Shown piece after piece: positions 1 through 64,000 of a stretch of 64,000 bases of DNA. The translations under genes were made by a program, and so were the position numbers. The notes under the pieces were generated by a model. The model had not been told where the DNA came from and made no database searches. It saw only the letters and a program-made list of their open reading frames with translations. How positions within the stretch are numbered: position 1 is the stretch's first letter; each line of letters begins with the position of its first letter. Origin of the DNA: Kutzneria viridogrisea (lineage in GTDB: Bacteria > Actinomycetota > Actinomycetes > Mycobacteriales > Pseudonocardiaceae). The stretch spans positions 62,001-126,000 of the forward strand of contig JACJID010000008.1 of NCBI GenBank assembly GCA_014138725.1, given 5' to 3'.

Positions 1-290
1 AACAGCCCGTCGCCCGCGATGCCCCGGATCCTGGCCAGCGCCGGTGCCACGTGCTTGGCGAACCGGGTCTCGTCGGACAGCTCCGCGACCAGGTCGGCGC
101 CGGAGACCAACACGACCTCGTTGTCGAAGAAGCGCTTCGCGAAGATCGGGCCGAGTTCCTTGGCCAGCTTCATGTTGTCCTGGATCGGTGTGTCCCCGGA
201 GACTCCGAGCACGTCGCCGACGAAGGGGATCCGGTTCGCCGGGTGCGGCATGCCGGTCGTGTCGATCCCGGTGGTCTCGGGTGTAGCCAT
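1..290 (-). CDS. Cytochrome P450, CYP102-like, N-terminal part (cut by window edge)
   Basis: The ATG lies at 290-288 on the minus strand and the frame stays open for 96 codons to the window edge, so the heme-binding half is not visible. The visible part has the CYP102 (P450 BM3-like) layout: a proline-rich IPFVGDVLGV stretch at about residues 21-30, a KLAKELGPIF helix near 42, and the region SDETRFAKHV followed by GIAGDGL near 75-95. CYP102 enzymes are soluble fatty-acid hydroxylases, often fused to their own NADPH reductase; whether that fusion exists here cannot be seen. The gene faces a PAS-LuxR regulator across a short intergenic region that holds a palindrome, so that regulator may control it. 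Confidence 0.85.
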   Translation of the reverse strand, partial: MATPETTGIDTTGMPHPANRIPFVGDVLGVSGDTPIQDNMKLAKELGPIFAKRFFDNEVVLVSGADLVAELSDETRFAKHVAPALARIRGIAGDGL

Positions 291-370
291 CGTTCTACCT
301 CGCCCCAGATTCATTGTCTTCCCGCTGGCTCCCAGCCTGGCAGCACCGGGAGGGCACTGCCACGAGTCGG

Positions 371-388
371 ACTACAGGATCTTGTAGT
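371..388. promoter_or_regulatory. Palindrome between P450 and PAS-LuxR gene, probable operator
   Basis: ACTACAGGATCTTGTAGT is an 18-bp dyad with one mismatched pair, centred between two divergent genes. A TAGTCT hexamer at 385-390 ends seven bases before the GTG at 397, which fits a leaderless -10 for the regulator gene, so a protein bound here would overlap its promoter. The likely ligand is the neighbouring LuxR-type regulator; that is inference from position. Confidence 0.5.
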
Positions 389-396
389 CTTGCCCG

Positions 397-1017
397 GTGG
401 GTGACCCGGAGCACGAGATCGCCGAGCTCCAGCTCGCCCGGCGGCAGCTGGCCGTGTGGCGCAACAGGTTCTTCGCGTTGCTGGACCGCACCCCGGTGCC
501 GACCGCGATCTGCCTGGTCAACGGCACCGTACTGGGCGTGAACCCGGCCATGGCCGAGCTGTTCGGGACCTCCCCCAGAAACCTGCACGGTCGTGCGGTC
601 ATCGAGCTGGTGCAGCCCCGCTCACAGCGGGACTACGAGCGGGTGGTGCGCGACCTGGTCACCGGACGGCGCACCCGCCGGGTGCTCGCGGTGCGCTGGG
701 CCCAGGGCACCGGCCAGGTCACCGTGCAGGCCGTCGACGACGACGAGGGCACCGGACTGCTCGTCACGCTCCAGCCGGATCCGTTGCGGCACAACGTGAT
801 TCCCGAGCTGACCGAGCGCGAGCGGGCGGTGCTGCGGCTAGTGGCCCGCGGGGCGAGCTCGGCCGAGGCCGCCGCCGAGCTGGGCATCACCGCGGACGGG
901 GTCAACTACCACCTGACCCGGCTCACCGCCCGGCTGTCCGTACCCAATCGGGCAGCACTGATCGCACGTTCGTACACGCTGGGCCTGTTGGACGCGACCG
1001 CTTGGCCGCCGCGCTGA
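397..1017 (+). CDS. PAS domain-LuxR HTH transcriptional regulator
   Basis: A 206-aa protein with a PAS fold at roughly residues 20-115 (LLDRTPVPTAICLVNGTVLG, then PAMAELFG) and a C-terminal LuxR-type HTH at about 135-195 (ELTERERAVLRLVARGASSA, then VNYHLTRLTARL). Proteins with this two-domain plan sense a signal through PAS and bind DNA as dimers; they often sit beside oxygenase or natural-product genes. The GTG at 397 was chosen because a TAGTCT -10-like hexamer ends seven bases before it, suggesting leaderless translation. A hairpin terminator follows the stop. The divergent CYP102-like gene and the shared palindrome make that P450 the most likely target; no effector can be named. Confidence 0.85.
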   Translation: MGDPEHEIAELQLARRQLAVWRNRFFALLDRTPVPTAICLVNGTVLGVNPAMAELFGTSPRNLHGRAVIELVQPRSQRDYERVVRDLVTGRRTRRVLAVRWAQGTGQVTVQAVDDDEGTGLLVTLQPDPLRHNVIPELTERERAVLRLVARGASSAEAAAELGITADGVNYHLTRLTARLSVPNRAALIARSYTLGLLDATAWPPR

Positions 1018-1074
1018 TGCGACACCCGGCCGGTGTGACCCAGGACACCACTGGTCCCCCGAACGCAGCTGTTG

Positions 1075-1092
1075 GCGGATTGCCCAATCCGC
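1075..1092 (+). terminator. Hairpin terminator after PAS-LuxR gene
   Basis: GCGGATT-GCCC-AATCCGC is a perfect 7-bp stem with a 4-nt loop, 57 bases after the stop codon and followed by a short T-containing tract. Confidence 0.6.
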
Positions 1093-1112
1093 TACGCTTT
1101 CTGGACTAAGTC

Positions 1113-1153
1113 GGTCAGGACCGTGCCGACGCGCATCGTGCGCGGCCCTGACC
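1113..1153. terminator. Second hairpin between convergent genes
   Basis: GGTCAGG (1113-1119) pairs with CCTGACC (1147-1153) around an inner GCGCA-TCG-TGCGC stem at 1131-1143. It lies just past the 3' end of the minus-strand SRPBCC gene and probably ends its transcript. Confidence 0.5.
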
Positions 1154-1172
1154 GGCTTTCCCTTTGCCCGCG

Positions 1173-1625
1173 TCAGGATTGCTCGGCGAGTTCCTTCAGC
1201 TTCCGCAGGGTCTCGACGATGTTGCGTCGGTTGTGCGCCGCCCGGTCGCGGACCCCGGTGGCCAGCGGCCCGATCACGGCGCGGAACAGCGCGTTGCGGC
1301 GATCGACCGTTCGTTCCTCCACCCGACAGCCCGAACCGGTCGGCTCGATCAGGTACTCCCACTCCGCCAGCGCCATGCCCAGGCTGCTGACCAGGTAGCC
1401 GAACCGCCTGCCGGGCTCGGCGTGCAGCACGCGCGCGGTGGTCGACCAGCGCCGCCCGCCGTGCCGGTTGCTGCCCCGGAAGCGCGCCCCCACCGAGGGC
1501 CCGGTCGCCCCGCCCAGCCACTGCGAGCCGGAGCACTCGGCGGTGAACCGGTGCTGCCCGGTGACCTCGCTGACCAACTCGTACACCCGTTCGGCCGGGG
1601 CGGCGATCTCCACGGCGGCACTCAC
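1173..1625 (-). CDS. SRPBCC family protein (polyketide cyclase/dehydrase-like)
   Basis: A 150-aa protein starting [20 protein letters not shown], typical of the SRPBCC (START/Bet v1-like) fold that encloses a hydrophobic ligand. The central region ([15 protein letters not shown]) and the closing helix ([20 protein letters not shown]) match the small actinobacterial members annotated as polyketide cyclase/dehydrase, whose true ligands are mostly unknown. Start taken at GTG 1625-1623; a GTG 15 bases upstream in the same frame is possible. A 12-bp perfect palindrome lies 28 bp upstream of the start. It is divergent from the mycothiol dehydrogenase gene. No catalytic claim is made. Confidence 0.8.
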
Positions 1626-1652
1626 TGGTTCTGCTCGCACAGCCTGTTCAAC

Positions 1653-1664
1653 GAACGATCGTTC
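1653..1664. promoter_or_regulatory. Perfect palindrome, possible TetR-type operator
   Basis: GAACGATCGTTC is a perfect 12-bp palindrome upstream of the SRPBCC gene and on the promoter side of the divergent mycothiol dehydrogenase gene. TetR-family proteins commonly bind sites of this size and spacing, but no such regulator is adjacent. Confidence 0.35.
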
Positions 1665-1758
1665 ATGGGGTTTCGACCCGTGCGGGGGTCGCGATAGCCG
1701 CATGGGCGTGCCAGGCTGCTCACGGAGTTGGCGAGGATGCCGGAGGGACGGTGGGCTG

Positions 1759-2850
1759 ATGCCGCACGAGGTTCGCGGAGTCGTGTCGATGGGCAAGGGC
1801 GAGCCGGTCGGTGTGCAGACCGTGCTGGTGCCCGACCCGGGACCCGGCGAGGTCGTGGTGAAGGTGCAGGCGTGCGGGGTCTGCCACACCGACCTGCACT
1901 ACCGCGAGGGCGGCATCAACGACGAGTTCCCGTTCCTGCTCGGCCACGAGGCCGCGGGCGTCGTGGAACAGGTCGGCGAGGGCGTGCACAACGTCTCCCC
2001 CGGCGAGTTCGTGATCCTGAACTGGCGCGCGGTGTGCGGCCAGTGCCGCGCCTGCCGCCGGGGACGGCCCTGGTACTGCTTCGACACGTTCAACGCCGCC
2101 CAGCCGATGACCCTGGCCAGCGGGCAGCCGCTGAGCCCCGCGCTGGGCATCGGGGCGTTCGCCGAGAAGACGCTGGTCCACAGTGGACAGTGCACCCCGG
2201 TGGACCCCCGGGTGCGGCCCGAGGTGGCCGGGCTGCTCGGCTGCGGGGTGATGGCCGGGCTGGGCGCGGCGATCAACACCGGCGGGGTGGGCCGGGGCGA
2301 CACGGTGGCGGTGATCGGCTGCGGCGGGGTCGGCGGCGCGGCGGTGGCCGGTGCCGTGCTGGCCGGGGCGAGCAAGGTCATCGCGGTGGACGTGGACCAG
2401 CGCAAGCTGGACTGGGCCACCGGGTTCGGCGCCACGCACACGCTCAACGCCCGCGAGGGCGGGGACGTGGTGGCGCGCGTCCAGGAGCTGACCGGGGGCT
2501 TCGGCGCCGACGTGGTGATCGACGCGGTCGGCCGCCCGGAGACCTGGAAGCAGGCGTTCTACGCCCGCGACCTGGCGGGCACGGTCGTGCTGGTGGGCGT
2601 GCCGACCCCGGACATGCGACTCGAGCTGCCGCTGATCGACTTCTTCTCCCGTGGCGGATCTCTCAAGTCCTCCTGGTACGGCGACTGCCTGCCCTCCCGC
2701 GACTTCCCGCTGCTGGTCGACCTGCACCTGCAGGGCAGGCTGCCGCTGGAGAAGTTCGTCACGGAGCAGATCGCGCTGGACCAGGTGGAGCAGTCCTTCG
2801 AGCGGATGCAACGCGGTGACGTGCTGCGCAGCGTGGTCGTCTTCGACTAG
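1759..2850 (+). CDS. mscR: S-(hydroxymethyl)mycothiol dehydrogenase
   Basis: A 363-aa zinc-dependent medium-chain dehydrogenase that oxidises the adduct of formaldehyde and mycothiol with NAD, part of actinobacterial formaldehyde detoxification. Catalytic zinc ligands are seen at Cys42 (ACGVCHTD) and His63 (LLGHEA), and structural zinc ligands at Cys93, Cys96, Cys99 and Cys107. The NAD fold has [14 protein letters not shown] near residue 185. Stretches such as [32 protein letters not shown] and [11 protein letters not shown] are the hallmark of the mycothiol-specific branch (M. tuberculosis AdhE2/MscR). ATG 1759 was chosen because GGAGGG lies upstream and the protein then begins as its relatives do. 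A metallo-beta-lactamase-fold hydrolase often follows this gene in other actinomycetes; here a gamma-glutamylcyclotransferase-like gene follows after ten bases. Confidence 0.93.
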
Positions 2851-2860
2851 AAACGACTGG

Positions 2861-3907
2861 GTGCGCAGACCGTTCCGTGACGAGGAGTACCCGGCAGCGC
2901 CCTACCCCGGCGCCCGTCCAGACGTGTCCTTCGTGCATCTCGACGGGGTCGGCCTGCCGCTGAGCCCCGCGCGCGGTCTGGCCGGGTGGCGGGTGGACTC
3001 CTCCGGCGAGGACCTGGACGACTGGCTGGCCGCCCGCGGGGCGGTGCCGCTCGCGGACCGGGTCCCGGTGCTGGCCTACGGCTCGAACGCCTGCCCGTCC
3101 AAGATCACGTGGCTGCGGGAGTCGCTCGGACTCACCGGGCCGGTGGTGGCGCTGCGGGCGCGCTGCGAGGGGCTGAGCGCGGTGTGGGCCGCGGGCCTGC
3201 GGGTGGTCGACGACCAGCGGCCCGCCACGCTGATGGCCGCGCCCGGCGTGGTCGAGGAGCACGCGGTGTGGCTGGCCAGCCCCGACCAGGTGCGGGTCCT
3301 CGACACCTGCGAGGGCCGGGGCAGGCGGTACCGGCTGGCGGGGGTGCGCAGCGGGCGGGTGCTGCTCGAGGACGGGGCGGTGGTGGACCGGGTGCTGGCC
3401 TACGTGGCCGCCTCCCGGATCCGCCGCCCGCTGCTGGCAGGCGGCAAACCGGTGCGCTGCGCCGAGGTGAGCCAGGCCGACGCGCGCGAACTGGACGGCA
3501 GGCGCAGCGGGCCGGACGGCCTGCGGGCGGCCACCGTGCGGGGCATACCGCACCCGAACTCCTGGCCCGCCAGGGTCTTCGTCTACGGCACGCTGCAACC
3601 GGGCGGTCGTGCGTGGCGGCTGATCAGGCCGATGGTCGTCGGCAGGCCCCGTCCGGTGCGGGTGCCCGGCACGCTGTACGACACCGGGCTGGGCTACCCG
3701 GCGCTGCGGCTGGGCGGGTCCGGCGAGGTGCCCGGTGCGGTGCTGACCCTGCGCGACCCGGCGGCCTGCCTGCCCGTGCTGGACGAGTACGAGGGCGAGC
3801 AGTACCGCAGGGTGCGCGTCACGCTGCCGGACGGCGAGGTGTGCTGGACCTACGTGTGGATCGAGGCGGTGCGGGGCATGCGCGTGCTCGCCGAGGGCTG
3901 GGCATGA
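2861..3907 (+). CDS. Gamma-glutamylcyclotransferase-like protein with two GGCT folds
   Basis: A 348-aa protein starting at GTG 2861, ten bases after mscR, so probably cotranscribed with it. The C-terminal half is a clear GGCT/AIG2 domain: VFVYGTLQPGG near residue 239 and the acidic motif LDEYEGEQY near 307, where the family has its catalytic Glu. The N-terminal half also has a GGCT signature, LAYGSNACPSK at residues 71-81, and its own LDTCEGRGRRY near 146. The protein therefore looks like a tandem duplication of the fold. GGCT enzymes cyclise a gamma-glutamyl group to 5-oxoproline. The substrate here is unknown; mycothiol has no gamma-glutamyl group, so gamma-glutamyl-cysteine or an ergothioneine intermediate is more plausible. 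Confidence 0.8.
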   Translation: MRRPFRDEEYPAAPYPGARPDVSFVHLDGVGLPLSPARGLAGWRVDSSGEDLDDWLAARGAVPLADRVPVLAYGSNACPSKITWLRESLGLTGPVVALRARCEGLSAVWAAGLRVVDDQRPATLMAAPGVVEEHAVWLASPDQVRVLDTCEGRGRRYRLAGVRSGRVLLEDGAVVDRVLAYVAASRIRRPLLAGGKPVRCAEVSQADARELDGRRSGPDGLRAATVRGIPHPNSWPARVFVYGTLQPGGRAWRLIRPMVVGRPRPVRVPGTLYDTGLGYPALRLGGSGEVPGAVLTLRDPAACLPVLDEYEGEQYRRVRVTLPDGEVCWTYVWIEAVRGMRVLAEGWA

Positions 3908-4000
3908 CCCGATCGGACCAGTGACCGGGAGCAACCAGTCGACTACTCCGCACGTCTTGGGGGCGGACCCGCAGCCCTGGCGGGTCAGGAGGTGATCAGC

Positions 4001-4690
4001 ATGGTCCGCACCCGAACCACGATCACAGCCGCCCTGCTCGGTACCGCGACCTGTCTGGTGGTCGCGGGCTGTGGCGGCGCGCAACCCACAGCGGCGAGCA
4101 ACAAGGCCCCGCTCACCCCGAGTACACCGGCTGCCCAGGCCCCGGCCACCAGCGTCTTAGCCCCGAGCAGCACCGCGGTGGCCGCACCGCCCAGCTCCAC
4201 GGCCACCGCGCCCCCCGAGCCCAGCAACTCCCCGGAAACGGCCACCGCCACCCTGTTCCAGACCCCGCGCACGACCCGGTGCAGCGCGGGCGTGCTCTCC
4301 GGCAAGATCACCGACATCGCCGCGGGAGTGGGCCAGCGCACGGCCCACTTCACCGTGACCAACACCGGCGCGAGCACCTGCACCCTGTACGGCTACGGCG
4401 GTTTCGCCCTGGTCGGCGCGGACGGCAAGGCGGTGCCGACCAGCCTGAAGTGGGTCGCCAGGCCGGGGCCCAGCCTGGTGAGCCTCGCACCGGGGCACGC
4501 GGCCGCGATGACCCTGCACTGGTCGGTGGTCGCCGACGGCTCGGAGTCGGACACCGGCCCGTGCGAGCCCACCGCCACCAAGATCGAGTCGATCCCGCCT
4601 GACGAGACCGAGCCGATGACCGCCGCCTGGACCTTCGGCCAGGTGTGCGGCCGAGGCGCGATCGAGAGCAGCGCGTTCTACCCGGTCTGA
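4001..4690 (+). CDS. Secreted lipoprotein with DUF4232-type domain
   Basis: A 229-aa lipoprotein. The signal peptide has a basic start (MVRTRTTITAALLG), a hydrophobic core and the lipobox VVAGC with Cys24 as the lipidated residue. A Thr/Pro/Ser-rich linker of about 50 residues follows, then a domain of about 130 residues (CSAGVLSGKITDIAAGVGQR, TNTGASTCTLYGYGG, LAPGHAAAMTLHW) matching the actinobacterial DUF4232 family of cell-surface proteins with no known function. ATG 4001 was preferred over GTG 3992 because AGGAGG at 3987-3992 then has normal spacing. Cysteines in the mature domain may form disulfides. Confidence 0.85.
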   Translation: MVRTRTTITAALLGTATCLVVAGCGGAQPTAASNKAPLTPSTPAAQAPATSVLAPSSTAVAAPPSSTATAPPEPSNSPETATATLFQTPRTTRCSAGVLSGKITDIAAGVGQRTAHFTVTNTGASTCTLYGYGGFALVGADGKAVPTSLKWVARPGPSLVSLAPGHAAAMTLHWSVVADGSESDTGPCEPTATKIESIPPDETEPMTAAWTFGQVCGRGAIESSAFYPV

Positions 4691-4727
4691 TCCCCCACCG
4701 CACCGCCAGGTGTGCTGGAGTGGTGGG

Positions 4728-5540
4728 GTGGCCGACATGATCGAGTGGAAACTGAACGGGCACGGTGGCCAGCTGGCCGCCCGCACCTGGGCGAACCCGG
4801 GGGCGAGCTGGCTGGCCGTGCTCGTGCACGGGTACGGCGAGCACCTGGGGCGCTACGAGCACGTGGCGCGGACCCTGGTCACGGCCGGGGCCGTGGTGAT
4901 CGGCGCCGACCACATCGGGCACGGCGACTCCGCGGGCGAGCGCGTGCTGGTGACCGACTTCGAGCAGGTCGTCGCCGATGTGGACCGGGTGATCGAGGCC
5001 GCGGGCACCGAGCACTCCGGGCTGCCCGTGGTGCTGATCGGGCACTCGCTGGGCGGCGCGATCGCGGTGCGCTACGCCCAGCAGCACCCCGAGCGGCTGA
5101 CCGCCATGGTGCTGTCCGCCCCGGTGCTCGGCAGCTGGCACGCCCTGGACCTGCTGGAGTACGAGCAGATCCCGGACACGCCGATCGACCCGGACACGCT
5201 GTCCCGGGACCCCGCCGTCGGTGCCGCCTACGCCGCCGACCCGCTGGTGTGGCACGGGCCGTTCAAGCGGGAGACCCTGCGGGCGCTGGACGAGCTGTTG
5301 CAGACGATCAACTTCGACCAGCCGCTTGGCGACGAGCTGCCCGTGCTGTGGCTGCACGGGGACGAGGACACGCTCGTCGAGCAGGCCGACACGCGCGCGG
5401 GCACCGACCGGGTGCGTGGGCTCGGCTTCCAGGAGCACACCTACATCGGCGCCCGGCACGAGCTGTTCAACGAGGTGAACAAGGACGAGGTCCTGTTCGA
5501 CGTGGTCGCCTTCGTGCGCGAGGTGCTGGCAGCGCGGTAG
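4728..5540 (+). CDS. Alpha/beta hydrolase, monoacylglycerol lipase type
   Basis: A 270-aa serine hydrolase. The nucleophile elbow is GHSLGG with Ser107; the acid is probably Asp214 in HGDEDTLV and the base His244 in GARHELFNE, which is the monoacylglycerol lipase pattern. The oxyanion region HGYGEHLGRYEHVA at residues 34-47 is also typical of that family (Hydrolase_4). There is no signal peptide, so it should act in the cytoplasm on monoacylglycerols or similar esters. GTG 4728 was chosen because GGAG at 4717-4720 is well spaced; ATG 4737 is an in-frame alternative. A dienelactone-hydrolase-like gene follows 21 bases later and may share the transcript. Confidence 0.85.
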   Translation: MADMIEWKLNGHGGQLAARTWANPGASWLAVLVHGYGEHLGRYEHVARTLVTAGAVVIGADHIGHGDSAGERVLVTDFEQVVADVDRVIEAAGTEHSGLPVVLIGHSLGGAIAVRYAQQHPERLTAMVLSAPVLGSWHALDLLEYEQIPDTPIDPDTLSRDPAVGAAYAADPLVWHGPFKRETLRALDELLQTINFDQPLGDELPVLWLHGDEDTLVEQADTRAGTDRVRGLGFQEHTYIGARHELFNEVNKDEVLFDVVAFVREVLAAR

Positions 5541-5561
5541 GCCGTGGGCTAGCGTCGGTCC

Positions 5562-6260
5562 GTGGACATCAGGATCCCGACCTCGTCCGGGCCGATCAAC
5601 GCCCACCTCGCCGTGCCGCTGGGCGAAGGCCCCTGGCCGGGGGTCGTCGTGATCCCCGACGTCACCGGCCTGCACGACGACGTCCGGGCCATCGCCGGGC
5701 GGTTCGCCACCGCCGGGTACCTGGCCGTGGTCCCCGACCTGTACAGCCGCGGCGGCTTCCTGCGCTGCGTGCGCACCGTGTTCAGCCAGCTCAACGCGGG
5801 CCGGGGCCAGGCCTTCGACGACATCGAGGCCGCCCGCCAGTTCCTGGTCGGCCGCGCCGACTGCACCGGCAAGGTCGGCGTGGCCGGGTTCTGCCTCGGC
5901 GGCGGTTTCGCCCTGCTCACCGCCCCGCGCGGGTTCGACGCCTCCGCCCCGTACTACGGCATGCTGCCCGAGGACCGGGCGCTGCTCGACGGGGCCTGCC
6001 CGGTCGTGGCCAGCTTCGGCCGCAAGGACTTCACCCTCAAGGGGGCCGCCGCCACCTTGGAGCGCGAGCTGACCGCCCGCGGGGTGCCGCACGACGTCAA
6101 GGAGTACGCCGAGGCCGGGCACAGCTTCGCCAACCGGCTGCCCGCCGCCCCGCTGTTCCGCGTGCTGGGCTTCGGCTACCACCACGACTCCTCCGAGGAC
6201 GCGTGGCGCCGCGTGCTGACCTTCTTCGGCGAGCACCTGTCGGTGGCCGAAACGTCATGA
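5562..6260 (+). CDS. Dienelactone hydrolase family protein
   Basis: A 232-aa alpha/beta hydrolase of the dienelactone hydrolase family. The nucleophile is Cys111 in GFCLGGG, with Asp156 (SFGRKD) and His187 (AGHSF) completing the Cys-Asp-His triad. Classical members open dienelactones in chlorocatechol breakdown, but most actinobacterial relatives have no proven substrate and there is no catechol pathway nearby. The GTG at 5562 gives the expected family N-terminus. Its TGA stop (6258-6260) lies inside the left arm of a long palindrome, so the end of this mRNA would fold into a 25-bp hairpin that can act as terminator or stabiliser. Confidence 0.85.
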   Translation: MDIRIPTSSGPINAHLAVPLGEGPWPGVVVIPDVTGLHDDVRAIAGRFATAGYLAVVPDLYSRGGFLRCVRTVFSQLNAGRGQAFDDIEAARQFLVGRADCTGKVGVAGFCLGGGFALLTAPRGFDASAPYYGMLPEDRALLDGACPVVASFGRKDFTLKGAAATLERELTARGVPHDVKEYAEAGHSFANRLPAAPLFRVLGFGYHHDSSEDAWRRVLTFFGEHLSVAETS

Positions 6261-6307
6261 AGGTGCCGTTCGGGACGTCCAGCGTCCCGAACGGCACCTT
6301 CATGACG
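6253..6307. repeat. Long palindromic repeat, copy 1 (25-bp perfect stem)
   Basis: The arm at 6253-6277, starting CGTCATGAAGGTGCC, is perfectly complementary to 6283-6307 around a 5-nt loop. It overlaps the stop codon of the hydrolase gene. A second, diverged member is at 7865-7917. Both read ATGAAGGTGCC or ATGAAAGTGCC inward from each end and differ by paired changes. It may work as a terminator. A truncated Uma2 gene lies directly behind it. Confidence 0.85.
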
Positions 6308-6316
6308 TGCCGAGGG

Positions 6317-6583
6317 TGGGCCCTGATCCTGCTGGCGGTCGAGGTGGGGTTCCGCGGTTCACGTCGCGAGGACCGCGGTTCCAGGCCGCTCGCCTACGCG
6401 GAGGCCGGTATCCCGTACTACTGGCGGGTGGAGAGCCCGGCCAGTGGCGCTCTGGCCCTGGCGGTGCACACCTACGAGCTCGACAGCTCGACCGGTGAGT
6501 ACGTCGCGACCGGAGTGCACGACACCAGCCTGACCACCGGTCTGCCCGAGCGGGTGGAGATCGACCTGAGCACGTTGAGCTGA
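6317..6583 (+). pseudogene. Uma2-family (DUF820) endonuclease, C-terminal remnant
   Basis: The frame ending at TGA 6581-6583 reads LLAVEV, then SRREDRG, then LAYAEAGIPYYWRVE and ends VEIDLSTLS. This matches the last 85 or so residues of Uma2-family PD-(D/E)XK proteins, which are usually about 190 aa long and abundant in actinomycetes. The N-terminal half is absent and the segment after VEV is altered (GFRGS where relatives have VSPGS). The only in-frame ATG (6302) lies inside the palindrome. I read this as a truncated gene. It could still be translated from that ATG, but it would lack part of the nuclease fold. Confidence 0.65.
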
Positions 6584-6660
6584 CTCACCTCGACGCGCGC
6601 CGCGAATCGCTGTTTGATCAATTTGTCCGGGCGGCTCGCGGCGGTGGGAGAGGAAGCTTC

Positions 6661-7863
6661 GTGGCACACAGGATCCTGGTCGTCGGGGCGGGGCAGGCGG
6701 GGCTCACGTTCGCGCTGCTCGCGTTGCGGGCCGGGCACGAGGTCACCGTGGCCACCGACCGGAGCCCCGAGCAGGTGGCCGCCGGACCGCCGATGTCCAC
6801 GCAGTTGCAGTGGTCGCCGTCCCTGGCCGTTGAGCGCGAGCACGGGCTCGACCACTGGCAGGACAAGGCGCCCCAGGTCACCCACCTGGCCGCCGCGGTG
6901 CGCGGCCGCACCCCGATGGCGTGGCGCGGCGCCCTGGCCGCCCCCGCTCAGTCAGTGGACCAGCGGGTCAAGTTCCCCCGGTTGATGGGCGAGGTCGACG
7001 AGCACCCGCGCGGTCGGCTGCACGTCGGCCCGCTCGGCGTGGCGGCGGTCGACGCCTTGGCCTTGCGACTGCGGTCCGATCTCGTCGTGGTGACCGCCGG
7101 ACGCGGCGAACTGGGCGCGCTGTTCCCGGTCCGCGCGGAACACACCCCGCACAGCGCGCCGCAACGGCAGTTGGCCCTGGTCTACCTGGCCGACGAGGTG
7201 GTCGACACCGCGGCCTGCGCCGCGATCCCGCCGTACGGCGAGGTGTTCACCGTGCCGCTGTGGTCGGCGGACGGACCGGCCCGCGGGCTGATGATCGAGG
7301 CGTACGTGGGCGGTCCGTGGGACGTGTTCCGCGGCATCACCGACCCGGTCGAGCTGCGGGCACGGATGCTCGGCCTGCTGCGCGAATCCGCTCCCGCCGA
7401 ACACGACCGTGTCCGGTCACTGCCGTTGACCGACCCCACCGCCGGGTTGTCCGGTGCCGTCGTGCCACGGGTCGCCCACCCGGTCACCACCCTGCCGTCC
7501 GGCCGCCTGGTCTGGGGCCTGGGTGACGTCGTCGCCCGCTCCGACCCGTTGAGCGGCCAGGGCGCGAACTCGGCCGTGCACATGGCCGCCCACTACGTCG
7601 AGGCTCTGGGCGATGACTTGTCCGCCCCACGGCTGACCAGCGTGTTCGACGCCTACTGGGACCGGTACGGGCACGCCGCGGCCCAGTTCGGACACGCCAT
7701 CACGGCACCGTCGCAGCCGCACGTGCGCCGTGTCATGGCCGCCGCGGTGCGGCACCCCGAGGCCGCCGCCATGCTCGCCCGCTCCTACGAACGGCCCGAC
7801 GTGGCCATGACCTGGATGGGCTCCCCGAGCCGAACGGACGAGCTGCTGGCCGGTCTGACGTGA
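6661..7863 (+). CDS. Styrene/indole monooxygenase StyA-like flavoprotein
   Basis: A 400-aa FAD-dependent monooxygenase. The N-terminal dinucleotide fold starts at residue 3 (HRILVVGAGQAGLTFALLAL) and the second FAD segment is near 285-305 (LVWGLGDVVARSDPLSGQGA). The sequence between and the C-terminal helices (RYGHAAAQFGHAITAP, MTWMGSPSRTDEL) match StyA/indole monooxygenases, which epoxidise styrene or oxidise indole using reduced FAD from a separate reductase, StyB. No StyB-like reductase gene is adjacent, so reduced flavin must come from elsewhere. GTG 6661 follows GAGAGGAA at good spacing. The stop codon touches the second palindromic repeat. The natural substrate is unknown. Confidence 0.82.
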   Translation: MAHRILVVGAGQAGLTFALLALRAGHEVTVATDRSPEQVAAGPPMSTQLQWSPSLAVEREHGLDHWQDKAPQVTHLAAAVRGRTPMAWRGALAAPAQSVDQRVKFPRLMGEVDEHPRGRLHVGPLGVAAVDALALRLRSDLVVVTAGRGELGALFPVRAEHTPHSAPQRQLALVYLADEVVDTAACAAIPPYGEVFTVPLWSADGPARGLMIEAYVGGPWDVFRGITDPVELRARMLGLLRESAPAEHDRVRSLPLTDPTAGLSGAVVPRVAHPVTTLPSGRLVWGLGDVVARSDPLSGQGANSAVHMAAHYVEALGDDLSAPRLTSVFDAYWDRYGHAAAQFGHAITAPSQPHVRRVMAAAVRHPEAAAMLARSYERPDVAMTWMGSPSRTDELLAGLT

Positions 7864-7864
7864 C

Positions 7865-7917
7865 GTCATGAAAGTGCCGTTGCGGACATCTGATGTCTGA
7901 AACGGCACTTTCATGAC
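7865..7917. repeat. Long palindromic repeat, copy 2, between convergent genes
   Basis: GTCATGAAAGTGCCGTT (7865-7881) pairs with AACGGCACTTTCATGAC (7901-7917); an inner GACATC-T-GATGTC stem lies at 7885-7897. It begins one base after the StyA-like stop codon and ends eight bases before the SDR gene's 3' end, so it probably terminates both. Compared with copy 1, AAGGTGCC/GGCACCTT has become AAAGTGCC/GGCACTTT, a paired change that keeps the stem. Confidence 0.85.
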
Positions 7918-7925
7918 ATGGGGTC

Positions 7926-8675
7926 TCAGCGGGCCTGGTCGGTCGGCCGGATGAGGATCTCGTTCACCGCGACGTGCTCGGGCTGGGTGGCGGCGTAGAC
8001 CACGGCGTTGGCGATGTCGGCGGACCGCAGTTGCCGGATCTGCGTGACGAACTGGTCGATGGCCTGCTTGGCGGCCTCGTTGGTGATGTGCTCGCGCAGT
8101 TCGGTGTCCACTGCCCCCGGCTCGACGAGCACGACGCGCACGCCCCGTTCGGTGACCTCCTGGCGCAGCGACTCGCAGAACGCGTTGATGCCCCACTTGG
8201 TGGCGTTGTAGCCGCCGGAACCCGACCGCGCCACACGGCCCGCCACCGAGGAAACCTGCACGATCGTGCCACGAGTGTCCAGCAGGTGCGGCAGGGCGGC
8301 GTGCGCCATGAACATGGAGCCGAGCAGGTTGGTGTTCACCATGCGCGTCCAGTCGCTGGTGTCGGCCTGGTGGATCGGACCGAGCAGCATCACCCCGGCG
8401 TTGTTCACCAACACGTCCAGCCGCCCCAACCGGTCCACGGTCGCGGCCACGGCCTCGGTGCACGAACGTTCGTCCGCCACGTCCAGGGTGACCGCCAGCA
8501 CCTGGGCGCCCTTCTCCTCAAGCCGCTGGCGCAGCGACTCCAGCCGGTCGGTGCGGCGGGCCGCCAGCACCACCGAGGCGCCCTCCGCCGCCAGCGACTC
8601 CGCGGTCGCCTCGCCGATACCGGAGGACGCGCCGGTCACCAGGGCGACCTTGTCCCGCAGTCGTGAGTTCGTCAT
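7926..8675 (-). CDS. Short-chain dehydrogenase/reductase (SDR)
   Basis: A 249-aa classical SDR oxidoreductase. The cofactor motif TGASSGIG is at residues 14-21, the NNAG motif at 91-94, and the catalytic Ser near 142-143 with Tyr156 and Lys160 in YNATK. An Arg-rich segment after the second strand (AARRTDRL) favours NADP. The C-terminus resembles actinobacterial members that contain a T-E-L-R loop after the PG motif. The substrate is unknown. It is convergent with the StyA-like gene and its start is 35 bases from the 3' end of oxyR, both on the minus strand, but a shared transcript would have to begin at oxyR. Confidence 0.88.
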   Translation of the reverse strand: MTNSRLRDKVALVTGASSGIGEATAESLAAEGASVVLAARRTDRLESLRQRLEEKGAQVLAVTLDVADERSCTEAVAATVDRLGRLDVLVNNAGVMLLGPIHQADTSDWTRMVNTNLLGSMFMAHAALPHLLDTRGTIVQVSSVAGRVARSGSGGYNATKWGINAFCESLRQEVTERGVRVVLVEPGAVDTELREHITNEAAKQAIDQFVTQIRQLRSADIANAVVYAATQPEHVAVNEILIRPTDQAR

Positions 8676-8709
8676 GGCACCGATCGAACACGCTGGAGCG
8701 CACTCCAGG

Positions 8710-9651
8710 TCAAGTCCCGGCGATGCGCACCGGCAGCCGACGCACGCGGGCGGCCCGGCGCAGTTCGGCGGCGATCGCGGCGTACTCCTCGCCCCGCCCA
8801 GCGCTCTCCCGGTACACCAGTCCGATCCGCCGCGAGGGCGCCTGCGGGCTGAACCGGGTGACCGCCAGCCCGCCGCGACGAGTCTCCACGGCCACGGCCG
8901 TCTCCGGCAACAGGGTCACCCCCATGTCAGCGGCGACGAGCTGCACGAGCGTGCTGAGACTGGCCGCCCTGGTCGCCGACTCCACCCCGGCGGCGCCGAC
9001 CTCACGGCACACGTCCAGCGCCTGGTCGCGCAGGCAGTGCCCCTCGTCCAGCAGCAGCACCTCCAGTTCCCGCAAGGACTTCGGCGACACGCTGGCCCGC
9101 CCCGCCGCGGGGTGCCCGCGCGGAACCACGAGCACGAACTCCTCGTCGTAGAGCGGTTGTTCGACCAGCCCGCGGTGTCCGGTGGGCAGCGCGAGCACGG
9201 CGGTGTCCAACCGCCCGGTGGCCAGCCCGTCCACCAGCCGGGCGGTGCGCTCCTCGTGCACTTCCACGGCCAGCGAACCGAAACTGCGGCGCAGTCCGCG
9301 CAGCGCGGCGGGCAGCAGGTAGGGCGCCACCGTGGGGATGATGCCCAGCCGGAGCGTGCCGGAGAACGGCCGCCGCGCGAGGTCGGCCTCGGCCACCATG
9401 GCGTCCACGGCGACGGCCACTGTTCGCGCCAGGGGCACCATGCGTTCACCTGCCGGGGTGAGCATCACCCGACGTGTGGTGCGTTCCACAAGCCTGGCCC
9501 CCAAGGCTTCCTCACATCCGGCCAGGGCCGCGGACAGGGTGGGCTGGCTCACACCCAGTGCGGCCGCCGCCTCCCTGAAGTGCAGGAACTCCGCGACAGC
9601 AAGGAAAGCGCGGATCTGGGCCAGGGTCGGTCCGCCGGTACTGATCACCAC
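8710..9651 (-). CDS. oxyR: LysR-family peroxide regulator OxyR
   Basis: A LysR-type regulator of about 313 aa. The N-terminal winged HTH (TLAQIRAFLAVAEFLHFREA, SQPTLSAALAGCEEALG) is followed by an effector domain with the OxyR redox segment: GHCLRDQALDVC holds the first reactive Cys followed by a second a short distance on. OxyR senses peroxide by forming a disulfide and then activates antioxidant genes. The divergent ahpC-ahpD genes 92 bases away are the classical target, which strongly supports the call. Starts at TTG 9657, GTG 9651 and GTG 9648 are all in frame; GTG 9651 was chosen without a decisive ribosome site. Confidence 0.9.
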   Translation of the reverse strand: MVISTGGPTLAQIRAFLAVAEFLHFREAAAALGVSQPTLSAALAGCEEALGARLVERTTRRVMLTPAGERMVPLARTVAVAVDAMVAEADLARRPFSGTLRLGIIPTVAPYLLPAALRGLRRSFGSLAVEVHEERTARLVDGLATGRLDTAVLALPTGHRGLVEQPLYDEEFVLVVPRGHPAAGRASVSPKSLRELEVLLLDEGHCLRDQALDVCREVGAAGVESATRAASLSTLVQLVAADMGVTLLPETAVAVETRRGGLAVTRFSPQAPSRRIGLVYRESAGRGEEYAAIAAELRRAARVRRLPVRIAGT

Positions 9652-9743
9652 AACCAATCAGTTTATGCGGCTCACACGATTTCCCCGATCAATGAGCGCG
9701 GGCGAGGATGGGCGCACAAGCACCAACGAACCAGGAGCAAGCG

Positions 9744-10301
9744 TTGCTGACTGTCGGCCAGCAGTTCCCCGAGTACTCCCTGACCGCCTGTGTCTCGCTG
9801 GACGCCGACAAGGCGTTCGAGACCATCGACCACAAGTCCCACCAGGGCAAGTGGCGCGTCGTCTTCTTCTGGCCCAAGGACTTCACCTTCGTCTGCCCCA
9901 CCGAGATCGCCGAGTTCGGCCGTCTCAACGGCGAGTTCGCCGACCGCGACGCCCAGGTGCTGGGTGTGTCGGTGGACTCGGAGTTCGTGCACCACGCGTG
10001 GCGCCGCAACCACGCCGACCTGCGCGACCTGCCCTTCCCCATGCTGTCGGACATCAAGCGCGAGCTGACCGCCGACTGCGGCGTGCTCGGCAACGACGGT
10101 GTCGCCCAGCGCGCCACCTTCATCGTGGACCCGGACAACGAGATCCAGTTCGTGATGGTCACCGCGGGCTCGGTCGGCCGCAACGTCTCCGAGGTGCTGC
10201 GGGTGCTCGACGCGCTGCAGACCGACGAGCTGTGCCCCTGCAACTGGAACAAGGGCGAGGGCACGCTGGACGCCAACGCGCTGCTCTCGGCTGGCGCCTG
10301 A
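9744..10301 (+). CDS. ahpC: Alkyl hydroperoxide reductase peroxiredoxin
   Basis: A 185-aa 2-Cys peroxiredoxin that reduces hydrogen peroxide, organic peroxides and peroxynitrite. The peroxidatic Cys51 is in [13 protein letters not shown] and the C-terminal resolving pair is Cys164 and Cys166 in ELCPCNW, the arrangement of mycobacterial AhpC. The TTG at 9744 was chosen over ATG 9708 because AGGAGC lies five bases before it and the protein then begins [14 protein letters not shown] like its relatives; the ATG would add twelve residues. The stop is followed one base later by ahpD, so the two are cotranscribed. Regulation by the divergent OxyR gene is expected. Confidence 0.95.
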
Positions 10302-10302
10302 G

Positions 10303-10845
10303 ATGTCGCTCGACGCGTTGAAGGACGCGCTGCCGGAGTACGCCAAGGACACCAAGCTGAACCTGGGCTCGGTGATCGGCAACTCCCCGCTGCCCGCACA
10401 GCAGGCGTGGGGCACCGCGCTGGCCGTGGCGGTGGCATGCCGCAACGGGCAGGTGCTGCGCGAGATCGCGGCCGAGGCGGCGGAGAAGCTGTCCCCGGAG
10501 GCGGTCACCGCGGCCAAGGCAGCCGCCTCGGTGATGGCCATGAACAACGTGTACTACCGGGCCAAGCACCTGATCGGTGACGAGGAGTACAACTCCCTGC
10601 CCGCACGGCTGCGCATGCAGGTCATCGCCAAGCCGGGTGTGGACAAGGTGGACTTCGAGCTGTGGTGCCTCGCGGTCAGCGCGATCACCGGCTGCGGGGT
10701 CTGCCTGGAGTCGCACGAGAAGACGTTGCGCGGCGGCGGTCTGTCACGGGACACCGTGCACGAGGCCCTGCGCATCGCCGCCGTGGTGCACGCCACGGCG
10801 GTCACCCTCGACGCCGAGCGGGAACTCGCCGTCGCCGAGGGCTGA
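10303..10845 (+). CDS. ahpD: Alkyl hydroperoxidase D
   Basis: A 180-aa AhpD. The active site is the thioredoxin-like Cys131-Gly-Val-Cys134 in [14 protein letters not shown] with His138 for proton relay, matching the carboxymuconolactone decarboxylase fold. In mycobacteria AhpD passes electrons from lipoamide proteins to AhpC, so AhpC and AhpD work as a pair. The ATG is two bases after the ahpC stop. A strong hairpin at 10871-10904 ends the operon. Confidence 0.95.
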
Positions 10846-10870
10846 GAGAACCACGCACCCCGTGGTCGGT

Positions 10871-10904
10871 GGGGGCGTCCGGGCACACGAGCCTGGGCGC
10901 CCCC
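10871..10904 (+). terminator. Terminator after ahpCD
   Basis: GGGGGCG (10871-10877) pairs with CGCCCCC (10898-10904), with further CC/GG pairs inside. It starts 25 bases after the ahpD stop codon. Confidence 0.6.
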
Positions 10905-10935
10905 TCCTCGTCAGCGGACCCGGCCCTGGGGAACA

Positions 10936-11802
10936 ATGGCGGACGCGATGGTGGAGCAGGATCTCAGGCTGCTGGTCTCCGTGGTGGTCAGCGCAGAAGA
11001 CGAACGACAGGCCCACGCGGCCTGCCGTGATCTCGTGGACCGGATCGACGGCCGGGTGGTGGAGGCCGGGGACTGCTCCGACGAGGAGCCCGGCTGCTGG
11101 TCGGTGACGATCAGCAAGGAGCTGCGCTCCGTCGAGGTGCACAGCGACACCCGCGGGGACGCCGCCGTGCTGGCCCGAGTTGTACGAACGTTCGTGCGGG
11201 AACTGGCCCCGAACTCGCCGCTGCCCAGGGTGTGCTGCGAGCCGCCGACCGCCTGGACGGTGCTGGACGACCCCGAGGTGGTCGGCAAGCTGGTCGCCGG
11301 GGCCGAGCGGATGCTGGTGGAGGCCTGGTCCGAGCTGGCGCCCTATCCGGAGCGGCAGCCGGTGGCCGAGCAGCCGGAGCAGCCCGTGCCGGCCGCGGCC
11401 GAGGAGCCGCTGACCAGACTGGCGCTGCGGGTGGAGGTGGCCGCACAGCACCCGGCGGGCGCGCAGTGGCAGGCCAGGGCGGTGGCCAGCCGGATCGTGG
11501 ACTCGGCGGTGATCACCGGCGTGGTGCAGCGGGCCGACCGGGTCAGCGTGCATCTGGACCTTGGGCAGCGCCCGGAGAGCCCGGACCAGGCGGTGCGCAC
11601 CGCCTCGGCGGCGCTGGGCCACCCCGACTGGTCCCCGCTGGACTGGGCCGGCGGCACGGCCGTACTGCGCTGGACGGACCTGTTGATGCCGACCACCGGC
11701 ATCACCGCGTTGGAGCTGACGGCGCATCGGCCGGACCCCGAACCCGAAGTAGTCTGGCCAACCGAGGACGAGCCTGGTCCGTGGTCGGAGCCCAGGAGTT
11801 GA
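10936..11802 (+). CDS. Conserved-looking hypothetical protein
   Basis: A 288-aa acidic cytoplasmic protein with no signal peptide or membrane segment. It seems to have two similar halves. Residues 1-125 (RLLVSVVVSAEDERQAHAAC, then VEAGDC and VHSDTRGDAAVLARVVRTF) and residues about 155-275 (RLALRVEVAAQHPAGAQW, then VASRIVDSAVITG and LGHPDWSPLDW) each read as alternating strands and helices, joined by a proline-rich linker (PVAEQPEQPVPAAAEEP). I do not recognise the family. It lies 158 bases upstream of the small helical proteins and the FtsK-like ATPase on the same strand and may belong to that cluster, though the gap could hold a separate promoter. Confidence 0.7.
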   Translation: MADAMVEQDLRLLVSVVVSAEDERQAHAACRDLVDRIDGRVVEAGDCSDEEPGCWSVTISKELRSVEVHSDTRGDAAVLARVVRTFVRELAPNSPLPRVCCEPPTAWTVLDDPEVVGKLVAGAERMLVEAWSELAPYPERQPVAEQPEQPVPAAAEEPLTRLALRVEVAAQHPAGAQWQARAVASRIVDSAVITGVVQRADRVSVHLDLGQRPESPDQAVRTASAALGHPDWSPLDWAGGTAVLRWTDLLMPTTGITALELTAHRPDPEPEVVWPTEDEPGPWSEPRS

Positions 11803-11960
11803 TCGTCTAAAGTAGACTGTTACGCGCCGCCCGAGCACGAGCACCCTTCTGCGCGGAAATACCCCTCGATCAGCCGATCCTCCTTGCCCGAAGGCAATGC
11901 GAAGGTACTAAGTTCGATGTTGAACCGTGCACCGGAGTTGTCGAGAGGGACCAGGGGCAG

Positions 11961-12221
11961 ATGGCGAGCGTCGAGCAGGTGAGGGGCCAGATCAGTCTGG
12001 CCAAGGAGCAGGCCGAGCGGGGCGCGCGTGCGCTGGCTGACGCGGAAACCGAGATCGGGCACGCCCAGCAGGCCTTCCAGGAGGCGGCACAGGGCAGCAG
12101 CCAGTCCGAGGCGGGCGACGTCAACAACATGTTCACCGCCGCCCTGCAGAAGATCGGTGAGGCCAGGGACGCCGTGCTGGCCGCGATGAGCAACGCGGAT
12201 TCCTACGCCGGGCGGCTGTAG
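11961..12221 (+). CDS. Small helical protein, first of a pair before FtsK-like ATPase
   Basis: An 86-aa protein, almost entirely predicted helix: MASVEQVRGQISLAKEQAER, then ADAETEIGHAQQAFQEAAQG, then a second long helix ending NADSYAGRL. The size and two-helix hairpin resemble WXG100 (ESX) proteins, but there is no W-x-G turn. It also resembles small actinobacterial proteins grouped as DUF6244; that match is from memory and tentative. The next gene, four bases on, encodes a paralogue that also begins MASVE and ends in a Gly/Cys-Arg-Leu tail. A GTTC-N6-GAAC dyad at 11912-11925 lies upstream. Function unknown. Confidence 0.75.
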   Translation: MASVEQVRGQISLAKEQAERGARALADAETEIGHAQQAFQEAAQGSSQSEAGDVNNMFTAALQKIGEARDAVLAAMSNADSYAGRL

Positions 12222-12225
12222 GTCG

Positions 12226-12477
12226 ATGGCCTCTGTCGAGGAGGTGCGGGCCGCCCTCGAGCGGGTGCTCGAGCACCTGAGGGCGGCCTACCTGCAGGTG
12301 AGCGAGGCGCACCGCGAACTGAGCGAGGCGGTGGCGATCCTGACCGCCGCGAGCAGGACCCACCCCAGATCACTCGTGCCCCCGGAGCTGACCAAGGCGT
12401 GCGACCATGCCAAGGAGCAGCTGTCGCTGATCGCGGGCGGCATGGAGGCGGTGGAGCAGTTCTCCTGCCGGCTGTGA
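12226..12477 (+). CDS. Small helical protein, second of the pair
   Basis: An 83-aa helical protein beginning MASVEEVRAALERVLEHLRA and ending VEQFSCRL. It is clearly related to the preceding 86-aa protein through the shared start, length and charge pattern, so the two could form a heterodimer of helical hairpins like EsxA-EsxB, although no WXG motif is present. A central loop (SRTHPRSLVPPEL) separates the helices. It lies four bases after its paralogue and 43 bases before the FtsK-like ATPase gene on the same strand, which suggests one operon. Function unknown. Confidence 0.75.
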   Translation: MASVEEVRAALERVLEHLRAAYLQVSEAHRELSEAVAILTAASRTHPRSLVPPELTKACDHAKEQLSLIAGGMEAVEQFSCRL

Positions 12478-12520
12478 GCGGTGCAGAAGACAACTTGATC
12501 GAAGGGCCCGCGCGGGGCCC

Positions 12521-15316
12521 GTGAGGTGGGCGTTGAACAAGCGAATCGACCGCCGGCAGCGGATCTCCGAGGCGTTCGAGGTGTTCCGGAGCGCGGTGGC
12601 CGCCGCGCTCGGGGCCGCCTCAAGAGCCCATCGCAACGCCTCGGTCCAGCACGCGCGGGAGATCTTCGAGGTCGTGCTGCGCCAGGACGGGATCGACCGG
12701 GCGCTGCGGGATCCGCACTACGCGAACGTGCTGCGCAACCCGAAGTTCGCCGATGTCGTGCACCGCGCGATGGAGGACCGGGAACGGGTCTTCGCGAAGT
12801 GGACCGCCGAGGGTGCCCAGCGGCTGATCGACCTGGTCGCCGCGGTGGCGCCCGGCGCGGCCTCCGAGCCGTACGAGAACTGGCTCGGCCAGGCGGGTTC
12901 GGTCGGCCCGCGCGGGCCGATGCCGGAGCTGTGGCGGATCGGCACCGCGGTGGCCACCGGCGCCCCGCTGCCCCAACAGTTCCCGGTCGCCGTGCCGCTG
13001 CTGGACCGCGCGCACCTGGCCATCGCCGCCACCCCGCCCAGCCGCGCGCTGGCGGAGAACCTGGTGGAATCGCTGCTGCTGCGGGTGCTCAGCTACTTCC
13101 AGCCGGGGCTCGTGCACGTGCACGTGTGGGACGTCGGCCAGCTCACCGGCTCGCTGCCGGGGCTGTACCCGCTGACCCGCGCCGGACTGCTGACCGTGCA
13201 CGACCCGGCGCGGCCCGCCGAACTGCTCGACGAGCTGGCCGAGCACATCCGCAAGGTGCACACCAGCGTGCTGGTGGACGGGCACGTGTCCCTGCGCTCG
13301 CTGGAGGAGGACTCCGGCGGGCGCACCGAGCCGTGGCGGATCGCGGTGCTGTTCGGCAACGGCGAGCCGCTGCCCGAGGAGCAGCTGCACAAGTTGCAGC
13401 GCATCGCCCGCAACGGCCTGGCCTGCGGGGTGCAGCTGGTGCTGGTGGACTGCCCGATCTCGGTGAACAGCCCGGTGGAGACGGTGCTGCTGGAGGACGA
13501 CCTCACCGGCACCACCACGATGACCGGCCCGCACGCGACCTTCCGGGTGGACCCGCCGTTGCCGCGCGAGCTGGTGCCCAGGGCCTGCGCGGTGATCGCC
13601 GGTGCACTGGAGGAGCGGCGCAGCCGGGTGTGCACCTTCGAGGAACTGCTGCCGAGCAGGCTGTGGGCGGCGCGGTCCTCCTCCGGGGTGCAGAGCCCGA
13701 TCGGGCACCGGGACGGGGTCCCGGTCGCGGTGACCATCGGGGACAGCTCCCCGCACGTGCTGATCGGCGGACCGAGCGGCTCCGGCAAGACGAACTTCCT
13801 GTACGCCATGCTCGGCGGGCTGGCCGCGCGCTACTCCCCCGACGAGCTGGAGCTGTACCTGCTGGACTTCAAGGAGGGCGTGTCCTTCGCGCAGTTCGCG
13901 CCGGGCCGCAAGGACCCGACCTGGCTGCCCAACGCCCGGCTGGTCGGCGTGAACGTCAACCAGGACAGGGAGTTCGGCGTGGCGCTGCTGCGCTTCCTCG
14001 CCGAGGAGATGCGGCGCAGGGCGGACGCGGCCAAGCGGCACGAGGTCACCAAGCTGGAGGAGCTGCGCGCCGAGGACCCGGAGGGGCGCTGGCCGCGCAT
14101 CGTCGCGGTGGTGGACGAGTTCCAGTACCTGTTCGCGGACAAGGACGCGGTGACCCGGGAAGCGGTTGCCCTGCTGGAGGACGTGGCCCGGCGTGGCCGC
14201 TCACAGGGCATCCACCTGGTGCTGTCCAGCCAGGACGTGTCCAGCATCGAGGCGTTCTGGGGCAAGCCGGCGATCTTCGAGCAGTTCACCGTGCGCATCG
14301 CGCTGCCCAAGGCGCGGCGGGTGCTGGCCGACGGCAACACCGAGGCGATCGAGCTGCCGCGCTGGCACGCGATCGTCAACCACGAGTCGGGTGTCAAGCA
14401 GGGCAACGAGATCGCGCGGGTTCCCGACGCCACCGCGCGCGGCACGATGGACGCGGTGCAGGCCAGGCTGTTCGAGCTCAAGCCGGAGTGGCTGCCCGAG
14501 CCGAGGCTGTTCGACGGCAGCCGGGTGCCGGTGCTCGAGGAGCTGCCGGGCTTCCTTCAGCTGCGCCCCGGGGAGAACCGGGCGCCGAAGGTGTTGCTGG
14601 GCAAGGTGATCGACGTCGAGGACCACGCGGCGAGCGTGTCGCTGGCCAGGGCTCCCGGCCGCAACCTCGCGGTGTTCGGCTCGGCGCTGGTGGAGAACGC
14701 CAGCGTGCTGCGCGCCGCCGCGCTCTCGCTGGCTCGCCAGCACGAACCGGGTCAGGCCCTGTTCACGGTGGCCCCGCTGATCGACGACGCGCGGCCCTTC
14801 GCCGCGGACCTGGTGGCCCGGCTGACCGCCGAGGGCCACGAGGTGTCGGTGGTGGACCTGGACGGCATCCGGGAGCGGCTGGGCGAGGTGGCCGCCGGGC
14901 TGACCGCCCGGCTGACCGGGGCGGTGAGCGATCAGCCGAGGCCGCACTACGTGGTGGTGTACGCGATGGACGCGGCCAACGCCCTGTTGGAGGCCAAGGA
15001 CCCCAAGACGCTCCAGTCCGGTGTGGACGGTCTGCGGCAGGTGATCAAGCACGGCCCGGAGAACCGCACGCACCTGATCGGCTGGTGGCGCAGCCCGGCC
15101 CGGCTCAAGAGCGTGCTGATGATGGGCGCCTCGGCCGACGACATCGGTTCCTGGGTGGCCTTCGACGTGCAGGGCCAGGACCTGACCAGCTTCGCGCCCG
15201 GTCAGCTGATCACCTGGTCCCCCCGGCCAAGGCGTGGGCTGTTCTTCGACCGGTTCGAGCACTCCCGCCCGCAGGTGGTCATCCCGTTCCAGGTACCAGG
15301 AGAGGACCAGCCGTGA
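12521..15316 (+). CDS. Soluble FtsK/SpoIIIE-domain ATPase, EccC-like triple-domain layout
   Basis: A 931-aa protein without membrane segments. After about 125 helical residues, three ATPase-like segments follow. The first (about 140-370) has the fold pattern but no Walker motifs. The second (about 395-640) is a full FtsK/SpoIIIE domain with Walker A GGPSGSGKT near 416, Walker B IVAVVDEFQYLF near 527 and LVLSSQD near 567. The third (about 685-900) is again degenerate. This active-plus-degenerate chain resembles EccC of type VII secretion, but EccC is membrane anchored and this protein is not. Two small helical proteins lie upstream and a 125-aa partner overlaps its end by four bases. GTG 12521 or TTG 12533 may start it. 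The role is unknown. Confidence 0.85.
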   Translation: MRWALNKRIDRRQRISEAFEVFRSAVAAALGAASRAHRNASVQHAREIFEVVLRQDGIDRALRDPHYANVLRNPKFADVVHRAMEDRERVFAKWTAEGAQRLIDLVAAVAPGAASEPYENWLGQAGSVGPRGPMPELWRIGTAVATGAPLPQQFPVAVPLLDRAHLAIAATPPSRALAENLVESLLLRVLSYFQPGLVHVHVWDVGQLTGSLPGLYPLTRAGLLTVHDPARPAELLDELAEHIRKVHTSVLVDGHVSLRSLEEDSGGRTEPWRIAVLFGNGEPLPEEQLHKLQRIARNGLACGVQLVLVDCPISVNSPVETVLLEDDLTGTTTMTGPHATFRVDPPLPRELVPRACAVIAGALEERRSRVCTFEELLPSRLWAARSSSGVQSPIGHRDGVPVAVTIGDSSPHVLIGGPSGSGKTNFLYAMLGGLAARYSPDELELYLLDFKEGVSFAQFAPGRKDPTWLPNARLVGVNVNQDREFGVALLRFLAEEMRRRADAAKRHEVTKLEELRAEDPEGRWPRIVAVVDEFQYLFADKDAVTREAVALLEDVARRGRSQGIHLVLSSQDVSSIEAFWGKPAIFEQFTVRIALPKARRVLADGNTEAIELPRWHAIVNHESGVKQGNEIARVPDATARGTMDAVQARLFELKPEWLPEPRLFDGSRVPVLEELPGFLQLRPGENRAPKVLLGKVIDVEDHAASVSLARAPGRNLAVFGSALVENASVLRAAALSLARQHEPGQALFTVAPLIDDARPFAADLVARLTAEGHEVSVVDLDGIRERLGEVAAGLTARLTGAVSDQPRPHYVVVYAMDAANALLEAKDPKTLQSGVDGLRQVIKHGPENRTHLIGWWRSPARLKSVLMMGASADDIGSWVAFDVQGQDLTSFAPGQLITWSPRPRRGLFFDRFEHSRPQVVIPFQVPGEDQP

Positions 15317-15690
15317 GCGATCCGATCAGCGCCACCGAGCGGTACAAGGAGATCGCGGGCTGGCTGGACGAGGCGGTCGGCCGCCTGCGCGAGCAGGACC
15401 GGGAGAAGGTCGCCGAGCTGACCGCCCGCCTGCCGGAGACCCAGCGGCTGGTGGACGAGGCGGCGGCCAGGGAGCGGGCCACCAGGGCCGGGGTGCGCAC
15501 GCACTGGGAGGCCGTGGTGGAGGACCTGTTCCACGAGCGGTGGATGGCGATGACCCCGCTGCCAAGGCCGAACGAGTCGGTGCCCCAGCACGAGCTGAAC
15601 TACTACGACGCCGAGGTCGGGCGCACCTACGAGGAGCTGGTCGAGGCCATGCGCAAGCGCTCGATCATCCCGCGCCGCCGGGGTGAGTGA
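15313..15690 (+). CDS. Small helical partner protein of the FtsK-like ATPase
   Basis: A 125-aa charged, mostly helical protein (SATERYKEIAGWLDEAVGRL, then QRLVDEAAARERATRAGV) with a conserved-looking centre (HERWMAMTPLPRPNESVPQH, then LNYYDAEVGRTYEEL) and a very basic tail (RKRSIIPRRRGE). Its GTG overlaps the TGA of the ATPase gene, so translation is almost certainly coupled and a physical complex is likely. A coiled coil is plausible for residues 10-60. I do not recognise the family. It closes the cluster. Confidence 0.75.
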   Translation: MSDPISATERYKEIAGWLDEAVGRLREQDREKVAELTARLPETQRLVDEAAARERATRAGVRTHWEAVVEDLFHERWMAMTPLPRPNESVPQHELNYYDAEVGRTYEELVEAMRKRSIIPRRRGE

Positions 15691-15731
15691 CCGGGCGCAC
15701 ACACTGCGCGGGAACACCTACTGGCGGTAAG

Positions 15732-15754
15732 TGTGTTCTGACAGGTGGAACACA
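15732..15754. promoter_or_regulatory. Inverted repeat upstream of the oxidoreductase gene
   Basis: TGTGTTC (15732-15738) and GAACACA (15748-15754) form a perfect 7-bp dyad with a 9-bp spacer, 43 bases before the ATG of the oxidoreductase gene. The size fits an operator of a dimeric repressor, but no regulator is adjacent. Confidence 0.5.
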
Positions 15755-15796
15755 TTTGCGGAACTAATCAGTCTCGAAAGTACTGGAGGCAGGGCC

Positions 15797-16810
15797 ATGG
15801 CAGTGCAGTCCTCGGAGATCCGGCTCGCGGCGCGACCGCACGGCTGGCCCACGGCGGAGACCTTCGCGCTGGCCGAGGTCAGCCTGCCCGACCCGGAGCC
15901 GGGCCAACTGGTGGTCCGCAACCTGTTCATGAGCGTGGACCCGTACATGCGCGGCCGGATGAACGACGTCAAGTCCTACGTGCCCCCGTTCCAGGTGGGC
16001 AAGGCCCTGGAGGGCGGCGCGGTGGGCGAGGTCGTCACCTCCACCGTCGAGGAGTTCAAGCCCGGTGACGTGGTGCTGCACGGGCTCGGCTGGCGCGACA
16101 CCGCCGTGGTGGCCGCCAAGCACGTGGTCAAGGTGGACCCGGACCTGGCCCCGCTGGGCGCGTACCTGGGCGTGCTGGGCATGCCCGGCCTGACCGCCTA
16201 CGCCGGGCTGCTGGAGGTGGCCGAGTTCAAGCCCGGTGACGTCGTGTTCGTCTCCGGGGCGGCGGGCGCGGTCGGCCAGATCGTGGGGCAGCTGGCCAAG
16301 CTCAAGGGCGCGGCCAAGGTGATCGGCAGCGCGGGCAGCGCCGAGAAGGTCGCCTACCTGACCGAGGAGCTGGGCTTCGACGCGGCGTTCAACTACAAGG
16401 ACGGCCCGGTGCTGGAGCAGCTCCAGGCCGCCGCCCCCGAGGGCATCGACGTGTACTTCGACAACGTGGGCGGCGAGCACCTGGAGGCCGCCATCGCCAC
16501 GCTGAACGTGCACGGCCGCGTCGCGGTCTGCGGCATGATCTCGGTCTACAACGCCACCGAGGCCACACCGGCCCCGCGCAACCTGCCGCTGATCATCGCC
16601 AAGCGGCTGACCATCCGCGGTCTGCTGGTGAGCGACCACTCGCACCTGAAGGACGAGTTCGTGGCCGATGTGGCCCCGCTGATCGCCAGCGGGCAGCTGC
16701 GCTACAGCGAGACCGTGGTGGACGGACTGGCCAACGCGCCCGAGGCGTTCCTGGGCATGTTGCGCGGCGAGAACACCGGCAAGATGCTGGTGAAGATCAA
16801 CGAGCGCTGA
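15797..16810 (+). CDS. NADP-dependent MDR oxidoreductase (curcumin/prostaglandin reductase type)
   Basis: A 337-aa zinc-free medium-chain reductase. The N-terminal part has LFMSVDPYMRGRM near residues 35-48 and the cofactor loop is VSGAAGAVGQIVGQLAKLKG near 152-171, both typical of the 2-alkenal/curcumin/prostaglandin reductase branch (YncB/CurA-like) that reduces the double bond of enones with NADPH. The motif YFDNVGGEHLEAA near 219 is also diagnostic. GGAGG seven bases before ATG 15797 fixes the start. It is monocistronic, with a terminator at 16823-16849 and a palindromic operator-like site upstream. The natural substrate is unknown. Confidence 0.9.
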   Translation: MAVQSSEIRLAARPHGWPTAETFALAEVSLPDPEPGQLVVRNLFMSVDPYMRGRMNDVKSYVPPFQVGKALEGGAVGEVVTSTVEEFKPGDVVLHGLGWRDTAVVAAKHVVKVDPDLAPLGAYLGVLGMPGLTAYAGLLEVAEFKPGDVVFVSGAAGAVGQIVGQLAKLKGAAKVIGSAGSAEKVAYLTEELGFDAAFNYKDGPVLEQLQAAAPEGIDVYFDNVGGEHLEAAIATLNVHGRVAVCGMISVYNATEATPAPRNLPLIIAKRLTIRGLLVSDHSHLKDEFVADVAPLIASGQLRYSETVVDGLANAPEAFLGMLRGENTGKMLVKINER

Positions 16811-16822
16811 GACGCCGTGTGG

Positions 16823-16849
16823 GGGTGCCGCCCGGACCGGGCGGCACCC
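16823..16849 (+). terminator. Terminator after the MDR oxidoreductase
   Basis: GGGTGCCGCCCG-GAC-CGGGCGGCACCC is a perfect 12-bp stem with a 3-nt loop, 12 bases after the stop codon. Confidence 0.8.
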
Positions 16850-16953
16850 ACCACACATACGGCGCCGGGCGTGAGCGTACGTACCCCTCGAACGCATCTC
16901 CGGACCTCGGTCGGGATCCGAGGTCAACCGCCCGGCGACCCCCCTACCGTGCT

Positions 16954-16970
16954 GTCAACCACTGGTTGAG
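16954..16970. promoter_or_regulatory. Operator 1 of the XRE regulator operon
   Basis: GTCAACC-ACT-GGTTGAG, a dyad with a 3-bp spacer. The same motif recurs at 17008-17024, 54 bp away. A perfect palindrome GAGTCTAGACTC (16981-16992) lies between the two and contains a -10-like TAGACT, so the sites flank the probable promoter. The first gene of the operon encodes an HTH protein, so autoregulation is likely. Confidence 0.65.
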
Positions 16971-17007
16971 TAGCGTACCTGAGTCTAGACTCTGCATGAC
17001 CAATGTT

Positions 17008-17024
17008 GTCAACCTGCGGTTGAG
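17008..17024. promoter_or_regulatory. Operator 2 of the XRE regulator operon
   Basis: GTCAACC-TGC-GGTTGAG repeats operator 1 with only the spacer changed. It ends nine bases before the ATG at 17034 and overlaps the ribosome-binding GAGG, so a bound repressor would also block the start of the transcript. Confidence 0.65.
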
Positions 17025-17033
17025 GTGCGCGAG

Positions 17034-17471
17034 ATGTCCGAGAGCGAAGGGCAGTCTGTGCTGGCTGGGCGGCTGAACCGGCTGTTCGAGGACATCCGGC
17101 CGGAGGGCCGGTCCGGCCGGCGGTGGACCAACGACGAGGTCGCGGCGGCGATCAAGAAGTCCGAGCCGGACATCAGGGTGAGCGGGGCCTACCTGTCCGC
17201 CCTGCGCACCGGGGCCAAGCGGCGGCCGTCCACCGAACTGCTGGTGGCGCTGGCCCGCTTCTTCGGCGTGCCGCTGGACTACTTCGTCAACGAGGCGGTG
17301 GCCGCGCAGGCCGACGCCGAGCTGGAGCTGGCCAAGGTCGCGGGCAACCTGGGCGTGCGGCAGCTGGCGCTGCGCGCGCTGGAGCTGTCCCCGGAGGGCC
17401 TGGCCGCGGTCACGAAGATCATCGACCAGGTCCTCGCGCTGGACGGCAAGCCGCCGACGCCGAAGAAATGA
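17034..17471 (+). CDS. XRE-family HTH transcriptional regulator
   Basis: A 145-aa regulator with an HTH_3-type domain at about residues 10-90: VLAGRLNRLFEDIRPEGRSG, then WTNDEVAAAIKKSEPDIRVS, then YLSALRTGAKRRPSTELLVA and ARFFGVPLDYFVNE. The insertion between the first helices is typical of a group of actinobacterial regulators that precede an ImmA-like gene. ATG 17034 was preferred over GTG 17025 because GAGG at 17022-17025 is then well placed. Two copies of a GTCAACC-N3-GGTTGAG operator surround its promoter. It overlaps the next gene by four bases and probably represses the whole operon. Confidence 0.88.
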   Translation: MSESEGQSVLAGRLNRLFEDIRPEGRSGRRWTNDEVAAAIKKSEPDIRVSGAYLSALRTGAKRRPSTELLVALARFFGVPLDYFVNEAVAAQADAELELAKVAGNLGVRQLALRALELSPEGLAAVTKIIDQVLALDGKPPTPKK

Positions 17472-18037
17472 CCCATGTGGTCGTGTCGACCTGGCAGGAA
17501 AAGGTGGTAGGCAGTGGCGCCATGGGCATGAAGCGGCTGCGCCAGCACTGCGCCGCGCTGGTCAACGAGGTCGACGTCCCCGACCCGTTCGACGTGCGCG
17601 AGCTGTGCGCGCGCCTGGGCGCGGCGCGTGGCAAGCCGATCCACCTGCTGCCGCAGGCCATGCCCGCGGGCGGCCCGTGCGGGCTGTGGGTGTCCACGGA
17701 CAACGCCGAGTACATCGTCTACGAGGAGCGCACCAGCGCCCCGCACCGCGAGCACATCATCCTGCACGAGATCGGGCACCTGCTGTCCGACCACGGGGCC
17801 GTGCCGGTGCCCGGTGAGGACTCCACCCGGATGGTGTTCCCCTCGCTGGACCCGCAGACGGTGCAGCGGGTGCTGAGCAGGACGCACTACACGGCGGTGG
17901 AGGAGCGGCAGGCCGAGCTGATCGCCTCCCTGCTGCTGGAGCGGGTGAGTAGGCGGGCGCCGGAGTCGCGCTGGACGGTCTCCCGCGAGGACGCGGGGGC
18001 GGTCGAGCGGATCAGGCGCTCCCTCGGCAACACGTGA
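17468..18037 (+). CDS. ImmA/IrrE-like metallopeptidase-domain protein
   Basis: A 189-aa protein with a gluzincin motif HEIGH at residues 100-104 (IILHEIGHLLSDHG) and a downstream acidic helix (VEERQAELIASLLLERVS) that supplies the third ligand in this family. ImmA/IrrE proteases cleave cognate repressors in response to a signal, and the gene directly follows an HTH regulator, so that regulator is the natural candidate substrate. ATG 17468 overlaps the upstream TGA (ATGA); ATG 17522 and 17528 are in-frame alternatives that would shorten the N-terminus. Such genes are sometimes annotated as toxin components, which the sequence does not prove. Confidence 0.82.
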   Translation: MTHVVVSTWQEKVVGSGAMGMKRLRQHCAALVNEVDVPDPFDVRELCARLGAARGKPIHLLPQAMPAGGPCGLWVSTDNAEYIVYEERTSAPHREHIILHEIGHLLSDHGAVPVPGEDSTRMVFPSLDPQTVQRVLSRTHYTAVEERQAELIASLLLERVSRRAPESRWTVSREDAGAVERIRRSLGNT

Positions 18038-19200
18038 ACTCTGTGCTCTACCCGCTGTGCGCGGCGGTCGCCTGGCTGGCCCTGATCTACAAGTTCCCCG
18101 CGCTGCGCGTGCGGCCCAGGGACCACGCGGTGCACGCACTGGCCGCCGCGTTCGCCTTCCTCGGGCTGAGCTTCACCATCTCCACGCCCGTGGTGTGGGC
18201 CTGGATCGACGCGCTGACCGGGGTCACCAACCTGTCCACCCTGCTGTCCCAGGGCTTCGTGATCGCCTTCGTGGCCGCCGAACAGGTGCTGCTGGTGCTG
18301 TGGGCCTTCCCGCCGCACCGGGCCTGGCCCAAGGCACGCAGGCGGTTGACCTGGGTCGGGGTGGTGCTGGCGGCCATGGTCGCGCTGTTCCTGGCCGCCG
18401 ACACCACCGAGGAGCGCACCACCGACTTCGTCGTGCACTACGCGGGCCAGCCCTACTACGCCACCTACCTGCTGGTGTACGTCACCGCGTTCACGGCAGG
18501 CCAGCTGGAGGTGTCCGTGCTGTGCCTGCGCTACGCCAGGGCGGTCGGCACCCCGTGGCTGCGCCGCGGGCTGCTCATCGCCGGTTCAGGGGCCGTACTG
18601 GGCCTGTTCTACTGCGCCGCGCGCTACGCCGACGTGGCGCTCACCCCGCTGGGCCTGGATCCGGCCCGCTGGGAGTTCGTGGCCCGCCTCGGCGCCGGGC
18701 TGGGCGCCCTGCTCAACCTGGTCGGCTGGACCCTCCCCGGCTGGGGGCCCGCGCTGGGCTGGATCGGTCGGCTGCGCAGCTACCGGCGGCTGCACCCGCT
18801 CTGGTCGGCGCTCTACGCCGCCAGCCCGCAGATCGCCCTGGACCCGCCCGGGAGCCGGTTCACCCTGGCCGACAGCGGGTTCCGGCTGTACCGGCGGGTG
18901 ATCGAGATCCGCGACGGCAGGCTCGCACTGCACCAGCACATGGACCCGGCCGTCGCCGAGGTGGCCGCCCGGCACGGGGCCGCGGCCGGACTGTCCGGCG
19001 ACCAGTTGCGGGCCGCCGTGGAGGCCGCCCAACTCGCCGTGGCCCTGCGCGCGAAGACCAGTGGCGCGGCCCCGGTGGTCACCGGCGAGGTGGACTACCC
19101 CGGCGGCGAGGACCTCGCCGGGGAGATCGCCTGGCTGATCCGGGTCAGCACCGCCTTCGCCGGATCCCCCGTCGTCCAGGCAACCCTAGCCGAGCTCTGA
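18034..19200 (+). CDS. Seven-helix membrane protein (MAB_1171c/DUF6545-type)
   Basis: A 388-aa protein with about seven transmembrane segments in its first 235 residues (for example LYPLCAAVAWLALIY, then LAAAFAFLGLSFTIST, then GFVIAFVAAEQVLLVLWAF, then WVGVVLAAMVALFLAA) and a cytoplasmic C-terminal region of about 150 residues with LYRRVIEIRDGRLALHQHMD. That C-terminal signature is characteristic of the actinobacterial family annotated as MAB_1171c-like putative transporter, usually found after an XRE and ImmA-like pair as here. Its GTG overlaps the previous TGA. No transport substrate is known; a sensor role with the protease is equally possible. A 21-bp minisatellite begins right after the stop. 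Confidence 0.78.
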   Translation: MNSVLYPLCAAVAWLALIYKFPALRVRPRDHAVHALAAAFAFLGLSFTISTPVVWAWIDALTGVTNLSTLLSQGFVIAFVAAEQVLLVLWAFPPHRAWPKARRRLTWVGVVLAAMVALFLAADTTEERTTDFVVHYAGQPYYATYLLVYVTAFTAGQLEVSVLCLRYARAVGTPWLRRGLLIAGSGAVLGLFYCAARYADVALTPLGLDPARWEFVARLGAGLGALLNLVGWTLPGWGPALGWIGRLRSYRRLHPLWSALYAASPQIALDPPGSRFTLADSGFRLYRRVIEIRDGRLALHQHMDPAVAEVAARHGAAAGLSGDQLRAAVEAAQLAVALRAKTSGAAPVVTGEVDYPGGEDLAGEIAWLIRVSTAFAGSPVVQATLAEL

Positions 19201-19218
19201 CCCCGGGCTGGGGAGGGC

Positions 19219-19512
19219 GGGTCCCGGGCTGAGGAAGGCGAGTCCCGGACTGGGGAGGGCGAATCCCGGCTTGACGCAAGCAAGTCCCGGGCTGGGGAGG
19301 GCGAGTCCCTGCCAGGCGCACGCGAGTCCCGTTCGCCAGCCCGCGAGTCCCGCTCTGGGGAGGGCGAATCCCGGCCAGGCGCAGGCGAGTCCCGGGCTGG
19401 GGAGCGCGAGCCCCGCTCACCAGCACGCGAGTCCCGCCCTGGCGCAGGCGAGTCCCGCTCTGCGGAGGGCGAATCCCGGCCACCGCCGCCCGAATCCCGG
19501 CCACCGCGCTCG
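19219..19512 (+). repeat. 21-bp minisatellite array, locus 1 (14 units)
   Basis: Fourteen units with an exact 21-bp period start at 19219, 19240, 19261 and so on to 19492. Each begins GAGTCCCG or GAATCCCG, carries a variable middle and usually ends in GC. Middles recur in non-adjacent units, for example CTGGGGAGGGC. All units read in the sense direction of the membrane-protein gene that ends at 19200. The 369-bp gap between the two convergent genes is almost filled by the array. The 21-bp period keeps reading frames open, giving false ORFs with RDSPSPE-like heptads. Confidence 0.9.
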
Positions 19513-19569
19513 CCTTGGCTGGCTGCTCGTCCCCGCAGGCCGCCGCCTGGCACCACGACGCCTGACGGC

Positions 19570-20583
19570 TCAGGCCACCACGCGGCCCCGGTGCACCACC
19601 AGCGTGCGCACGGGCCGCTCGGTGGCCGCGGCCACCACGGTGCTGCTGGGCAGCACAACGAGATCGGCGCGGTCGCCCTCCACCAGGCCGCGGCCGGGGT
19701 CCCGCTCGCCGAGCACGGCCGCACCACCCCGGCTGGCCGCGTCCACGCACATCTCCACCAGGTTGTCGGTGGTGTAGCCGACCCGGTCGGCCAGCCGCCA
19801 CGCCCGCTCCAGCAGGTCCGCACCGCCGCCGAGACCAACCCGGACCCCGGCCTGGCGCAGTTCGCGCAGCGGCAGCGACTCGTCCACCCCGATGACGCCA
19901 ACCTCGTTCTCCGCCAACTGGTCGAGCAGTCGCCCACGAGGCACTTCGTCCACTATGGACAGAGCAGTGCAGCGGCTCACCGCGACCCGCCCGCCCAGAC
20001 CGAGCGCCGCGGTCCGCTCGCAGACCAGCTCCAGTTCGAAAAGGCCCAGCTCACCGGGATCGGTCAGCACCAGGTCCACCCCGCGCTGGTACTTCTCCGC
20101 GAGGCCGAACACGATGTCCAAGTGCCGCACGGGATCCCGGTCGACACCGGCCGGATTGACCCCGCCGACCACGTCGGCGCCCGCGGCCAGCGCGGCGTCC
20201 AACCGGTCCAGGCCGTCCTCCTCGCGCAGCACTCCGTTGACCGGCGAGGCGACGACCTGCACCTCGGCCAGCCCGGAAACCTCGTCACGGGCCGACAAAG
20301 CAGCCCGCACCCGGTCCAGCGGCACGTGCCAGCGGATCAGCGTGGCGCCCGCGGACACGGCGGCCCGCAGGTCCTCGACGGAGTCCAGGCGGGCGTGCGC
20401 GTCGGTGAACGCTGGCAGCAGCACGCCACCCCGGCCGTCCACCTGCTCGGCCCCGGGCGGACAGGTCAGGTTCGGTGCCATGGCAAGGATCTCGCCGTCC
20501 CGGCAGTGCACGTCGAGCGGCGGGGTGTCCGCGGTGCTCGGCCACGGTCGGACGGATCGGATCAGCAGTTCGCTGTTCACCAC
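19570..20583 (-). CDS. Amidohydrolase-fold protein with degenerate metal site
   Basis: A 337-aa protein resembling cytosine deaminase/CodA-type amidohydrolases: a small beta sandwich at each end and a TIM-barrel core. Key residues differ from active enzymes. The first motif reads DAHARLD where active members have H-x-H; VSRCTALS lacks the usual barrel histidine (VSHC); and VGLGGGADLL lacks the catalytic Asp of VGLGSDN. It may therefore be non-catalytic or use another chemistry. It starts eight bases after the AGPS-like flavoprotein gene on the same strand (GTG 20583 or 20580), so the two are cotranscribed. No function can be assigned. Confidence 0.75.
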   Translation of the reverse strand: MVNSELLIRSVRPWPSTADTPPLDVHCRDGEILAMAPNLTCPPGAEQVDGRGGVLLPAFTDAHARLDSVEDLRAAVSAGATLIRWHVPLDRVRAALSARDEVSGLAEVQVVASPVNGVLREEDGLDRLDAALAAGADVVGGVNPAGVDRDPVRHLDIVFGLAEKYQRGVDLVLTDPGELGLFELELVCERTAALGLGGRVAVSRCTALSIVDEVPRGRLLDQLAENEVGVIGVDESLPLRELRQAGVRVGLGGGADLLERAWRLADRVGYTTDNLVEMCVDAASRGGAAVLGERDPGRGLVEGDRADLVVLPSSTVVAAATERPVRTLVVHRGRVVA

Positions 20584-20590
20584 AAGGAGG

Positions 20591-22219
20591 TTAACCCTTC
20601 GGTGGCACCGGCAACAGCTTTCCGGGGTTCAGCACACCCGTCGGATCCAGTTCGCGTTTCACCGATTCGATCACTCGCACCCCCAGTTCGCCCACCTCAC
20701 CGGGCAGGTAAGGGGCGTGGTCGGTGCCCACGGCGTGGTGGTGGCTGATCGTGCCCAATGGGGCAATCGCGCGACACGCGGCCGACTTCGCGGTCTGCCA
20801 CTGGCCGATCGGGTCCTCGGCGGCGCGTGGCACCAACACCGTGAAATACAAAGACGCGCCAGTCTCGTAGGCATGCGAGACGTGGCACATCACCACGGCT
20901 CCGGGCAGGCTGCGCAGCAGTGCCCCGCGCACGGCCGACCGCAGGGTGCTCAGCTGCGACCAGTGCGTGGCCGTCTCCAGCGTCTCCACGCACACACCCG
21001 CGTCCAGCAGGGCGTCCCGCTGGCGCGGCCCGTTGTAGCGGCCGTGCCGCCACGCCTCACCCAGCACCTTGCCCAGCCGCACCGGCTTGTGCGCCCGCAG
21101 CACGCGCAGGGTCGCCGCCCTGCGGGCCGCCAACTCGGCCGCGGAGTTGGCCTCCCAGCCCAGGATCAGCAGGCACGGGTCGGTGACGCGCCGTGCCCGC
21201 AGGTAGCCCGTCAGCGCCTGGGACTTCAGCCCACCGGTCAGCGCCAGCGAGATCTCCGTCTCCTCGGCGTCGGACAGGCGGGTGACGTCGGCCAGAACCC
21301 GTTGCTGCGCCAGGTCGCGCACCGCCTCGTGCCCGCGGTCCCAGCCGTCCAGGAACACGCCCTCGTAGCGGCGATGGGTGGGCGCGCGCCGCACCCGCAG
21401 CGTCACCTCGCTGATCACGCCGAAGGCGCCTTCGCTGCCGACGACCAGGTCCTTCAGCCCGGGGCCCGCCGCAGTGGCCGGTGCCACGCCCAGCTTGAGC
21501 TCGCCGACCGGGGTGGCCAGGCGCAGACCCTCCACCATGTCCTCGAACCGGCCGTAACCAGAGGAGGCTTGCCCGGCCGAGCGGGTCGCGGCGAAACCGC
21601 CGATGGTGGCCCGCTCGAAGGACTGCGGGAAGTGGCCGAGGGTGAACCCGTGCGCGGCGAGCAGGCGCTCGGCCTCCGGTGCGCGCACCCCCGCCTGCAA
21701 CACCGCCAACCGGGACACCGGGTCCACGCTGACCAACCTGTTGAGCCGCACCAGGTCCAGCGCGATCACCGCGGGCTTGTCCCCGCGCAGCGCGGACACA
21801 CCGCCGACCACGGACGTGCCGCCACCGAAGGGCACCACGCCGACGTTGTGCTCGGCGCAGGCCTTGAGCACGGCGAGGACCTCGTCCGGATCGGCGGGCA
21901 GCACCACGGCGTCCGGCACCGCGAGCTGGCCGCACCCCCTGTGCCGCAACAGGTCCACATAGGACAGACCGCCCGCGCGACCCAGCCTGGCGGTGCGGTC
22001 CAGCAGCACGTGCTCCTCGCCGACCACCGCGACGAGGTCCGCGCGCGCGGCCTCTCCCAGTTCGGGCTCGGGCACCACGAGCACCGAGTCCGGCGCCACC
22101 GGCGTGGGGTGCTCGGACAGCCCGGTGCGGGTCCTGAGCCAGCGCAGCGCGTGCGCGGGCAGCTTGCCGCCCTCCAGGGTCCAGCCGCCGCGCAGGGTGT
22201 GATCGATGCCGGGGTTCAT
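20591..22219 (-). CDS. FAD-binding oxidase, alkyldihydroxyacetonephosphate synthase-like
   Basis: A 542-aa VAO/PCMH-type flavoprotein. The FAD-binding domain contains VVPFGGGTSVVGGVSAL near residues 130-147 and ATIGGFAATRSAGQASSGYG near 205-225; the C-terminal part has ISHHHAVGTDHAPYL, the His-rich tract of AGPS-like enzymes. AGPS makes the ether bond of ether lipids, but the bacterial homologues (for example M. tuberculosis Rv2251) are not proven to do so. It is divergent from a TetR gene and glpD, the same arrangement as Rv2251, Rv2250c and glpD1. ATG 22219 is 16 bases from the TetR start, with a palindrome between them. Confidence 0.85.
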   Translation of the reverse strand: MNPGIDHTLRGGWTLEGGKLPAHALRWLRTRTGLSEHPTPVAPDSVLVVPEPELGEAARADLVAVVGEEHVLLDRTARLGRAGGLSYVDLLRHRGCGQLAVPDAVVLPADPDEVLAVLKACAEHNVGVVPFGGGTSVVGGVSALRGDKPAVIALDLVRLNRLVSVDPVSRLAVLQAGVRAPEAERLLAAHGFTLGHFPQSFERATIGGFAATRSAGQASSGYGRFEDMVEGLRLATPVGELKLGVAPATAAGPGLKDLVVGSEGAFGVISEVTLRVRRAPTHRRYEGVFLDGWDRGHEAVRDLAQQRVLADVTRLSDAEETEISLALTGGLKSQALTGYLRARRVTDPCLLILGWEANSAAELAARRAATLRVLRAHKPVRLGKVLGEAWRHGRYNGPRQRDALLDAGVCVETLETATHWSQLSTLRSAVRGALLRSLPGAVVMCHVSHAYETGASLYFTVLVPRAAEDPIGQWQTAKSAACRAIAPLGTISHHHAVGTDHAPYLPGEVGELGVRVIESVKRELDPTGVLNPGKLLPVPPKG

Positions 22220-22226
22220 TGCTACA

Positions 22227-22235
22227 GTGTTACAC
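22227..22235. promoter_or_regulatory. Small palindrome between divergent flavoprotein and TetR genes
   Basis: GTGT-T-ACAC occupies most of the 16-bp space between the two start codons. A repressor bound here would block both genes; the TetR protein encoded next door is the natural candidate. Confidence 0.45.
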
Positions 22236-22829
22236 ATGCCGTCTCAACGTCACAGCACGCGCGTGGAGGACGAGGTCCTGCTCGACGCGGTGCGCGCCTG
22301 CGTGCTCGCCCTCGGCGTGCGGCGCACCACGCTGACCGACGTGGCGCGGCGGGCCGGGGTCAGCCGGATGACGCTCTACCGCCGGTTCCCCGACGTGCGC
22401 AGCCTCATGGCGGCGCTGATGACCAGGGAGTTCGGCGGGCTGCTCAGCCAGTTCGAGCAGGGCCCGACCGCACGCCACCAGCTGGTCGACGGGGTGGTCA
22501 ACACGGTGCGGCGGCTGATCGCCAACCCGCTGCTGAGCACGGTGCTGGACCTGGACCCGGAACTGCTGCTGCCCTACGTGGTGCAGCGGCTGGGCAGCAC
22601 CCAACAGCTGGCCGAACAGGTGCTGCTCGCGCAGATCCGCGCGGGCCACGAGGACGGCTCGGTCCGGGCGGGCAAGCCGTCCGTGCAGGCCAGGGCACTG
22701 TTGCTGGCCGTCCAGTCGTTCGTGCTGTCCAGCCGGGCCGCCACCGCCGACGTGCCCGAGGAGGACCTGCTCGCGGAGTTGGCGGAGCTGGTGGACGGGG
22801 CGCTGCGCCCACGCGGGGAGGAATCGTGA
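22236..22829 (+). CDS. TetR-family transcriptional regulator
   Basis: A 197-aa TetR protein with the HTH at residues 12-60: VEDEVLLDAVRACVLALGVR, then TTLTDVARRAGVSRMTLYRR, then FPDVRSLMAALMTREF. The all-helical C-terminal domain is the ligand pocket. It overlaps glpD by four bases (GTGA) and is divergent from the AGPS-like gene. The mycobacterial counterpart (Rv2250c between glpD1 and Rv2251) has the same position, so it likely controls glycerol phosphate or lipid-linked genes on both sides. The ligand is unknown. Confidence 0.88.
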   Translation: MPSQRHSTRVEDEVLLDAVRACVLALGVRRTTLTDVARRAGVSRMTLYRRFPDVRSLMAALMTREFGGLLSQFEQGPTARHQLVDGVVNTVRRLIANPLLSTVLDLDPELLLPYVVQRLGSTQQLAEQVLLAQIRAGHEDGSVRAGKPSVQARALLLAVQSFVLSSRAATADVPEEDLLAELAELVDGALRPRGEES

Positions 22830-24331
22830 ACAGCTCGCTCAACGCCCGGCGGCGCACCGCCGAACTGGCCGAGGTCGCCGCCGGACAGGTGGTGGACGTG
22901 CTCGTGGTCGGCGGCGGGGTCACCGGGGCGGGTGCCGCGCTGGACGCCGCCGCGCGCGGGCTGTCGGTGTGCCTGGTCGAGGCGCACGACCTGGCCTTCG
23001 GCACCTCGCGCTGGTCCAGCAAGCTGGTGCACGGCGGGCTGCGCTACCTGGCCAAGGGCGAGGTGGGCCTGGCCTACGAGAGCGCCGTGGAGCGCGGCAT
23101 CCTGATGACCAGGACGGCGCCGCACCTGGTGCGCACCTTGCCGCAGCTCATCCCGGTGCACGGTCGTGCTAATACCTTGGTGCACGCCGGGTTGCACGCC
23201 GGTGACCTGCTGCGCAGGGCCGCCCGCACGCCGAGTTCGGTGCTGCCGGGGCCGCGCCGCGTGTCGGCCGCCGAGGCGCTGGCCCTGGCCCCCGGCCTGC
23301 GGCGCGAGGGGCTCACCGGCGGCCTGCTGTCCTTCGACGGCCAACTGGTCGACGACGCGCGCCTGGTGGTGGCGCTGGCCAGGACGGCGGCCGGGCTGGG
23401 CGCGAAGGTGCTGACCCGGGTCCGCGCGACCGCGCTGGCCGGGGATGGCGCGCTGGTCCGCGAGGAACTGACCGGCGTGGAGTTCGAGATAAAAGCACGA
23501 GCGGTCGTGAACTCGACCGGGGTGTGGGCGGGGCAGCTCGTGCCCTCGGTGCGGCTCACCCCGTCGCGCGGCTCGCACCTGGTGCTGCGCGCCGACACCG
23601 TCGGACTCGGCGGCACCGCGCTGACCGTGCCGATCCCCGGCGAGAGCAACCGGTTCGCCCTGCTGCTGCCGCAGTCGGACGGACGGGTCTACCTGGGGCT
23701 GACCGACGAGCCGGTGCAGGGCCCGCTTCCTGACGTGCCCGAGGTTCCGCAGTCCGATGTGGACTTCCTGCTCGACGTGGGTTCCTCCGTGCTGCAACGA
23801 AAGCTCACCGAGCAGGACGTGATCGGCGCCTACGCGGGTCTGCGGCCGCTGATCGAGTTGCCGGGGGCCAAGGCGGATGGCCGCAGCGCCGACCTGTCGC
23901 GCAAGCACGCGGTGCTGGAGTCGGCCGAGGGCGTGATCACGGTGGTCGGCGGCAAGCTCACCACGTACCGGCGGATGGCCGCCGACGCCGTGGACGCGGC
24001 GGTGCGCCGCAGCGGCCTGCCCGCGGGCCCTTCGCGGACGACACGCCTGCCGCTGGTCGGTGCCGCCCCGCACCACGCACTGTCCGCAGTGGACGCCCCA
24101 CAGCGGCTCGTCGCCAGGTACGGCAGGGAGGCCACCGAGGTCGCCGCGCTGGGGATGCCCGAACTGGTCAGCGAATCGACCGGCACGACGGCGGCCGAGG
24201 TGGTGTGGGCGCTGCGGCACGAGGGCGCGCTGGACGCCGAGGACGTGCTGGACCGGCGCACCAGGATCGGCCTGTCGCCGAACGATCGTGCGGCGGCGCT
24301 GCCCGCCGTGCGGGCCCTGGTCGGGGACTAG
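22826..24331 (+). CDS. glpD: Glycerol-3-phosphate dehydrogenase (FAD, respiratory)
   Basis: A 501-aa flavoenzyme that oxidises glycerol 3-phosphate to dihydroxyacetone phosphate at the inner membrane face and gives electrons to quinone. The FAD motif is VDVLVVGGGVTGAGAALDAA near residues 23-42, followed by the family signature SSKLVHGGLRYLAKGEVGLA near 65-85. The C-terminal cap has VVGGKLTTYRRMAADAVDAA. GTG 22826 overlaps the TetR stop codon. The product dihydroxyacetone phosphate is also the precursor used by AGPS-type enzymes, which may explain the shared regulation with the divergent flavoprotein. Confidence 0.92.
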   Translation: MNSSLNARRRTAELAEVAAGQVVDVLVVGGGVTGAGAALDAAARGLSVCLVEAHDLAFGTSRWSSKLVHGGLRYLAKGEVGLAYESAVERGILMTRTAPHLVRTLPQLIPVHGRANTLVHAGLHAGDLLRRAARTPSSVLPGPRRVSAAEALALAPGLRREGLTGGLLSFDGQLVDDARLVVALARTAAGLGAKVLTRVRATALAGDGALVREELTGVEFEIKARAVVNSTGVWAGQLVPSVRLTPSRGSHLVLRADTVGLGGTALTVPIPGESNRFALLLPQSDGRVYLGLTDEPVQGPLPDVPEVPQSDVDFLLDVGSSVLQRKLTEQDVIGAYAGLRPLIELPGAKADGRSADLSRKHAVLESAEGVITVVGGKLTTYRRMAADAVDAAVRRSGLPAGPSRTTRLPLVGAAPHHALSAVDAPQRLVARYGREATEVAALGMPELVSESTGTTAAEVVWALRHEGALDAEDVLDRRTRIGLSPNDRAAALPAVRALVGD

Positions 24332-24341
24332 TACCGGGGGT

Positions 24342-24361
24342 CATCGGCCGATCGGCCGATG
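24342..24361. promoter_or_regulatory. Perfect 20-bp palindrome between glpD and the VanZ-like gene
   Basis: CATCGGCCGATCGGCCGATG is a perfect 20-bp palindrome, 10 bases after the glpD stop and 65 bases before the VanZ-like start. It may be an operator of the downstream gene or a tight hairpin that ends glpD; it lacks a loop, which favours a protein-binding site. Confidence 0.5.
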
Positions 24362-24426
24362 CCGGGTGTGCGGCGGGACCGTTCGACCGAGGTCGGGGCG
24401 GGGTCGGCGTTCCTAGTGTCGAGAAC

Positions 24427-25047
24427 ATGACGAACGCACAGATCACCGCACTCACCACGGGCCTGCTCGCCTTCGCGGCGATCTGGGCGGTCATGCTGTT
24501 CCCGCTGATGGCGCGGCACCGCTCCCGCTACGGCCAGGTGAGCCCGGCTCGCCTGTGCAGCACCGCCTCCGTGACGCTGTACGCGTGCCTGGGGGTGGCG
24601 GTCGTGCTGCTGCCGCTACCCGGTCCGAACACCCCGCGCCTGGAGCAGGCCGTGCAGCTGGTGCCGTTCCAGTGGGTCGCCGACATCCAGGAGGAACTGG
24701 CCAAGCACGGCCTGTCGGCGGCGCACGCGCTGAGCACGCAGACCTTCACGCAGATGCTGATGAACATCGCGCTGTTCGCCCCGCTGGGCCTGTTCGCCAG
24801 GGTGCTGTGGCGGCGCGGGCTGCTCGGCGCGACCGCGCTGGGCTTCGGGGTCTCGCTGCTGGTGGAGATCACCCAGCTGACCGCGAACTTCGGCACCGCC
24901 CCGTTCGCCTACCGGATCTTCGATGTGGACGACCTGATCACCAACACGGTGGGCGCCTCAGCGGGCTGGCTGGCCGGGGCACTGGTCCTGCGCGCACTGC
25001 ACTCGGCCCGCCCCGCACTGCCCGCGAGGGAGTACGCCCACGCCTAG
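24427..25047 (+). CDS. VanZ-like family membrane protein
   Basis: A 206-aa integral membrane protein with about five hydrophobic segments and the VanZ signature in the last third: NIALFAPLGLFARVLW, then GFGVSLLVEITQLT, then IFDVDDLITNTVGASAGWLA. VanZ proteins give low-level teicoplanin resistance in enterococci, but most homologues have no proven role. The ATG at 24427 lies 95 bases after glpD, past a perfect palindrome, so it probably has its own promoter. A 13-bp hairpin terminator follows. Confidence 0.88.
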   Translation: MTNAQITALTTGLLAFAAIWAVMLFPLMARHRSRYGQVSPARLCSTASVTLYACLGVAVVLLPLPGPNTPRLEQAVQLVPFQWVADIQEELAKHGLSAAHALSTQTFTQMLMNIALFAPLGLFARVLWRRGLLGATALGFGVSLLVEITQLTANFGTAPFAYRIFDVDDLITNTVGASAGWLAGALVLRALHSARPALPAREYAHA

Positions 25048-25066
25048 ACCTGCGCCAGTCAGAACG

Positions 25067-25095
25067 GGGCCACCGGCTGTGACAGCCGGTGGCCC
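25067..25095 (+). terminator. Strong terminator after the VanZ-like gene
   Basis: GGGCCACCGGCTG-TGA-CAGCCGGTGGCCC is a perfect 13-bp stem with a 3-nt loop, 20 bases after the stop codon. Confidence 0.85.
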
Positions 25096-25152
25096 TGTGG
25101 CGTTCATCGAAACACCTTGCCGAGTCGTTGGGTTTTTGCAACACTTCGTTCC

Positions 25153-25428
25153 GTGAGCCCAGTACGAAGAGGCAAGGAGCTGCCGATCCACAACCGGCTC
25201 CAGGTGCTGCGGGTGGAGCGCGGGCTCACCAGGGTGCAACTGGCCGAGGCCGTCGAGGTGAACCCGCAGACGATCGGCGCGCTGGAGCGCGGCGACCACT
25301 ACCCCAGCCTGGACCTCGCGTTCCGCATCTGCGAGGTGTTCGGGCTGCCGGTGGAGGCGGTGTTCAGCCGCACGCCGTTCCAGCCCCTGTCCACTCAGGT
25401 GTACGGGCAGTCCAAGGGGGAGTCGTGA
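25153..25428 (+). CDS. Small HTH (XRE-type) transcriptional regulator
   Basis: A 91-aa protein that is essentially one HTH domain: IHNRLQVLRVERGLTRVQLA, then VEVNPQTIGALERGDHYPSL, then AFRICEVFGLPVEAVFS. Such single-domain regulators commonly precede a membrane protein gene with which they are translationally coupled, as here: its TGA overlaps the next GTG. GTG 25153 is the first plausible start; a shorter start at CTG 25189, behind AAGGAG, would give a more canonical length. It probably controls the downstream ABC exporter genes. Confidence 0.82.
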   Translation: MSPVRRGKELPIHNRLQVLRVERGLTRVQLAEAVEVNPQTIGALERGDHYPSLDLAFRICEVFGLPVEAVFSRTPFQPLSTQVYGQSKGES

Positions 25429-25955
25429 ATCGCGTCTACGAACGCTGGCTGGACAGACGCGCCAGCCAACCGGCCTGGCACGAGGGGCTGTTCCCTGGCT
25501 GGCGCAACCGGTCACGACGTAGGGCGTTGGTAGTCACATGGGTGGTGGGCTGCCTCGTGTGCCTGGCGGCCGGTCCGCTCGCCGCGACCTTCAGCGAGCT
25601 GCTGAGCTACTGGCTGGCGATCGTCGCGGCCATGTGCCTGCTGCACCTGCTCCTCAAGGCGGTGACCAGCGATGCCGCCGAACGCCCGCGCCAACTGCTG
25701 GACGAACGAGAACTCGCGTTGCGTGGCCGGTATGGCTACGTTGGGTTCCGCGTCGCCTGCTGGAGCCTCGTCGCGGTCGCGCTCGTGCCCACGGTGACCC
25801 CTCTGGGTCACCTGGGCTTCGGCACCTACAGCCTGGCCATGCCCCTGCTCCTGCTGTCGACGGGCACACCCACCGCACTGTTGGCCTGGCACTTGCCCGA
25901 TGAGGACCCCGATGACGTGGAATTCACTACAGGAGAGGAAGACAGCCGTGGCTGA
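25425..25955 (+). CDS. Membrane protein of the HTH-ABC exporter operon
   Basis: A 176-aa protein with four hydrophobic segments (ALVVTWVVGCLVCLAAGPLA, then LLSYWLAIVAAMCLLHLLL, then FRVACWSLVAVALVPTVTPL, then SLAMPLLLLSTGTPTALLAW), a basic N-terminus and an acidic C-terminal tail (PDEDPDDVEFTTGEEDS). The gene is coupled to the small HTH gene upstream and overlaps the ABC ATPase gene by eight bases, so it belongs to the same operon. I do not recognise a named family. It may be an accessory subunit of the exporter or a sensor for it. Confidence 0.75.
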   Translation: MNRVYERWLDRRASQPAWHEGLFPGWRNRSRRRALVVTWVVGCLVCLAAGPLAATFSELLSYWLAIVAAMCLLHLLLKAVTSDAAERPRQLLDERELALRGRYGYVGFRVACWSLVAVALVPTVTPLGHLGFGTYSLAMPLLLLSTGTPTALLAWHLPDEDPDDVEFTTGEEDSRG

Positions 25956-26859
25956 GGGGGTGCTGGAGATCGACCGGATCTCCAAGCGCTACGGGGACGT
26001 GGTCGCACTGCGCGACATGACCTTCGACGTACGTGCCGGTGAACTCTTCGGGTTCGTCGGCAGCAACGGAGCCGGCAAGACGACGACGATGCGCATCGCG
26101 CTCGGGGTGCTGGCCGCCGACTCGGGTGAGGTCCGCTGGTCGGGCAGGCCCGTGGACCTGGAGATCCGCAGGCACATCGGGTACATGCCCGAGGAGCGCG
26201 GGCTCTACCCGAAGATGAAGGCGCGCGACCAGCTGGTGTACCTCGCCGAGCTGCACGGTCTGTCCACTTCGGACGCCCAGCGCGCGGCGGACTCCTGGCT
26301 GGACCGGCTCGGCCTGACCGCGCGGCGCGACGAGGAGGTGCAGAAGCTCAGCCTGGGCAACCAGCAGCGCGTGCAGCTGGCCGCCGCGCTGGTGCACGAC
26401 CCGGCCGTGCTCGTGCTCGACGAGCCGTTCTCCGGACTGGACCCGGTGGCCGTGGACGTGATGAGCGAGGTGCTGCGGGAGAAGGCGGCCAGCGGGGTGC
26501 CCGTGGTGTTCTCCAGCCACCAGCTGGACCTCGTGGAACGGCTCTGCGACCGGGTCGGAATCATCCGAAGTGGACAGATGGTCGCCTGCGGCGGGGTCGG
26601 CGAGCTGCGCGAGTCCGGGCCGCTGCGGCTGACCGTGGACGCGCCGCGGGCCCAGCCGGGCTGGACCGCGGGGCTGGCCGGGGTCAGCGAGGTCGGGGTG
26701 CACGGCACCGTGACCACCGTGGAGCTGGCGGAGGGGGCCGACGACCAGGAGGTGCTGGCGGCGGCGCTGAGGACCGGCCCGGTGCGGGAGTTCTCCCGGC
26801 TGCGGCCCACGCTGACCGAGCTGTACCGCAACGTCGTGTCCCAGGAGAAGGCATCATGA
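25948..26859 (+). CDS. ABC transporter ATP-binding protein (NatA-type)
   Basis: A 303-aa ATPase. Walker A is GSNGAGKT near residues 39-46, the signature region reads LSLGNQQRVQLAAAL near 131-145 (the usual LSGGQ is altered to LSLGN), Walker B with catalytic Glu is VLVLDEPFSGLD near 152-163, and the H-loop is VVFSSHQLD. A C-terminal extension of about 80 residues is typical of NatA/YhaQ-like exporters with DUF4162. GTG 25948 follows AGGAGAGGAA at good spacing. It overlaps the permease gene by four bases. Together they should export sodium, a drug or a peptide; the substrate cannot be told. Confidence 0.9.
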   Translation: MAEGVLEIDRISKRYGDVVALRDMTFDVRAGELFGFVGSNGAGKTTTMRIALGVLAADSGEVRWSGRPVDLEIRRHIGYMPEERGLYPKMKARDQLVYLAELHGLSTSDAQRAADSWLDRLGLTARRDEEVQKLSLGNQQRVQLAAALVHDPAVLVLDEPFSGLDPVAVDVMSEVLREKAASGVPVVFSSHQLDLVERLCDRVGIIRSGQMVACGGVGELRESGPLRLTVDAPRAQPGWTAGLAGVSEVGVHGTVTTVELAEGADDQEVLAAALRTGPVREFSRLRPTLTELYRNVVSQEKAS

Positions 26860-28037
26860 CCACGCTCAGCCCCACGCGCACGGTCGGCCTGGTGGCGCGG
26901 CGCGAGTTCACCACCCGCGTGCGCAGCAAGGCCTTCGTGCTCAGCACACTGTTGATCATCGGCCTGCTCGCCGGGTACGTGCTGTTGTTCAGTTTCATCG
27001 GCAAGTCCAGCGCCATCAAGGTCGGGCTGGCCGGCCAGTCCACCGGCATCTCCGCCCCGCTGACCGCGATCACCGGCAAGCTGGGCAAGGAGGTGCAGAC
27101 CACCACCGTCAACGACCAGAACGACGGCGAGCAGCAGGTCCGCAGCGGCAAGCTGGACGTGCTCGTGTCCGGCGCGCTGGACGCGCCGAAGGTCACCGTC
27201 AAGTCCTCTTTGGACCCCGCGCTGCAACAGGCGCTGACCGAACTCGTTCGCCAGCAGGCGATCCAGGGTGCGCTGGCGCAGAACGGGCTCAAGCCCAACG
27301 TGCTGGACGCGGCGCAGAGCGTCACCGTGCGGCCGAAGGTGCTCGAACCCGAGGACCCCGAGCAGGGGCAGAAGACGGTGCTGGCCTACATCGTGGGCAT
27401 GGTGCTGTTCATCTCCATCCAGACCTTCGGCGTGGCCGTGGCCCAGGGCGTGGTTGAGGAGAAGTCCAGCCGGGTGGTGGAGATCCTGCTGGCGACCATC
27501 CGGCCGTGGCAGTTGTTGCTGGGCAAGGTGATCGGCATCGGCGCCTCGGGGCTGATCCAGGTGCTCGCGATCGGCGTGGCCGGGGTCGCGCTGGGCAGGG
27601 CCAGCGGCATGTTGACGCTGACCGACTTCGCCGTCGGTGCGGTGGCCAGCGCGGTGGGCTGGTACCTGGTCGGCTTCTTCCTCTACGCGGTGCTGCTCGC
27701 GGCGGCCGGGTCGCTGGTCTCCCGCCAGGAGGAGCTCCAGTCGGTGATCACACCGGTGACCCTGTTGCCAGTACTGGGTTTTGTGGTCGGCATCAACCTG
27801 ACCCTGCGCAACCCCGCCGACCCCATCAGCGCCGTGCTGTCGATGGTGCCGTTCTTCACCCCGACGCTGATGCCCGCCCGCATCGCACTGGGAGTGGCGC
27901 CGCTGTGGCAGGTCGTGCTGGCCCTCGTGCTCGCGGTGGGCTGCATCGCCCTGTTCACCTGGCTCGGCGGCAAGGTGTACGGCAATGCCGTGCTGCGCAC
28001 GGGTTCCCGGGTCAAGCTCCGGGACGCGCTGCGCTGA
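26856..28037 (+). CDS. ABC transporter permease (NatB/YhaP-type)
   Basis: A 393-aa permease of the ABC2 family. The first membrane helix is near residues 24-45 (KAFVLSTLLIIGLLAGYVLL), then an extracytoplasmic domain of about 150 residues, then five to six helices from 170 onward (AYIVGMVLFISIQTFGVAVA, then VVEEKSSRVVEILLATIRPW). The motif EEKSSRVVEILL after the second helix is the hallmark of NatB/YhaP-type exporters. It is translationally coupled to its ATPase gene. A hairpin at 28043-28073 ends the operon against the convergent photolyase gene. Confidence 0.9.
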   Translation: MTTLSPTRTVGLVARREFTTRVRSKAFVLSTLLIIGLLAGYVLLFSFIGKSSAIKVGLAGQSTGISAPLTAITGKLGKEVQTTTVNDQNDGEQQVRSGKLDVLVSGALDAPKVTVKSSLDPALQQALTELVRQQAIQGALAQNGLKPNVLDAAQSVTVRPKVLEPEDPEQGQKTVLAYIVGMVLFISIQTFGVAVAQGVVEEKSSRVVEILLATIRPWQLLLGKVIGIGASGLIQVLAIGVAGVALGRASGMLTLTDFAVGAVASAVGWYLVGFFLYAVLLAAAGSLVSRQEELQSVITPVTLLPVLGFVVGINLTLRNPADPISAVLSMVPFFTPTLMPARIALGVAPLWQVVLALVLAVGCIALFTWLGGKVYGNAVLRTGSRVKLRDALR

Positions 28038-28042
28038 GGGCG

Positions 28043-28073
28043 GGGGCCGGTCCACGAGGGGAGGACCGGCCCC
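28043..28073. terminator. Bidirectional terminator between ABC permease and photolyase
   Basis: GGGGCCGGTCC (28043-28053) and GGACCGGCCCC (28063-28073) form a perfect 11-bp stem with a 9-nt loop, filling the 37-bp space between two convergent genes. Confidence 0.8.
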
Positions 28074-28074
28074 A

Positions 28075-29430
28075 TCAGCCCTTGACCGCCGAGTAGCGCG
28101 CCAGCGAGACCTGCCGCTCGTGCGCGTGGTCCACGATCGGCGCGGGATAGCCCTGCGGCGGTCCGGCGGGCAGCTCCCACGGCCGGTGCGCGCGCTTTCC
28201 TTGCACCCCAGCGAGTTCGGGCACGTACCGGCGCACGTAGGCCCCGTCTGGATCGAACTTCTCGCCCTGCGTCACCGGGTTGAAGATCCGGAAGTACGGG
28301 GCCGCGTCCGTGCCGCACCCGGCCACCCACTGCCAGTTGTGCTGGTTGGAGGCGAGGTCGCCGTCCACCAGGTGGCGCATGAAGTGCCGTGCCCCCAACC
28401 ACCACGGCACGTGCAGGTCCTTGACCAGGAAACTGGCCACGATCATCCGCACCCGGTTGTGCATCCAGCCCTCGGCCAGCAGCTGGCGCATGCCCGCGTC
28501 CACGATCGGGTAGCCGGTACGGCCCGCGCACCAGTCCGCGAACCGCCGGTCGGCCTCCTTGCCGGTGTCGTGCTCCATCCTGTCGAAGCGCTCGTCGTAG
28601 TTGCGCCGCGCCGTCTCCGGCCGGTGCCACAGCACGTCCGCGTAGAACTCGCGCCAGGCCAGTTCGGAGCGGAACACCTGCGAGCCCTCGCTGCGCTTGG
28701 GCGCGAGGTCGGCCAGCAGGGTGCGCGGGTGCACGCAGCCCCACCGCAGGTAGGCCGCCATCCAGCTGGTGCCAGCCCGGTCGGGCCGGTCCCGGTCGGT
28801 GGCGTAGTCGGGCAGCGGCCCGTCCAGGAAGTCCCGCCACGCGTCGAGCGCGGCCCGCTCCCCGGCCGCCACCACGTCCTTGTCCACGCGCAGCTCGGGG
28901 ATCTTCACTTGGTCGAGTGAACGCGGGTCCACCCACTTGGCCGTGTCCGGCCCGGTGTCGGCGGGGCGCCGCCAGCCGTGCTCCAGCCATGCCTTGCGGA
29001 ACGGGGTGAATACCCGGTACGGCGTGCCGTCCCCCTTGCGGACCCGGCCCGGGGTCACCGCGTACGGCGAGCCGGTCCGCACGAAGTCGATGTCCCCCAA
29101 CGCTTTCCGCACTCGCTCGTCGCGCGCCCGACCGTACGGGGCCGTGTCGGCGGAGACGTGCACGCTGCCCGCCCCGATCTCGGCGGCCACCTCCGGCACC
29201 ACCTTCGCCGGGTCCCCGTGCCGCACCAGCAGCCGCCCGCCGATGGCCTCGTCCAGCTCGCGCAGGCAGCCGTACAGGAAGGCCCGCCTCGGTTCGCCCG
29301 CGGGCTTGAGCAGCGCCTCGTCCAGCACGAACAGGGCCAGCACGCGCGGGGACTCGGCGGCGGCCAGCAGGGCGGCGTGGTCGGACAGGCGCAGGTCGCG
29401 GCGGAACCAGAGCACTGACGGCGGGGTCAT
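28075..29430 (-). CDS. phr: Deoxyribodipyrimidine photolyase
   Basis: A 451-aa class I photolyase that uses blue light to split cyclobutane pyrimidine dimers. The N-terminal antenna domain (SVLWFRRDLRLSDHAALLAA) spans about 1-130 and the FAD domain about 200-450, with WREFYADVLWHRPET, then GYPIVDAGMRQLLAEGWMHN, then RMIVASFLVKDLHVPWWLGA, and finally DAAPYFRIFNPVTQGEKFDP. Conserved tryptophans of the electron-transfer chain are present in these motifs. ATG 29430 was chosen over upstream non-ATG options because the protein then starts MTPPSVLWFRRDLR like its relatives. It is divergent from a small membrane protein gene, with 59 bp between them. Confidence 0.93.
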   Translation of the reverse strand: MTPPSVLWFRRDLRLSDHAALLAAAESPRVLALFVLDEALLKPAGEPRRAFLYGCLRELDEAIGGRLLVRHGDPAKVVPEVAAEIGAGSVHVSADTAPYGRARDERVRKALGDIDFVRTGSPYAVTPGRVRKGDGTPYRVFTPFRKAWLEHGWRRPADTGPDTAKWVDPRSLDQVKIPELRVDKDVVAAGERAALDAWRDFLDGPLPDYATDRDRPDRAGTSWMAAYLRWGCVHPRTLLADLAPKRSEGSQVFRSELAWREFYADVLWHRPETARRNYDERFDRMEHDTGKEADRRFADWCAGRTGYPIVDAGMRQLLAEGWMHNRVRMIVASFLVKDLHVPWWLGARHFMRHLVDGDLASNQHNWQWVAGCGTDAAPYFRIFNPVTQGEKFDPDGAYVRRYVPELAGVQGKRAHRPWELPAGPPQGYPAPIVDHAHERQVSLARYSAVKG

Positions 29431-29489
29431 GGAATTCGACGCTACGGTGATCAGGCACGGCCCGCACAACGGGGAGGTGGCTCAAAAAG

Positions 29490-29936
29490 GTGGTGGCGCT
29501 GTCCAACCGGCGCACGCGGTACACCGCGTCCCCGATCGGCCTGGTGCTCGGCTTGTTCGGCACTCTGGTGAGCGCGGCCTTCACGTACCTGATCACGGTG
29601 CGGAACGGCTCGTTCTACCTGGACCCGCACAGCACGGTCGAGCGGTTCACCGACCTCGCCCGGATCGGCGGCTTCCCCGTGCCCCAGTGGCCGCTCGTGG
29701 TCCTCGCGCCCGCCCTGCCGGTGCTCGCGCTGATCGCCGTGCCGCTGTGCAGCCTGTCCGCGGCCCGCAGCGTGGGCCCGCGCCTGATGACCCGCCCCCG
29801 GCTCGCCTGCACCGCCGCCTTCACCGCCGTGACCCTGCTGGGCCTGCTCACCACCCCGTTCGGCCCCGCCCTCATCCCCTGGCTGGGCCCCGCCCTGATC
29901 AGCGTGGCCCTCGCCTACCCCCACCGCGAGGACTAA
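29490..29936 (+). CDS. Hypothetical membrane protein with four helices
   Basis: A 148-aa protein with about four hydrophobic segments: IGLVLGLFGTLVSAAFTYLI, then WPLVVLAPALPVLALIAVPL, then LACTAAFTAVTLLGLLTTPF, then LIPWLGPALISVALAY. A polar loop after the first helix (RNGSFYLDPHSTVERFTD) should face outward. GGGGAGG lies upstream of GTG 29490, with a second GTG directly after. I do not recognise the family. It is divergent from the photolyase gene and followed by the second minisatellite locus. Confidence 0.65.
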   Translation: MVALSNRRTRYTASPIGLVLGLFGTLVSAAFTYLITVRNGSFYLDPHSTVERFTDLARIGGFPVPQWPLVVLAPALPVLALIAVPLCSLSAARSVGPRLMTRPRLACTAAFTAVTLLGLLTTPFGPALIPWLGPALISVALAYPHRED

Positions 29937-29944
29937 CCCGCCGC

Positions 29945-30028
29945 GAGTCCCGCCCACAGGCCCACGAGTCCCGCCCAGGGTTCGGCGCGTCCCGCTCTCT
30001 GGCGCACGAGTCCCGCCCACCTCACTCC
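29945..30028 (+). repeat. 21-bp minisatellite, locus 2, left array
   Basis: Four units start at 29945, 29966, 29987 and 30008, each GAGTCCCG (once GCGTCCCG) plus a variable 13 bp. They read in the sense direction of the membrane protein gene ending at 29936. The opposed right array begins at 30262, beyond the structured element. Confidence 0.85.
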
Positions 30029-30043
30029 CCCACCCCGCGCCCC

Positions 30044-30246
30044 GCGTCTTCGCGCCGGTCTCTGGACCGCCGGCTCAGTTCGGCCGCGTCTTTTCAGCGG
30101 GCGAACTGAGACAAGGGAAGAGACCGGACCCAAGCGAAGACGCCGCGATCCGGAGGATCGCAGAGAGCGAAGCGGGCACAGCCACCCCCAGCCAACACCC
30201 ACGCCCGCTCGGGAGAGCCCGCATCAGTCCAGCGGGCGACCCGAGC
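30044..30246. repeat. Structured interspersed element, copy A
   Basis: Nested stems: GCGTCTTCGC (30044) with GCGAAGACGC (30134); CCGGTCTCT (30055) with AGAGACCGG (30119); CTCAGTTCG (30074) with CGAACTGAG (30102). Then a GCGATCC-GGA-GGATCGC hairpin at 30145-30161, and GCTCGGG (30207) with CCCGAGC (30240) around GCCCGC/GCGGGC. Copy B at 43037-43238 keeps the outer stems and the last double stem base for base but has different, still complementary sequences in the third stem and in the GGA-loop hairpin. It could be a structured RNA or a DNA element; no gene inside is credible. Confidence 0.85.
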
Positions 30247-30261
30247 AACAACCCACGAAAA

Positions 30262-30440
30262 CGGGACTCACCGTCCCGCGAACGGGACTCACCCACCCCA
30301 AAACGGGACTCACCCACCGGAGCGCGGGACTCGCGCTCCCCAGAGCGGGACTCGCGTGCAGGAGACCGGGACTCGCGCACCAGTAAGCGGGACTCACGCC
30401 CCCAGACCGGGACTCGCGCACTGGAGGCCGGGACTCGCGG
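30262..30440 (-). repeat. 21-bp minisatellite, locus 2, right array (inverted)
   Basis: Nine units starting CGGGACTC at 30262, 30283, 30304, 30325, 30346, 30367, 30388, 30408 and 30429. The period is 21 bp except one of 20. They are the reverse complement of the left array's core and so read GAGTCCCG in the sense direction of the minus-strand citrate synthase gene whose 3' end lies at 30543. The stretch 30441-30472 shows nothing further. Confidence 0.9.
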
Positions 30441-30472
30441 GGTGTGGGGCGCGCCGAACCCTGGACACGGGT

Positions 30473-30516
30473 CCGCCCCGGGATGCTGCCGTTGGCGGTC
30501 GGCAGGCCCGGGGCGG
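30473..30516 (-). terminator. Terminator of the citrate synthase gene
   Basis: CCGCCCCGGG (30473-30482) pairs perfectly with CCCGGGGCGG (30507-30516), enclosing an inner CTGCCG (30486-30491) and CGGCAG (30500-30505) stem. It lies 27 bases past the gene's stop codon on the minus strand. Confidence 0.75.
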
Positions 30517-30542
30517 TGATCAGTAACGGTTCAGCGATCGAT

Positions 30543-31859
<1,317 letters not shown>

Positions 31860-32361
31860 TAATGTCCCTCTCACGCTCGGACGGGGCGCCGCTAGGCTCG
31901 TGAAGCCGAGTGGATCACGCGAGCACACGGAACCGGGGTTACCGCACCGCAGCACCGCCCCGTTGGGGTCCTGTCGGCTGCCACGCTAGTGGCCAGTCGG
32001 CCCCGCGCACAGCGCGGCGTGCGTGCTACCGCGTGCGATGGGACAGGTATCACACCATGTCGAGGCCGCTTCGCCCCCGGCGGCTGACCCGATCAGGTGG
32101 TCACCGTGGCGTGCGCCACCACGCGGACGCCACGCCGATCCACCCCTATCGACCCCACAGCCGCACGGTCACCACCAGGTTCAGCCGATCAGCCCAACAC
32201 ACTGGTCCGTTCTCGTGCATCTCGAAGCACCCGAAAGGGTTACCGATGCGTCAGGTAGCCGAAGATCCACACCATCGGGCAACCCCAAACACGAATGCAC
32301 AACGTAATTTTGAGCCACGGCCGTAAACGAAGGATTTTCGCTCACAACGCGGAGGTTCGAA
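31860..32361. other. Intergenic region upstream of gltA
   Basis: About 500 bp without a supported gene apart from the tiny ORF at its right end. The left part must hold the gltA promoter and leader. The right end (about 32285-32350) is markedly richer in A and T than its surroundings, which suggests a rightward promoter for the tiny ORF. Open frames of 90-140 codons through the middle lack family features and ribosome sites, and I do not call them. Confidence 0.5.
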
Positions 32362-32430
32362 ATGATCGTGCTCGGATTGGGACTCGGCGTCTCCCTCGGC
32401 ACCTGGTGGTGGCACCACCACTGCTGGTGA
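32362..32430 (+). CDS. Putative 22-aa hydrophobic peptide ending in a Trp-His-Cys tail
   Basis: ATG at 32362 follows a perfect GGAGG (32351-32355) at six bases. The peptide is a short glycine-leucine helix, MIVLGLGLGVSLGT, followed by WWWHHHCW. Its TGA (32428-32430) directly abuts the reverse-strand stop of the sugar kinase gene, so the ORF fills the convergent junction exactly. An A/T-rich stretch upstream could be a promoter. One short membrane-inserting helix with a metal-binding-like tail is conceivable, but nothing proves expression. Confidence 0.45.
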   Translation: MIVLGLGLGVSLGTWWWHHHCW

Positions 32431-33372
32431 TCAGGCTTCACCCCGGACCAATTCAGCGGCATAGGGAGGTTCGGCCCCAGCCCTGGACACGGTGATTGCG
32501 GCCGCGGCCCCGGCATACGCCAGGGCCGCGCGCCATTGTTCGGCATTCAGCTCGCGCACCGCCCGCGCCGAGAGCGCGCCGTGCTGGTGCAGCCAGGCCA
32601 GCACCGCGCCCTGCACGGTGTCGCCCGCCCCGATGGTGTCGGCCACGGTGACCCGCACCGGCGGCACCTCCACCAGCTCACCCTGTCCGGTGAGCGCGGC
32701 CAGCCCCTCGCCGCCCCTGGTGAGCACGATCGCAGCCGGACCCGCCTGCTGCCAGGCCCGCAGGTGCGGCAGCACGTCGGCGTCCTCGTCCAGGCCCGCC
32801 AGCCAGCGGGCGTCCTCCACGGACACCTTGAGCAGCCCCACGTGCGGCAGCCAGGTCTGGAAACGCTTGCGGTACGCCTCGGCGTCGGGGATCAGCACGG
32901 GCCGCACGTTGGGGTCCAGCGCGGTGAGCAGCCCGCGCGCGGACTCCCGGCGCAGCACCGACTCGTACGCGCTGGCGCCCGGTTCCAGCACCATCGACAG
33001 CGTGCCGAAGGACAGGGCGGCGGCCTCGGCGGGCAGCGGCCCGGGGTCGGCGACCAGCCGGTCGGCGGTGCCCTCGACGTAGAAGCCATACCGGGCCGAG
33101 CCGTCAGCGGCCAGGGTCACCACGGCCAGCGTGGTCGGCTCGGGACCGCGCTGCACCAGGCCCAGGCCCACCCCGGACTCGGTCAGCCGCTCGACCAGGG
33201 CGTCGCCGAAGGCGTCGGTGGAGATCCGGGACAGGAAGGACACCGGCACGCCGAGCCTGCCCGCCGCGATGGCCACGTTGTACGGACCGCCGCCCAGGCG
33301 CGGCAGCAGCGCGCCGTCACCGGTCCCGGACGGCACCAGGTCGACCAGGCCCTCACCAGCCACCACGATCAC
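32431..33372 (-). CDS. PfkB-family carbohydrate kinase (fructokinase-like)
   Basis: A 313-aa ribokinase-family sugar kinase. The N-terminal signature is GEGLVDLVPSG followed by RLGGGPYNVAIAAGRLGVPV at residues 26-45, and the C-terminal PfkB motif is VADTIGAGDTVQGAVLAWL near 243-261, with the catalytic Asp in GAGDT. Fructokinases of actinomycetes have this pattern, so phosphorylation of fructose to fructose 6-phosphate is likely, although ribose or other sugars cannot be excluded. GTG 33372 gives MIVVAGEGLVDLVPSG. The TetR gene on its 5' side is on the same strand but ends 69 bases before it, so they may or may not be cotranscribed. Confidence 0.88.
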   Translation of the reverse strand: MIVVAGEGLVDLVPSGTGDGALLPRLGGGPYNVAIAAGRLGVPVSFLSRISTDAFGDALVERLTESGVGLGLVQRGPEPTTLAVVTLAADGSARYGFYVEGTADRLVADPGPLPAEAAALSFGTLSMVLEPGASAYESVLRRESARGLLTALDPNVRPVLIPDAEAYRKRFQTWLPHVGLLKVSVEDARWLAGLDEDADVLPHLRAWQQAGPAAIVLTRGGEGLAALTGQGELVEVPPVRVTVADTIGAGDTVQGAVLAWLHQHGALSARAVRELNAEQWRAALAYAGAAAAITVSRAGAEPPYAAELVRGEA

Positions 33373-33440
33373 GAGCTACTCCCTCGTCAACGTTGTCATC
33401 CGGCCACTCGACCGCGACGGTCGGGACATTGAACCTGGTC

Positions 33441-34034
33441 TCAGCGCTTGGGCGCCAGCCCGCTGAGCAGGAACCGGGACAGGGCCGCAAACGCTTCCGC
33501 GTCCGAGAGCCCGGTTCGCTTGGCGATCGTGCCCAGGTGGATGTTCTCGATGGTGAGACCGACCATTTCGGACACCAGCGCGACGTGCACGTCCTGGAAC
33601 TCGCCCAGCCGCACGCCCTCCGCGATCAGCTCGCGGATCCGCGCGGCGGCGGCCCTGGCGTTGAGCTCGTAGGTGGCGCGGGCGGGCGGGAAGGCGGCGA
33701 TGTCGGCGATGAACTCGCGGGTGGCCGGGCGCAGCTCGTCGGCGGCGGCGGTCAGGTAGCCGCCGATGCGCTCACGCACGTCGGGCAGGTCGGCGATGCG
33801 CTGCTCGATGCGTGCCGTGGCCTTCTTGAAGAAGTGGCCGACCACCTGCACCGACAGCTGTTCCTTGCTGGGGGCCAGCGCGTACAGGGTGGACTTGGAG
33901 CAGCGCAGCCGGGCGGCCAGTTCGTCCAGGGTGAAGGTGGCGAAGCCCTCGGCGAGGAACAGCTCCTCCAGCCGGTCGAGCAGCTCAGCCTGGCGGGCCG
34001 TGGGCGGTCGGCGGACGGAACGCTCACTCAGCAC
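33441..34034 (-). CDS. TetR-family transcriptional regulator
   Basis: A 197-aa TetR protein with the HTH at residues about 12-58: TARQAELLDRLEELFLAEGF, then TLDELAARLRCSKSTLYALA, then PSKEQLSVQVVGHFF. The rest is the helical ligand-binding domain. GTG 34034 starts it. It is divergent from an acyl-CoA dehydrogenase gene, with 127 bp between them containing GTACT-GG-AGTAC at 34093-34104 and a further AGTACT at 34112-34117, likely operator elements. By analogy with other TetR and acyl-CoA dehydrogenase pairs the ligand may be an acyl-CoA; this is inference. Confidence 0.88.
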   Translation of the reverse strand: MLSERSVRRPPTARQAELLDRLEELFLAEGFATFTLDELAARLRCSKSTLYALAPSKEQLSVQVVGHFFKKATARIEQRIADLPDVRERIGGYLTAAADELRPATREFIADIAAFPPARATYELNARAAAARIRELIAEGVRLGEFQDVHVALVSEMVGLTIENIHLGTIAKRTGLSDAEAFAALSRFLLSGLAPKR

Positions 34035-34092
34035 CTGAGCAGGTAACCACACCGCACCCGGGCTGCGGTATGACTCCCGGCACGAAAAAGTA

Positions 34093-34117
34093 GTACTGGA
34101 GTACGTCCCAGAGTACT
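34093..34117. promoter_or_regulatory. Operator-like AGTACT repeats between TetR and acyl-CoA dehydrogenase
   Basis: GTACT (34093) and AGTAC (34100) face each other across two bases, and AGTACT recurs at 34112-34117. They lie between the two divergent start codons, where a TetR site is expected. Confidence 0.4.
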
Positions 34118-34161
34118 GTTTTCCGTACCGAACCCGCCCCTGCCAGCCCCAGGAGCACACG

Positions 34162-35295
34162 ATGCCCGCCGAGCGGATGCTGCCCACCACCGAGGCCGAG
34201 GACCTGTTGTCGCTGGTCAGGGAGATCTGCCAGCAAGAGCTCGCGCCGCACGCCTCGAACTGGGAGGCGGAGTCCCGCTTCCCGCGCGAGGCGTTCCGAG
34301 TACTGGGCAAGAGCGGACTGCTCGGGCTGCCCTACCCGGAGCGGTGGGGCGGTGGCGAACAGCCCTACGAGGTGTACCTCCAGGTGCTGGAGGAGATCGC
34401 CGCGAGCTGGCTGACCGTGGCCGAGGGCATGTCGGTGCACGTGATGTCCTGCTACGCGCTGGCCACCTTCGGCACCGAGCAGCAGCGGGAGAGCTGGCTA
34501 CCGGACATGATCGGCGGGGAGCTGCTCGGGGCCTACGCCCTGTCCGAGCCGCAGGCGGGTTCCGACCCGGCGGGCATGACCACCCGTGCCGTGCGCGAGG
34601 GCGAGGACTACGTGGTCAACGGCACCAAGGCGTGGATCACGCACGCCGGGGTCGCCGACTTCTACACGATGATGACCAAGACCGGCGAGGACGAGGTCTC
34701 CTGCCTGCTCGTGCCCGGGAACAGCGAGGGCCTGTCCGCGGCCCCGCGCGAGCGCACCATGGGGCTGACCAGCTCACCGGTGGCGCAGCTGCGGCTGGAG
34801 GGGCTGCGCGTGCCGGTCGGCAGGCGGATCGGCGAGGAGGGCAGCGGTCTGCGCATCGCGCTGTCCGCGCTGGACTCCGGCCGGCTGGGCATCGCGGCCT
34901 GCGCCGTGGGTCTGGCCCAGGCCGCTCTGGACGAGGCCGTGCGCTATGCCAAGGAGCGCAAGCAGTTCGGCAAGCCGATCATCCAGTTCCAGGGCATGGA
35001 GTTCCTGCTGGCGGACATGGCCGCGGCCGTGGAGTCCGCGCGGGCCACCTACCTGGAGGCGGCCCGCCGCCGGGACCGCGGGCTGCCGTTCAGCAGGCAG
35101 GCCTCGATCGCCAAGCTGGTGGCGACCGACGCCGCGATGAAGGTGACCACCGACGCCGTGCAGGTGCTGGGCGGCGCGGGCTACACGCGGGACTTCCCGG
35201 TGGAGCGGTACATGCGCGAGGCCAAGGTGTTGCAGATCTTCGAGGGCACCAACCAGATCCAGCGCATGGTCATCGCGCGCCAGCTCGCCCGCTGA
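34162..35295 (+). CDS. Acyl-CoA dehydrogenase
   Basis: A 377-aa FAD enzyme that introduces a double bond into acyl-CoA esters. Signature 1 is YALSEPQAGSDPAGMTTRAV near residues 130-149, the middle beta domain has VNGTKAWITHAG, and the C-terminal helical domain has LAQAALDEAVRYAKERKQFG and signature 2 with VQVLGGAGYTRDFPVERYMR near 335-352. The catalytic base is probably the Glu in LQIFEGTNQIQR, the position used by short- and medium-chain enzymes. The chain length of its substrate is not clear. It is divergent from a TetR gene that probably represses it, and an inverted 22-bp repeat array follows its stop. Confidence 0.92.
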   Translation: MPAERMLPTTEAEDLLSLVREICQQELAPHASNWEAESRFPREAFRVLGKSGLLGLPYPERWGGGEQPYEVYLQVLEEIAASWLTVAEGMSVHVMSCYALATFGTEQQRESWLPDMIGGELLGAYALSEPQAGSDPAGMTTRAVREGEDYVVNGTKAWITHAGVADFYTMMTKTGEDEVSCLLVPGNSEGLSAAPRERTMGLTSSPVAQLRLEGLRVPVGRRIGEEGSGLRIALSALDSGRLGIAACAVGLAQAALDEAVRYAKERKQFGKPIIQFQGMEFLLADMAAAVESARATYLEAARRRDRGLPFSRQASIAKLVATDAAMKVTTDAVQVLGGAGYTRDFPVERYMREAKVLQIFEGTNQIQRMVIARQLAR

Positions 35296-35298
35296 GGC

Positions 35299-35430
35299 GT
35301 ACCGGAAGCGCAAACACACCGCACGGGAACGTCCGACACGCGGTACGCGAAGCGCCGACACGCGCTGTCCCCCGCGTGTCGGCGCTTCCGATACCGCGTG
35401 TCGGCGCTTCCGGTACGGCGTGTTTGCGCT
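35299..35430. repeat. Inverted 22-bp repeat array between convergent genes
   Basis: Three units of about 22 bp on each side face each other. The right units read GCGTGTCGGCGCTTCCG (from 35374 and 35396) and then a diverged GCGTGTTTGCGCT. The left units are their reverse complements. The centre is a perfect 16-bp stem, GAAGCGCCGACACGCG (35349-35364) with 35373-35388, around 8 nt; the outermost pairs are AGCGCAAACAC (35307) with GTGTTTGCGCT (35420). It fills the gap between the acyl-CoA dehydrogenase and amidohydrolase genes and probably terminates both. Confidence 0.85.
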
Positions 35431-35437
35431 CCGTGGG

Positions 35438-36652
35438 TCAGCGGTCGCGGTGGTACGGGTTCGCGGTGACGCCCTCGCCGGTGTGCTCGTCGTAGGTGTA
35501 GACCTCGCGCCCGCCGATCCACACACGCAGGGCGCGGGACATGACGTTGAGAGGATCATCGCTCCAGAGCACGATGTCCGCGTCCAGGCCGGGCTTGAGG
35601 GCGCCGACCCGGTCGTCCAGGCCCATGATGCGGGCGGGGTTGCTGGTGATCGCCTTCAGCGCGGTCTCGCTGTCCAGGCCCTCCTTGACCGCCAGGGTCG
35701 CCTGGTGCACCAGGAAGTGGATCGGCACCACCGGGTGGTCGGTCATGATCGCCAGGTCCACCCCGGCCCTGGCCAGGATGCCGGGGTTGCGCAGCGAGCG
35801 GTGCCGCAGCTCCACCTTGGACCGGCTGGTGAACAGCGGCCCGATGATCACCGGGTGGCCGCGCTCGGCGATCAGGTCGGCGAGCAGGTGCGCCTCGGTG
35901 CCGTGGTTGATCACCAGCCGGTAGCCGAACTCCTCGGCCAGCCGCATGGCGGTGGCGATGTCGTCGGCGCGGTGGGTGTGCTGGCACCAGGGCAGCTCGC
36001 CGTCGAGTACCCGGACCAGCACCTCCAGCGTGGGGTCCCGGTCGAACGGCTTGTTCTCCGCCGCCGCGTGCTCGCGCTTGGCCTTGTAGTCCTGGGCCTT
36101 GGTGAAGGCGTCGCGGATGATCGCGGCCACGCCCTGGCGGGTGGACGGGGTCTTGTCCTTGTTGCCGTACACACGCTTGGGGTTCTCGCCCAGCGCGCTC
36201 TTCACGCTGACCGGCTCGCGCAGCAGCATCTCGTCCACGGTGCGGCCCCAGCACTTGACCGCGACGGTCTGCCCGCCGATGGGGTTGCCGGAACCAGGCT
36301 TGATCACCACCGTGGTCACCCCGCCGGACAGGGCGTCGGCGAAGGCCAGGTCCGCCGGGTTGATCGCGTCCAGGGCACGCAGCCGGGCCCCGTTGGGGTC
36401 GGTCATCTCGTTGGTGTCCTCGCCCGCCCAGCCCTCGGCCTCCTCGCACACCCCCAGGTGTCCGTGCGACTCGACGAAGCCGGGCAGCACCCAGGACCCG
36501 GCCGCGTCCACGACCTCGGCGTCCTCGGGCACGTCCACGTCGGCGTCCGGGCCGACCGCGATGATCCTGCCCTCGGAGATCAGCACCGTTCCGCCGTCGA
36601 TGGGATCGCCCTCGACCGGAACCACGTATCCACCTGTGATGGCCAGCGTCAT
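35438..36652 (-). CDS. Amidohydrolase (imidazolonepropionase-like)
   Basis: A 404-aa metal-dependent hydrolase. The metal-binding H-x-H is in VESHGHLG near residue 67, later ligands are in WCQHTHRADD and LVINHGTEAHLL, and the catalytic Asp is in AIMTDHPVVPIHF. The C-terminal beta region (GLDDRVGALKPGLDADIVLW) is typical of the imidazolonepropionase-like and dihydroorotase-like amidohydrolases of unknown substrate. All expected metal ligands are present, unlike the degenerate homologue at 19570-20583. ATG 36652 was chosen over a TTG three codons upstream. It is monocistronic and convergent with the acyl-CoA dehydrogenase gene. Confidence 0.88.
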   Translation of the reverse strand: MTLAITGGYVVPVEGDPIDGGTVLISEGRIIAVGPDADVDVPEDAEVVDAAGSWVLPGFVESHGHLGVCEEAEGWAGEDTNEMTDPNGARLRALDAINPADLAFADALSGGVTTVVIKPGSGNPIGGQTVAVKCWGRTVDEMLLREPVSVKSALGENPKRVYGNKDKTPSTRQGVAAIIRDAFTKAQDYKAKREHAAAENKPFDRDPTLEVLVRVLDGELPWCQHTHRADDIATAMRLAEEFGYRLVINHGTEAHLLADLIAERGHPVIIGPLFTSRSKVELRHRSLRNPGILARAGVDLAIMTDHPVVPIHFLVHQATLAVKEGLDSETALKAITSNPARIMGLDDRVGALKPGLDADIVLWSDDPLNVMSRALRVWIGGREVYTYDEHTGEGVTANPYHRDR

Positions 36653-36691
36653 GGTTCGCAACGCTAAAGGCTTTGCCCGCGCGGCACTAGC

Positions 36692-37765
36692 TCAGGCCGT
36701 TTGCTGGTACGCCGGGTAGGTCAGGTACCCCGCGTCCCCGCCCTGGTAGTAGGTGGCCTCGTCGAAGGGGGCGATGGGCAGGTCGGTGCGCAGCCGCTCG
36801 ACGAGGTCGGGGTTGGCGATGAAGGCGCGGCCGAAGCTGATGAGGTCGGCGCCCAGTTCGAGCCAGCGATCCGCATCGGACCGACCGGTGACCTTCGCCC
36901 CCATCGGGTAGACCGGGTTCATGACGAGGGTGCCCGGCCACACGTGGCGCAGGGCCAGCAGCGTCTCGTCCCCGGTGGTGGCTTCGAGGTGGACGTACGC
37001 CAGGTCCAGGCGGGCCAGCTCGGACAGCAGCTCGGTGTACAGCTCCAGGACCTCGGTCTCCTCGACGCCCCAGAAGTTCGCGCCAGGGGAGAGCCGGATG
37101 CCGGTCCTGGCGCCGCCGACGGCCTCGACCGTCGCGGACACCGCCTCGACGGCGAACCGGATCCGGTTGGGCACCGAGCCGCCGTAGCGATCCGTGCGCA
37201 GGTTGGCGTTCGAGGACAGGAACTGCGAGATCAGGTAGCCGTTGGCGCCGTGCAGTTCGACCCCGTCGAACCCTGCGTCGACGGCACGGCGGGCGGCCTG
37301 GGCGTAGGACTGGGCCTGCTCGGGCACTTCAGCGAGGTCCAGGGCGCGCGGCACCGGCACGGGCTGGGGCCCGGTCGGGGTGAACACGTCACCGACGGCG
37401 GGCACGGCTGAGGGCCCGACCGGTTGCAGGCCGGTGGTGTCGGGGTGCGAGACCCGTCCGCCGTGCATGAGCTGGGCGAAGACGCGTCCGCCGTTGGCGT
37501 GCACGGCCGCGGTCACCGGGCGCCACGCGGCGACCTGCTCCTCGGTGTGCAGCCCCGGCGTGCCCGGGTTGGACTGCCCGACCACGTTGGGCTGCACCCC
37601 CTCGGTCACGATCAACCCGGCCGTCGCGCGCTGGGCGTAGTAGGTGGCCATCGACGGGGTCGCCAGGCCCTCAGCGGTGGCCCGGACCCGGGTCATCGGG
37701 GCCATCACGACCCGGTTGGGCAGGGTCAGGTCGCCGAGCCGGTAGCTGTCGAAGAGGCTTGTCAT
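36692..37765 (-). CDS. Old yellow enzyme family ene-reductase (NemA-like)
   Basis: A 357-aa FMN-dependent ene-reductase. It begins LFDSYRLGDLTLPNRVVMAP, has the substrate-binding HGANGYLISQFLSSNANLRT near residues 175-195 (containing the H-x-x-N pair), GANFWGVEE near 243 and the flavin phosphate-binding ISFGRAFIANPDLVERLR near 316. Such enzymes reduce activated double bonds, N-ethylmaleimide or nitro compounds with NADPH. The divergent MerR gene and the palindrome in a promoter with a 19-20 bp spacer (37783-37798) suggest induction by an electrophile or thiol-reactive compound. Confidence 0.92.
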   Translation of the reverse strand: MTSLFDSYRLGDLTLPNRVVMAPMTRVRATAEGLATPSMATYYAQRATAGLIVTEGVQPNVVGQSNPGTPGLHTEEQVAAWRPVTAAVHANGGRVFAQLMHGGRVSHPDTTGLQPVGPSAVPAVGDVFTPTGPQPVPVPRALDLAEVPEQAQSYAQAARRAVDAGFDGVELHGANGYLISQFLSSNANLRTDRYGGSVPNRIRFAVEAVSATVEAVGGARTGIRLSPGANFWGVEETEVLELYTELLSELARLDLAYVHLEATTGDETLLALRHVWPGTLVMNPVYPMGAKVTGRSDADRWLELGADLISFGRAFIANPDLVERLRTDLPIAPFDEATYYQGGDAGYLTYPAYQQTA

Positions 37766-37782
37766 GCCGGCTACGCTAAAAC

Positions 37783-37798
37783 CTGACATCCATGTCAG
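37783..37798. promoter_or_regulatory. MerR operator in the ene-reductase promoter
   Basis: CTGACAT-CC-ATGTCAG is a perfect dyad between divergent genes. On the minus strand it separates a -35-like TTGCCT from a -10-like TAGCGT by about 19-20 bp, the overlong spacer that MerR proteins correct by bending DNA. Confidence 0.65.
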
Positions 37799-37839
37799 AG
37801 GCAAAGCCTTGTGCCGCGGGTCACACACGGGAGGGTGCG

Positions 37840-38214
37840 GTGCGCATCGGGGAGTTGGCGACCCGAACCGGGGTCAGCGTCCGGTCCCTGCGCTACTACG
37901 AGGAGCAGCGGCTGCTCACCAGCACCCGCAGCCCCAGCGGGCAGCGGCACTACACGGTCGAGGAGGTCGAACGGGTCGCGTTCATCCAGCGGCTGTACGC
38001 CGCGGGCCTGTCCAGCAGCACCATCCTCCAACTGCTGCCCTGCGTCGACTCGCCCAGCGAGGAGAACTCCGACGCCGCGCTGGAGCGGATGGCACAGGAA
38101 CGCGACCGGCTGTCCGCGCACATCGACGACCTGCTCTGCACCCTGGACGCGCTCGACCACCTCATGGCCGCGAACCGGGCGCACAAGGCCACGCTGCGCA
38201 CGGCGCGGCACTAG
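37840..38214 (+). CDS. MerR-family transcriptional regulator
   Basis: A 124-aa MerR protein. The winged helix occupies residues 1-70 (MRIGELATRTGVSVRSLRYY, then EEQRLLTSTRSPSGQRHYTV) followed by a dimerisation coiled coil (ALERMAQERDRLSAHIDDLL). GTG 37840 was chosen because GGGAGGG lies just upstream and it gives the canonical MRIGELA start; ATG 37792 lies inside the operator and is unlikely. The short effector region has Cys residues (LLPCVDS, LLCTLDA) that could sense thiol-reactive compounds. The divergent ene-reductase is the probable target. The gene overlaps the convergent aldose epimerase gene by four bases. Confidence 0.88.
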   Translation: MRIGELATRTGVSVRSLRYYEEQRLLTSTRSPSGQRHYTVEEVERVAFIQRLYAAGLSSSTILQLLPCVDSPSEENSDAALERMAQERDRLSAHIDDLLCTLDALDHLMAANRAHKATLRTARH

Positions 38215-39116
38215 CGCGGAATCAGTCCCCAGCGGCCCGACCACGCGTCGCCCGGGGCCAGCGTGATCAGGTCGATGCCGGAGTTCAGCGCGTCCGGCGG
38301 GCAGGTCATCGGCTCGATCGCCACGGCACGGCCCCGGCCGGGGAACTCGTCGGGGGTGTAGACCTGCACCCAGCGGAAGTCCGGGTCGGCCCACAGCTCC
38401 ACGGCGGTCTTCGGGCCGGTGAGCCGGTGCCGGACCAGCCCGTCGGCCCCGGGCACGCAGCCGCCGAACGCGTGGTCCAGGCGCTCCCCGCGCAGCGAGC
38501 GTGGGCGGCGGAAGTCCACCTCGGTGCGGCTGAGTCCGACCTGCGGCCCGCAGGGCACCATCGACTCCGGGTCCAGCGGCAGGCTGGTGGTCGCGGCCAG
38601 GCGCAGCGTGCAGTCGTCGGTGGCGCTGGCCCCCGCCCGCACGTACGGGTGCGTGCCGATGCCGAAGGGCACGGCGCGGTCCCCGATGTTGTGCACCCCG
38701 TGGGTCACGGTGAGCCCGTGCGCGTCCAGCGCGTAGCTGATCGTCACGCGCAGCGGCACCGGCCAGCCCGGCTGCACGCCCACCTCCACTCCCAGCGAGA
38801 TGAGCGATCCGGTGTGGGTGATCACCTGCCACGGCACCTTGCGGACCAGGCCGTGACTGGCGTTGCCCCGCGCGGGCTCGGTCAGCTCCAGCTGCTGCTC
38901 GGCCCCGTCGAACCGCCAGCGCCCGCCCGCCACCCGGTTGGGCCAGGGCGCGAGCACGTTGCCGCTGCCCATCGGCGGCGCCTCGGACTCCGCGAAGGTC
39001 TCCACGTACGGCTGGCCGGCCACCTCGAACACGCGCAGACCGGCGCCGATCCCGGTGACCACCGCCCGGGCCGTGCCGTAGGTGATCTCGAACTGTGCAC
39101 CGGTGGGGCCGCTCAC
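38211..39116 (-). CDS. Aldose 1-epimerase family protein
   Basis: A 301-aa galactose-mutarotase-like beta-sandwich enzyme that interconverts sugar anomers. Family motifs: VLAPWPNRVAGGRWRFDG near residues 54-71, NASHGLVRKVPWQV near 84 with the catalytic His, FGIGTHPYVRAG near 149 with the second His, and VQVYTPDEFPGRGRAVAIEP near 253 with the catalytic Glu in AIEPMTCPPDALN. GTG 39116 gives the usual N-terminus. It belongs to the actinobacterial aldose-epimerase group whose physiological sugar is not defined. Its 3' end overlaps the MerR gene tail to tail. Confidence 0.9.
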   Translation of the reverse strand: MSGPTGAQFEITYGTARAVVTGIGAGLRVFEVAGQPYVETFAESEAPPMGSGNVLAPWPNRVAGGRWRFDGAEQQLELTEPARGNASHGLVRKVPWQVITHTGSLISLGVEVGVQPGWPVPLRVTISYALDAHGLTVTHGVHNIGDRAVPFGIGTHPYVRAGASATDDCTLRLAATTSLPLDPESMVPCGPQVGLSRTEVDFRRPRSLRGERLDHAFGGCVPGADGLVRHRLTGPKTAVELWADPDFRWVQVYTPDEFPGRGRAVAIEPMTCPPDALNSGIDLITLAPGDAWSGRWGLIPR

Positions 39117-39212
39117 GCGTGCGAGCTTAGAGGTAGTGGCGGGGCCGCGATACGGGCGCGAGCTTGCCCGAGTCGACCTCGGGACCGACCCGTGATGTGG
39201 TGGAATGCCCCC

Positions 39213-39851
39213 ATGCGCAAGCGGGACCTGCTGGTCGTCGGGCTCGCCGCCGCGGCGCTGACCGGCTGCGGTGCACCAGGTCAGCCGGCCGCGGAGCCGG
39301 GCAAGGCGGCCACCCTGTCGGAGGACGTCATCCCCTACGACACCACGGTGTTCATGACCAACCGGAACCCGGTGCTGCCCGCCGACGGCGGCTGCGGGCC
39401 GGTCACCAGGGACTTCCTGGTGCAGATCGGCATGACCCTGGACAAGTACGAGAAGCCGTCCACCGACAGCAGCGGCAAGACCTGCTCGATCTACACCCGC
39501 GACGCGCAGTTGCAGGTGGCCTCGGCCCACAAGCCGTTCGGGGACTACTGGCGCTCGCGGGCGAGCGAGACCTCCGACCCCGCGGCCACGTCCTCCCTGG
39601 GCGGTTTCCGCCGGTTCATCCTCCAGGGCACGTACTACGCGGTGGAGTACCCGGACAAGTACAACGAGACCTACCGGTCCAGCCCGCGCAAGTGCAACCT
39701 GGCGATCGACACCGGGGCCCCGGTCCCGCTGACGCTGACCTACACCGGGACCGAGACCACCGAGTTCAGGCAGACCTGCGCCTCGGCGGAGAAGTACGCC
39801 ACGGCCCTGCTGAGCAAGCTCGACCCCGGCGGCGGCAGCCGGGTCGGCTGA
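39213..39851 (+). CDS. DUF3558-type lipoprotein
   Basis: A 212-aa lipoprotein with the signal MRKRDLLVVGLAAAALTGCG; the lipobox LTGC puts the lipidated Cys at residue 19. The mature part (GCGPVTRDFLVQIGMTLDKY, then GKTCSIYTRDAQLQVASA, then RKCNLAIDTGAPVPLTLT) has the paired cysteines and layout of DUF3558-like proteins, abundant at the surface of Pseudonocardiaceae and of unknown function. It stands alone between divergent and convergent neighbours; its 3' end is three bases from the ABC permease gene's stop on the other strand. Confidence 0.8.
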   Translation: MRKRDLLVVGLAAAALTGCGAPGQPAAEPGKAATLSEDVIPYDTTVFMTNRNPVLPADGGCGPVTRDFLVQIGMTLDKYEKPSTDSSGKTCSIYTRDAQLQVASAHKPFGDYWRSRASETSDPAATSSLGGFRRFILQGTYYAVEYPDKYNETYRSSPRKCNLAIDTGAPVPLTLTYTGTETTEFRQTCASAEKYATALLSKLDPGGGSRVG

Positions 39852-39854
39852 GCC

Positions 39855-40961
39855 TCAGCGCGCGTCCCGCCGCTGGTTGACGCCGATGCCCAGCCACAGC
39901 AGGGCGATCCACAGGGCGGTGCCGGTGCACGCGGCCAGCACGTCGTCGCTGGAACCGGTGGCCAGGTTCAGCGCCGCGTACGGGTTGATGTAGTTCAGTA
40001 TCGGGTTGGCCAGGAACAGCCCGACCCCGAACTTGCCGAGGAAGTAGACCGTCACCGCCGCCGTGGGGTTGGGCATCAGGTACGTGACGACCAGGCAGAA
40101 CAACAGGCTCAGCAGGGTGCCCAGCGCGGTCAGCCCGAACACCCAGCCCATGCGCTGGTCCAGGTAGAGCTGGAAGTCGGTGTGCCCGATCCACGAGGTG
40201 GCGATCGGGTAGAACACCAGGAACTGAAGCACGGTCAGCGCGATCCAGACCAGGCCCAGCATGCTGACCTGCGCGGCGGCGAAGCGCAGCCGCCGGGGTT
40301 GCAGCAACAGGGTCAGCTGGATGCTGCGGTAGTGCCACTCCCCGCACATCGTCTTGATGATCGTGGTGTGCACCATCAGGTGACCGGCCTCGACCGCGAT
40401 CAACAGGCCGAGCAGCTGACTGGCCGCCGATGACGGGCCCAGGGTGACGCTGAGCTGCACGCCGAGCAGGGTGACGCCGACCAGCAGCAACGGGGACAGC
40501 GCGATGATCAGGCGGTCGGAGAAGGTGCCGACCAGCTTGCGCAACTCGGCGAGCACCAGCACCGGGAAGGACGCGCCCCGGCTCGCCTTGGCCTGCCAGT
40601 CGGAGTTGGCCAGCGCACCGGCTTGCCCGATCGGGGTGTTCAGCAGGTCCGGGCGGACCCCGGGGGGCGGCCCGTAGCTCCAGCCGCCGGGCGGGGCCGC
40701 GGCCGGGTCCTGCAGGGGCACCGGGTACGGCCCGGTACCGGTGGGCGCCGGGTAGGGGCCGGTCGGCACGTTCTGCGGGGCGGAGATGTCCGGTACCGGG
40801 GCCTGGCCGGGAACCACGTAGCCGCCGGTGGGGTACGGGCCGCTCGGCACGTTCTGCGGGGCCGAGATGTCGGGCACCGGGCCCTGGCCGGGAACCACGT
40901 AACCGCCCGTGGGATACGGGCCGGTGTTGTGGCCGGGCGGTGGCGGGTACGGGCCGGTCAC
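39855..40961 (-). CDS. ABC-2 permease with proline-rich repeated N-terminus
   Basis: A 368-aa permease. Residues 1-105 are a cytoplasmic Pro/Gly/Tyr-rich tract holding a 27-residue repeat twice (GPYPTGGYVVPGQGPVPDIS then APQNVPS, at about 14-40 and 41-67) and a third partial GPYP unit. The rest has six hydrophobic segments, for example DRLIIALSPLLLVGVTLLGV, then LLGLLIAVEAGHLMVH, then MLGLVWIALTVLQFLVFYPI, typical of ABC-2 exporters. GTG 40961 overlaps the ATPase gene's TGA by four bases, so the pair forms one exporter of unknown substrate. The tract may mediate protein contacts. Confidence 0.85.
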   Translation of the reverse strand: MTGPYPPPPGHNTGPYPTGGYVVPGQGPVPDISAPQNVPSGPYPTGGYVVPGQAPVPDISAPQNVPTGPYPAPTGTGPYPVPLQDPAAAPPGGWSYGPPPGVRPDLLNTPIGQAGALANSDWQAKASRGASFPVLVLAELRKLVGTFSDRLIIALSPLLLVGVTLLGVQLSVTLGPSSAASQLLGLLIAVEAGHLMVHTTIIKTMCGEWHYRSIQLTLLLQPRRLRFAAAQVSMLGLVWIALTVLQFLVFYPIATSWIGHTDFQLYLDQRMGWVFGLTALGTLLSLLFCLVVTYLMPNPTAAVTVYFLGKFGVGLFLANPILNYINPYAALNLATGSSDDVLAACTGTALWIALLWLGIGVNQRRDAR

Positions 40962-41848
40962 TGGTGGACTCCCTCGGTGAGCTGGAAGTACATCTCTTCC
41001 AGGTTGCGTTCCTCCTCGCGCAGCCCCAGCAGCGGGATGCCCGCGGCGAAGGTCACCTCGGAGACCCGGTCCACGGTCGCGTCGGCGAGCAGGAAGCCGG
41101 TCGGCTGTGGCTGCACGGCGATCTCCTGCCAGGACAGCACCTCGGCCAGCTTGGCCATGTCCTTGGCGCGGACCAGGCAGCGGTGGGTGGGCGCGGTGAG
41201 CATGGCCACCGGCCCGTCCGCCACGATCCGGCCCGCGTTGATCACCAGCACCCGGTCCGCGGTCTGGTCCACTTCGGACAGCAGGTGGCTGGACACCAGC
41301 ACCGAGCCCCCGCGCGCGGCGTGCATCTTCATCAGCGCGCGGATCGCCCGGATGCCGTCGGGGTCCAGGCCGTTGATCGGCTCGTCGAGCAGCAGCAGCG
41401 GCGGGTCGGCCAGCAGGGCGTGGGCCAGTGCGATGCGCTGGCGCATGCCGAGGCTGTACGTGCCGATCTTGCGGTTGGCGTACTGGGTCATGCCGACCAT
41501 GTCGAGCACCTCGTCCACGCGGCGCGCGGGCAGGCCGGTCAGGTTGACCGCCATCTGCAACTGCCCGCGCCCGGTCCGGCCCGGGTGCGTGGCCGAGGCG
41601 TCCAGCAGGGCGCCCACCGCGTAGCACGGGTTCGGCCATGCGGTGAACGGCCGCCCGCCGACCAGCGCGCCGCCCGCCGTGGGCGGGGTCAGGCCGCAGA
41701 TCATCCGCAGGGTGGTCGACTTGCCCGCACCGTTGGGCCCGAGGAAGGCGGTGACGGTTCCGGGTTGCAGGTCGAAACCGACCTGGTCGACCACGGGACG
41801 ACCGGCGTACACCTTGGTCAGGCCACGAACGCTCAGCACGCGTGACAC
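40958..41848 (-). CDS. ABC transporter ATP-binding protein
   Basis: A 296-aa ATPase for the adjacent ABC-2 permease. Walker A is GPNGAGKST near residues 37-45, the signature reads YSLGMRQRIALAHALLADPP near 136-155 and Walker B with catalytic Glu is LLLLDEPINGLDP near 157-169; the H-loop is VLVSSHLLSEVD. The YSLGMRQR form is usual for exporters of the bacitracin/lantibiotic type. GTG 41848 and GTG 41839 are both possible starts. The upstream region shared with the divergent arginase-family gene has two dyads (41877-41894 and 41907-41924). Confidence 0.9.
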   Translation of the reverse strand: MSRVLSVRGLTKVYAGRPVVDQVGFDLQPGTVTAFLGPNGAGKSTTLRMICGLTPPTAGGALVGGRPFTAWPNPCYAVGALLDASATHPGRTGRGQLQMAVNLTGLPARRVDEVLDMVGMTQYANRKIGTYSLGMRQRIALAHALLADPPLLLLDEPINGLDPDGIRAIRALMKMHAARGGSVLVSSHLLSEVDQTADRVLVINAGRIVADGPVAMLTAPTHRCLVRAKDMAKLAEVLSWQEIAVQPQPTGFLLADATVDRVSEVTFAAGIPLLGLREEERNLEEMYFQLTEGVHQ

Positions 41849-41876
41849 CGTAGCCAGTCGGCGGCGTCCGTGACGG

Positions 41877-41924
41877 CCGGATGGCGGCATCCGGTGTCAG
41901 GAGTAACGATCGGCTCACCGATCG
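41877..41924. promoter_or_regulatory. Two dyads between ABC and arginase-family genes
   Basis: CCGGATG-GCGG-CATCCGG (41877-41894) and CGATCGG-CTCA-CCGATCG (41907-41924) are two perfect 7-bp inverted repeats with 4-base centres in the 132-bp divergent intergenic region. They look like operator sites; no regulator gene is adjacent. Confidence 0.45.
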
Positions 41925-41980
41925 AAGCCAGGTTCGCTACGGCCACCCGTCACCCGACCGGCGTACCTAGGGTGGGAGGA

Positions 41981-42871
41981 GTGGCAATCACCGTTCTCGA
42001 CGCACCGACGAACCTGGGCCTGCGCCCACCCGCTCCGGGCTTCGAGCCGGGCTGCGCCAAGGCCCCCGCGGCCCTGCGCGGCGCTGGGCTGCTGGGCAGG
42101 CTGGCGGCACACGACGCGGGTGAGCTGACCGCCCCGCGCTACGACGTGTCGGGCTGGCAGCCCGGTGACGGGGTGCGTCAGGCGGCGGCGATCAACGCCT
42201 ACTCCCAGCAGTTGGCGCAGCGGCTGGACAAGCTGCTGGACCACACCTTCCCGCTGGTCCTCGGCGGGGACTGCAGCATCCTGCTGGGCACCGGCCGGGC
42301 GCTGCGGCACCGGGCGGAACGGGAGAACCGCCGCTACGGGCTGGCCTTCCTCGACGGGCACAGCGACTTCCGCCACCCGGGCAACTCCACGGCGATCGGC
42401 TCGGCCGCGGGCGAGGACCTGGCGCTGGCCACCGGGCGCGGTCAGGCCGACGTGGCCTGCCGCCTGTTCGAGGACGCCGACGTGGTGGTGCTGGGCATCC
42501 GCGAGGAGGACGAGGACCGGGCCGAGCTGTCCGGGCTGGGCATCGCGCACCGCACGGCGGCGGGCATCCGCGAGGCCGGGGCCGCCGAGTCGGCGGAGTG
42601 GGCGCGGCGCAGGCTGGACGAGCTGGACGGGTTCTGGGTGCACCTGGACGTGGACATCCTCGACCCCTCGGTGATGCCCGCGGTGGACGCGCCCGACCCC
42701 GGTGGCCTGGAGCACGCGGAGCTGGCCGAACTGCTGACCGGGCTGACCGTGGCCCCGGGCTGCATGGGCGTGGAGGTCACCGTGTTCGACCCCGACCTGG
42801 ACCCGCACGGCCAGTACGCCGCAGCCCTGGTGGACACCCTCGCCCGCGGCCTGGCCCCCCGCGTCGCCTAA
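41981..42871 (+). CDS. Arginase/agmatinase family protein
   Basis: A 296-aa ureohydrolase-fold enzyme. The manganese motifs are GGDCSI near residue 92 (Cys where classical arginases have His), FLDGHSDF near 123 and HLDVDILDP near 218, with the usual C-terminal MGVEVTVFDPDLDP. The Cys variant recurs in a common actinobacterial branch called arginase family protein, whose substrate (arginine, agmatine, guanidinobutyrate or formiminoglutamate) is not settled. GTG 41981 is directly preceded by GGGAGGA with almost no spacing; GTG 41972 is an alternative. The third minisatellite locus follows the stop. Confidence 0.85.
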   Translation: MAITVLDAPTNLGLRPPAPGFEPGCAKAPAALRGAGLLGRLAAHDAGELTAPRYDVSGWQPGDGVRQAAAINAYSQQLAQRLDKLLDHTFPLVLGGDCSILLGTGRALRHRAERENRRYGLAFLDGHSDFRHPGNSTAIGSAAGEDLALATGRGQADVACRLFEDADVVVLGIREEDEDRAELSGLGIAHRTAAGIREAGAAESAEWARRRLDELDGFWVHLDVDILDPSVMPAVDAPDPGGLEHAELAELLTGLTVAPGCMGVEVTVFDPDLDPHGQYAAALVDTLARGLAPRVA

Positions 42872-42880
42872 CCACCCCAC

Positions 42881-42985
42881 GAGTCCCGCCCTGGGGAGCC
42901 CGAGTCCCGCCCAGCCGCACGCGAGTCCCGCCCAGCCGACGCCGAGTCCCGCCCACCGGAGCGCGAGTCCCGCCCCAGCTTCGCC
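42881..42985 (+). repeat. 21-bp minisatellite, locus 3, left array
   Basis: Five units start at 42881, 42902, 42923, 42944 and 42965, each GAGTCCCGCCC plus 10 variable bases. They are in the sense direction of the arginase-family gene that ends at 42871. Confidence 0.88.
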
Positions 42986-42998
42986 CACCCCGCGCCCC

Positions 42999-43055
42999 GC
43001 GTCTTCGCGCCGGTCCCGCGTCTTCGCGCCGGTCCCGCGTCTTCGCGCCGGTCTC
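42999..43055. repeat. 19-bp triplication of the structured element's 5' arm
   Basis: GCGTCTTCGCGCCGGTC begins at 42999, 43018 and 43037 with a 19-bp period. Only the third copy continues into the full element; copy A at 30044 has a single arm. This looks like a recent local slip-strand expansion. Confidence 0.85.
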
Positions 43056-43238
43056 TGGACCGCAGGCCGAAGATGATCACATCTGTCCAGTGATCATCTT
43101 CGGACAAGGGAAGAGACCGGACCCAAGCGAAGACGCCGCGCCCCGGAGGGGCGCCAAGAGCGAAGCGGGCACAGCATCCAGTACTGATGACCGTGCCCGC
43201 TCGGGAGAGCCCGCATCAGTCCAGCGGGCGACCCGAGC
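43037..43238. repeat. Structured interspersed element, copy B
   Basis: Same plan as copy A: GCGTCTTCGC (43037) with GCGAAGACGC (43127); CCGGTCTCT (43048) with AGAGACCGG (43112); a different third stem, CCGAAGATGATCAC (43067) with GTGATCATCTTCGG (43090), 14 bp perfect; a different GGA-loop hairpin, GCGCCCC-GGA-GGGGCGC (43138-43154); and the identical GCTCGGG (43199) and CCCGAGC (43232) double stem. Sequence between the stems, such as ACAAGGGA and AGCGAAGCGGGCACAGC, is conserved. Confidence 0.85.
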
Positions 43239-43253
43239 AACAACCCACGAAAA

Positions 43254-43604
43254 CCGGACTCACCCCAGAACGGGACTCACCCACCGGAGAGCGGGACTCG
43301 CGCCCCTGTGACCGGGACTCACGCTCCCCAGCCAGGGACTCGCCACCCCCAGAGCGGGACTCACGTGCAACAGCCCGGGACTCACGCCAGCGACCGGGAC
43401 TCACGCTCCCCAGACCGGGACTCGCGCTCCTGTGCGCGGGACTCGCCACCCCCAGAGCGGGACTCACGTGCAACAGCCCGGGACTCACGCCCCTCAGACC
43501 GGGACTCACCGTCCTGTGAACGGGACTCACGTGCAGCAGCCCGGGACTCGCCACCCCCAGAACGGGACTCACGCCCCCCAGCCCGGGACTCGCCGCCTGG
43601 AAGC
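43254..43604 (-). repeat. 21-bp minisatellite, locus 3, right array (17 units, inverted)
   Basis: Units begin CGGGACTC (first one CCGGACTC) at 43254, 43271, 43292, 43313, 43334, 43355, 43376, 43395, 43416 and then every 21 bp to 43584. Two units are shorter (17 and 19 bp). Variable parts recur in blocks; for example the pair ending CCACCCCCAGAG and CACGTGCAACAGCC appears at 43334-43375 and again at 43437-43478, which points to segmental duplication. They read GAGTCCCG in the sense direction of the minus-strand MFS gene. Confidence 0.92.
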
Positions 43605-43612
43605 CGCCCGGC

Positions 43613-44914
43613 TCAGCCCACCGGCGCCCGATAGCGCCAGAACGCGGGCAGGGCCAGCACCGCGATCACGATGATCACGACCACGGCCACCCCGCCGCCG
43701 GTGACCGCCGCGGCCGGGGTCAGCGCGGCGCCCACCGTGCCGTGCAGCACGTCGGCCAGCCTGGGGCCGCCCGCGACGACCACGGTGAACACGCCCTGCA
43801 TGCGGCCGCGCATCTCGTCGGTGGCCGCGGACTGGAGGATCGCGCCGCGGAACACCATGCTCACCATGTCGGCGGCACCGGCCAGCGCGAGGAAGCCCAC
43901 GGCGGCCCACAGCGAGGTGCTCATCCCGAACCCGGCGACGGCCAGGCCCCAGACGCAGACCGAGGCGGCCACCGCCACGCCGTGCCTGCCGACCCGGGAG
44001 AGCCAGCCGGAGAGCAGGCCGCACACCAGTGCGCCGATCGGGATGGCCGCGAACAACCAGCCCAGGGCGTTGCCGCCGCCCGCGGGGTCGTGGAAGGTCT
44101 GCTCGGCCATCTCCGGGAACAGCGCGCGGGGCATGCCGAACACCATGGCCACGATGTCGGCGAGGAAGGAGGCCAGCAGCACGCTCTGCGTGGCGATGTA
44201 GCGGAACCCGTCCACCACGGCGCGCAGGCCCACCTTGCGGCTCGCCCCACCAAGCGGGGGCAGCGAGGGCAGCATCCACACCGACCACAGCGCGGCGGTC
44301 AGCGCCACGGCGTCGATCAGGTACAGGGTGGACAGGCCGAGCACGGGGATCAGCACCCCGGCCAGCATCGGGCCGATCACGGCGCCGAACTGCATGACGG
44401 TGGAGCCGAGCGCGCCCGCGGAGGGCAGCAGCTCGGCGGGCACCAGGCGGGCGATGGAGGCGCTGCGGGTGGGCATGTTGACCGCGAAGAACACCTGTTG
44501 CAGGCCGAGCAGCGCCAGCACGACGGTGACCGAGCCGAGGCCGACCGCGGCCTGCACCCACAGCAGTACCGAGGTCACGCAGATGCCCACGTTGGTGACG
44601 ATCAGCAGCTTGCGCCGGTCCACCGCGTCGGCGATGGCCCCGCCCCACAGGCCGAACACCAGCAGCGGCACGAGGGCCACCGCCCCGGCCAGCCCCACGT
44701 AGGCCGAGGACTTGGTCAGGTCGTAGACCTGCTTGGGCACGGCAACGGCGGTGAGCTGGCTGCCGATCGCGGTGACCACGGTCGACAGCCAGAGCCGCCG
44801 GTAGGCCGGGATCCGCAGTGGCCGGGTGTCCAGCACCACCTTCGCCAACAACCCGCCTCTGGATCGGGCGGGCTCGGCGGTCGGAGCTGCGGGATCAGAG
44901 GTGTCTGCGGTCAC
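43613..44914 (-). CDS. MFS exporter (EntS-like)
   Basis: A 433-aa major facilitator with about 12 helices. It begins with a soluble leader, then IPAYRRLWLSTVVTAIGSQL, then VAVPKQVYDLTKSSAYVGLA near residues 57-76 and the loop-2/3 motif GGAIADAVDRRKLL near 90. Helix segments such as STVMQFGAVIGPMLAGVLIP and MVFRGAILQSAATDEMRGRM match the enterobactin-exporter/MFS_3 group, which exports siderophores or drugs. No siderophore biosynthesis gene is in the window. GTG 44914 starts it. An A/T-rich stretch (44920-44950) upstream is the likely promoter. Its stop is next to the third minisatellite. Confidence 0.88.
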   Translation of the reverse strand: MTADTSDPAAPTAEPARSRGGLLAKVVLDTRPLRIPAYRRLWLSTVVTAIGSQLTAVAVPKQVYDLTKSSAYVGLAGAVALVPLLVFGLWGGAIADAVDRRKLLIVTNVGICVTSVLLWVQAAVGLGSVTVVLALLGLQQVFFAVNMPTRSASIARLVPAELLPSAGALGSTVMQFGAVIGPMLAGVLIPVLGLSTLYLIDAVALTAALWSVWMLPSLPPLGGASRKVGLRAVVDGFRYIATQSVLLASFLADIVAMVFGMPRALFPEMAEQTFHDPAGGGNALGWLFAAIPIGALVCGLLSGWLSRVGRHGVAVAASVCVWGLAVAGFGMSTSLWAAVGFLALAGAADMVSMVFRGAILQSAATDEMRGRMQGVFTVVVAGGPRLADVLHGTVGAALTPAAAVTGGGVAVVVIIVIAVLALPAFWRYRAPVG

Positions 44915-44974
44915 GATCCGTTAGTTTAGAACAACAAATAACCCATTTGGGGGGTCCAGTTTCGACTCATGCAC

Positions 44975-45634
44975 CTACGGCGCGAGACGGTTGACCGTCC
45001 AACCGTCGCGCCCGAGGCGGTAGCAGAGCCGGTCGTGCATGCGGTCCTGGCGGCCCTGCCAGAACTCCACGCTCTCCGGGCGGATGCGCCAGCCACCCCA
45101 GTGCGGGGGCACCGGTACTCGCTCGGCGTCGGCGAACTGCCGCTGGATGTTGGCCAGCGCGCTCTCCAGCACCGTGCGGTCGTTGACCACGCGGGACTGC
45201 GGGGAGGCCCAGGCACCCAGCTGCGAGCCGCGCGGGCGGCTGTTCCAGTACGCGGCGGTCTCCGCGGCGCTGACCTTCTCCACGGTGCCGCGCACGGTGG
45301 CCTGCCGCTGCATGACCAGCCACGGGAAGGTGGCCGAGGCGTAGCGGGTGGCGATCAGGTCGTGGCTCTTGTTCGAGGTGTAGTTGGTGTAGAACACCAG
45401 CCCGCGCTCGTCCAGGCCCTTGGCCAGCACGGTGCGCGAGGACGGTCGGCCCTGCGTGTCCGCGGTGGCCAGCACCATGGCGTTGGGCTCGGGCGCACCG
45501 GCCCGGATCGCCTCGTCCAGCCACAGCGCCAACTGCTCGTGCCAGGTGGCGGCGAGCAACTTCTCCTCCAGCGACCCCTGTTCGTAGGACACGCGCATCG
45601 CGGGTAGCGCGACGTTGGACTGGGCATCCGGCAT
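44975..45634 (-). CDS. pdxH: Pyridoxamine 5'-phosphate oxidase
   Basis: A 219-aa FMN enzyme that oxidises pyridoxamine or pyridoxine 5'-phosphate to pyridoxal 5'-phosphate, the cofactor also used by the SerC protein encoded nearby. Motifs: PNAMVLATADTQGRPSSRTV near residues 50-69, GLVFYTNYTSNKSHDL near 77-92, and the C-terminal signature VPVPPHWGGWRIRPESVEFW near 171-190 followed by RLHDR-like RMHDRLCYRL. TAGGAGGT lies at proper distance before ATG 45634. The 208-bp region upstream contains ATCGAATCAG twice with a 12-bp period (45807 and 45819). Confidence 0.95.
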   Translation of the reverse strand: MPDAQSNVALPAMRVSYEQGSLEEKLLAATWHEQLALWLDEAIRAGAPEPNAMVLATADTQGRPSSRTVLAKGLDERGLVFYTNYTSNKSHDLIATRYASATFPWLVMQRQATVRGTVEKVSAAETAAYWNSRPRGSQLGAWASPQSRVVNDRTVLESALANIQRQFADAERVPVPPHWGGWRIRPESVEFWQGRQDRMHDRLCYRLGRDGWTVNRLAP

Positions 45635-45842
45635 TGACGACCTCCTAGAACAGCACAGAGAGCGCAAGGAGCATCGGGGCACTCGTGGCACCACCGTGTT
45701 CGGTGGACCGTACGGGGTTTGCGCGGGAACCGGAACCGCCTGCGAGGTGATGCCCACCACCCGGAATCGTGATCCACAACTCGGTTTCACCACGCTGGGG
45801 TTCCGAATCGAATCAGGGATCGAATCAGAAAGGTGACGCAAC

Positions 45843-46604
45843 TCAATCGGGGGCTTGCGCGGCCAGCCCCGGATGACCGGTCAGCGCGGCCCGTAGCCCC
45901 TGCTCGGCGGCGACAGCGTCCTCGGCGAGCGCCGTTGCCAGTGATCCACCCCGGGCCATCGGCTGCAGGGACCACCAGTCCGAGCTGAGCGCATTCTCCG
46001 GATCGGCACCCCACACCACGGTCTCCGTTGCCAGCACCCGCCGACCGGCCAAATACGCGGCACTGCGGAACAGTTCCTCGTCACCGATCTCGATTCGCTG
46101 ACGCAGTAGTGCGGTGCCGTCTCGAAGCACGTGCGACTCGCCGGTGAACCGCCCCGCCCGTTCCCCGCTGCGGCCGAGCACGAGCACCTCGCGGCAGCGG
46201 ACTCGGGCAGTGGCTGCCAGGTTCACCGTCAACCGCGCACTGTGCCAGGCCCGCGCCGTGATCACGGTGGGCTCCGGCAGGTACTGGACGGCCCCGCCCT
46301 CGGCCACCTCGATGTGCACGGTGTACCGGCTCGGCTCGCCGCGGTGCCCCGGCAGGGCCAGGCTGGCCGCCACACCGCTCAGCCGCAGCGCCGCGCCGGG
46401 GCCGACCAGCACCGAAAGGTGCAGGTCGTCCCCGCCGAGCGGGGCGGTGGCCGAGCTGACCAGGTGCACCACCGCCGGCTCGCCCGCGCGGCGCACCCGG
46501 CCCCGCTGCGGCAGCAGGGTCAGCGGCGAGGCCGAGGCCAGTTCGCGGACGGTCGTGCGACCGGCCGGGTCGGCCTCGACCACCAGCCGCGCGCTGGCCT
46601 TCAC
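45843..46604 (-). CDS. ureD: Urease accessory protein UreD
   Basis: A 253-aa UreD/UreH, the scaffold that binds apo-urease and joins UreF and UreG to deliver nickel. Typical stretches are [20 protein letters not shown] near the start, [20 protein letters not shown] near 100-120 with the conserved PEPTI-like motif, and [20 protein letters not shown]. It is the last gene of the ureABCFGD operon and its GTG (46604) overlaps the ureG stop by four bases. Length and order are as usual for actinobacteria. Confidence 0.92.
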
Positions 46605-47293
46605 CCGTGCTGCCCCGCCAGCTGCTTGCGCACCCAGTCCGACACCTCGGGGGCCTCGGGCGTGGCCGTCAGCGACTGGGTGATCACCGGCAGCCGGTGC
46701 CCGCGCATCCGGTGCGCGTCGGACACCATCACCGCCATGTCCGCGCCGACCAGCTCGGCCAGGTCGATCTTGTTGATCACCAGCAGGTCGGCGGTGGTGA
46801 CCCCCGGCCCGCCCTTGCGCGGCACCTTGTCGCCACCGGCCACGTCCACCACGAACACCTGCCGGTCCACCAGTCCCCGGCTGAAGGTGGCGGTGAGGTT
46901 GTCCCCGCCGCTCTCGATGATCACCAGCTTGAGCCCTCGGAACCGCTGCTCCAGGCGTTCCACCGCGTCCAGGTTGGCGCTGATGTCGTCGCGGATCGCG
47001 GTGTGCGGGCAGCAGCCGGTCTGCACCGCCTCGACCCGCTCGGGGTCCAGCACCCCGGCCCGGCGCAGGAAGTCGGCGTCCTCGGTGGTGTAGATGTCGT
47101 TGGTCACCACGGCCAGTTCCAGCTCGCCGCCCAGTGCGCGGCACAGCGCCGCCACCAGCGCGGTCTTGCCGCTGCCCACCGGTCCGCCGATGCCGATGCG
47201 GAACGCGCGGTCGGCGATGTCGTGCGCGTGGTGCGGGTCGTGACCGGTCGAGGTCGGGTCGAAGTTGACCGGGTGGTCGTGGTCAGCTGACAA
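46601..47293 (-). CDS. ureG: Urease accessory GTPase UreG
   Basis: A 230-aa SIMIBI-class GTPase that carries nickel and hydrolyses GTP during urease maturation. P-loop [20 protein letters not shown] near residues 27-46, the nickel-binding C-P-H motif in [12 protein letters not shown] near 85-95, [17 protein letters not shown] and the base-specificity [11 protein letters not shown] short His-rich N-terminus ([14 protein letters not shown]) can bind extra nickel. The TTG at 47293 was chosen because CAGGAGGTG is eight bases upstream and no ATG or GTG fits; the start overlaps the end of ureF. Confidence 0.93.
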
Positions 47294-47957
47294 AGAGACG
47301 CACCTCCTGGCGGTGGATCCGTTCGTGGGACTCGGCGAACAGGTCGAGCGCGGGCGAGCTCGGCGCGGGCAGTTCCCCTGCGGGCAGGGCATGACCGCGC
47401 TCGGACAACTCGGTGACAGCGGCCAGCTCCGGCGCCAGCCCGGCGACCACGGCGTTGACCGCGAACGGGTCGAGGCCCAGCAGCCGGACCGCCGCGCTGG
47501 CCGGTCCGCTGACGGCCAGATACCCGGCGCAGTGCGCGGCGTCTGCGGGCGTGCCACCGGCCGCACCGATCAGCGCGCCGACCGTGACGGCGTGATGCGG
47601 GGCGGGAACCTCGGCGACGAGCTTGTCCAGCGCGGGCGAGGGCCAGGCCGCCCGCCCGGCGCGCAGCGTGCCGCGGCCCTGTGCCCGCGAGGCGGCACGT
47701 TGCGCGGGCGAGGGCGTGCGCGCGTCGAACTCCACGTCCAGTTCGGTCCAGTCCCGGGTCAGATCCGTTGCGGCAGCGGCGAAAACCGCTGCGACCAACC
47801 CCGCGGACAGCAGCCGTCCGACCAGGAACGAGCGCAGATCCCTTTCGTCACGCAGCATCCCGCGCGCGGCTACCTCCTCGATCCCGCCCGAGTGCGCGTG
47901 CCCGCCGCCGGGGAACCGGGAGTCGGCCAGCACGAGCGCCGCGGTGCAGATCGCCAT
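47283..47957 (-). CDS. ureF: Urease accessory protein UreF
   Basis: A 224-aa helical UreF, which binds UreD and gates UreG during nickel insertion. It begins [20 protein letters not shown], the family hallmark, and continues with helices ending in [14 protein letters not shown]. Identity outside the N-terminus is low, as usual for UreF. Its ATG (47957) overlaps the ureC stop, and its end overlaps the ureG start by eleven bases, so ureC to ureD are translationally coupled. Confidence 0.9.
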
Positions 47958-49678
47958 CAGAACAGGAAGTAGCGCTGGGCCAAGGGAAGTTCGGTGACCG
48001 GCGCGGGCTCGACCAGTTCCCCGTCCACGTGCACGGCGAAACTGTCCGGGTCCACGCGGACCTCCGGCAACGCGTCGTTGAGCAGCATGTCGGCCTTGCC
48101 GCGACGGCGCGTGTCGGCGACCGGCAACAGCGGAGTGCTCAGCCCGAGCCGGTCCACGAGCCCGTCCTCGATCGCCGCCCGCGCGACGAAGTGCACGCTG
48201 CTCGCTGCGGCGACCCGTGGCGCCGCACCGAACATCGGGCGGGCCAGCACCGGCTGCGGGGTGGGGATGGACGCGTTGGCGTCGCCCATCGCGGCCCAGG
48301 CCACGAACCCGCCCTTGAGCACCAGGTGTGGTCGCACGCCGAAGAACTTCGGCTCCCACAGCACGAGGTCGGCCAGCTTGCCCACCTCCACCGAGCCCAC
48401 CTCGTGGTCGATGCCGTGCGCGATGGCCGGGTTGATCGTGTACTTGGCCACGTAGCGGCGGGCGCGCAGGTTGTCGGCGGCCCCGTCCCCGGGCAACGCG
48501 CCGCGCCTGGCCTTCATCACGTGCGCGGTCTGCCAGGTGCGGATCACCACCTCGCCGATGCGGCCCATGGCCTGCGAGTCGGAGCTGATCATCGAGATGG
48601 CGCCCAGGTCGTGCAGCAGGTCCTCGGCGGCGATGGTGGTCGGCCGGATCCGGCTCTCCGCGAAGGCCAGGTCCTCGGGCACCGAGGGGTTGAGGTGGTG
48701 GCAGACCACCAGCATGTCCAGGTGCTCGTCCAGGGTGTTGACCGTGTGCGGGCGGGTCGGGTTGGTGGAGGAGGGCAGCACGTTGGGCTCGCCGACCACC
48801 TTGATGATGTCCGGCGCGTGCCCGCCGCCCGCGCCCTCGGTGTGGTAGGCGTTGATCGAGCGCCCGGCGATGGCGTCCACAGTGGACTCCACGAAACCGG
48901 CCTCGTTCAAGGTGTCCGTGTGGATGGCCACCTGCACCCCGGAGGCGTCCGCCACCCGCAGCGCGGCGTCGATCACCGCGGGCGTGGTGCCCCAGTCCTC
49001 GTGCAGCTTGAACCCGCCCGCGCCGCCGCGCAGCTGCTCCCACAGCCCCGGCTCGCTGACGGTGTTTCCCTTGCCCAGCAACAGGATGTTCACCGGTTGG
49101 AAGTCCATGGACTGCAACATCCGCGCCAGGTTCCAGGAACCCGGCGTGACCGTGGTGGCCTTGCTGCCCTCGGCCGGTCCGGTGCCGCCGCCGATCAGTG
49201 TGGTCAGCCCGGTGGCCAACGCCTGGTCCACCAGCTGCGGGCAGATGAAGTGCACGTGGCAGTCGATGCCGCCCGCGGTGAGGATCCGGCCGTTGCCCGC
49301 GATGACCTCGGTGCTCGGCCCGATCACCAGCGCCGGGTCCACCCCGTCCATCGTGTCCGGGTTGCCCGCCTTGCCGATGCCCACGACGCGCCCGTCACGG
49401 ATGCCAACGTCGGCCTTGACCACACCCCAGTGGTCCAGCACCACCGCGCCGGTGATCACCACGTCGGGCGCGCCCTCCGCGCGGGTGGCCGTGGACTGGC
49501 CCATGGACTCGCGGATCACCTTGCCGCCACCGAAGACCACCTCGTCGCCAGCGCCCTGCGCCCCGAGGCAGCGGTCCTCGGTGACCTCGATGAGCAGGTT
49601 CGTGTCAGCGAGCCGGATCCGGTCCCCCGTGGTCGGCCCGAACAACTCCGCGTACCGGTGCCGGTCGATCGAGTTCAC
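47957..49678 (-). CDS. ureC: Urease alpha subunit
   Basis: A 573-aa catalytic subunit that hydrolyses urea to ammonia and carbamate. Nickel ligands: the H-x-H in [14 protein letters not shown] near 134-136, the carbamylated Lys in [13 protein letters not shown] near 217, the histidines in [12 protein letters not shown] and [14 protein letters not shown]-type [14 protein letters not shown], and the Asp in [13 protein letters not shown]. The flap Cys/His region is [20 protein letters not shown]-like ([20 protein letters not shown]). All catalytic residues appear intact. GTG 49678 starts it. Unlike most urease operons, 145 bp with a tandem duplication separates it from ureB. Confidence 0.96.
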
Positions 49679-49685
49679 AGCCCCT

Positions 49686-49825
49686 CCTCGCTGGCGCTCG
49701 TCGCGGCCGCGCCGCTCGCTGTGCCCAATGGTGAGCTCGCAAGCTCGCTCGTGCCCCCGCCTCGCTGGCGCTCGTCGAGATCACGAGCGGCTCCGGCGCC
49801 CAATGGTGAGCTCGCAAGCTCGCTC
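49686..49825. repeat. 75-bp tandem duplication between ureB and ureC
   Basis: CCTCGCTGGCGCTCGTCG occurs at 49686 and 49760, and a 28-bp stretch starting GCCCAATGGTGAGCTCGC occurs at 49723 and 49798. The two units are about 75 bp apart and the second runs into the ureB stop codon. Each contains GAGCT-CGCA-AGCTC, a small hairpin. The repeat is inside an operon whose genes otherwise overlap. Confidence 0.85.
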
Positions 49826-50129
49826 ACAGCTCACCAGCCCATTCCTTGCGCAGTCCCGGCACCACCCGGCGTCCGCCCAGCGGCACCAGGTCGACCGTGC
49901 GCTCCACACCCGGTTCGAAGCGCACCGAGGTGCCCGCCGGGATGTCCAGCCGGTGGCCCCAGGCCGCGTCCCGGTCGAAGTCCAGCCCCGGGTTGACCGC
50001 CGCGAAGTGGTAGTGCGAGCCCACCTGCACCGGCCGGTCGGCGCGGTTGACCACCAGCAGGGTGATCCTCGGGCGGCCTGGGTTGAGCGGGACCGGTTGT
50101 TCGCCGGGGATCAGCTCACCTGGGTACAT
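49824..50129 (-). CDS. ureB: Urease beta subunit
   Basis: A 101-aa structural beta subunit of urease. It begins [20 protein letters not shown] and contains [20 protein letters not shown] near 27-46, [20 protein letters not shown] and a C-terminal [12 protein letters not shown], all family hallmarks. It packs on UreC in the (ABC)3 complex. ATG 50129 is eleven bases after the ureA stop. The stop codon lies within the second unit of the downstream tandem duplication. Confidence 0.95.
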
Positions 50130-50140
50130 GCGGCCTCCGT

Positions 50141-50443
50141 TCACACGATGGGGTCGTGCACCGTGACGAGCTTGGTGCCGTCCGGGAAGGTCGCCTCCAC
50201 CTGTACCGAGTCGATCATCTCGGGCACCCCGTCGAGTACCTGCTCGCGGCTGAGCACCTGCCTGCCGCTGGCCATCAGCGCGCTGACCGGCTCCCCGTCG
50301 CGGGCGCCCTCCAGCACGTGGTCGGTGATCAGCGCGACCGCCTCCGGGTAGTTCAGCAGCACACCCCGCGCCAGGCGCCTGCGCGCGAGGTCGGCGGCCA
50401 CGTGGACCAGCAGCTTGTCCCGCTCGTGGGGGGTCAGGTGCAT
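50141..50443 (-). CDS. ureA: Urease gamma subunit
   Basis: A 100-aa gamma subunit, the first gene of the ureABCFGD operon. Sequence: [20 protein letters not shown], then [20 protein letters not shown], then [20 protein letters not shown], each matching UreA throughout its normal length. The promoter must lie in the 227-bp region shared with the divergent citrate synthase gene. No NtcA/GlnR-type site was recognised with confidence. Confidence 0.95.
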
Positions 50444-50670
50444 GGCATGAGACCTATCACGGGCCGACAGCCAGAACGTTGCGGAAACACGGACGTGACG
50501 CGATGTTCATCAGTAACAGTGAGGCAGGACACGACCCGCAGCGATTGCCGATCCCCGGATCGAGGAGCACTGTTGCGCCAACCCGTGCGGTGCGGCGCGG
50601 TCGCCGCGGTGTGCCACCGACCGCGCGACGTGCGGGAGTCGGGGACGCTCGCTGGTAGAGGACGGACACC

Positions 50671-51795
50671 ATGACCGCCGCGCAACAGACAGACAACGGC
50701 TTCCGCCCCGGGCTCGAGGGCGTGATCGCCTTCCAGACCGAGATCGCCGAACCCGACAGGGACGGCGGTGCGCTGCGCTACCGCGGGGTGGACATCGAGG
50801 ACCTCGCAGGCCGGGTCACCTTCGGCAACGTCTGGGCGCTGCTGGTGGACGGCCGGTTCGGGCCGGGGCTGCCGCCCGCCGAGCCGTTCCCGATTCCGGT
50901 GCACACCGGGGACGTCCGGGTGGACGTGCAGGCCGCGCTGGCGATGCTCGCGCCGATCTGGGGCTACCAGCCGCTGCTGGACATCACCGACGAGCAGGCC
51001 CGCGAGCAGCTGGCCAGGGCCTCGGTGATGGCCCTGTCCTACGTGGCGCAGTCCGCGCGCGGCATCGGGCGGGCCGCCGTGCCGCAGAAGCGGATCGACG
51101 AGTGCACCACCATCACCGAGCGGTTCCTGACCCGCTGGCGCGGTGAGCCCGATCCCGCGCACATCAAGGCCGTGGACGCCTACTTCGTCTCCGCCGCCGA
51201 GCACGGCCTCAACGCCTCCACCTTCACCGCGCGGGTCATCGCCTCCACCGGGGCCGACGTGGCCGCCTCCATGTCCGGGGCGATCGGCGCCATGTCCGGA
51301 CCGCTGCACGGCGGGGCGCCCGCCCGCGTGCTGCCGATGATCGAGGAGGTGGAGCGGGTCGGGGACGCGCGCCGCGTGGTCGCGGGCATCCTGGACCGGC
51401 ACGAGCGGCTGATGGGCTTCGGGCACCGCGTGTACCGGGCCGAGGACCCGAGGGCCAGGGTGCTGCGCCGCACCTGCCGCGAACTCGGCGCCGCCCGCTA
51501 CGAGGTGGCCGCCGAACTGGAGCAGGCCGCCCTCGCCGAGCTGCGCGAACGCCGCCCGGACCGCGCCATCGAGACCAACGTGGAGTTCTGGGCCGCGGTC
51601 ATCCTCGACTTCGCCGAGGTGCCGCCGCACATGATGCCCGCGATGTTCACCTGCGCCCGCACCGCGGGCTGGTGCGCGCACATCCTGGAGCAGAAGCGCA
51701 CCGGCCGCCTCGTCCGGCCCTCCGCCCAGTACGTGGGCCCGCAGGCCCGCCGCCCCGAGGAGGTCGAGGGCTGGGACAGCATCGCCCACCGCTGA
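50671..51795 (+). CDS. citA: Second citrate synthase (CitA-type)
   Basis: A 374-aa citrate/methylcitrate synthase-fold enzyme without the N-terminal beta region of the gltA product, as in M. tuberculosis CitA (citrate synthase 2). Active-site segments: SAEHGLNASTFTARVIASTG near 177-196 with the first His, MSGPLHGGAPARVLPMIEEV near 209-228 with the second, [20 protein letters not shown] near 250 and the catalytic Asp in VEFWAAVILDFAEVPPHMMP. It may serve as a second citrate synthase or act on propionyl-CoA; no prpB or prpD is adjacent. The ATG follows GAGGACGGACACC. Confidence 0.92.
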   Translation: MTAAQQTDNGFRPGLEGVIAFQTEIAEPDRDGGALRYRGVDIEDLAGRVTFGNVWALLVDGRFGPGLPPAEPFPIPVHTGDVRVDVQAALAMLAPIWGYQPLLDITDEQAREQLARASVMALSYVAQSARGIGRAAVPQKRIDECTTITERFLTRWRGEPDPAHIKAVDAYFVSAAEHGLNASTFTARVIASTGADVAASMSGAIGAMSGPLHGGAPARVLPMIEEVERVGDARRVVAGILDRHERLMGFGHRVYRAEDPRARVLRRTCRELGAARYEVAAELEQAALAELRERRPDRAIETNVEFWAAVILDFAEVPPHMMPAMFTCARTAGWCAHILEQKRTGRLVRPSAQYVGPQARRPEEVEGWDSIAHR

Positions 51796-51825
51796 CTGTC
51801 GGAGGTCCGCAGTAACGTGGCTTTC

Positions 51826-51846
51826 GGGGGTCCCCATGGGGCCCCC
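51826..51846 (+). terminator. Terminator-like hairpin after the second citrate synthase
   Basis: GGGGGTCC (51826) can pair with GGCCCCC (to 51846) around CCATGG, and a CCCC-AT-GGGG core lies inside. It starts 31 bases after the stop. Confidence 0.5.
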
Positions 51847-51960
51847 TTGGGGGGTGCGAGGTCCCCTGGTTCGACGCTACCGCGAGGTACCGACAAGTGC
51901 GGTTGCCGCGGGTCAGATCGTGATCACGCGGAGTGGCCTGCAGGTACTACCCTGCTCGTC

Positions 51961-54791
<2,831 letters not shown>

Positions 54792-54879
54792 TGCACCAGT
54801 TGTAGGTGGCACAGGATTCGCGACCGGTAAGCGCGGCGCTTATCTGGCGCTTATGCCGTTGTCCGGGATACTTCCTGGG

Positions 54880-55539
54880 GTGCGGGTACTGGTCACCGAG
54901 GACGAACGCCAGCTCGCCGACGGGGTCGCCGAGGCCCTGCGTCGGCGGTCCATGGCCGTGGACGTCTGCTACGACGGGGAGGCCGCGCTGGAGCGGTTGG
55001 CCGTCAACGCCTACGACGTGCTGGTGCTCGACCGGGACCTGCCCGGGGTGCACGGTGACGAGGTGTGCCAGCAGGTGGTCGGCGGTGGCGGGGAGACCCG
55101 CGTGCTGATGCTGACCGCCGCCGTGAGCATCAGGGACCGGGTCGACGGGCTGGGGCTGGGTGCCGACGACTACCTGACCAAGCCGTTCGCGCTGGCCGAG
55201 CTGGTGGCCAGGGTGCAGGCGCTGGGCAGGCGCGCGCGGCCCGCGCTGCCGCCGGTGCTGGAACTGGCCGGTGTGGTGCTGGACCAGCCGCACCACCGCG
55301 TGTACCGGGATGGGGAACTGCTGGCCCTGTCCCCCAAGGAGTACGCCGTGCTGGCCGTGCTGATGCGCGCGGGCGGCACGGTGGTCAGCGCCGAGGAGCT
55401 GTTGGAGAAGGCATGGGACGAGAACGCGGACCCGTTCACGAACGCGGTCCGGGTGGCGGTGATGACCCTGCGCAGGAAGCTGGGCGAGCCACCGGTGATC
55501 ACGACCGTGCCCGGCGCCGGCTACCGCTTCGGTGGCTGA
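54880..55539 (+). CDS. OmpR-family response regulator
   Basis: A 219-aa response regulator. The receiver domain has the acidic pair Glu7-Asp8, phosphoacceptor Asp51 in VLVLDRDLPG, Thr near 81 in LMLTAA and Lys near 103 in YLTKPF. The winged-helix DNA-binding domain spans about 125-217 (LALSPKEYAVLAVLMRAGGT, then VAVMTLRRKLGEPPVITTVP). GTG 54880 fits the family start, and a GATACT -10-like hexamer (54866-54871) suggests a leaderless message; ATG 54853 would add nine residues. A GGCGCTTAT direct repeat just upstream (54832-54854) could be its own binding site. It is paired with the histidine kinase gene 14 bases later. Confidence 0.9.
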   Translation: MRVLVTEDERQLADGVAEALRRRSMAVDVCYDGEAALERLAVNAYDVLVLDRDLPGVHGDEVCQQVVGGGGETRVLMLTAAVSIRDRVDGLGLGADDYLTKPFALAELVARVQALGRRARPALPPVLELAGVVLDQPHHRVYRDGELLALSPKEYAVLAVLMRAGGTVVSAEELLEKAWDENADPFTNAVRVAVMTLRRKLGEPPVITTVPGAGYRFGG

Positions 55540-55553
55540 ACCAGGGTCCTTCG

Positions 55554-56585
55554 ATGCGCCGCCGGGTCGGCTGGGCCATGGCGGGGACATTGCTGGTGGG
55601 GTTGCTGGGCTGGCAACTCCTGGACTTGCTCGGCTGGCTGCTGACCAGTCACTACTACGGGGGCTTCCTGTGGTTCCAGTTGCAGGGCGGCACTCCAACG
55701 ACGGCCACGTTCTTCTGGATACTCACGGTCGCGACAGTCGGGCTCGTCTTCTGGCTGTCCCGGCGGATGCTGCTGTGGGCGCTGCGCCCGCTGACCACGA
55801 TCACGACCGCCGTTTCCCAGCTCGGGCCGCACAACCTGGGGCAGCGGCTGAGGCAGCCCGGCGCGGTGAACGATCCGCTGCGCCGGCTGGCCGACACCCT
55901 CGACGAGGTGCTGGACCGGCTCGCCGCGGGGTTCGACGGCCAGCGCCGGTTCGCGGCCAACGCCTCGCACGAGCTGCGCACCCCGCTGGCCGTGCAGCGG
56001 ATGCTGGTGGAGCTGGCGCTGGAGACCAGCAAGGACGTGGAGCTGCGCAGGCTGGGGGCTCAGCTGCTGCTGACCAATGAGCGCAACGAGCGGCTCATCG
56101 AGGGCCTGCTGGTGCTGGCGGAGAGCGACCGCGGGCTCACCGGGCACGTGCCGGTGCGCCTGGACGAACTGGTGGTCGGCGTGCTCGACGCGCACAACAA
56201 CCTGGCAGCCGAGCACGGGGTGCGGCTGGAGCGCGAGGGCAGCGAGGTGACCGTGCCCGGGGACCCGGTGCTGCTGGAGCGGATGATCACCAACCTGGTG
56301 CAGAACGGGATCAAGTACAACCGGCCCGAGGGCAGCGTGCGGGTGCTGGTGGAGACCGGGCGGCTGGTGGTGCGCAACACCGGCGAGCGGGTGCCCGCCG
56401 AGTCGGTGGCCGCCCTGTTCGAGCCGTTCCGGCGACTGGCCAGGGACCGGACCGGTGGCCGCGAGGGCGCGGGCCTTGGCCTGTCGATCGTGCGGTCCAT
56501 CGCGACGGCGCACGGCGGCACGGCCAGTGCCGAGCCAGGCATCGACGGCGGCCTGTCAGTGACGATCTCGCTGGCAACCGCCTGA
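55554..56585 (+). CDS. Sensor histidine kinase
   Basis: A 343-aa membrane kinase, partner of the preceding response regulator. Two helices (about 8-31 and 51-69) enclose a short outer loop of about 20 residues (TSHYYGGFLWFQLQGGTPTT), so it probably senses something in or at the membrane. A HAMP linker follows, then the HisKA box ANASHELRTPLAVQRMLVEL with His139, the N box LVQNGIKYN near 249, a shortened G1 region and the G2 box GAGLGLSIVRSIATAHGG near 305. Regulator and kinase form a two-component system of the TcrY/CutS-like kind; the signal is unknown. Confidence 0.9.
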   Translation: MRRRVGWAMAGTLLVGLLGWQLLDLLGWLLTSHYYGGFLWFQLQGGTPTTATFFWILTVATVGLVFWLSRRMLLWALRPLTTITTAVSQLGPHNLGQRLRQPGAVNDPLRRLADTLDEVLDRLAAGFDGQRRFAANASHELRTPLAVQRMLVELALETSKDVELRRLGAQLLLTNERNERLIEGLLVLAESDRGLTGHVPVRLDELVVGVLDAHNNLAAEHGVRLEREGSEVTVPGDPVLLERMITNLVQNGIKYNRPEGSVRVLVETGRLVVRNTGERVPAESVAALFEPFRRLARDRTGGREGAGLGLSIVRSIATAHGGTASAEPGIDGGLSVTISLATA

Positions 56586-56676
56586 AGATCAAGGTCCGTA
56601 CCGGTGAACCTCGGGCGCTCGTCGTGCGTCCCATGGGGTAAATCCGGCAAGATCGAGGTCGGATCCCGTTAGACTC

Positions 56677-56706
56677 GGCGCGCCTACCGCGTCAAGTAGG
56701 CGCGCC
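56677..56706. promoter_or_regulatory. Inverted repeat in the sepH leader
   Basis: GGCGCGCCTA (56677-56686) and TAGGCGCGCC (56697-56706) form a perfect 10-bp stem with a 10-nt loop, 47 bases before the sepH ATG and just after a -10-like TAGACT (56670-56675). If transcription starts there, the hairpin would be in the 5' leader; otherwise it could end the kinase transcript. Confidence 0.5.
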
Positions 56707-56752
56707 GTACTAACGTGGGCAGTTGGCGAGGTGAGACATCGGGGAGGCCGTG

Positions 56753-57676
56753 ATGCGAGCGCTGCGGGTCGTCGGGCTCGACGACGACGGCACATCCGTC
56801 ATCTGCGAAGACCCCGTGCGCGGTGAGCGCTACACGATCCCCTGCGACGAGCGCCTGCGCGCCGCCGCGCGCGGTGACGCCGCGCGGCTGGGCCAGATCG
56901 CCGCGGAGACGGAGACGCAGATGCGCCCACGCGAGATCCAGGCCCGCATCCGGGCCGGTGAGTCGGTGGAGCAGGTCGCGACCGCGGCCGGGCTGCCGGT
57001 GCACCGGGTCGAGCGCTTCGCCTACCCCGTGCTGCTGGAGCGGTCCCGCACCGCCGAGCTGGCCCAGCGCGCCCACCCGATCCGTGAGGACGGGCCGGAC
57101 GTGCAGACCCTCGGCGAGATCATCGCGCACTCCTTCGGGCTGCGCGGGCAGGACTACTCCTGCGGTGAGTGGGACTCCTGGCGCGGCGAGGACGGCAAGT
57201 GGATCATCCAGCTGCACTGGCAGGCTGGCCGCTCGGACAACCGCGCGCACTGGGCGTTCCACCCCGGGGCGCACGGTGGCACCGTGACCGCGATCGACGA
57301 CCACGCCATCGACCTGCTCGACCCCTCGCCGAGCCGCCCGCTGCGCACCGTGCGGCCGGTGACCGAGCTGGCCAGGCAGGCCCTGGAGCTGGAGCACACC
57401 GACCTGGGGCAGCACCCCGCGGACCACGCGGTGCCCGCGGCTGAGCCGCAGGTCGCCGAGCCGAGCCCGGAGCCGCCCGCCGCGAAGCAGGAGCAGCCGC
57501 CCGCCCCGGAGATCACCGATCCCGAGCCCGAGCAGCCGCCCGCACCCGCGGCGCAGGCCCCCCAGCCGGAGCAGCACAGCCGCAAGGCCGAGGCCCCGCC
57601 CAGGCGTGGCAAGAAGAACCACCCGATCGTGCCCTCCTGGGAGGACGTGCTGCTCGGGGTGCGTTCGCAGCGCTGA
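56753..57676 (+). CDS. sepH: Septation protein SepH
   Basis: A 307-aa SepH (DUF3071), which binds FtsZ and promotes filament assembly at division sites in actinobacteria. The conserved N-terminal domain covers residues 1-165: RALRVVGLDDDGTSVICEDP, then an HTH-like IQARIRAGESVEQVATAAGL near 62-81, then WDSWRGEDGKWIIQLHWQAG near 137-156. The C-terminal half is a Pro/Glu/Ala-rich disordered linker ending in a basic segment and NHPIVPSWEDVLLGVR, the short conserved tail seen in this family. GGGGAGG lies five bases before ATG 56753. The order serC then sepH also occurs near each other in M. tuberculosis (Rv0884c, Rv0883c). Confidence 0.92.
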   Translation: MRALRVVGLDDDGTSVICEDPVRGERYTIPCDERLRAAARGDAARLGQIAAETETQMRPREIQARIRAGESVEQVATAAGLPVHRVERFAYPVLLERSRTAELAQRAHPIREDGPDVQTLGEIIAHSFGLRGQDYSCGEWDSWRGEDGKWIIQLHWQAGRSDNRAHWAFHPGAHGGTVTAIDDHAIDLLDPSPSRPLRTVRPVTELARQALELEHTDLGQHPADHAVPAAEPQVAEPSPEPPAAKQEQPPAPEITDPEPEQPPAPAAQAPQPEQHSRKAEAPPRRGKKNHPIVPSWEDVLLGVRSQR

Positions 57677-57686
57677 TCCGGCCGGG

Positions 57687-57695
57687 TTGTCCACA
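57687..57695 (+). promoter_or_regulatory. DnaA box 1
   Basis: TTGTCCACA is a perfect match to the actinobacterial DnaA box. It lies 10 bases after the sepH stop codon, 18 bp from a second identical box in the same orientation. Confidence 0.6.
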
Positions 57696-57704
57696 GGCGG
57701 CGAG

Positions 57705-57713
57705 TTGTCCACA
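57705..57713 (+). promoter_or_regulatory. DnaA box 2
   Basis: A second TTGTCCACA. It continues into TGTGGATCT, which on the other strand gives a weak third box (TCCACA conserved). There is no dnaA, dnaN or AT-rich unwinding region here, so this is not oriC; a DnaA-titration or regulatory site is more likely. Confidence 0.6.
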
Positions 57714-57813
57714 TGTGGATCTTCAGCAAGATCAGGTAGGGGTTGCGGGCGGTAGACTGGGATCGGGGTCGCCCCCCAGGGAGTGGCGGGGGACGTGCTG
57801 AGGTAGGTGCCGC

Positions 57814-58041
57814 CTACAGCTGCTCGAACGCGGCCCAGTCGATGCCCTCGCGCTCACACCAGTCCTCGGCCTCTTCGCGGGTCAGCGGCTTGGCGGTGAC
57901 GGTGCGGTCCACGCCGAGGTGGGTCCACCCGTCGGGCGCCAACACGTAGAGCTGCCGTTCCCTGCGGGCGAGCAACCGGCCCTCCGGGAACGCCATCGTG
58001 GGCTCGGTGCGCAGGTAGCGGACCGGCTCCTGGCTGGTCAT
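57814..58041 (-). CDS. Small conserved-looking hypothetical protein
   Basis: A 75-aa protein: MTSQEPVRYLRTEPTMAFPE, then GRLLARRERQLYVLAPDGWT, then a short acidic helix LTREEAEDWCEREGIDWAAF. Predicted as a small beta sheet plus helix, with no signal or membrane segment. I do not know its family. ATG 58041 starts it. It stands alone on the minus strand between sepH with the DnaA boxes and the ABC exporter genes. Confidence 0.65.
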   Translation of the reverse strand: MTSQEPVRYLRTEPTMAFPEGRLLARRERQLYVLAPDGWTHLGVDRTVTAKPLTREEAEDWCEREGIDWAAFEQL

Positions 58042-58127
58042 GGCGCGGATTATGCCACCGGGAAATTCGGATGTCGTTGTCAGAGGTCCTCCGTATGGTC
58101 GAGATGACCGTGAGGGGGGACTGCGCC

Positions 58128-59906
58128 ATGGATGCCGTCGGGGACCACCCGGTGCGCCACTCGACACCGACCACGCTGCTGCGGCTGTGGCCGTACGTGA
58201 AACCCGTGCGCTGGTGGCTGGTGGGCTCGGCGGTGGCCGCGCTGCTCGCGATGCTGGCGGGGCTGGCCATCCCGCTGGTGATCCAGCGGATCATCGACGG
58301 GCCGGTGGCCAGGGGCGAGCTGGCGAGCCTGCCCTGGCTGGTGGCGGGCATGCTGCTGCTCGGCGGGGTCGAGGCCGGGCTGATGTACGTGCGGCGCAGG
58401 CTGAACCTGGTGCCGAGCACCCGCATCGAGGCCCGCATGCGGATGGACCTCTACCGCCACCTGCAACGGCTCCAGGTGGGCTTCCACGACGGCTGGCAGT
58501 CCGGTCAGCTGCTGTCCCGCGCGGTCAACGACATGAGCACCGTGCGCCGCTGGATCGCCTTCGCCGGCATCTTCCTGGTGGTCAACAGCCTGATCCTGGT
58601 GACCGGGGTGGGCCTGCTGACGGTGCTCTCCCCGGTGCTGGGCCTGATCGTGCTGTGCTGCGGCGCCCCGCTGATCCTGCTGTCCTACCTGTTCGAGACG
58701 AAGTACAAGGTGGCCGCGCGCCGCGCCCAGGACCAGGACGGGGACCTGGCCAGCACCATCGAGGAGTCGGTGCTGGGCATCCGCGTGCTCAAGGCGTTCG
58801 GCCGGGGCAGGCACATGGCGAAGCTGTTCGACGAGCAGGCCCGCCTGCTGCGCGGCACCGAACTGCGGAAGGTGCGCATCATGGCCGCGCTGTGGGCGGT
58901 GTTGATCGCGCTGCCCGAGCTGGCCATCGCCGGTCAGCTGCTGGCCGGTGCGCTGGGCATCGCGAACGGCACGATGACCGTGGGCACGCTGGTCGCGGCG
59001 CTGACCGTGAGCACCTTCCTGCGCTGGCCCTTCGACTCCATCGGCTGGCTGCTCGCCGAGACCAACCTTGCCGCCTCCGCCTGCGAGCGGTACTGGGAGG
59101 TCCGCGACACCCAGGTGACGGTCACCGACCCGGAACACCCGGTGCCGCTGGCCCAGCCGGTGCGCGGGCTGCTGCGCTTCGAGGGCGTGCGCTTCGGTTA
59201 CGGCCAGGGCCGCGACCTGCTGCGCGGCGTGGACCTGGTGGTGCGTCCCGGTGAGACGGTCGCGCTGGTCGGCGCCACCGGTTCGGGCAAGACGGCGCTG
59301 ACCGCGCTGGTGCCCCGGCTCGCGGACGTGACCGGTGGCCGGATCACCGTGGACGGGGTGGACGTGCGCGACCTGGCACTGTCCGACCTGCGCGGGGTGG
59401 TGGCGACGGCCTTCGAGGAGCCCGTGCTGTTCTCGGCCAGCGTGCGGGAGAACGTGGCGCTGGGTGTGCCGGAGGCCAGCGAGGAGCAGGTGCGCGAGGC
59501 GCTGCGGGTGGCGCAGGCCGAGGAGTTCGTGCAAGCGCTTCCCTGGGGCCTGGACACCAGGGTCGGCGAGCAGGGCCTGTCGCTGTCCGGCGGGCAGCGG
59601 CAGCGGCTGGCGCTGGCCCGTGCCGTGGCGGGCCGACCGGCGGTGCTCGTGCTGGACGACCCGTTGTCCGCGCTGGACGTGCACACCGAGGGCGAGGTGG
59701 AGCGCGCGCTGCGGGAGGTGCTGCGCGAGGTGACGGCGCTGGTGGTGGCGCACCGGCCGAGCACCGTGCAGCTGGCGGACCGGGTGGCGTTGCTCGCCGA
59801 CGGCCGGATCACCGCGATCGGCACGCACAGCGAGTTGTTGGCGGACAACGCCGAATACCGCCGACTTCTGTCCACTATGGACGATCAGGAGGTGTCGGTC
59901 CCGTGA
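58128..59906 (+). CDS. ABC exporter half-transporter, subunit 1 (degenerate site)
   Basis: A 592-aa fused membrane and ATPase protein. Six helices span about 25-310 (WLVGSAVAALLAMLAGLAIP, then LILVTGVGLLTVLSPVLGLI) and the ATPase lies at 340-580: Walker A VGATGSGKTALTALVPRLAD, signature LSGGQRQRLALARA, Walker B VLVLDDPLSALD and the H-loop VVAHRPSTV. The usual catalytic Glu after Walker B is Asp here, so one of the two ATP sites should be weak, as in TM287/288-type heterodimers. ATG 58128 follows GAGGGGGGA. It overlaps the gene for its partner by four bases. Lipids, drugs or peptides are possible substrates. Confidence 0.9.
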   Translation: MDAVGDHPVRHSTPTTLLRLWPYVKPVRWWLVGSAVAALLAMLAGLAIPLVIQRIIDGPVARGELASLPWLVAGMLLLGGVEAGLMYVRRRLNLVPSTRIEARMRMDLYRHLQRLQVGFHDGWQSGQLLSRAVNDMSTVRRWIAFAGIFLVVNSLILVTGVGLLTVLSPVLGLIVLCCGAPLILLSYLFETKYKVAARRAQDQDGDLASTIEESVLGIRVLKAFGRGRHMAKLFDEQARLLRGTELRKVRIMAALWAVLIALPELAIAGQLLAGALGIANGTMTVGTLVAALTVSTFLRWPFDSIGWLLAETNLAASACERYWEVRDTQVTVTDPEHPVPLAQPVRGLLRFEGVRFGYGQGRDLLRGVDLVVRPGETVALVGATGSGKTALTALVPRLADVTGGRITVDGVDVRDLALSDLRGVVATAFEEPVLFSASVRENVALGVPEASEEQVREALRVAQAEEFVQALPWGLDTRVGEQGLSLSGGQRQRLALARAVAGRPAVLVLDDPLSALDVHTEGEVERALREVLREVTALVVAHRPSTVQLADRVALLADGRITAIGTHSELLADNAEYRRLLSTMDDQEVSVP

Positions 59907-61732
59907 CGGCGGTACAGGAGTCCTGGCGGGGGGTTGCCGCCGAGGAGGTCGAGGACCTCGACCAGGTCACCGGGGCCAGGCTGCGGACCCGCTCACGCGC
60001 GCTGCTCGGCTCGCTGATGCGCCCGCACCGCTGGGCGGCGGCGCTGGCGCTCGTGCTGGTGCTGCTGGAGAACGCGGCCCAGTTGGCGGGTCCGCTGCTG
60101 ATCGCGGCGGCCATCGACCGGGGCGTGCCCGAGGTGCTCGCGGGCGGCGGCAGCACGCTGACCTGGTGCGTGGCCGGCTACGCCCTGTGCGGGCTGGTCA
60201 GTTCCGCGGCCAAGTACGGCTTCCTGCGGGTGTCCGGGCGGATCGGCCAGGACCTGCTGCTCGACGTCCGGCAGCGGGTGTTCCGGCACGTGCAGCGGCT
60301 TTCCCTGTCCTTCCACGAGTCCTACACCTCGGGCAAGGTCATCGCCCGGCTCACCAACGACGTGCACTCCATCGACGAGTTGCTGGAGATGGGGCTGGAC
60401 GGGCTGTTCAGCTCGATACTGACGGTGATCGGCGTGGCGGCGACCATGCTGGTGCTGGACGTGCAGCTGGCCAGCGTGGTGCTGGTCGCGATCGTGCCGT
60501 TGGTGCTGCTCACCAAGTGGTTCCGCACCCGCTCGCACCAGGCGTACCGCCGTTCGACCGGGGCGGTGGCCCGGGTGATCGTGCAGATCGTGGAGACGCT
60601 CAACGGGATCCGCGCGGTGCAGGCGTTCCGCCGCGAGCCCCGCAACGAGTCGATCATGAACGGGGTCAACGAGGAGTACCGCGCGGCCAACACGAACGCA
60701 CTGCTGGTGCTCGCGCGCTACATCGCGCTGGTCCGGTTGCTGGGCAACGTGGCGATGGCCGTCGCGCTGGCCTGGGGCGCGATCCGCGTGGCGCAGGGCG
60801 ATCTCGCACTGGGTGTGCTGGCGGCCTTCGCCCTGTACCTGCGGCGCTTCTTCGACCCGCTGGACGAGTTCGCGCAGCTGACGAACGCCTACGCGGCGGC
60901 GATCGCGGCACTGGAGAAGCTCTCCGGGGTGCTGGAGGAGGCGCCTTCGGTGCCCGAACCGGCGAACCCGGTGCCGCTGCCGACCGGTGGCACGCGGGGG
61001 GAACTGCGGTTCGAGGCCGTGGAGTTCCGCTACCGGCCGGACACCCCGGTGGTGCTGCCCCGGTTCGACCTGGTGCTGCCCGCCGGTCAGACGGTGGCGC
61101 TGGTCGGCGCGACCGGTGCGGGCAAGTCCACGCTGGCCAAGCTGGTCGCGCGTTTCTACGACCCCTCGGCGGGCGCGGTGCGGCTGGACGGGGTGGACCT
61201 GCGCGAGGTGGCCGACGCGGACCTGCGTTCGGCGGTGACCATGGTGACGCAGGAGAACTTCCTGTTCGCCGGGTCGGTCGCGGACAACATCGCGCTGGGC
61301 CGCCCGGAGGCGACCCGTGCGGAGATCGAGGCGGCGGCCGCGGAGGTGGGCGCGCACGAGTTCATCAGCGCCCTGCCCGAGGGGTACGACACCGACGTGC
61401 GCAAGCGCGGCGGGCGGCTGTCGGCCGGGCAGCGCCAACTGGTGGCCTTCGCCCGCGCGGTGCTGGCCGACCCGTCCGTGCTGGTGCTCGACGAGGCCAC
61501 CTCCAGCCTGGACGTGCCCACCGAGCGGGTGTTGCAGTCGGCCCTGGAGACGGTACTGGCCGAACGCACCTCGGTGATCATCGCGCACCGGCTGTCCACG
61601 GTGCTGATCGCCGACCGGGTGCTGGTGGTCGACGGCGGGCGGATCGTGGAGGACGGTTCGCCGGAGGACCTGGTCGGGGGCACGGGCCGGTTCGCCGACC
61701 TGCACCGCGCCTGGCTGGCCTCGCTGGCCTGA
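59903..61732 (+). CDS. ABC exporter half-transporter, subunit 2 (consensus site)
   Basis: A 609-aa partner of the preceding half-transporter. Membrane helices lie at about 40-330 (ALALVLVLLENAAQLAGPLL, then VIGVAATMLVLDVQLASVVL) and the ATPase at 365-600: Walker A GATGAGKSTLAKLVARFYDP, signature LSAGQRQLVAFARAVLADPS (Ala in place of the first Gly), Walker B with catalytic Glu VLVLDEATSSLD and H-loop IIAHRLSTV. The complete Walker B Glu here and the Asp in subunit 1 make an asymmetric heterodimer. GTG 59903 overlaps the upstream TGA. Its stop abuts the reverse-strand stop of the next gene (TGA, then TCA). Confidence 0.9.
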   Translation: MTAVQESWRGVAAEEVEDLDQVTGARLRTRSRALLGSLMRPHRWAAALALVLVLLENAAQLAGPLLIAAAIDRGVPEVLAGGGSTLTWCVAGYALCGLVSSAAKYGFLRVSGRIGQDLLLDVRQRVFRHVQRLSLSFHESYTSGKVIARLTNDVHSIDELLEMGLDGLFSSILTVIGVAATMLVLDVQLASVVLVAIVPLVLLTKWFRTRSHQAYRRSTGAVARVIVQIVETLNGIRAVQAFRREPRNESIMNGVNEEYRAANTNALLVLARYIALVRLLGNVAMAVALAWGAIRVAQGDLALGVLAAFALYLRRFFDPLDEFAQLTNAYAAAIAALEKLSGVLEEAPSVPEPANPVPLPTGGTRGELRFEAVEFRYRPDTPVVLPRFDLVLPAGQTVALVGATGAGKSTLAKLVARFYDPSAGAVRLDGVDLREVADADLRSAVTMVTQENFLFAGSVADNIALGRPEATRAEIEAAAAEVGAHEFISALPEGYDTDVRKRGGRLSAGQRQLVAFARAVLADPSVLVLDEATSSLDVPTERVLQSALETVLAERTSVIIAHRLSTVLIADRVLVVDGGRIVEDGSPEDLVGGTGRFADLHRAWLASLA

Positions 61733-62377
61733 TCAGCTGTGCGGGCCGAGCAGGCTCAGCAGCAGCAGGACCCAGGCGATGGGCAGGCCGCAGGCCACGC
61801 CGAGCGCGACCCAGCGCCAGGTGGGCACGGCGCGGGCCAGCCACACCGACGGGGACAGGCCGCCGACCACGACCAGGTTGGCGACCACCGCCAGCCAGGG
61901 GCTGGCCTGCGCCAGGGAGGACGACAGCGCGGTCACGGCGACCACCACGACGGCCGCCGTGACCGCAGTGACGGTCAACCCGGTGCCCCACGGCGTGGGC
62001 TCGGCGGGCTCGGCCTGCTGCTCGGGCAGTTCCTCGACCGGGTCGGGCAGGGGGCTCGGTGCGGGTGCCACCTCGAGCACCTCGCCGGAGACCGGGTCGG
62101 TGTAGCTGACCGGCATGCCCAGTTCGGTGGCCAGCCTGCCCGCCAGCTGGCGCCCGCGCCGGGTCACCAGGTCGCCCGCGACCCCGCCGACCGGCTGGTT
62201 GTCCTCGGGCACCAGGGCCAGCGCCACCTGGGCCCACTCGTGCAGCGCGTCGCCGAGGTCGGCGGGCAGGGCCAGTGACCTGGGGTCCACCTCGCGCTCG
62301 GCGGTGCCGTCGTGCCCGACCAGGACCGCTCGACCGGCCCGCGCATGCAGCTGCACTCGTCGCTCCTCGATGGTCAC
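61733..62377 (-). CDS. Hypothetical protein with two C-terminal membrane segments
   Basis: A 214-aa protein. Residues 1-100 are soluble (VTIEERRVQLHARAGRAVLV, then LPADLGDALHEWAQVALALV, then LVTRRGRQLAGRLATELGMP) and look like a small alpha/beta domain; a Pro/Glu-rich linker follows, then three hydrophobic segments (LTVTAVTAAVVVVAVTALSS, then WLAVVANLVVVGGLSPSVWL, then WVALGVACGLPIAWVLLLLS). The family resembles DUF2537-type actinobacterial membrane proteins in its C-terminal part, which I mention only as a guess. GTG 62377 overlaps the stop of the rRNA methyltransferase gene, so the two are cotranscribed. Confidence 0.7.
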   Translation of the reverse strand: MTIEERRVQLHARAGRAVLVGHDGTAEREVDPRSLALPADLGDALHEWAQVALALVPEDNQPVGGVAGDLVTRRGRQLAGRLATELGMPVSYTDPVSGEVLEVAPAPSPLPDPVEELPEQQAEPAEPTPWGTGLTVTAVTAAVVVVAVTALSSSLAQASPWLAVVANLVVVGGLSPSVWLARAVPTWRWVALGVACGLPIAWVLLLLSLLGPHS

Positions 62378-63177
62378 GGGTTGCCCAGCGCGTGAAACGC
62401 TACCGCCGCCGCCGTGGCCACGTTGAGGGAATCCACGCCTGCGGCCATCGGGATGCGCACGGTCAGGTCGGCGGCCTCGATGGCCTCCTCGGTCAGCCCC
62501 GGCCCCTCCGAGCCAAGCACGACGGCCACCTTGCCGCCGCCGAGGCCGGTCGCGGCCAGCGGGCGGGCCTGCCGCCTGGGGGTCATCGCGGCAACGGTGA
62601 ACCCGTGTCGGCGCAACAGGTCCAGCCCGTCCGGCCACGGGCTGAGCTCGGTGAACGGCACCCGCAGCACGTGGCCCATGGAGACCCGGACGCTGCGCCG
62701 GTACAGCGGGTCCGAGCAGCCCGCACCCAGCAGCACCCCGTCCACCCCCAGCGCGGCGGCGTTGCGGAACAGGGCGCCCAGGTTCTCGTGGTCGCCGACC
62801 CCCTCCAGCACCGCGAGCAGCCGCGACCCGGTGATCAGCTGCTCGGCGGTGGGGCGCGGGGCCCGGTCGGCGGCGGCCAGCACACCCCGGTTGAGGTGGA
62901 AGCCGACGACCTCGGCCATGACCTCGGCGGAGGTGGCGTAGGCGGGCACGTCGACCCCGGCGAGCTCGGGCTCCAGTTCGGCGATCCGGCGCGGCACGCC
63001 GAGCAGGGCCCGCGGCGGGTAGGGCGAGGCGAGCAGCCGCTGCACGACGATCACGCCCTCGGCGATCACCAGGCCGCGACCACCCGGCCGGTCAGGCCGC
63101 CGGTCGGCGGTTGACAGGTCCCGGAAGTCCTCGAGCCGGGCGTCGGAGGGGTCGTCGATCTCGATCACCTGCGCCAC
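62374..63177 (-). CDS. TrmH/SpoU-family RNA 2'-O-methyltransferase
   Basis: A 267-aa SPOUT methyltransferase. The N-terminal substrate-binding domain (VIAEGVIVVQRLLASPYPPR) covers residues 1-105. The knotted catalytic domain has motif 1 LEGVGDHENLGALFRNAAAL near 128-147 with the N-x-G-x-x-x-R pattern, motif 2 VAVVLGSEGPGLTEEAIEAA near 215-234 and motif 3 RIPMAAGVDSLNVATAAAV near 241-259. The substrate, tRNA or 23S rRNA, cannot be told from sequence; thiostrepton-type resistance enzymes belong to the same family but are not implied. GTG 63177 starts it, and it is coupled to the membrane protein gene downstream. Confidence 0.9.
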   Translation of the reverse strand: MAQVIEIDDPSDARLEDFRDLSTADRRPDRPGGRGLVIAEGVIVVQRLLASPYPPRALLGVPRRIAELEPELAGVDVPAYATSAEVMAEVVGFHLNRGVLAAADRAPRPTAEQLITGSRLLAVLEGVGDHENLGALFRNAAALGVDGVLLGAGCSDPLYRRSVRVSMGHVLRVPFTELSPWPDGLDLLRRHGFTVAAMTPRRQARPLAATGLGGGKVAVVLGSEGPGLTEEAIEAADLTVRIPMAAGVDSLNVATAAAVAFHALGNP

Positions 63178-63388
63178 GGGGGGAAGTCTGCCATTTCTCG
63201 ACCAGCGGAAGTTTGGGCCCGGCCGGCCCCGGGCATCCCACTCACCCCGACCAGCTCGTTCTTACAACCCGTTATGCCAATGTGACAGAGAGCACCGATT
63301 TGGCCGCTAGCGACCGGATAACCCGTGTGTCACGGTGGGCTCTCGCTTCAGGCGCCTGCTGACCGGGCAGACCGAAGTGGGAGGCGGC

Positions 63389-64000
63389 ATGGGCAAGGAC
63401 GTGTCCGACCGATCTTTCAGCCGGGAGGACCGCCAGCGTTACCGCGAGAAGGTCCAGAGATGTCTGGACGCATTGGCCAGAATGCTCGCGGATGATGTTT
63501 TCTCGTTCTCGCAGCAGCAAATGGGTCTTGAGATAGAACTCAACCTCGTCGACGAGGCGCTGCGCCCGGCGATGGCGAACTCGGTGGTGCTGGAGAAGAT
63601 CGACGACCCCTCGTTCACCACCGAGCTGAGCCAGCACAACCTGGAGATCAACGTCCCGCCGCGGCCGTTGGCGGGCAACGAGGCGCTGGACCTGGAACGC
63701 GAGCTGCGGCAGACCCTGGACAACGCCGACACCAAGGCGAAGGACGCCGGTGCGGCGCTGGTGCTGATCGGGGTGCTGCCCACGCTGCGGCGTGAGCACT
63801 TCGACCCGCGCTGGCTGACCGCCAATCGGCGGTATTCGCTGCTCAACAACGAGATCTTCGCCGCACGCGGCGAGGAGATGGTGCTGAGCATGGAGGGTCA
63901 ACCGATCTCCAGCGGTGAACCCGAGCGGCTGCGCAGCTACGCCGAGTCGATCCTGCCGGAGGCGGCCTGTACCTCCGTGCAGTTGCACCTGCAGGTGCGT
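63389..64000 (+). CDS. Glutamate-cysteine ligase family protein, N-terminal part (cut by window edge)
   Basis: ATG 63389 follows GGGAGG (63379-63384), and the frame is open for 204 codons to the window end. It begins MGKDVSDRSFSREDRQRYRE, then LARMLADD, then QQMGLEIELNLVDEA, where the GLEIEL strand is the ATP/metal-binding start of GCS2-type ligases; LSQHNLEINVPPRPLAGNEA follows near residues 85-104 and TLRREHFDPRWLTANRRYSL near 130. Members join glutamate and cysteine, or related compounds, through a gamma-linkage; in actinomycetes relatives such as EgtA serve ergothioneine. The full length and C-terminal domains cannot be seen. Confidence 0.85.
   Translation, partial: MGKDVSDRSFSREDRQRYREKVQRCLDALARMLADDVFSFSQQQMGLEIELNLVDEALRPAMANSVVLEKIDDPSFTTELSQHNLEINVPPRPLAGNEALDLERELRQTLDNADTKAKDAGAALVLIGVLPTLRREHFDPRWLTANRRYSLLNNEIFAARGEEMVLSMEGQPISSGEPERLRSYAESILPEAACTSVQLHLQVR

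What the first reader, a model, noticed from the sequence alone, without database searches (positions are those of the whole stretch)
30044..30246. Roughly 200-nt interspersed element with covarying hairpins (copies A and B)
Copies at 30044-30246 and 43037-43238 share nested outer stems, linkers and a terminal double stem base for base, but the third stem and the GGA-loop hairpin have unrelated sequences that are nevertheless fully complementary in each copy (9 bp CTCAGTTCG versus 14 bp CCGAAGATGATCAC; 7 bp GCGATCC versus GCGCCCC). This means structure is kept while sequence is replaced, as in a functional RNA or in DNA hairpins copied by template switching. It is flanked by opposed minisatellite arrays. 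I know of no named family that matches.
Basis: partly seen in the sequence, partly recalled or inferred. Interest (0 to 1): 0.85.

Follow-up and report, generated by a model that had tools for sequence, protein, structure and literature searches.

The report
Dispersed covarying hairpin element of actinomycetes
Short DNA pieces scattered between genes of many soil actinomycetes fold into the same set of hairpins although their letters change, and at matching places in related species the outer hairpin hardly changes, so they look like an old spreading element that the host now keeps for an unknown purpose.

Summary
The window genome (a Kutzneria) has 27 blastn matches to copy A, 14 of them practically full length. 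A covariance model finds 18-114 copies in six of seven Kutzneria genomes. The architecture recurs in other Pseudonocardiaceae, Streptosporangiaceae and further actinomycete families, partly in tandem arrays. In 97 distinct Kutzneria copies 97.9% of 4064 pair cells pair and 707 carry double changes (shuffles 195). Rfam gives no match above threshold. G-U exceeds A-C 37 to 9, so the forward strand probably folds on its own. Copies hug stop codons in either orientation. The family has moved: ten orthologous spacers of the window sites, all that I read, lack it. Yet at 16 orthologous sites the outer stem differs at 0.9% of positions against 20% in the non-coding upstream flank, and 50 changed pairs are compensated against 15 one-sided. 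Y1 transposase and reverse transcriptase are missing from most of 16 carriers tested. Best reading: an ancient miniature mobile hairpin element, mobiliser unknown, kept in place by selection; function not shown.

The parts
30044..30181 (+). copy A, family core P1-P2-P3-P1'-P4 plus 3' tail (tail end approximate)
   Evidence: alignment A1, model R1 and cmsearch hit G000:C8:92042-92177
30044..30053 (+). copy A P1 5' arm GCGTCTTCGC
   Evidence: pairs with 30134-30143; 9 of 10 P1 pairs show double changes in A3
30134..30143 (+). copy A P1 3' arm GCGAAGACGC
30055..30062 (+). copy A P2 5' arm CCGGTCTC; partner GAGACCGG at 30120-30127
   Evidence: 6 of 8 P2 pairs show double changes
30063..30073 (+). 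conserved internal loop, 5' side TGGACCGCCGG; its CC pairs with GG of CAAGGGAA at 30112-30119
   Evidence: CTGGAC and AGGGAAG invariant in the 41 copies of A2 (the pattern used to find most of them required these letters); CC/GG becomes GCC/GGC in L042 and L051
30074..30110 (+). copy A P3: arms 30074-30087 and 30097-30110, 9-nt apical loop GTCTTTTCA at 30088-30096
   Evidence: 13 of 15 P3 pairs show double changes; fold
30145..30161 (+). copy A P4 hairpin GCGATCC-GGA-GGATCGC (GNA triloop)
   Evidence: 7 of 7 P4 pairs show double changes
30172..30246 (+). copy A 3' module matched only in the window genome; P6 30207-30213/30240-30246 and 30217-30222/30232-30237, loop ATCAGTCCA resembling the P3 loop
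42999..43034 (+). two 17-nt fragments of the element's own 5' end before copy B
   Evidence: TRF 42996-43053, period 19
43037..43238 (+). copy B: P1 43037-43046/43127-43136, P4 43138-43154, P3 14 bp CCGAAGATGATCAC, 3' module as in A
   Evidence: cmsearch hit G000:C8:105035-105170

Best explanation
A family of miniature, non-coding, dispersed elements (about 115-165 nt) of Actinomycetes, derived from a mobile element without a gene of its own. SHOWN: one architecture (P1, P2, conserved internal loop CTGGAC..AGGGAAG, variable P3, P4 with GNA loop, A-rich tail) in thousands of pair cells with Watson-Crick covariation; presence and absence at orthologous sites; vertical inheritance at other sites with strong constraint on P1, P2, P4 and, less, the loop, while P3 and the linker change; a preference for places within tens of bases of stop codons, in either orientation. 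INFERRED: the forward strand is recognised as a folded single strand; this fold is needed for spreading (ends near P1 and the tail) and, after insertion, for a host-side role at gene borders. Most likely that role is as a structured segment of read-through transcripts (insulation, 3'-end formation or processing). The mobilising enzyme is unknown; in most carriers tested neither a Y1 (IS200/IS605-type) transposase nor a reverse transcriptase was found.
For: Covariation. Copy numbers 24, 114, 58, 44, 18, 66 in six Kutzneria genomes and 0 in the seventh, 4.7-Mb genome. Window sites A and B: 6 of 6 and 4 of 4 orthologous spacers read lack the element (no R1 match at E 1 or better). Another site (L341, 12067-12204): intact in G001, G002 and G006, a 26.6-bit remnant without P2-P3 in G003, absent in G005, G000 and G004. 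16 orthologous pairs: 603 pair cells unchanged, 50 compensated, 15 one-sided, 3 other. Differences per position: P1 .009 (3 of 320), P4 .049, P2 .051, core loop .09, P3 outer .255, tail .258, linker .302, against .20 in up to 80 nt of non-coding upstream flank (151 of 747, plus 151 gap columns).25 in the 40 nt upstream and .12 in the 40 nt downstream, coding included. P1 identical in 14 of 16 orthologous pairs but in 154 of 993 same-genome pairs. G-U 37 against A-C 9 in A3, 16 against 0 in P2 of A2. Stop-codon proximity and no orientation preference.
Against: No mobiliser, exact ends or target duplication could be defined. Host function is inferred from constraint alone. Orthologous copies came from the better-scoring half of the hits, which favours intact copies; one site read without that bias showed 3 intact, 1 internally deleted and 3 absent. 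Orientation neutrality (>E> 29, <E< 34) is hard to square with a function inside sense transcripts only. G-U is rarer than in 30 tRNAs of the window genome (0.9% against 4.3%), which is unusual for an RNA. No promoter-like signal lies upstream. G-U and A-C cells are not independent (9 G-U cells sit at one P3 pair). Seven G005 copies score only 56-68 bits, so decayed or divergent copies exist and were not in the rate estimate. Gene context comes from my own simple gene finder.
Confidence: 0.55

Rival explanations
1. Selfish single-stranded-DNA hairpin element without host function; arms stay complementary because fold-back copying or quasi-palindrome template switching rewrites one arm from the other.
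For: Double changes outnumber one-sided changes 50 to 15 between orthologues; G-U fraction is low; end-anchored partial copies follow full copies; everything inside P1 is swapped at one site (L078/L247) and a long replaces a short P3 at two (L257/L236, L264/L238).
Against: P1 and P4 are conserved as sequence, not only as complementarity (.009 and .049 against .20 in the upstream non-coding flank), and so is the unpaired core (.09). Arm rewriting does not predict that.
Confidence: 0.2
2. Purely host-made cis element, for instance a bidirectional or U-tract-less terminator or RNA-processing hairpin at gene ends, spread by ordinary recombination.
For: Median distance 24 nt after a sense stop codon (41 of 58 within 60 nt) and 14 nt from an antisense stop codon (45 of 63 within 60 nt). 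At window sites A and B several sister species have other long hairpins between the same convergent genes (by eye).
Against: Copies also sit just before start codons and between rplK and rplA, where a terminator would cut off the next gene. No U-run follows the hairpins in A1 or A2. A tandem array of 10 copies (L191) and 114 copies in one species against 18 in another look like proliferation.
Confidence: 0.17
3. SINE-like retroposed RNA copied by a reverse transcriptase in trans; 5'-truncated copies are incomplete reverse transcripts.
For: At least 20 of 156 pattern matches examined (loci L082-L207 and L311-L340, mostly outside Kutzneria) are followed at once by a piece that starts inside the element and runs to its 3' end (table sorted by eye); G-U exceeds A-C on the forward strand.
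Against: 11 of 16 carrier genomes have no RVT_1 match, among them Kutzneria with 44, 18 and 66 copies. 3'-truncated pieces also occur on the 5' side (window 42999-43034; L207, L152, L162, L199).
Confidence: 0.06
4. One recent duplication of a chance hairpin plus an unrelated insertion.
For: None found.
Against: Hundreds of copies with covariation, in many genera.
Confidence: 0.01

Closest known systems
Yeast mitochondrial GC clusters (GC42); Allomyces double-hairpin elements
   Same: GC42: short mobile hairpin without a gene, stems more constrained than loops, units merge and shuffle, presence varies between strains (PMC4478555, passages seen). Double-hairpin elements: analogy recalled; only a reference title was seen.
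   Different: Mitochondrial; GC clusters have AG or ACT direct repeats at the ends, which I did not find here. Sequences were not compared.
REP/BIME elements with RAYT (Y1) transposases
   Same: Extragenic palindromes, many copies, cleavage of a single-stranded hairpin strand (PMC3733652 passages).
   Different: REPs are 20-40 bp with a GTAG or CGTC tag (PMC3733652, abstract in listing and passages); here about 120 nt, several helices, no tag, and Y1_Tnp missing in 12 of 16 carriers.
BOX and RUP of pneumococcus, bcr1 of Bacillus cereus, ERIC (small interspersed bacterial repeats)
   Same: About 100-200 nt structured intergenic repeats, some modular (recalled; for BOX and RUP the PMC3049150 abstract in search listings).
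   Different: Other phyla; sequences were not compared directly.
MITEs
   Same: Short, non-coding, mobile; P1 arms give a 10-bp inverted repeat.
   Different: P4 and the tail lie outside the inverted repeat; no target-site duplication seen; no cognate transposase found.

Membership tests
REP/RAYT system | Y1 (IS200/IS605-like) transposase in the genome | tested here: not met
   PF01797 found in 4 of 16 element-bearing genomes, one of them a fragment; 1 partial match in 7 Kutzneria genomes
REP/RAYT system | GTAG or CGTC tag at one end of a 20-40 bp palindrome | tested here: not met
   Consensus of A1 and A2 begins with the P1 stem and ends with a tail such as AACACAG; no tag seen
MITE of a DDE transposon | terminal inverted repeats at both ends with target-site duplication | tested here: inconclusive
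   P1 arms are inverted but P4 and tail lie beyond them; flanks too diverged for an exact empty site
Known structured RNA family (Rfam 15) | match to a covariance model at gathering score | tested here: not met
   0 matches in the window; best 13.2 bits against gathering 35.6 around copy A; only three tRNAs in 18 other loci
Reverse-transcriptase-dependent element (retron, group II, SINE-like) | reverse transcriptase in the carrier genome | tested here: not met
   RVT_1 absent in 11 of 16 carrier genomes, present in 5 (G000, G001, G002, G344, G535); a lost or very divergent enzyme is not excluded
Intrinsic terminator | GC hairpin followed by a U-run, sense orientation after genes | tested here: not met
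   Tail has no U-run in A1 or A2; >E> 29, <E< 34, >E< 29, <E> 19 of 118 copies, 7 undetermined
Independent small-RNA gene | conserved promoter upstream | tested here: not met
   In 97 Kutzneria copies no base exceeds 45% in the 30 positions upstream (51% in 86 other first-in-array copies); TANNNT in at most 5 of 97 per 10-nt bin
Integron attC or IS91/Helitron-type element | IntI or Y2/Rep enzyme and its ends | not tested
Functional RNA | transcription | not testable with these tools
   no RNA-seq available

The most novel reading that the evidence does not exclude
A new class of bacterial mobile element: a gene-less, strand-specific multi-hairpin that spreads by a mechanism using neither Y1 transposase nor reverse transcriptase, grows arrays by adding end-anchored partial copies to itself, exchanges the whole interior cassette within a fixed P1 stem at one chromosomal site, and has been domesticated at gene borders in several actinomycete families.
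Probability: 0.3. Interest if true: 0.88.

Novelty: new variant of a known kind. Interest (0 to 1): 0.7.

Why it matters
Small dispersed bacterial repeats are usually thought of as REP-like hairpins moved by a Y1 transposase or as defective insertion sequences. Here a much larger covarying structure spans families of Actinomycetes, has no such enzyme in most carriers tested, and shows both signs of movement and strong constraint in place. It gives a ready set of natural compensatory mutants (50 compensated pair changes at 16 sites) for asking whether bacteria keep hairpins by selection or by fold-back repair. It also gives a covariance model for annotating unexplained intergenic DNA in antibiotic producers.

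Tried and rejected
Rejected: Rfam membership; RAYT/REP; reverse-transcriptase dependence as a general rule; own promoter; replication-strand bias (the listed copies of four genomes, 27, 21, 15 and 21, show no excess over 1000 shuffles each); carriage by viruses, plasmids or phages (0 matches to the pattern in IMG/VR; one Streptosporangium copy by blastn in plasmids and phages, none; the Kutzneria form was not searched there). Within-genome homogenisation is not seen in five Kutzneria genomes: same-genome and different-genome non-orthologous pairs differ equally in P1 (.182 each). The window genome was not in that set and its copies look more uniform.

Led nowhere: exact ends and target duplication; a gene repeatedly adjacent to copies (the 25 widest protein clusters show housekeeping and other genes, no shared recombinase by eye); a gene-bearing autonomous version. 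One MerR/VOC-like gene lies between two inverted copies in G001, which looks like cargo.

Selections made before counts. A1: 33 of 38 extracted copies, five near-identical window-genome copies left out. A2: 41 of 54 extracted; 13 left out by me as near-duplicates or because P4 or P3 differs much. A3: 99 loci given; nine fetched non-duplicate Kutzneria loci were not given: seven G005 copies of 56-68 bits (L274-L280), and L283 and L285 (138 and 136 bits) by oversight (scores); window-genome copies were also not given. Of the 324 genus hits only copies in the printed lists were fetched. A first flank rate of .29 mixed columns inside and outside the element (two bases outside P1: 15 of 32 differ; columns 13-14: 0 of 19); it is replaced by the rates.

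Full report
WHAT WAS CHECKED. Both fold far better than shuffles (z -5.7 and -8.5 as RNA; A as DNA -6.9).

HOW WIDESPREAD. blastn with A gives 27 matches in the window genome: 14 cover 202-203 of 203 bases, 8 cover the first 133-139 (they stop after P4 and the tail), 5 are shorter. Among 41 genomes by blastn only genomes of the same genus match (6 of 41). Model R1, built on 33 copies, finds 24, 114, 58, 44, 18 and 66 copies in six genomes of the genus and none in the 4.7-Mb seventh (at most 150 candidates scored per genome). It finds 18 of 200 genomes and 5 of 46 genera in the family (only 16 candidates scored per genome). The 80 listed are mostly Streptosporangium, Microtetraspora, Herbidospora, Planomonospora, Planobispora, Nonomuraea, Acrocarpospora, Microbispora, Kutzneria, Lentzea, Amycolatopsis, Saccharothrix, Actinophytocola, Rhizocola and Murinocardiopsis (their families are recalled). 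Seven of the 80 (Cohnella, Elusimicrobia, Roseburia, Archangium, Defluviimonas, Prauserella, a Rhodobacteraceae MAG) lack the rest of the element by eye. A second model, R2, over 394 genomes of the class hits 21 genomes, 13 of 138 genera and five family numbers (8 candidates scored per genome, E 1e-5). The window genus is named because contig lengths of its congeners G001, G002 and G006 equal those of Kutzneria buriramensis, Kutzneria sp. 744 and Kutzneria sp. CA-103260.

ANATOMY. From 5' to 3': P1 (10 bp); P2 (8-9 bp); an internal loop conserved across genera (CTGGAC on one side, AGGGAAG on the other; invariant in A2, but most of A2 was found by a pattern that required these letters, so the invariance is partly built in) which holds a short CC/GG or CU/GG helix; P3 (14-22 bp in the Pseudonocardiaceae copies looked at, the most variable part; in Kutzneria a 9-nt loop RTCTKTYCA; in Streptosporangiaceae a shorter stem with G.A pairs); back through P2; a 5-8 nt linker; back through P1; P4 (7 bp in Kutzneria, GNA triloop); and a tail like CAANNAACACAG. 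In many Streptosporangiaceae copies P1 or P4 carries tandem G.A pairs (CGAG/CGAG; read by eye). The window genome adds a 3' module whose hairpin loop (ATCAGTCCA) resembles the P3 loop.

COVARIATION. Kutzneria, 97 distinct copies fitted to R1: 97.9% of 4064 cells paired, 37 of 42 pairs with double changes, 707 double-change cells against 195 in shuffles, covariation score .485 against .135. In A1: 96.5% and 215 against 63. Across genera (A2, 20 pairs): 94.3% and 71 against 19. Cells of A3: 3943 Watson-Crick, 37 G-U, 9 A-C, 75 other, of which 52 are G.A or A.G; P2 of A2: G-U 16, A-C 0. Since G-U on one strand is A-C on the other, this points to the forward strand folding as a single strand; cells are not independent. 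The G-U share (37 of 3980) is below that of 30 tRNAs of the window genome (27 of 628), so wobble is tolerated but rare.

MOVEMENT. The spacers holding A and B were located in relatives by their flanking genes. All six orthologous spacers of A and all four of B that I read lack the element (R1 finds nothing there at E 1 or better). Several of them hold another long hairpin, others unrelated sequence. A site taken from G001 (L341, 12067-12204) has the element in G001, G002 and G006, a 26.6-bit remnant without P2-P3 in G003, and none in G005, G000 and G004. In the same 15 kb, two inverted copies with a MerR/VOC-like gene between them are absent from G002, G003 and G006; in G005 the site is rearranged.

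CONSTRAINT IN PLACE. Among 97 Kutzneria copies from five genomes (window genome not included) 16 pairs from different genomes are orthologous by both flanks. Of the pair cells 603 are unchanged, 50 changed on both sides to another Watson-Crick pair, 15 on one side, 3 otherwise. Differences per position: P1 .009, P4 .049, P2 .051, core loop .09, P3 inner .132, P3 outer .255, tail .258, linker .302. For comparison.20 in up to 80 nt of non-coding upstream flank (plus many gaps).25 in the 40 nt upstream and .12 in the 40 nt downstream, the last two with coding sequence included. P1 is identical in 14 of 16 orthologous pairs but in 154 of 993 same-genome pairs and 596 of 3647 other pairs. Thus copies are inherited at their sites and P1 is held. 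At L078/L247 the inside of P1 is replaced by another subfamily while P1', P4, tail and the first downstream bases stay identical; L257/L236 and L264/L238 exchange a short for a long P3. The caveat is that fetched copies were the better-scoring ones.

WHERE THEY SIT. Of 118 Kutzneria copies (21 of them from the window genome), by a simple codon-usage gene finder: <E< 34, >E> 29, >E< 29, <E> 19, undetermined 7. Median gap 24 nt after a sense stop codon and 14 nt from an antisense stop codon, but 116 nt from a divergent start and 61 nt from a sense start. No upstream promoter signal and no replication-strand bias in the listed copies of four genomes.

ARRAYS AND PIECES. Outside Kutzneria copies often stand in tandem (up to 10 in L191); the window genome also has tandem cores (G000:C2:1335065-1335541). 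At least 20 of 156 pattern matches examined are followed directly by pieces that start inside the element and end at its tail (table sorted by eye; L168 shows three in a row). 5'-end pieces precede full copies in L207, L152, L162, L199 and in window copy B.

MACHINERY. Y1_Tnp is in 4 of 16 carrier genomes, RVT_1 in 5 of 16. No match in viral contigs to the pattern, nor in plasmids or phages to one Streptosporangium copy. IS91-type and integron enzymes were not tested.

CONCLUSION. The family is real, old, mobile in origin and constrained in place. I rate a miniature mobile hairpin element now retained at gene borders as most likely (0.55). Which molecule is recognised, what moves it and what it does for the host are open. 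In kind it is closest to dispersed bacterial repeats and, by behaviour, to yeast mitochondrial GC clusters (PMC4478555, passages). It does not meet the tested defining features of REP/RAYT, Rfam families or U-tract terminators, and a reverse transcriptase is lacking in most carriers tested. Eight full-text paper searches listed no description of it among the rows shown; subscription papers are not held.

Noticed in passing
29944-30020, 30262-30439, 42880-42975, 43263-43591: 21-bp minisatellites, CGAGTCCCGC left and GCGGGACTCG right of each copy; in sister Kutzneria the same arms form one long hairpin between convergent genes (L343, L345, by eye), so the arrays look like amplified hairpin arms.
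   Followed up: partly
35305-35430: Another inverted pair of short tandem repeats (GAAGCGCCGACACACC / GTGTCGGCGCTTC), dispersed in this genome with matches at G000:C6:682321, C4:404096 and C5:617790.
   Followed up: no
L341 3187-4383 (G001:C18): A MerR-type regulator with a VOC-like C-terminal half (label recalled, not searched) lies between two inverted element copies; the whole 1.2 kb is absent at the same site in G002, G003 and G006.
   Followed up: partly
L165, L085, L193: A copy lies between genes that look like rplK and rplA in Saccharothrix and in Herbidospora (L085 is probably the same site as L165; gene names recalled from the protein sequences).
   Followed up: no
L076 and L093: Copies directly behind the stop codon of a gene that looks like ahcY in Kutzneria and in another genus of the family (gene name recalled).
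   Followed up: no
L046, L236, L238-L240, L269, L271-L273: A roughly 163-nt Kutzneria subfamily with a longer P3; in L037/L047 a P4-like hairpin sits in the P3 loop.
   Followed up: no
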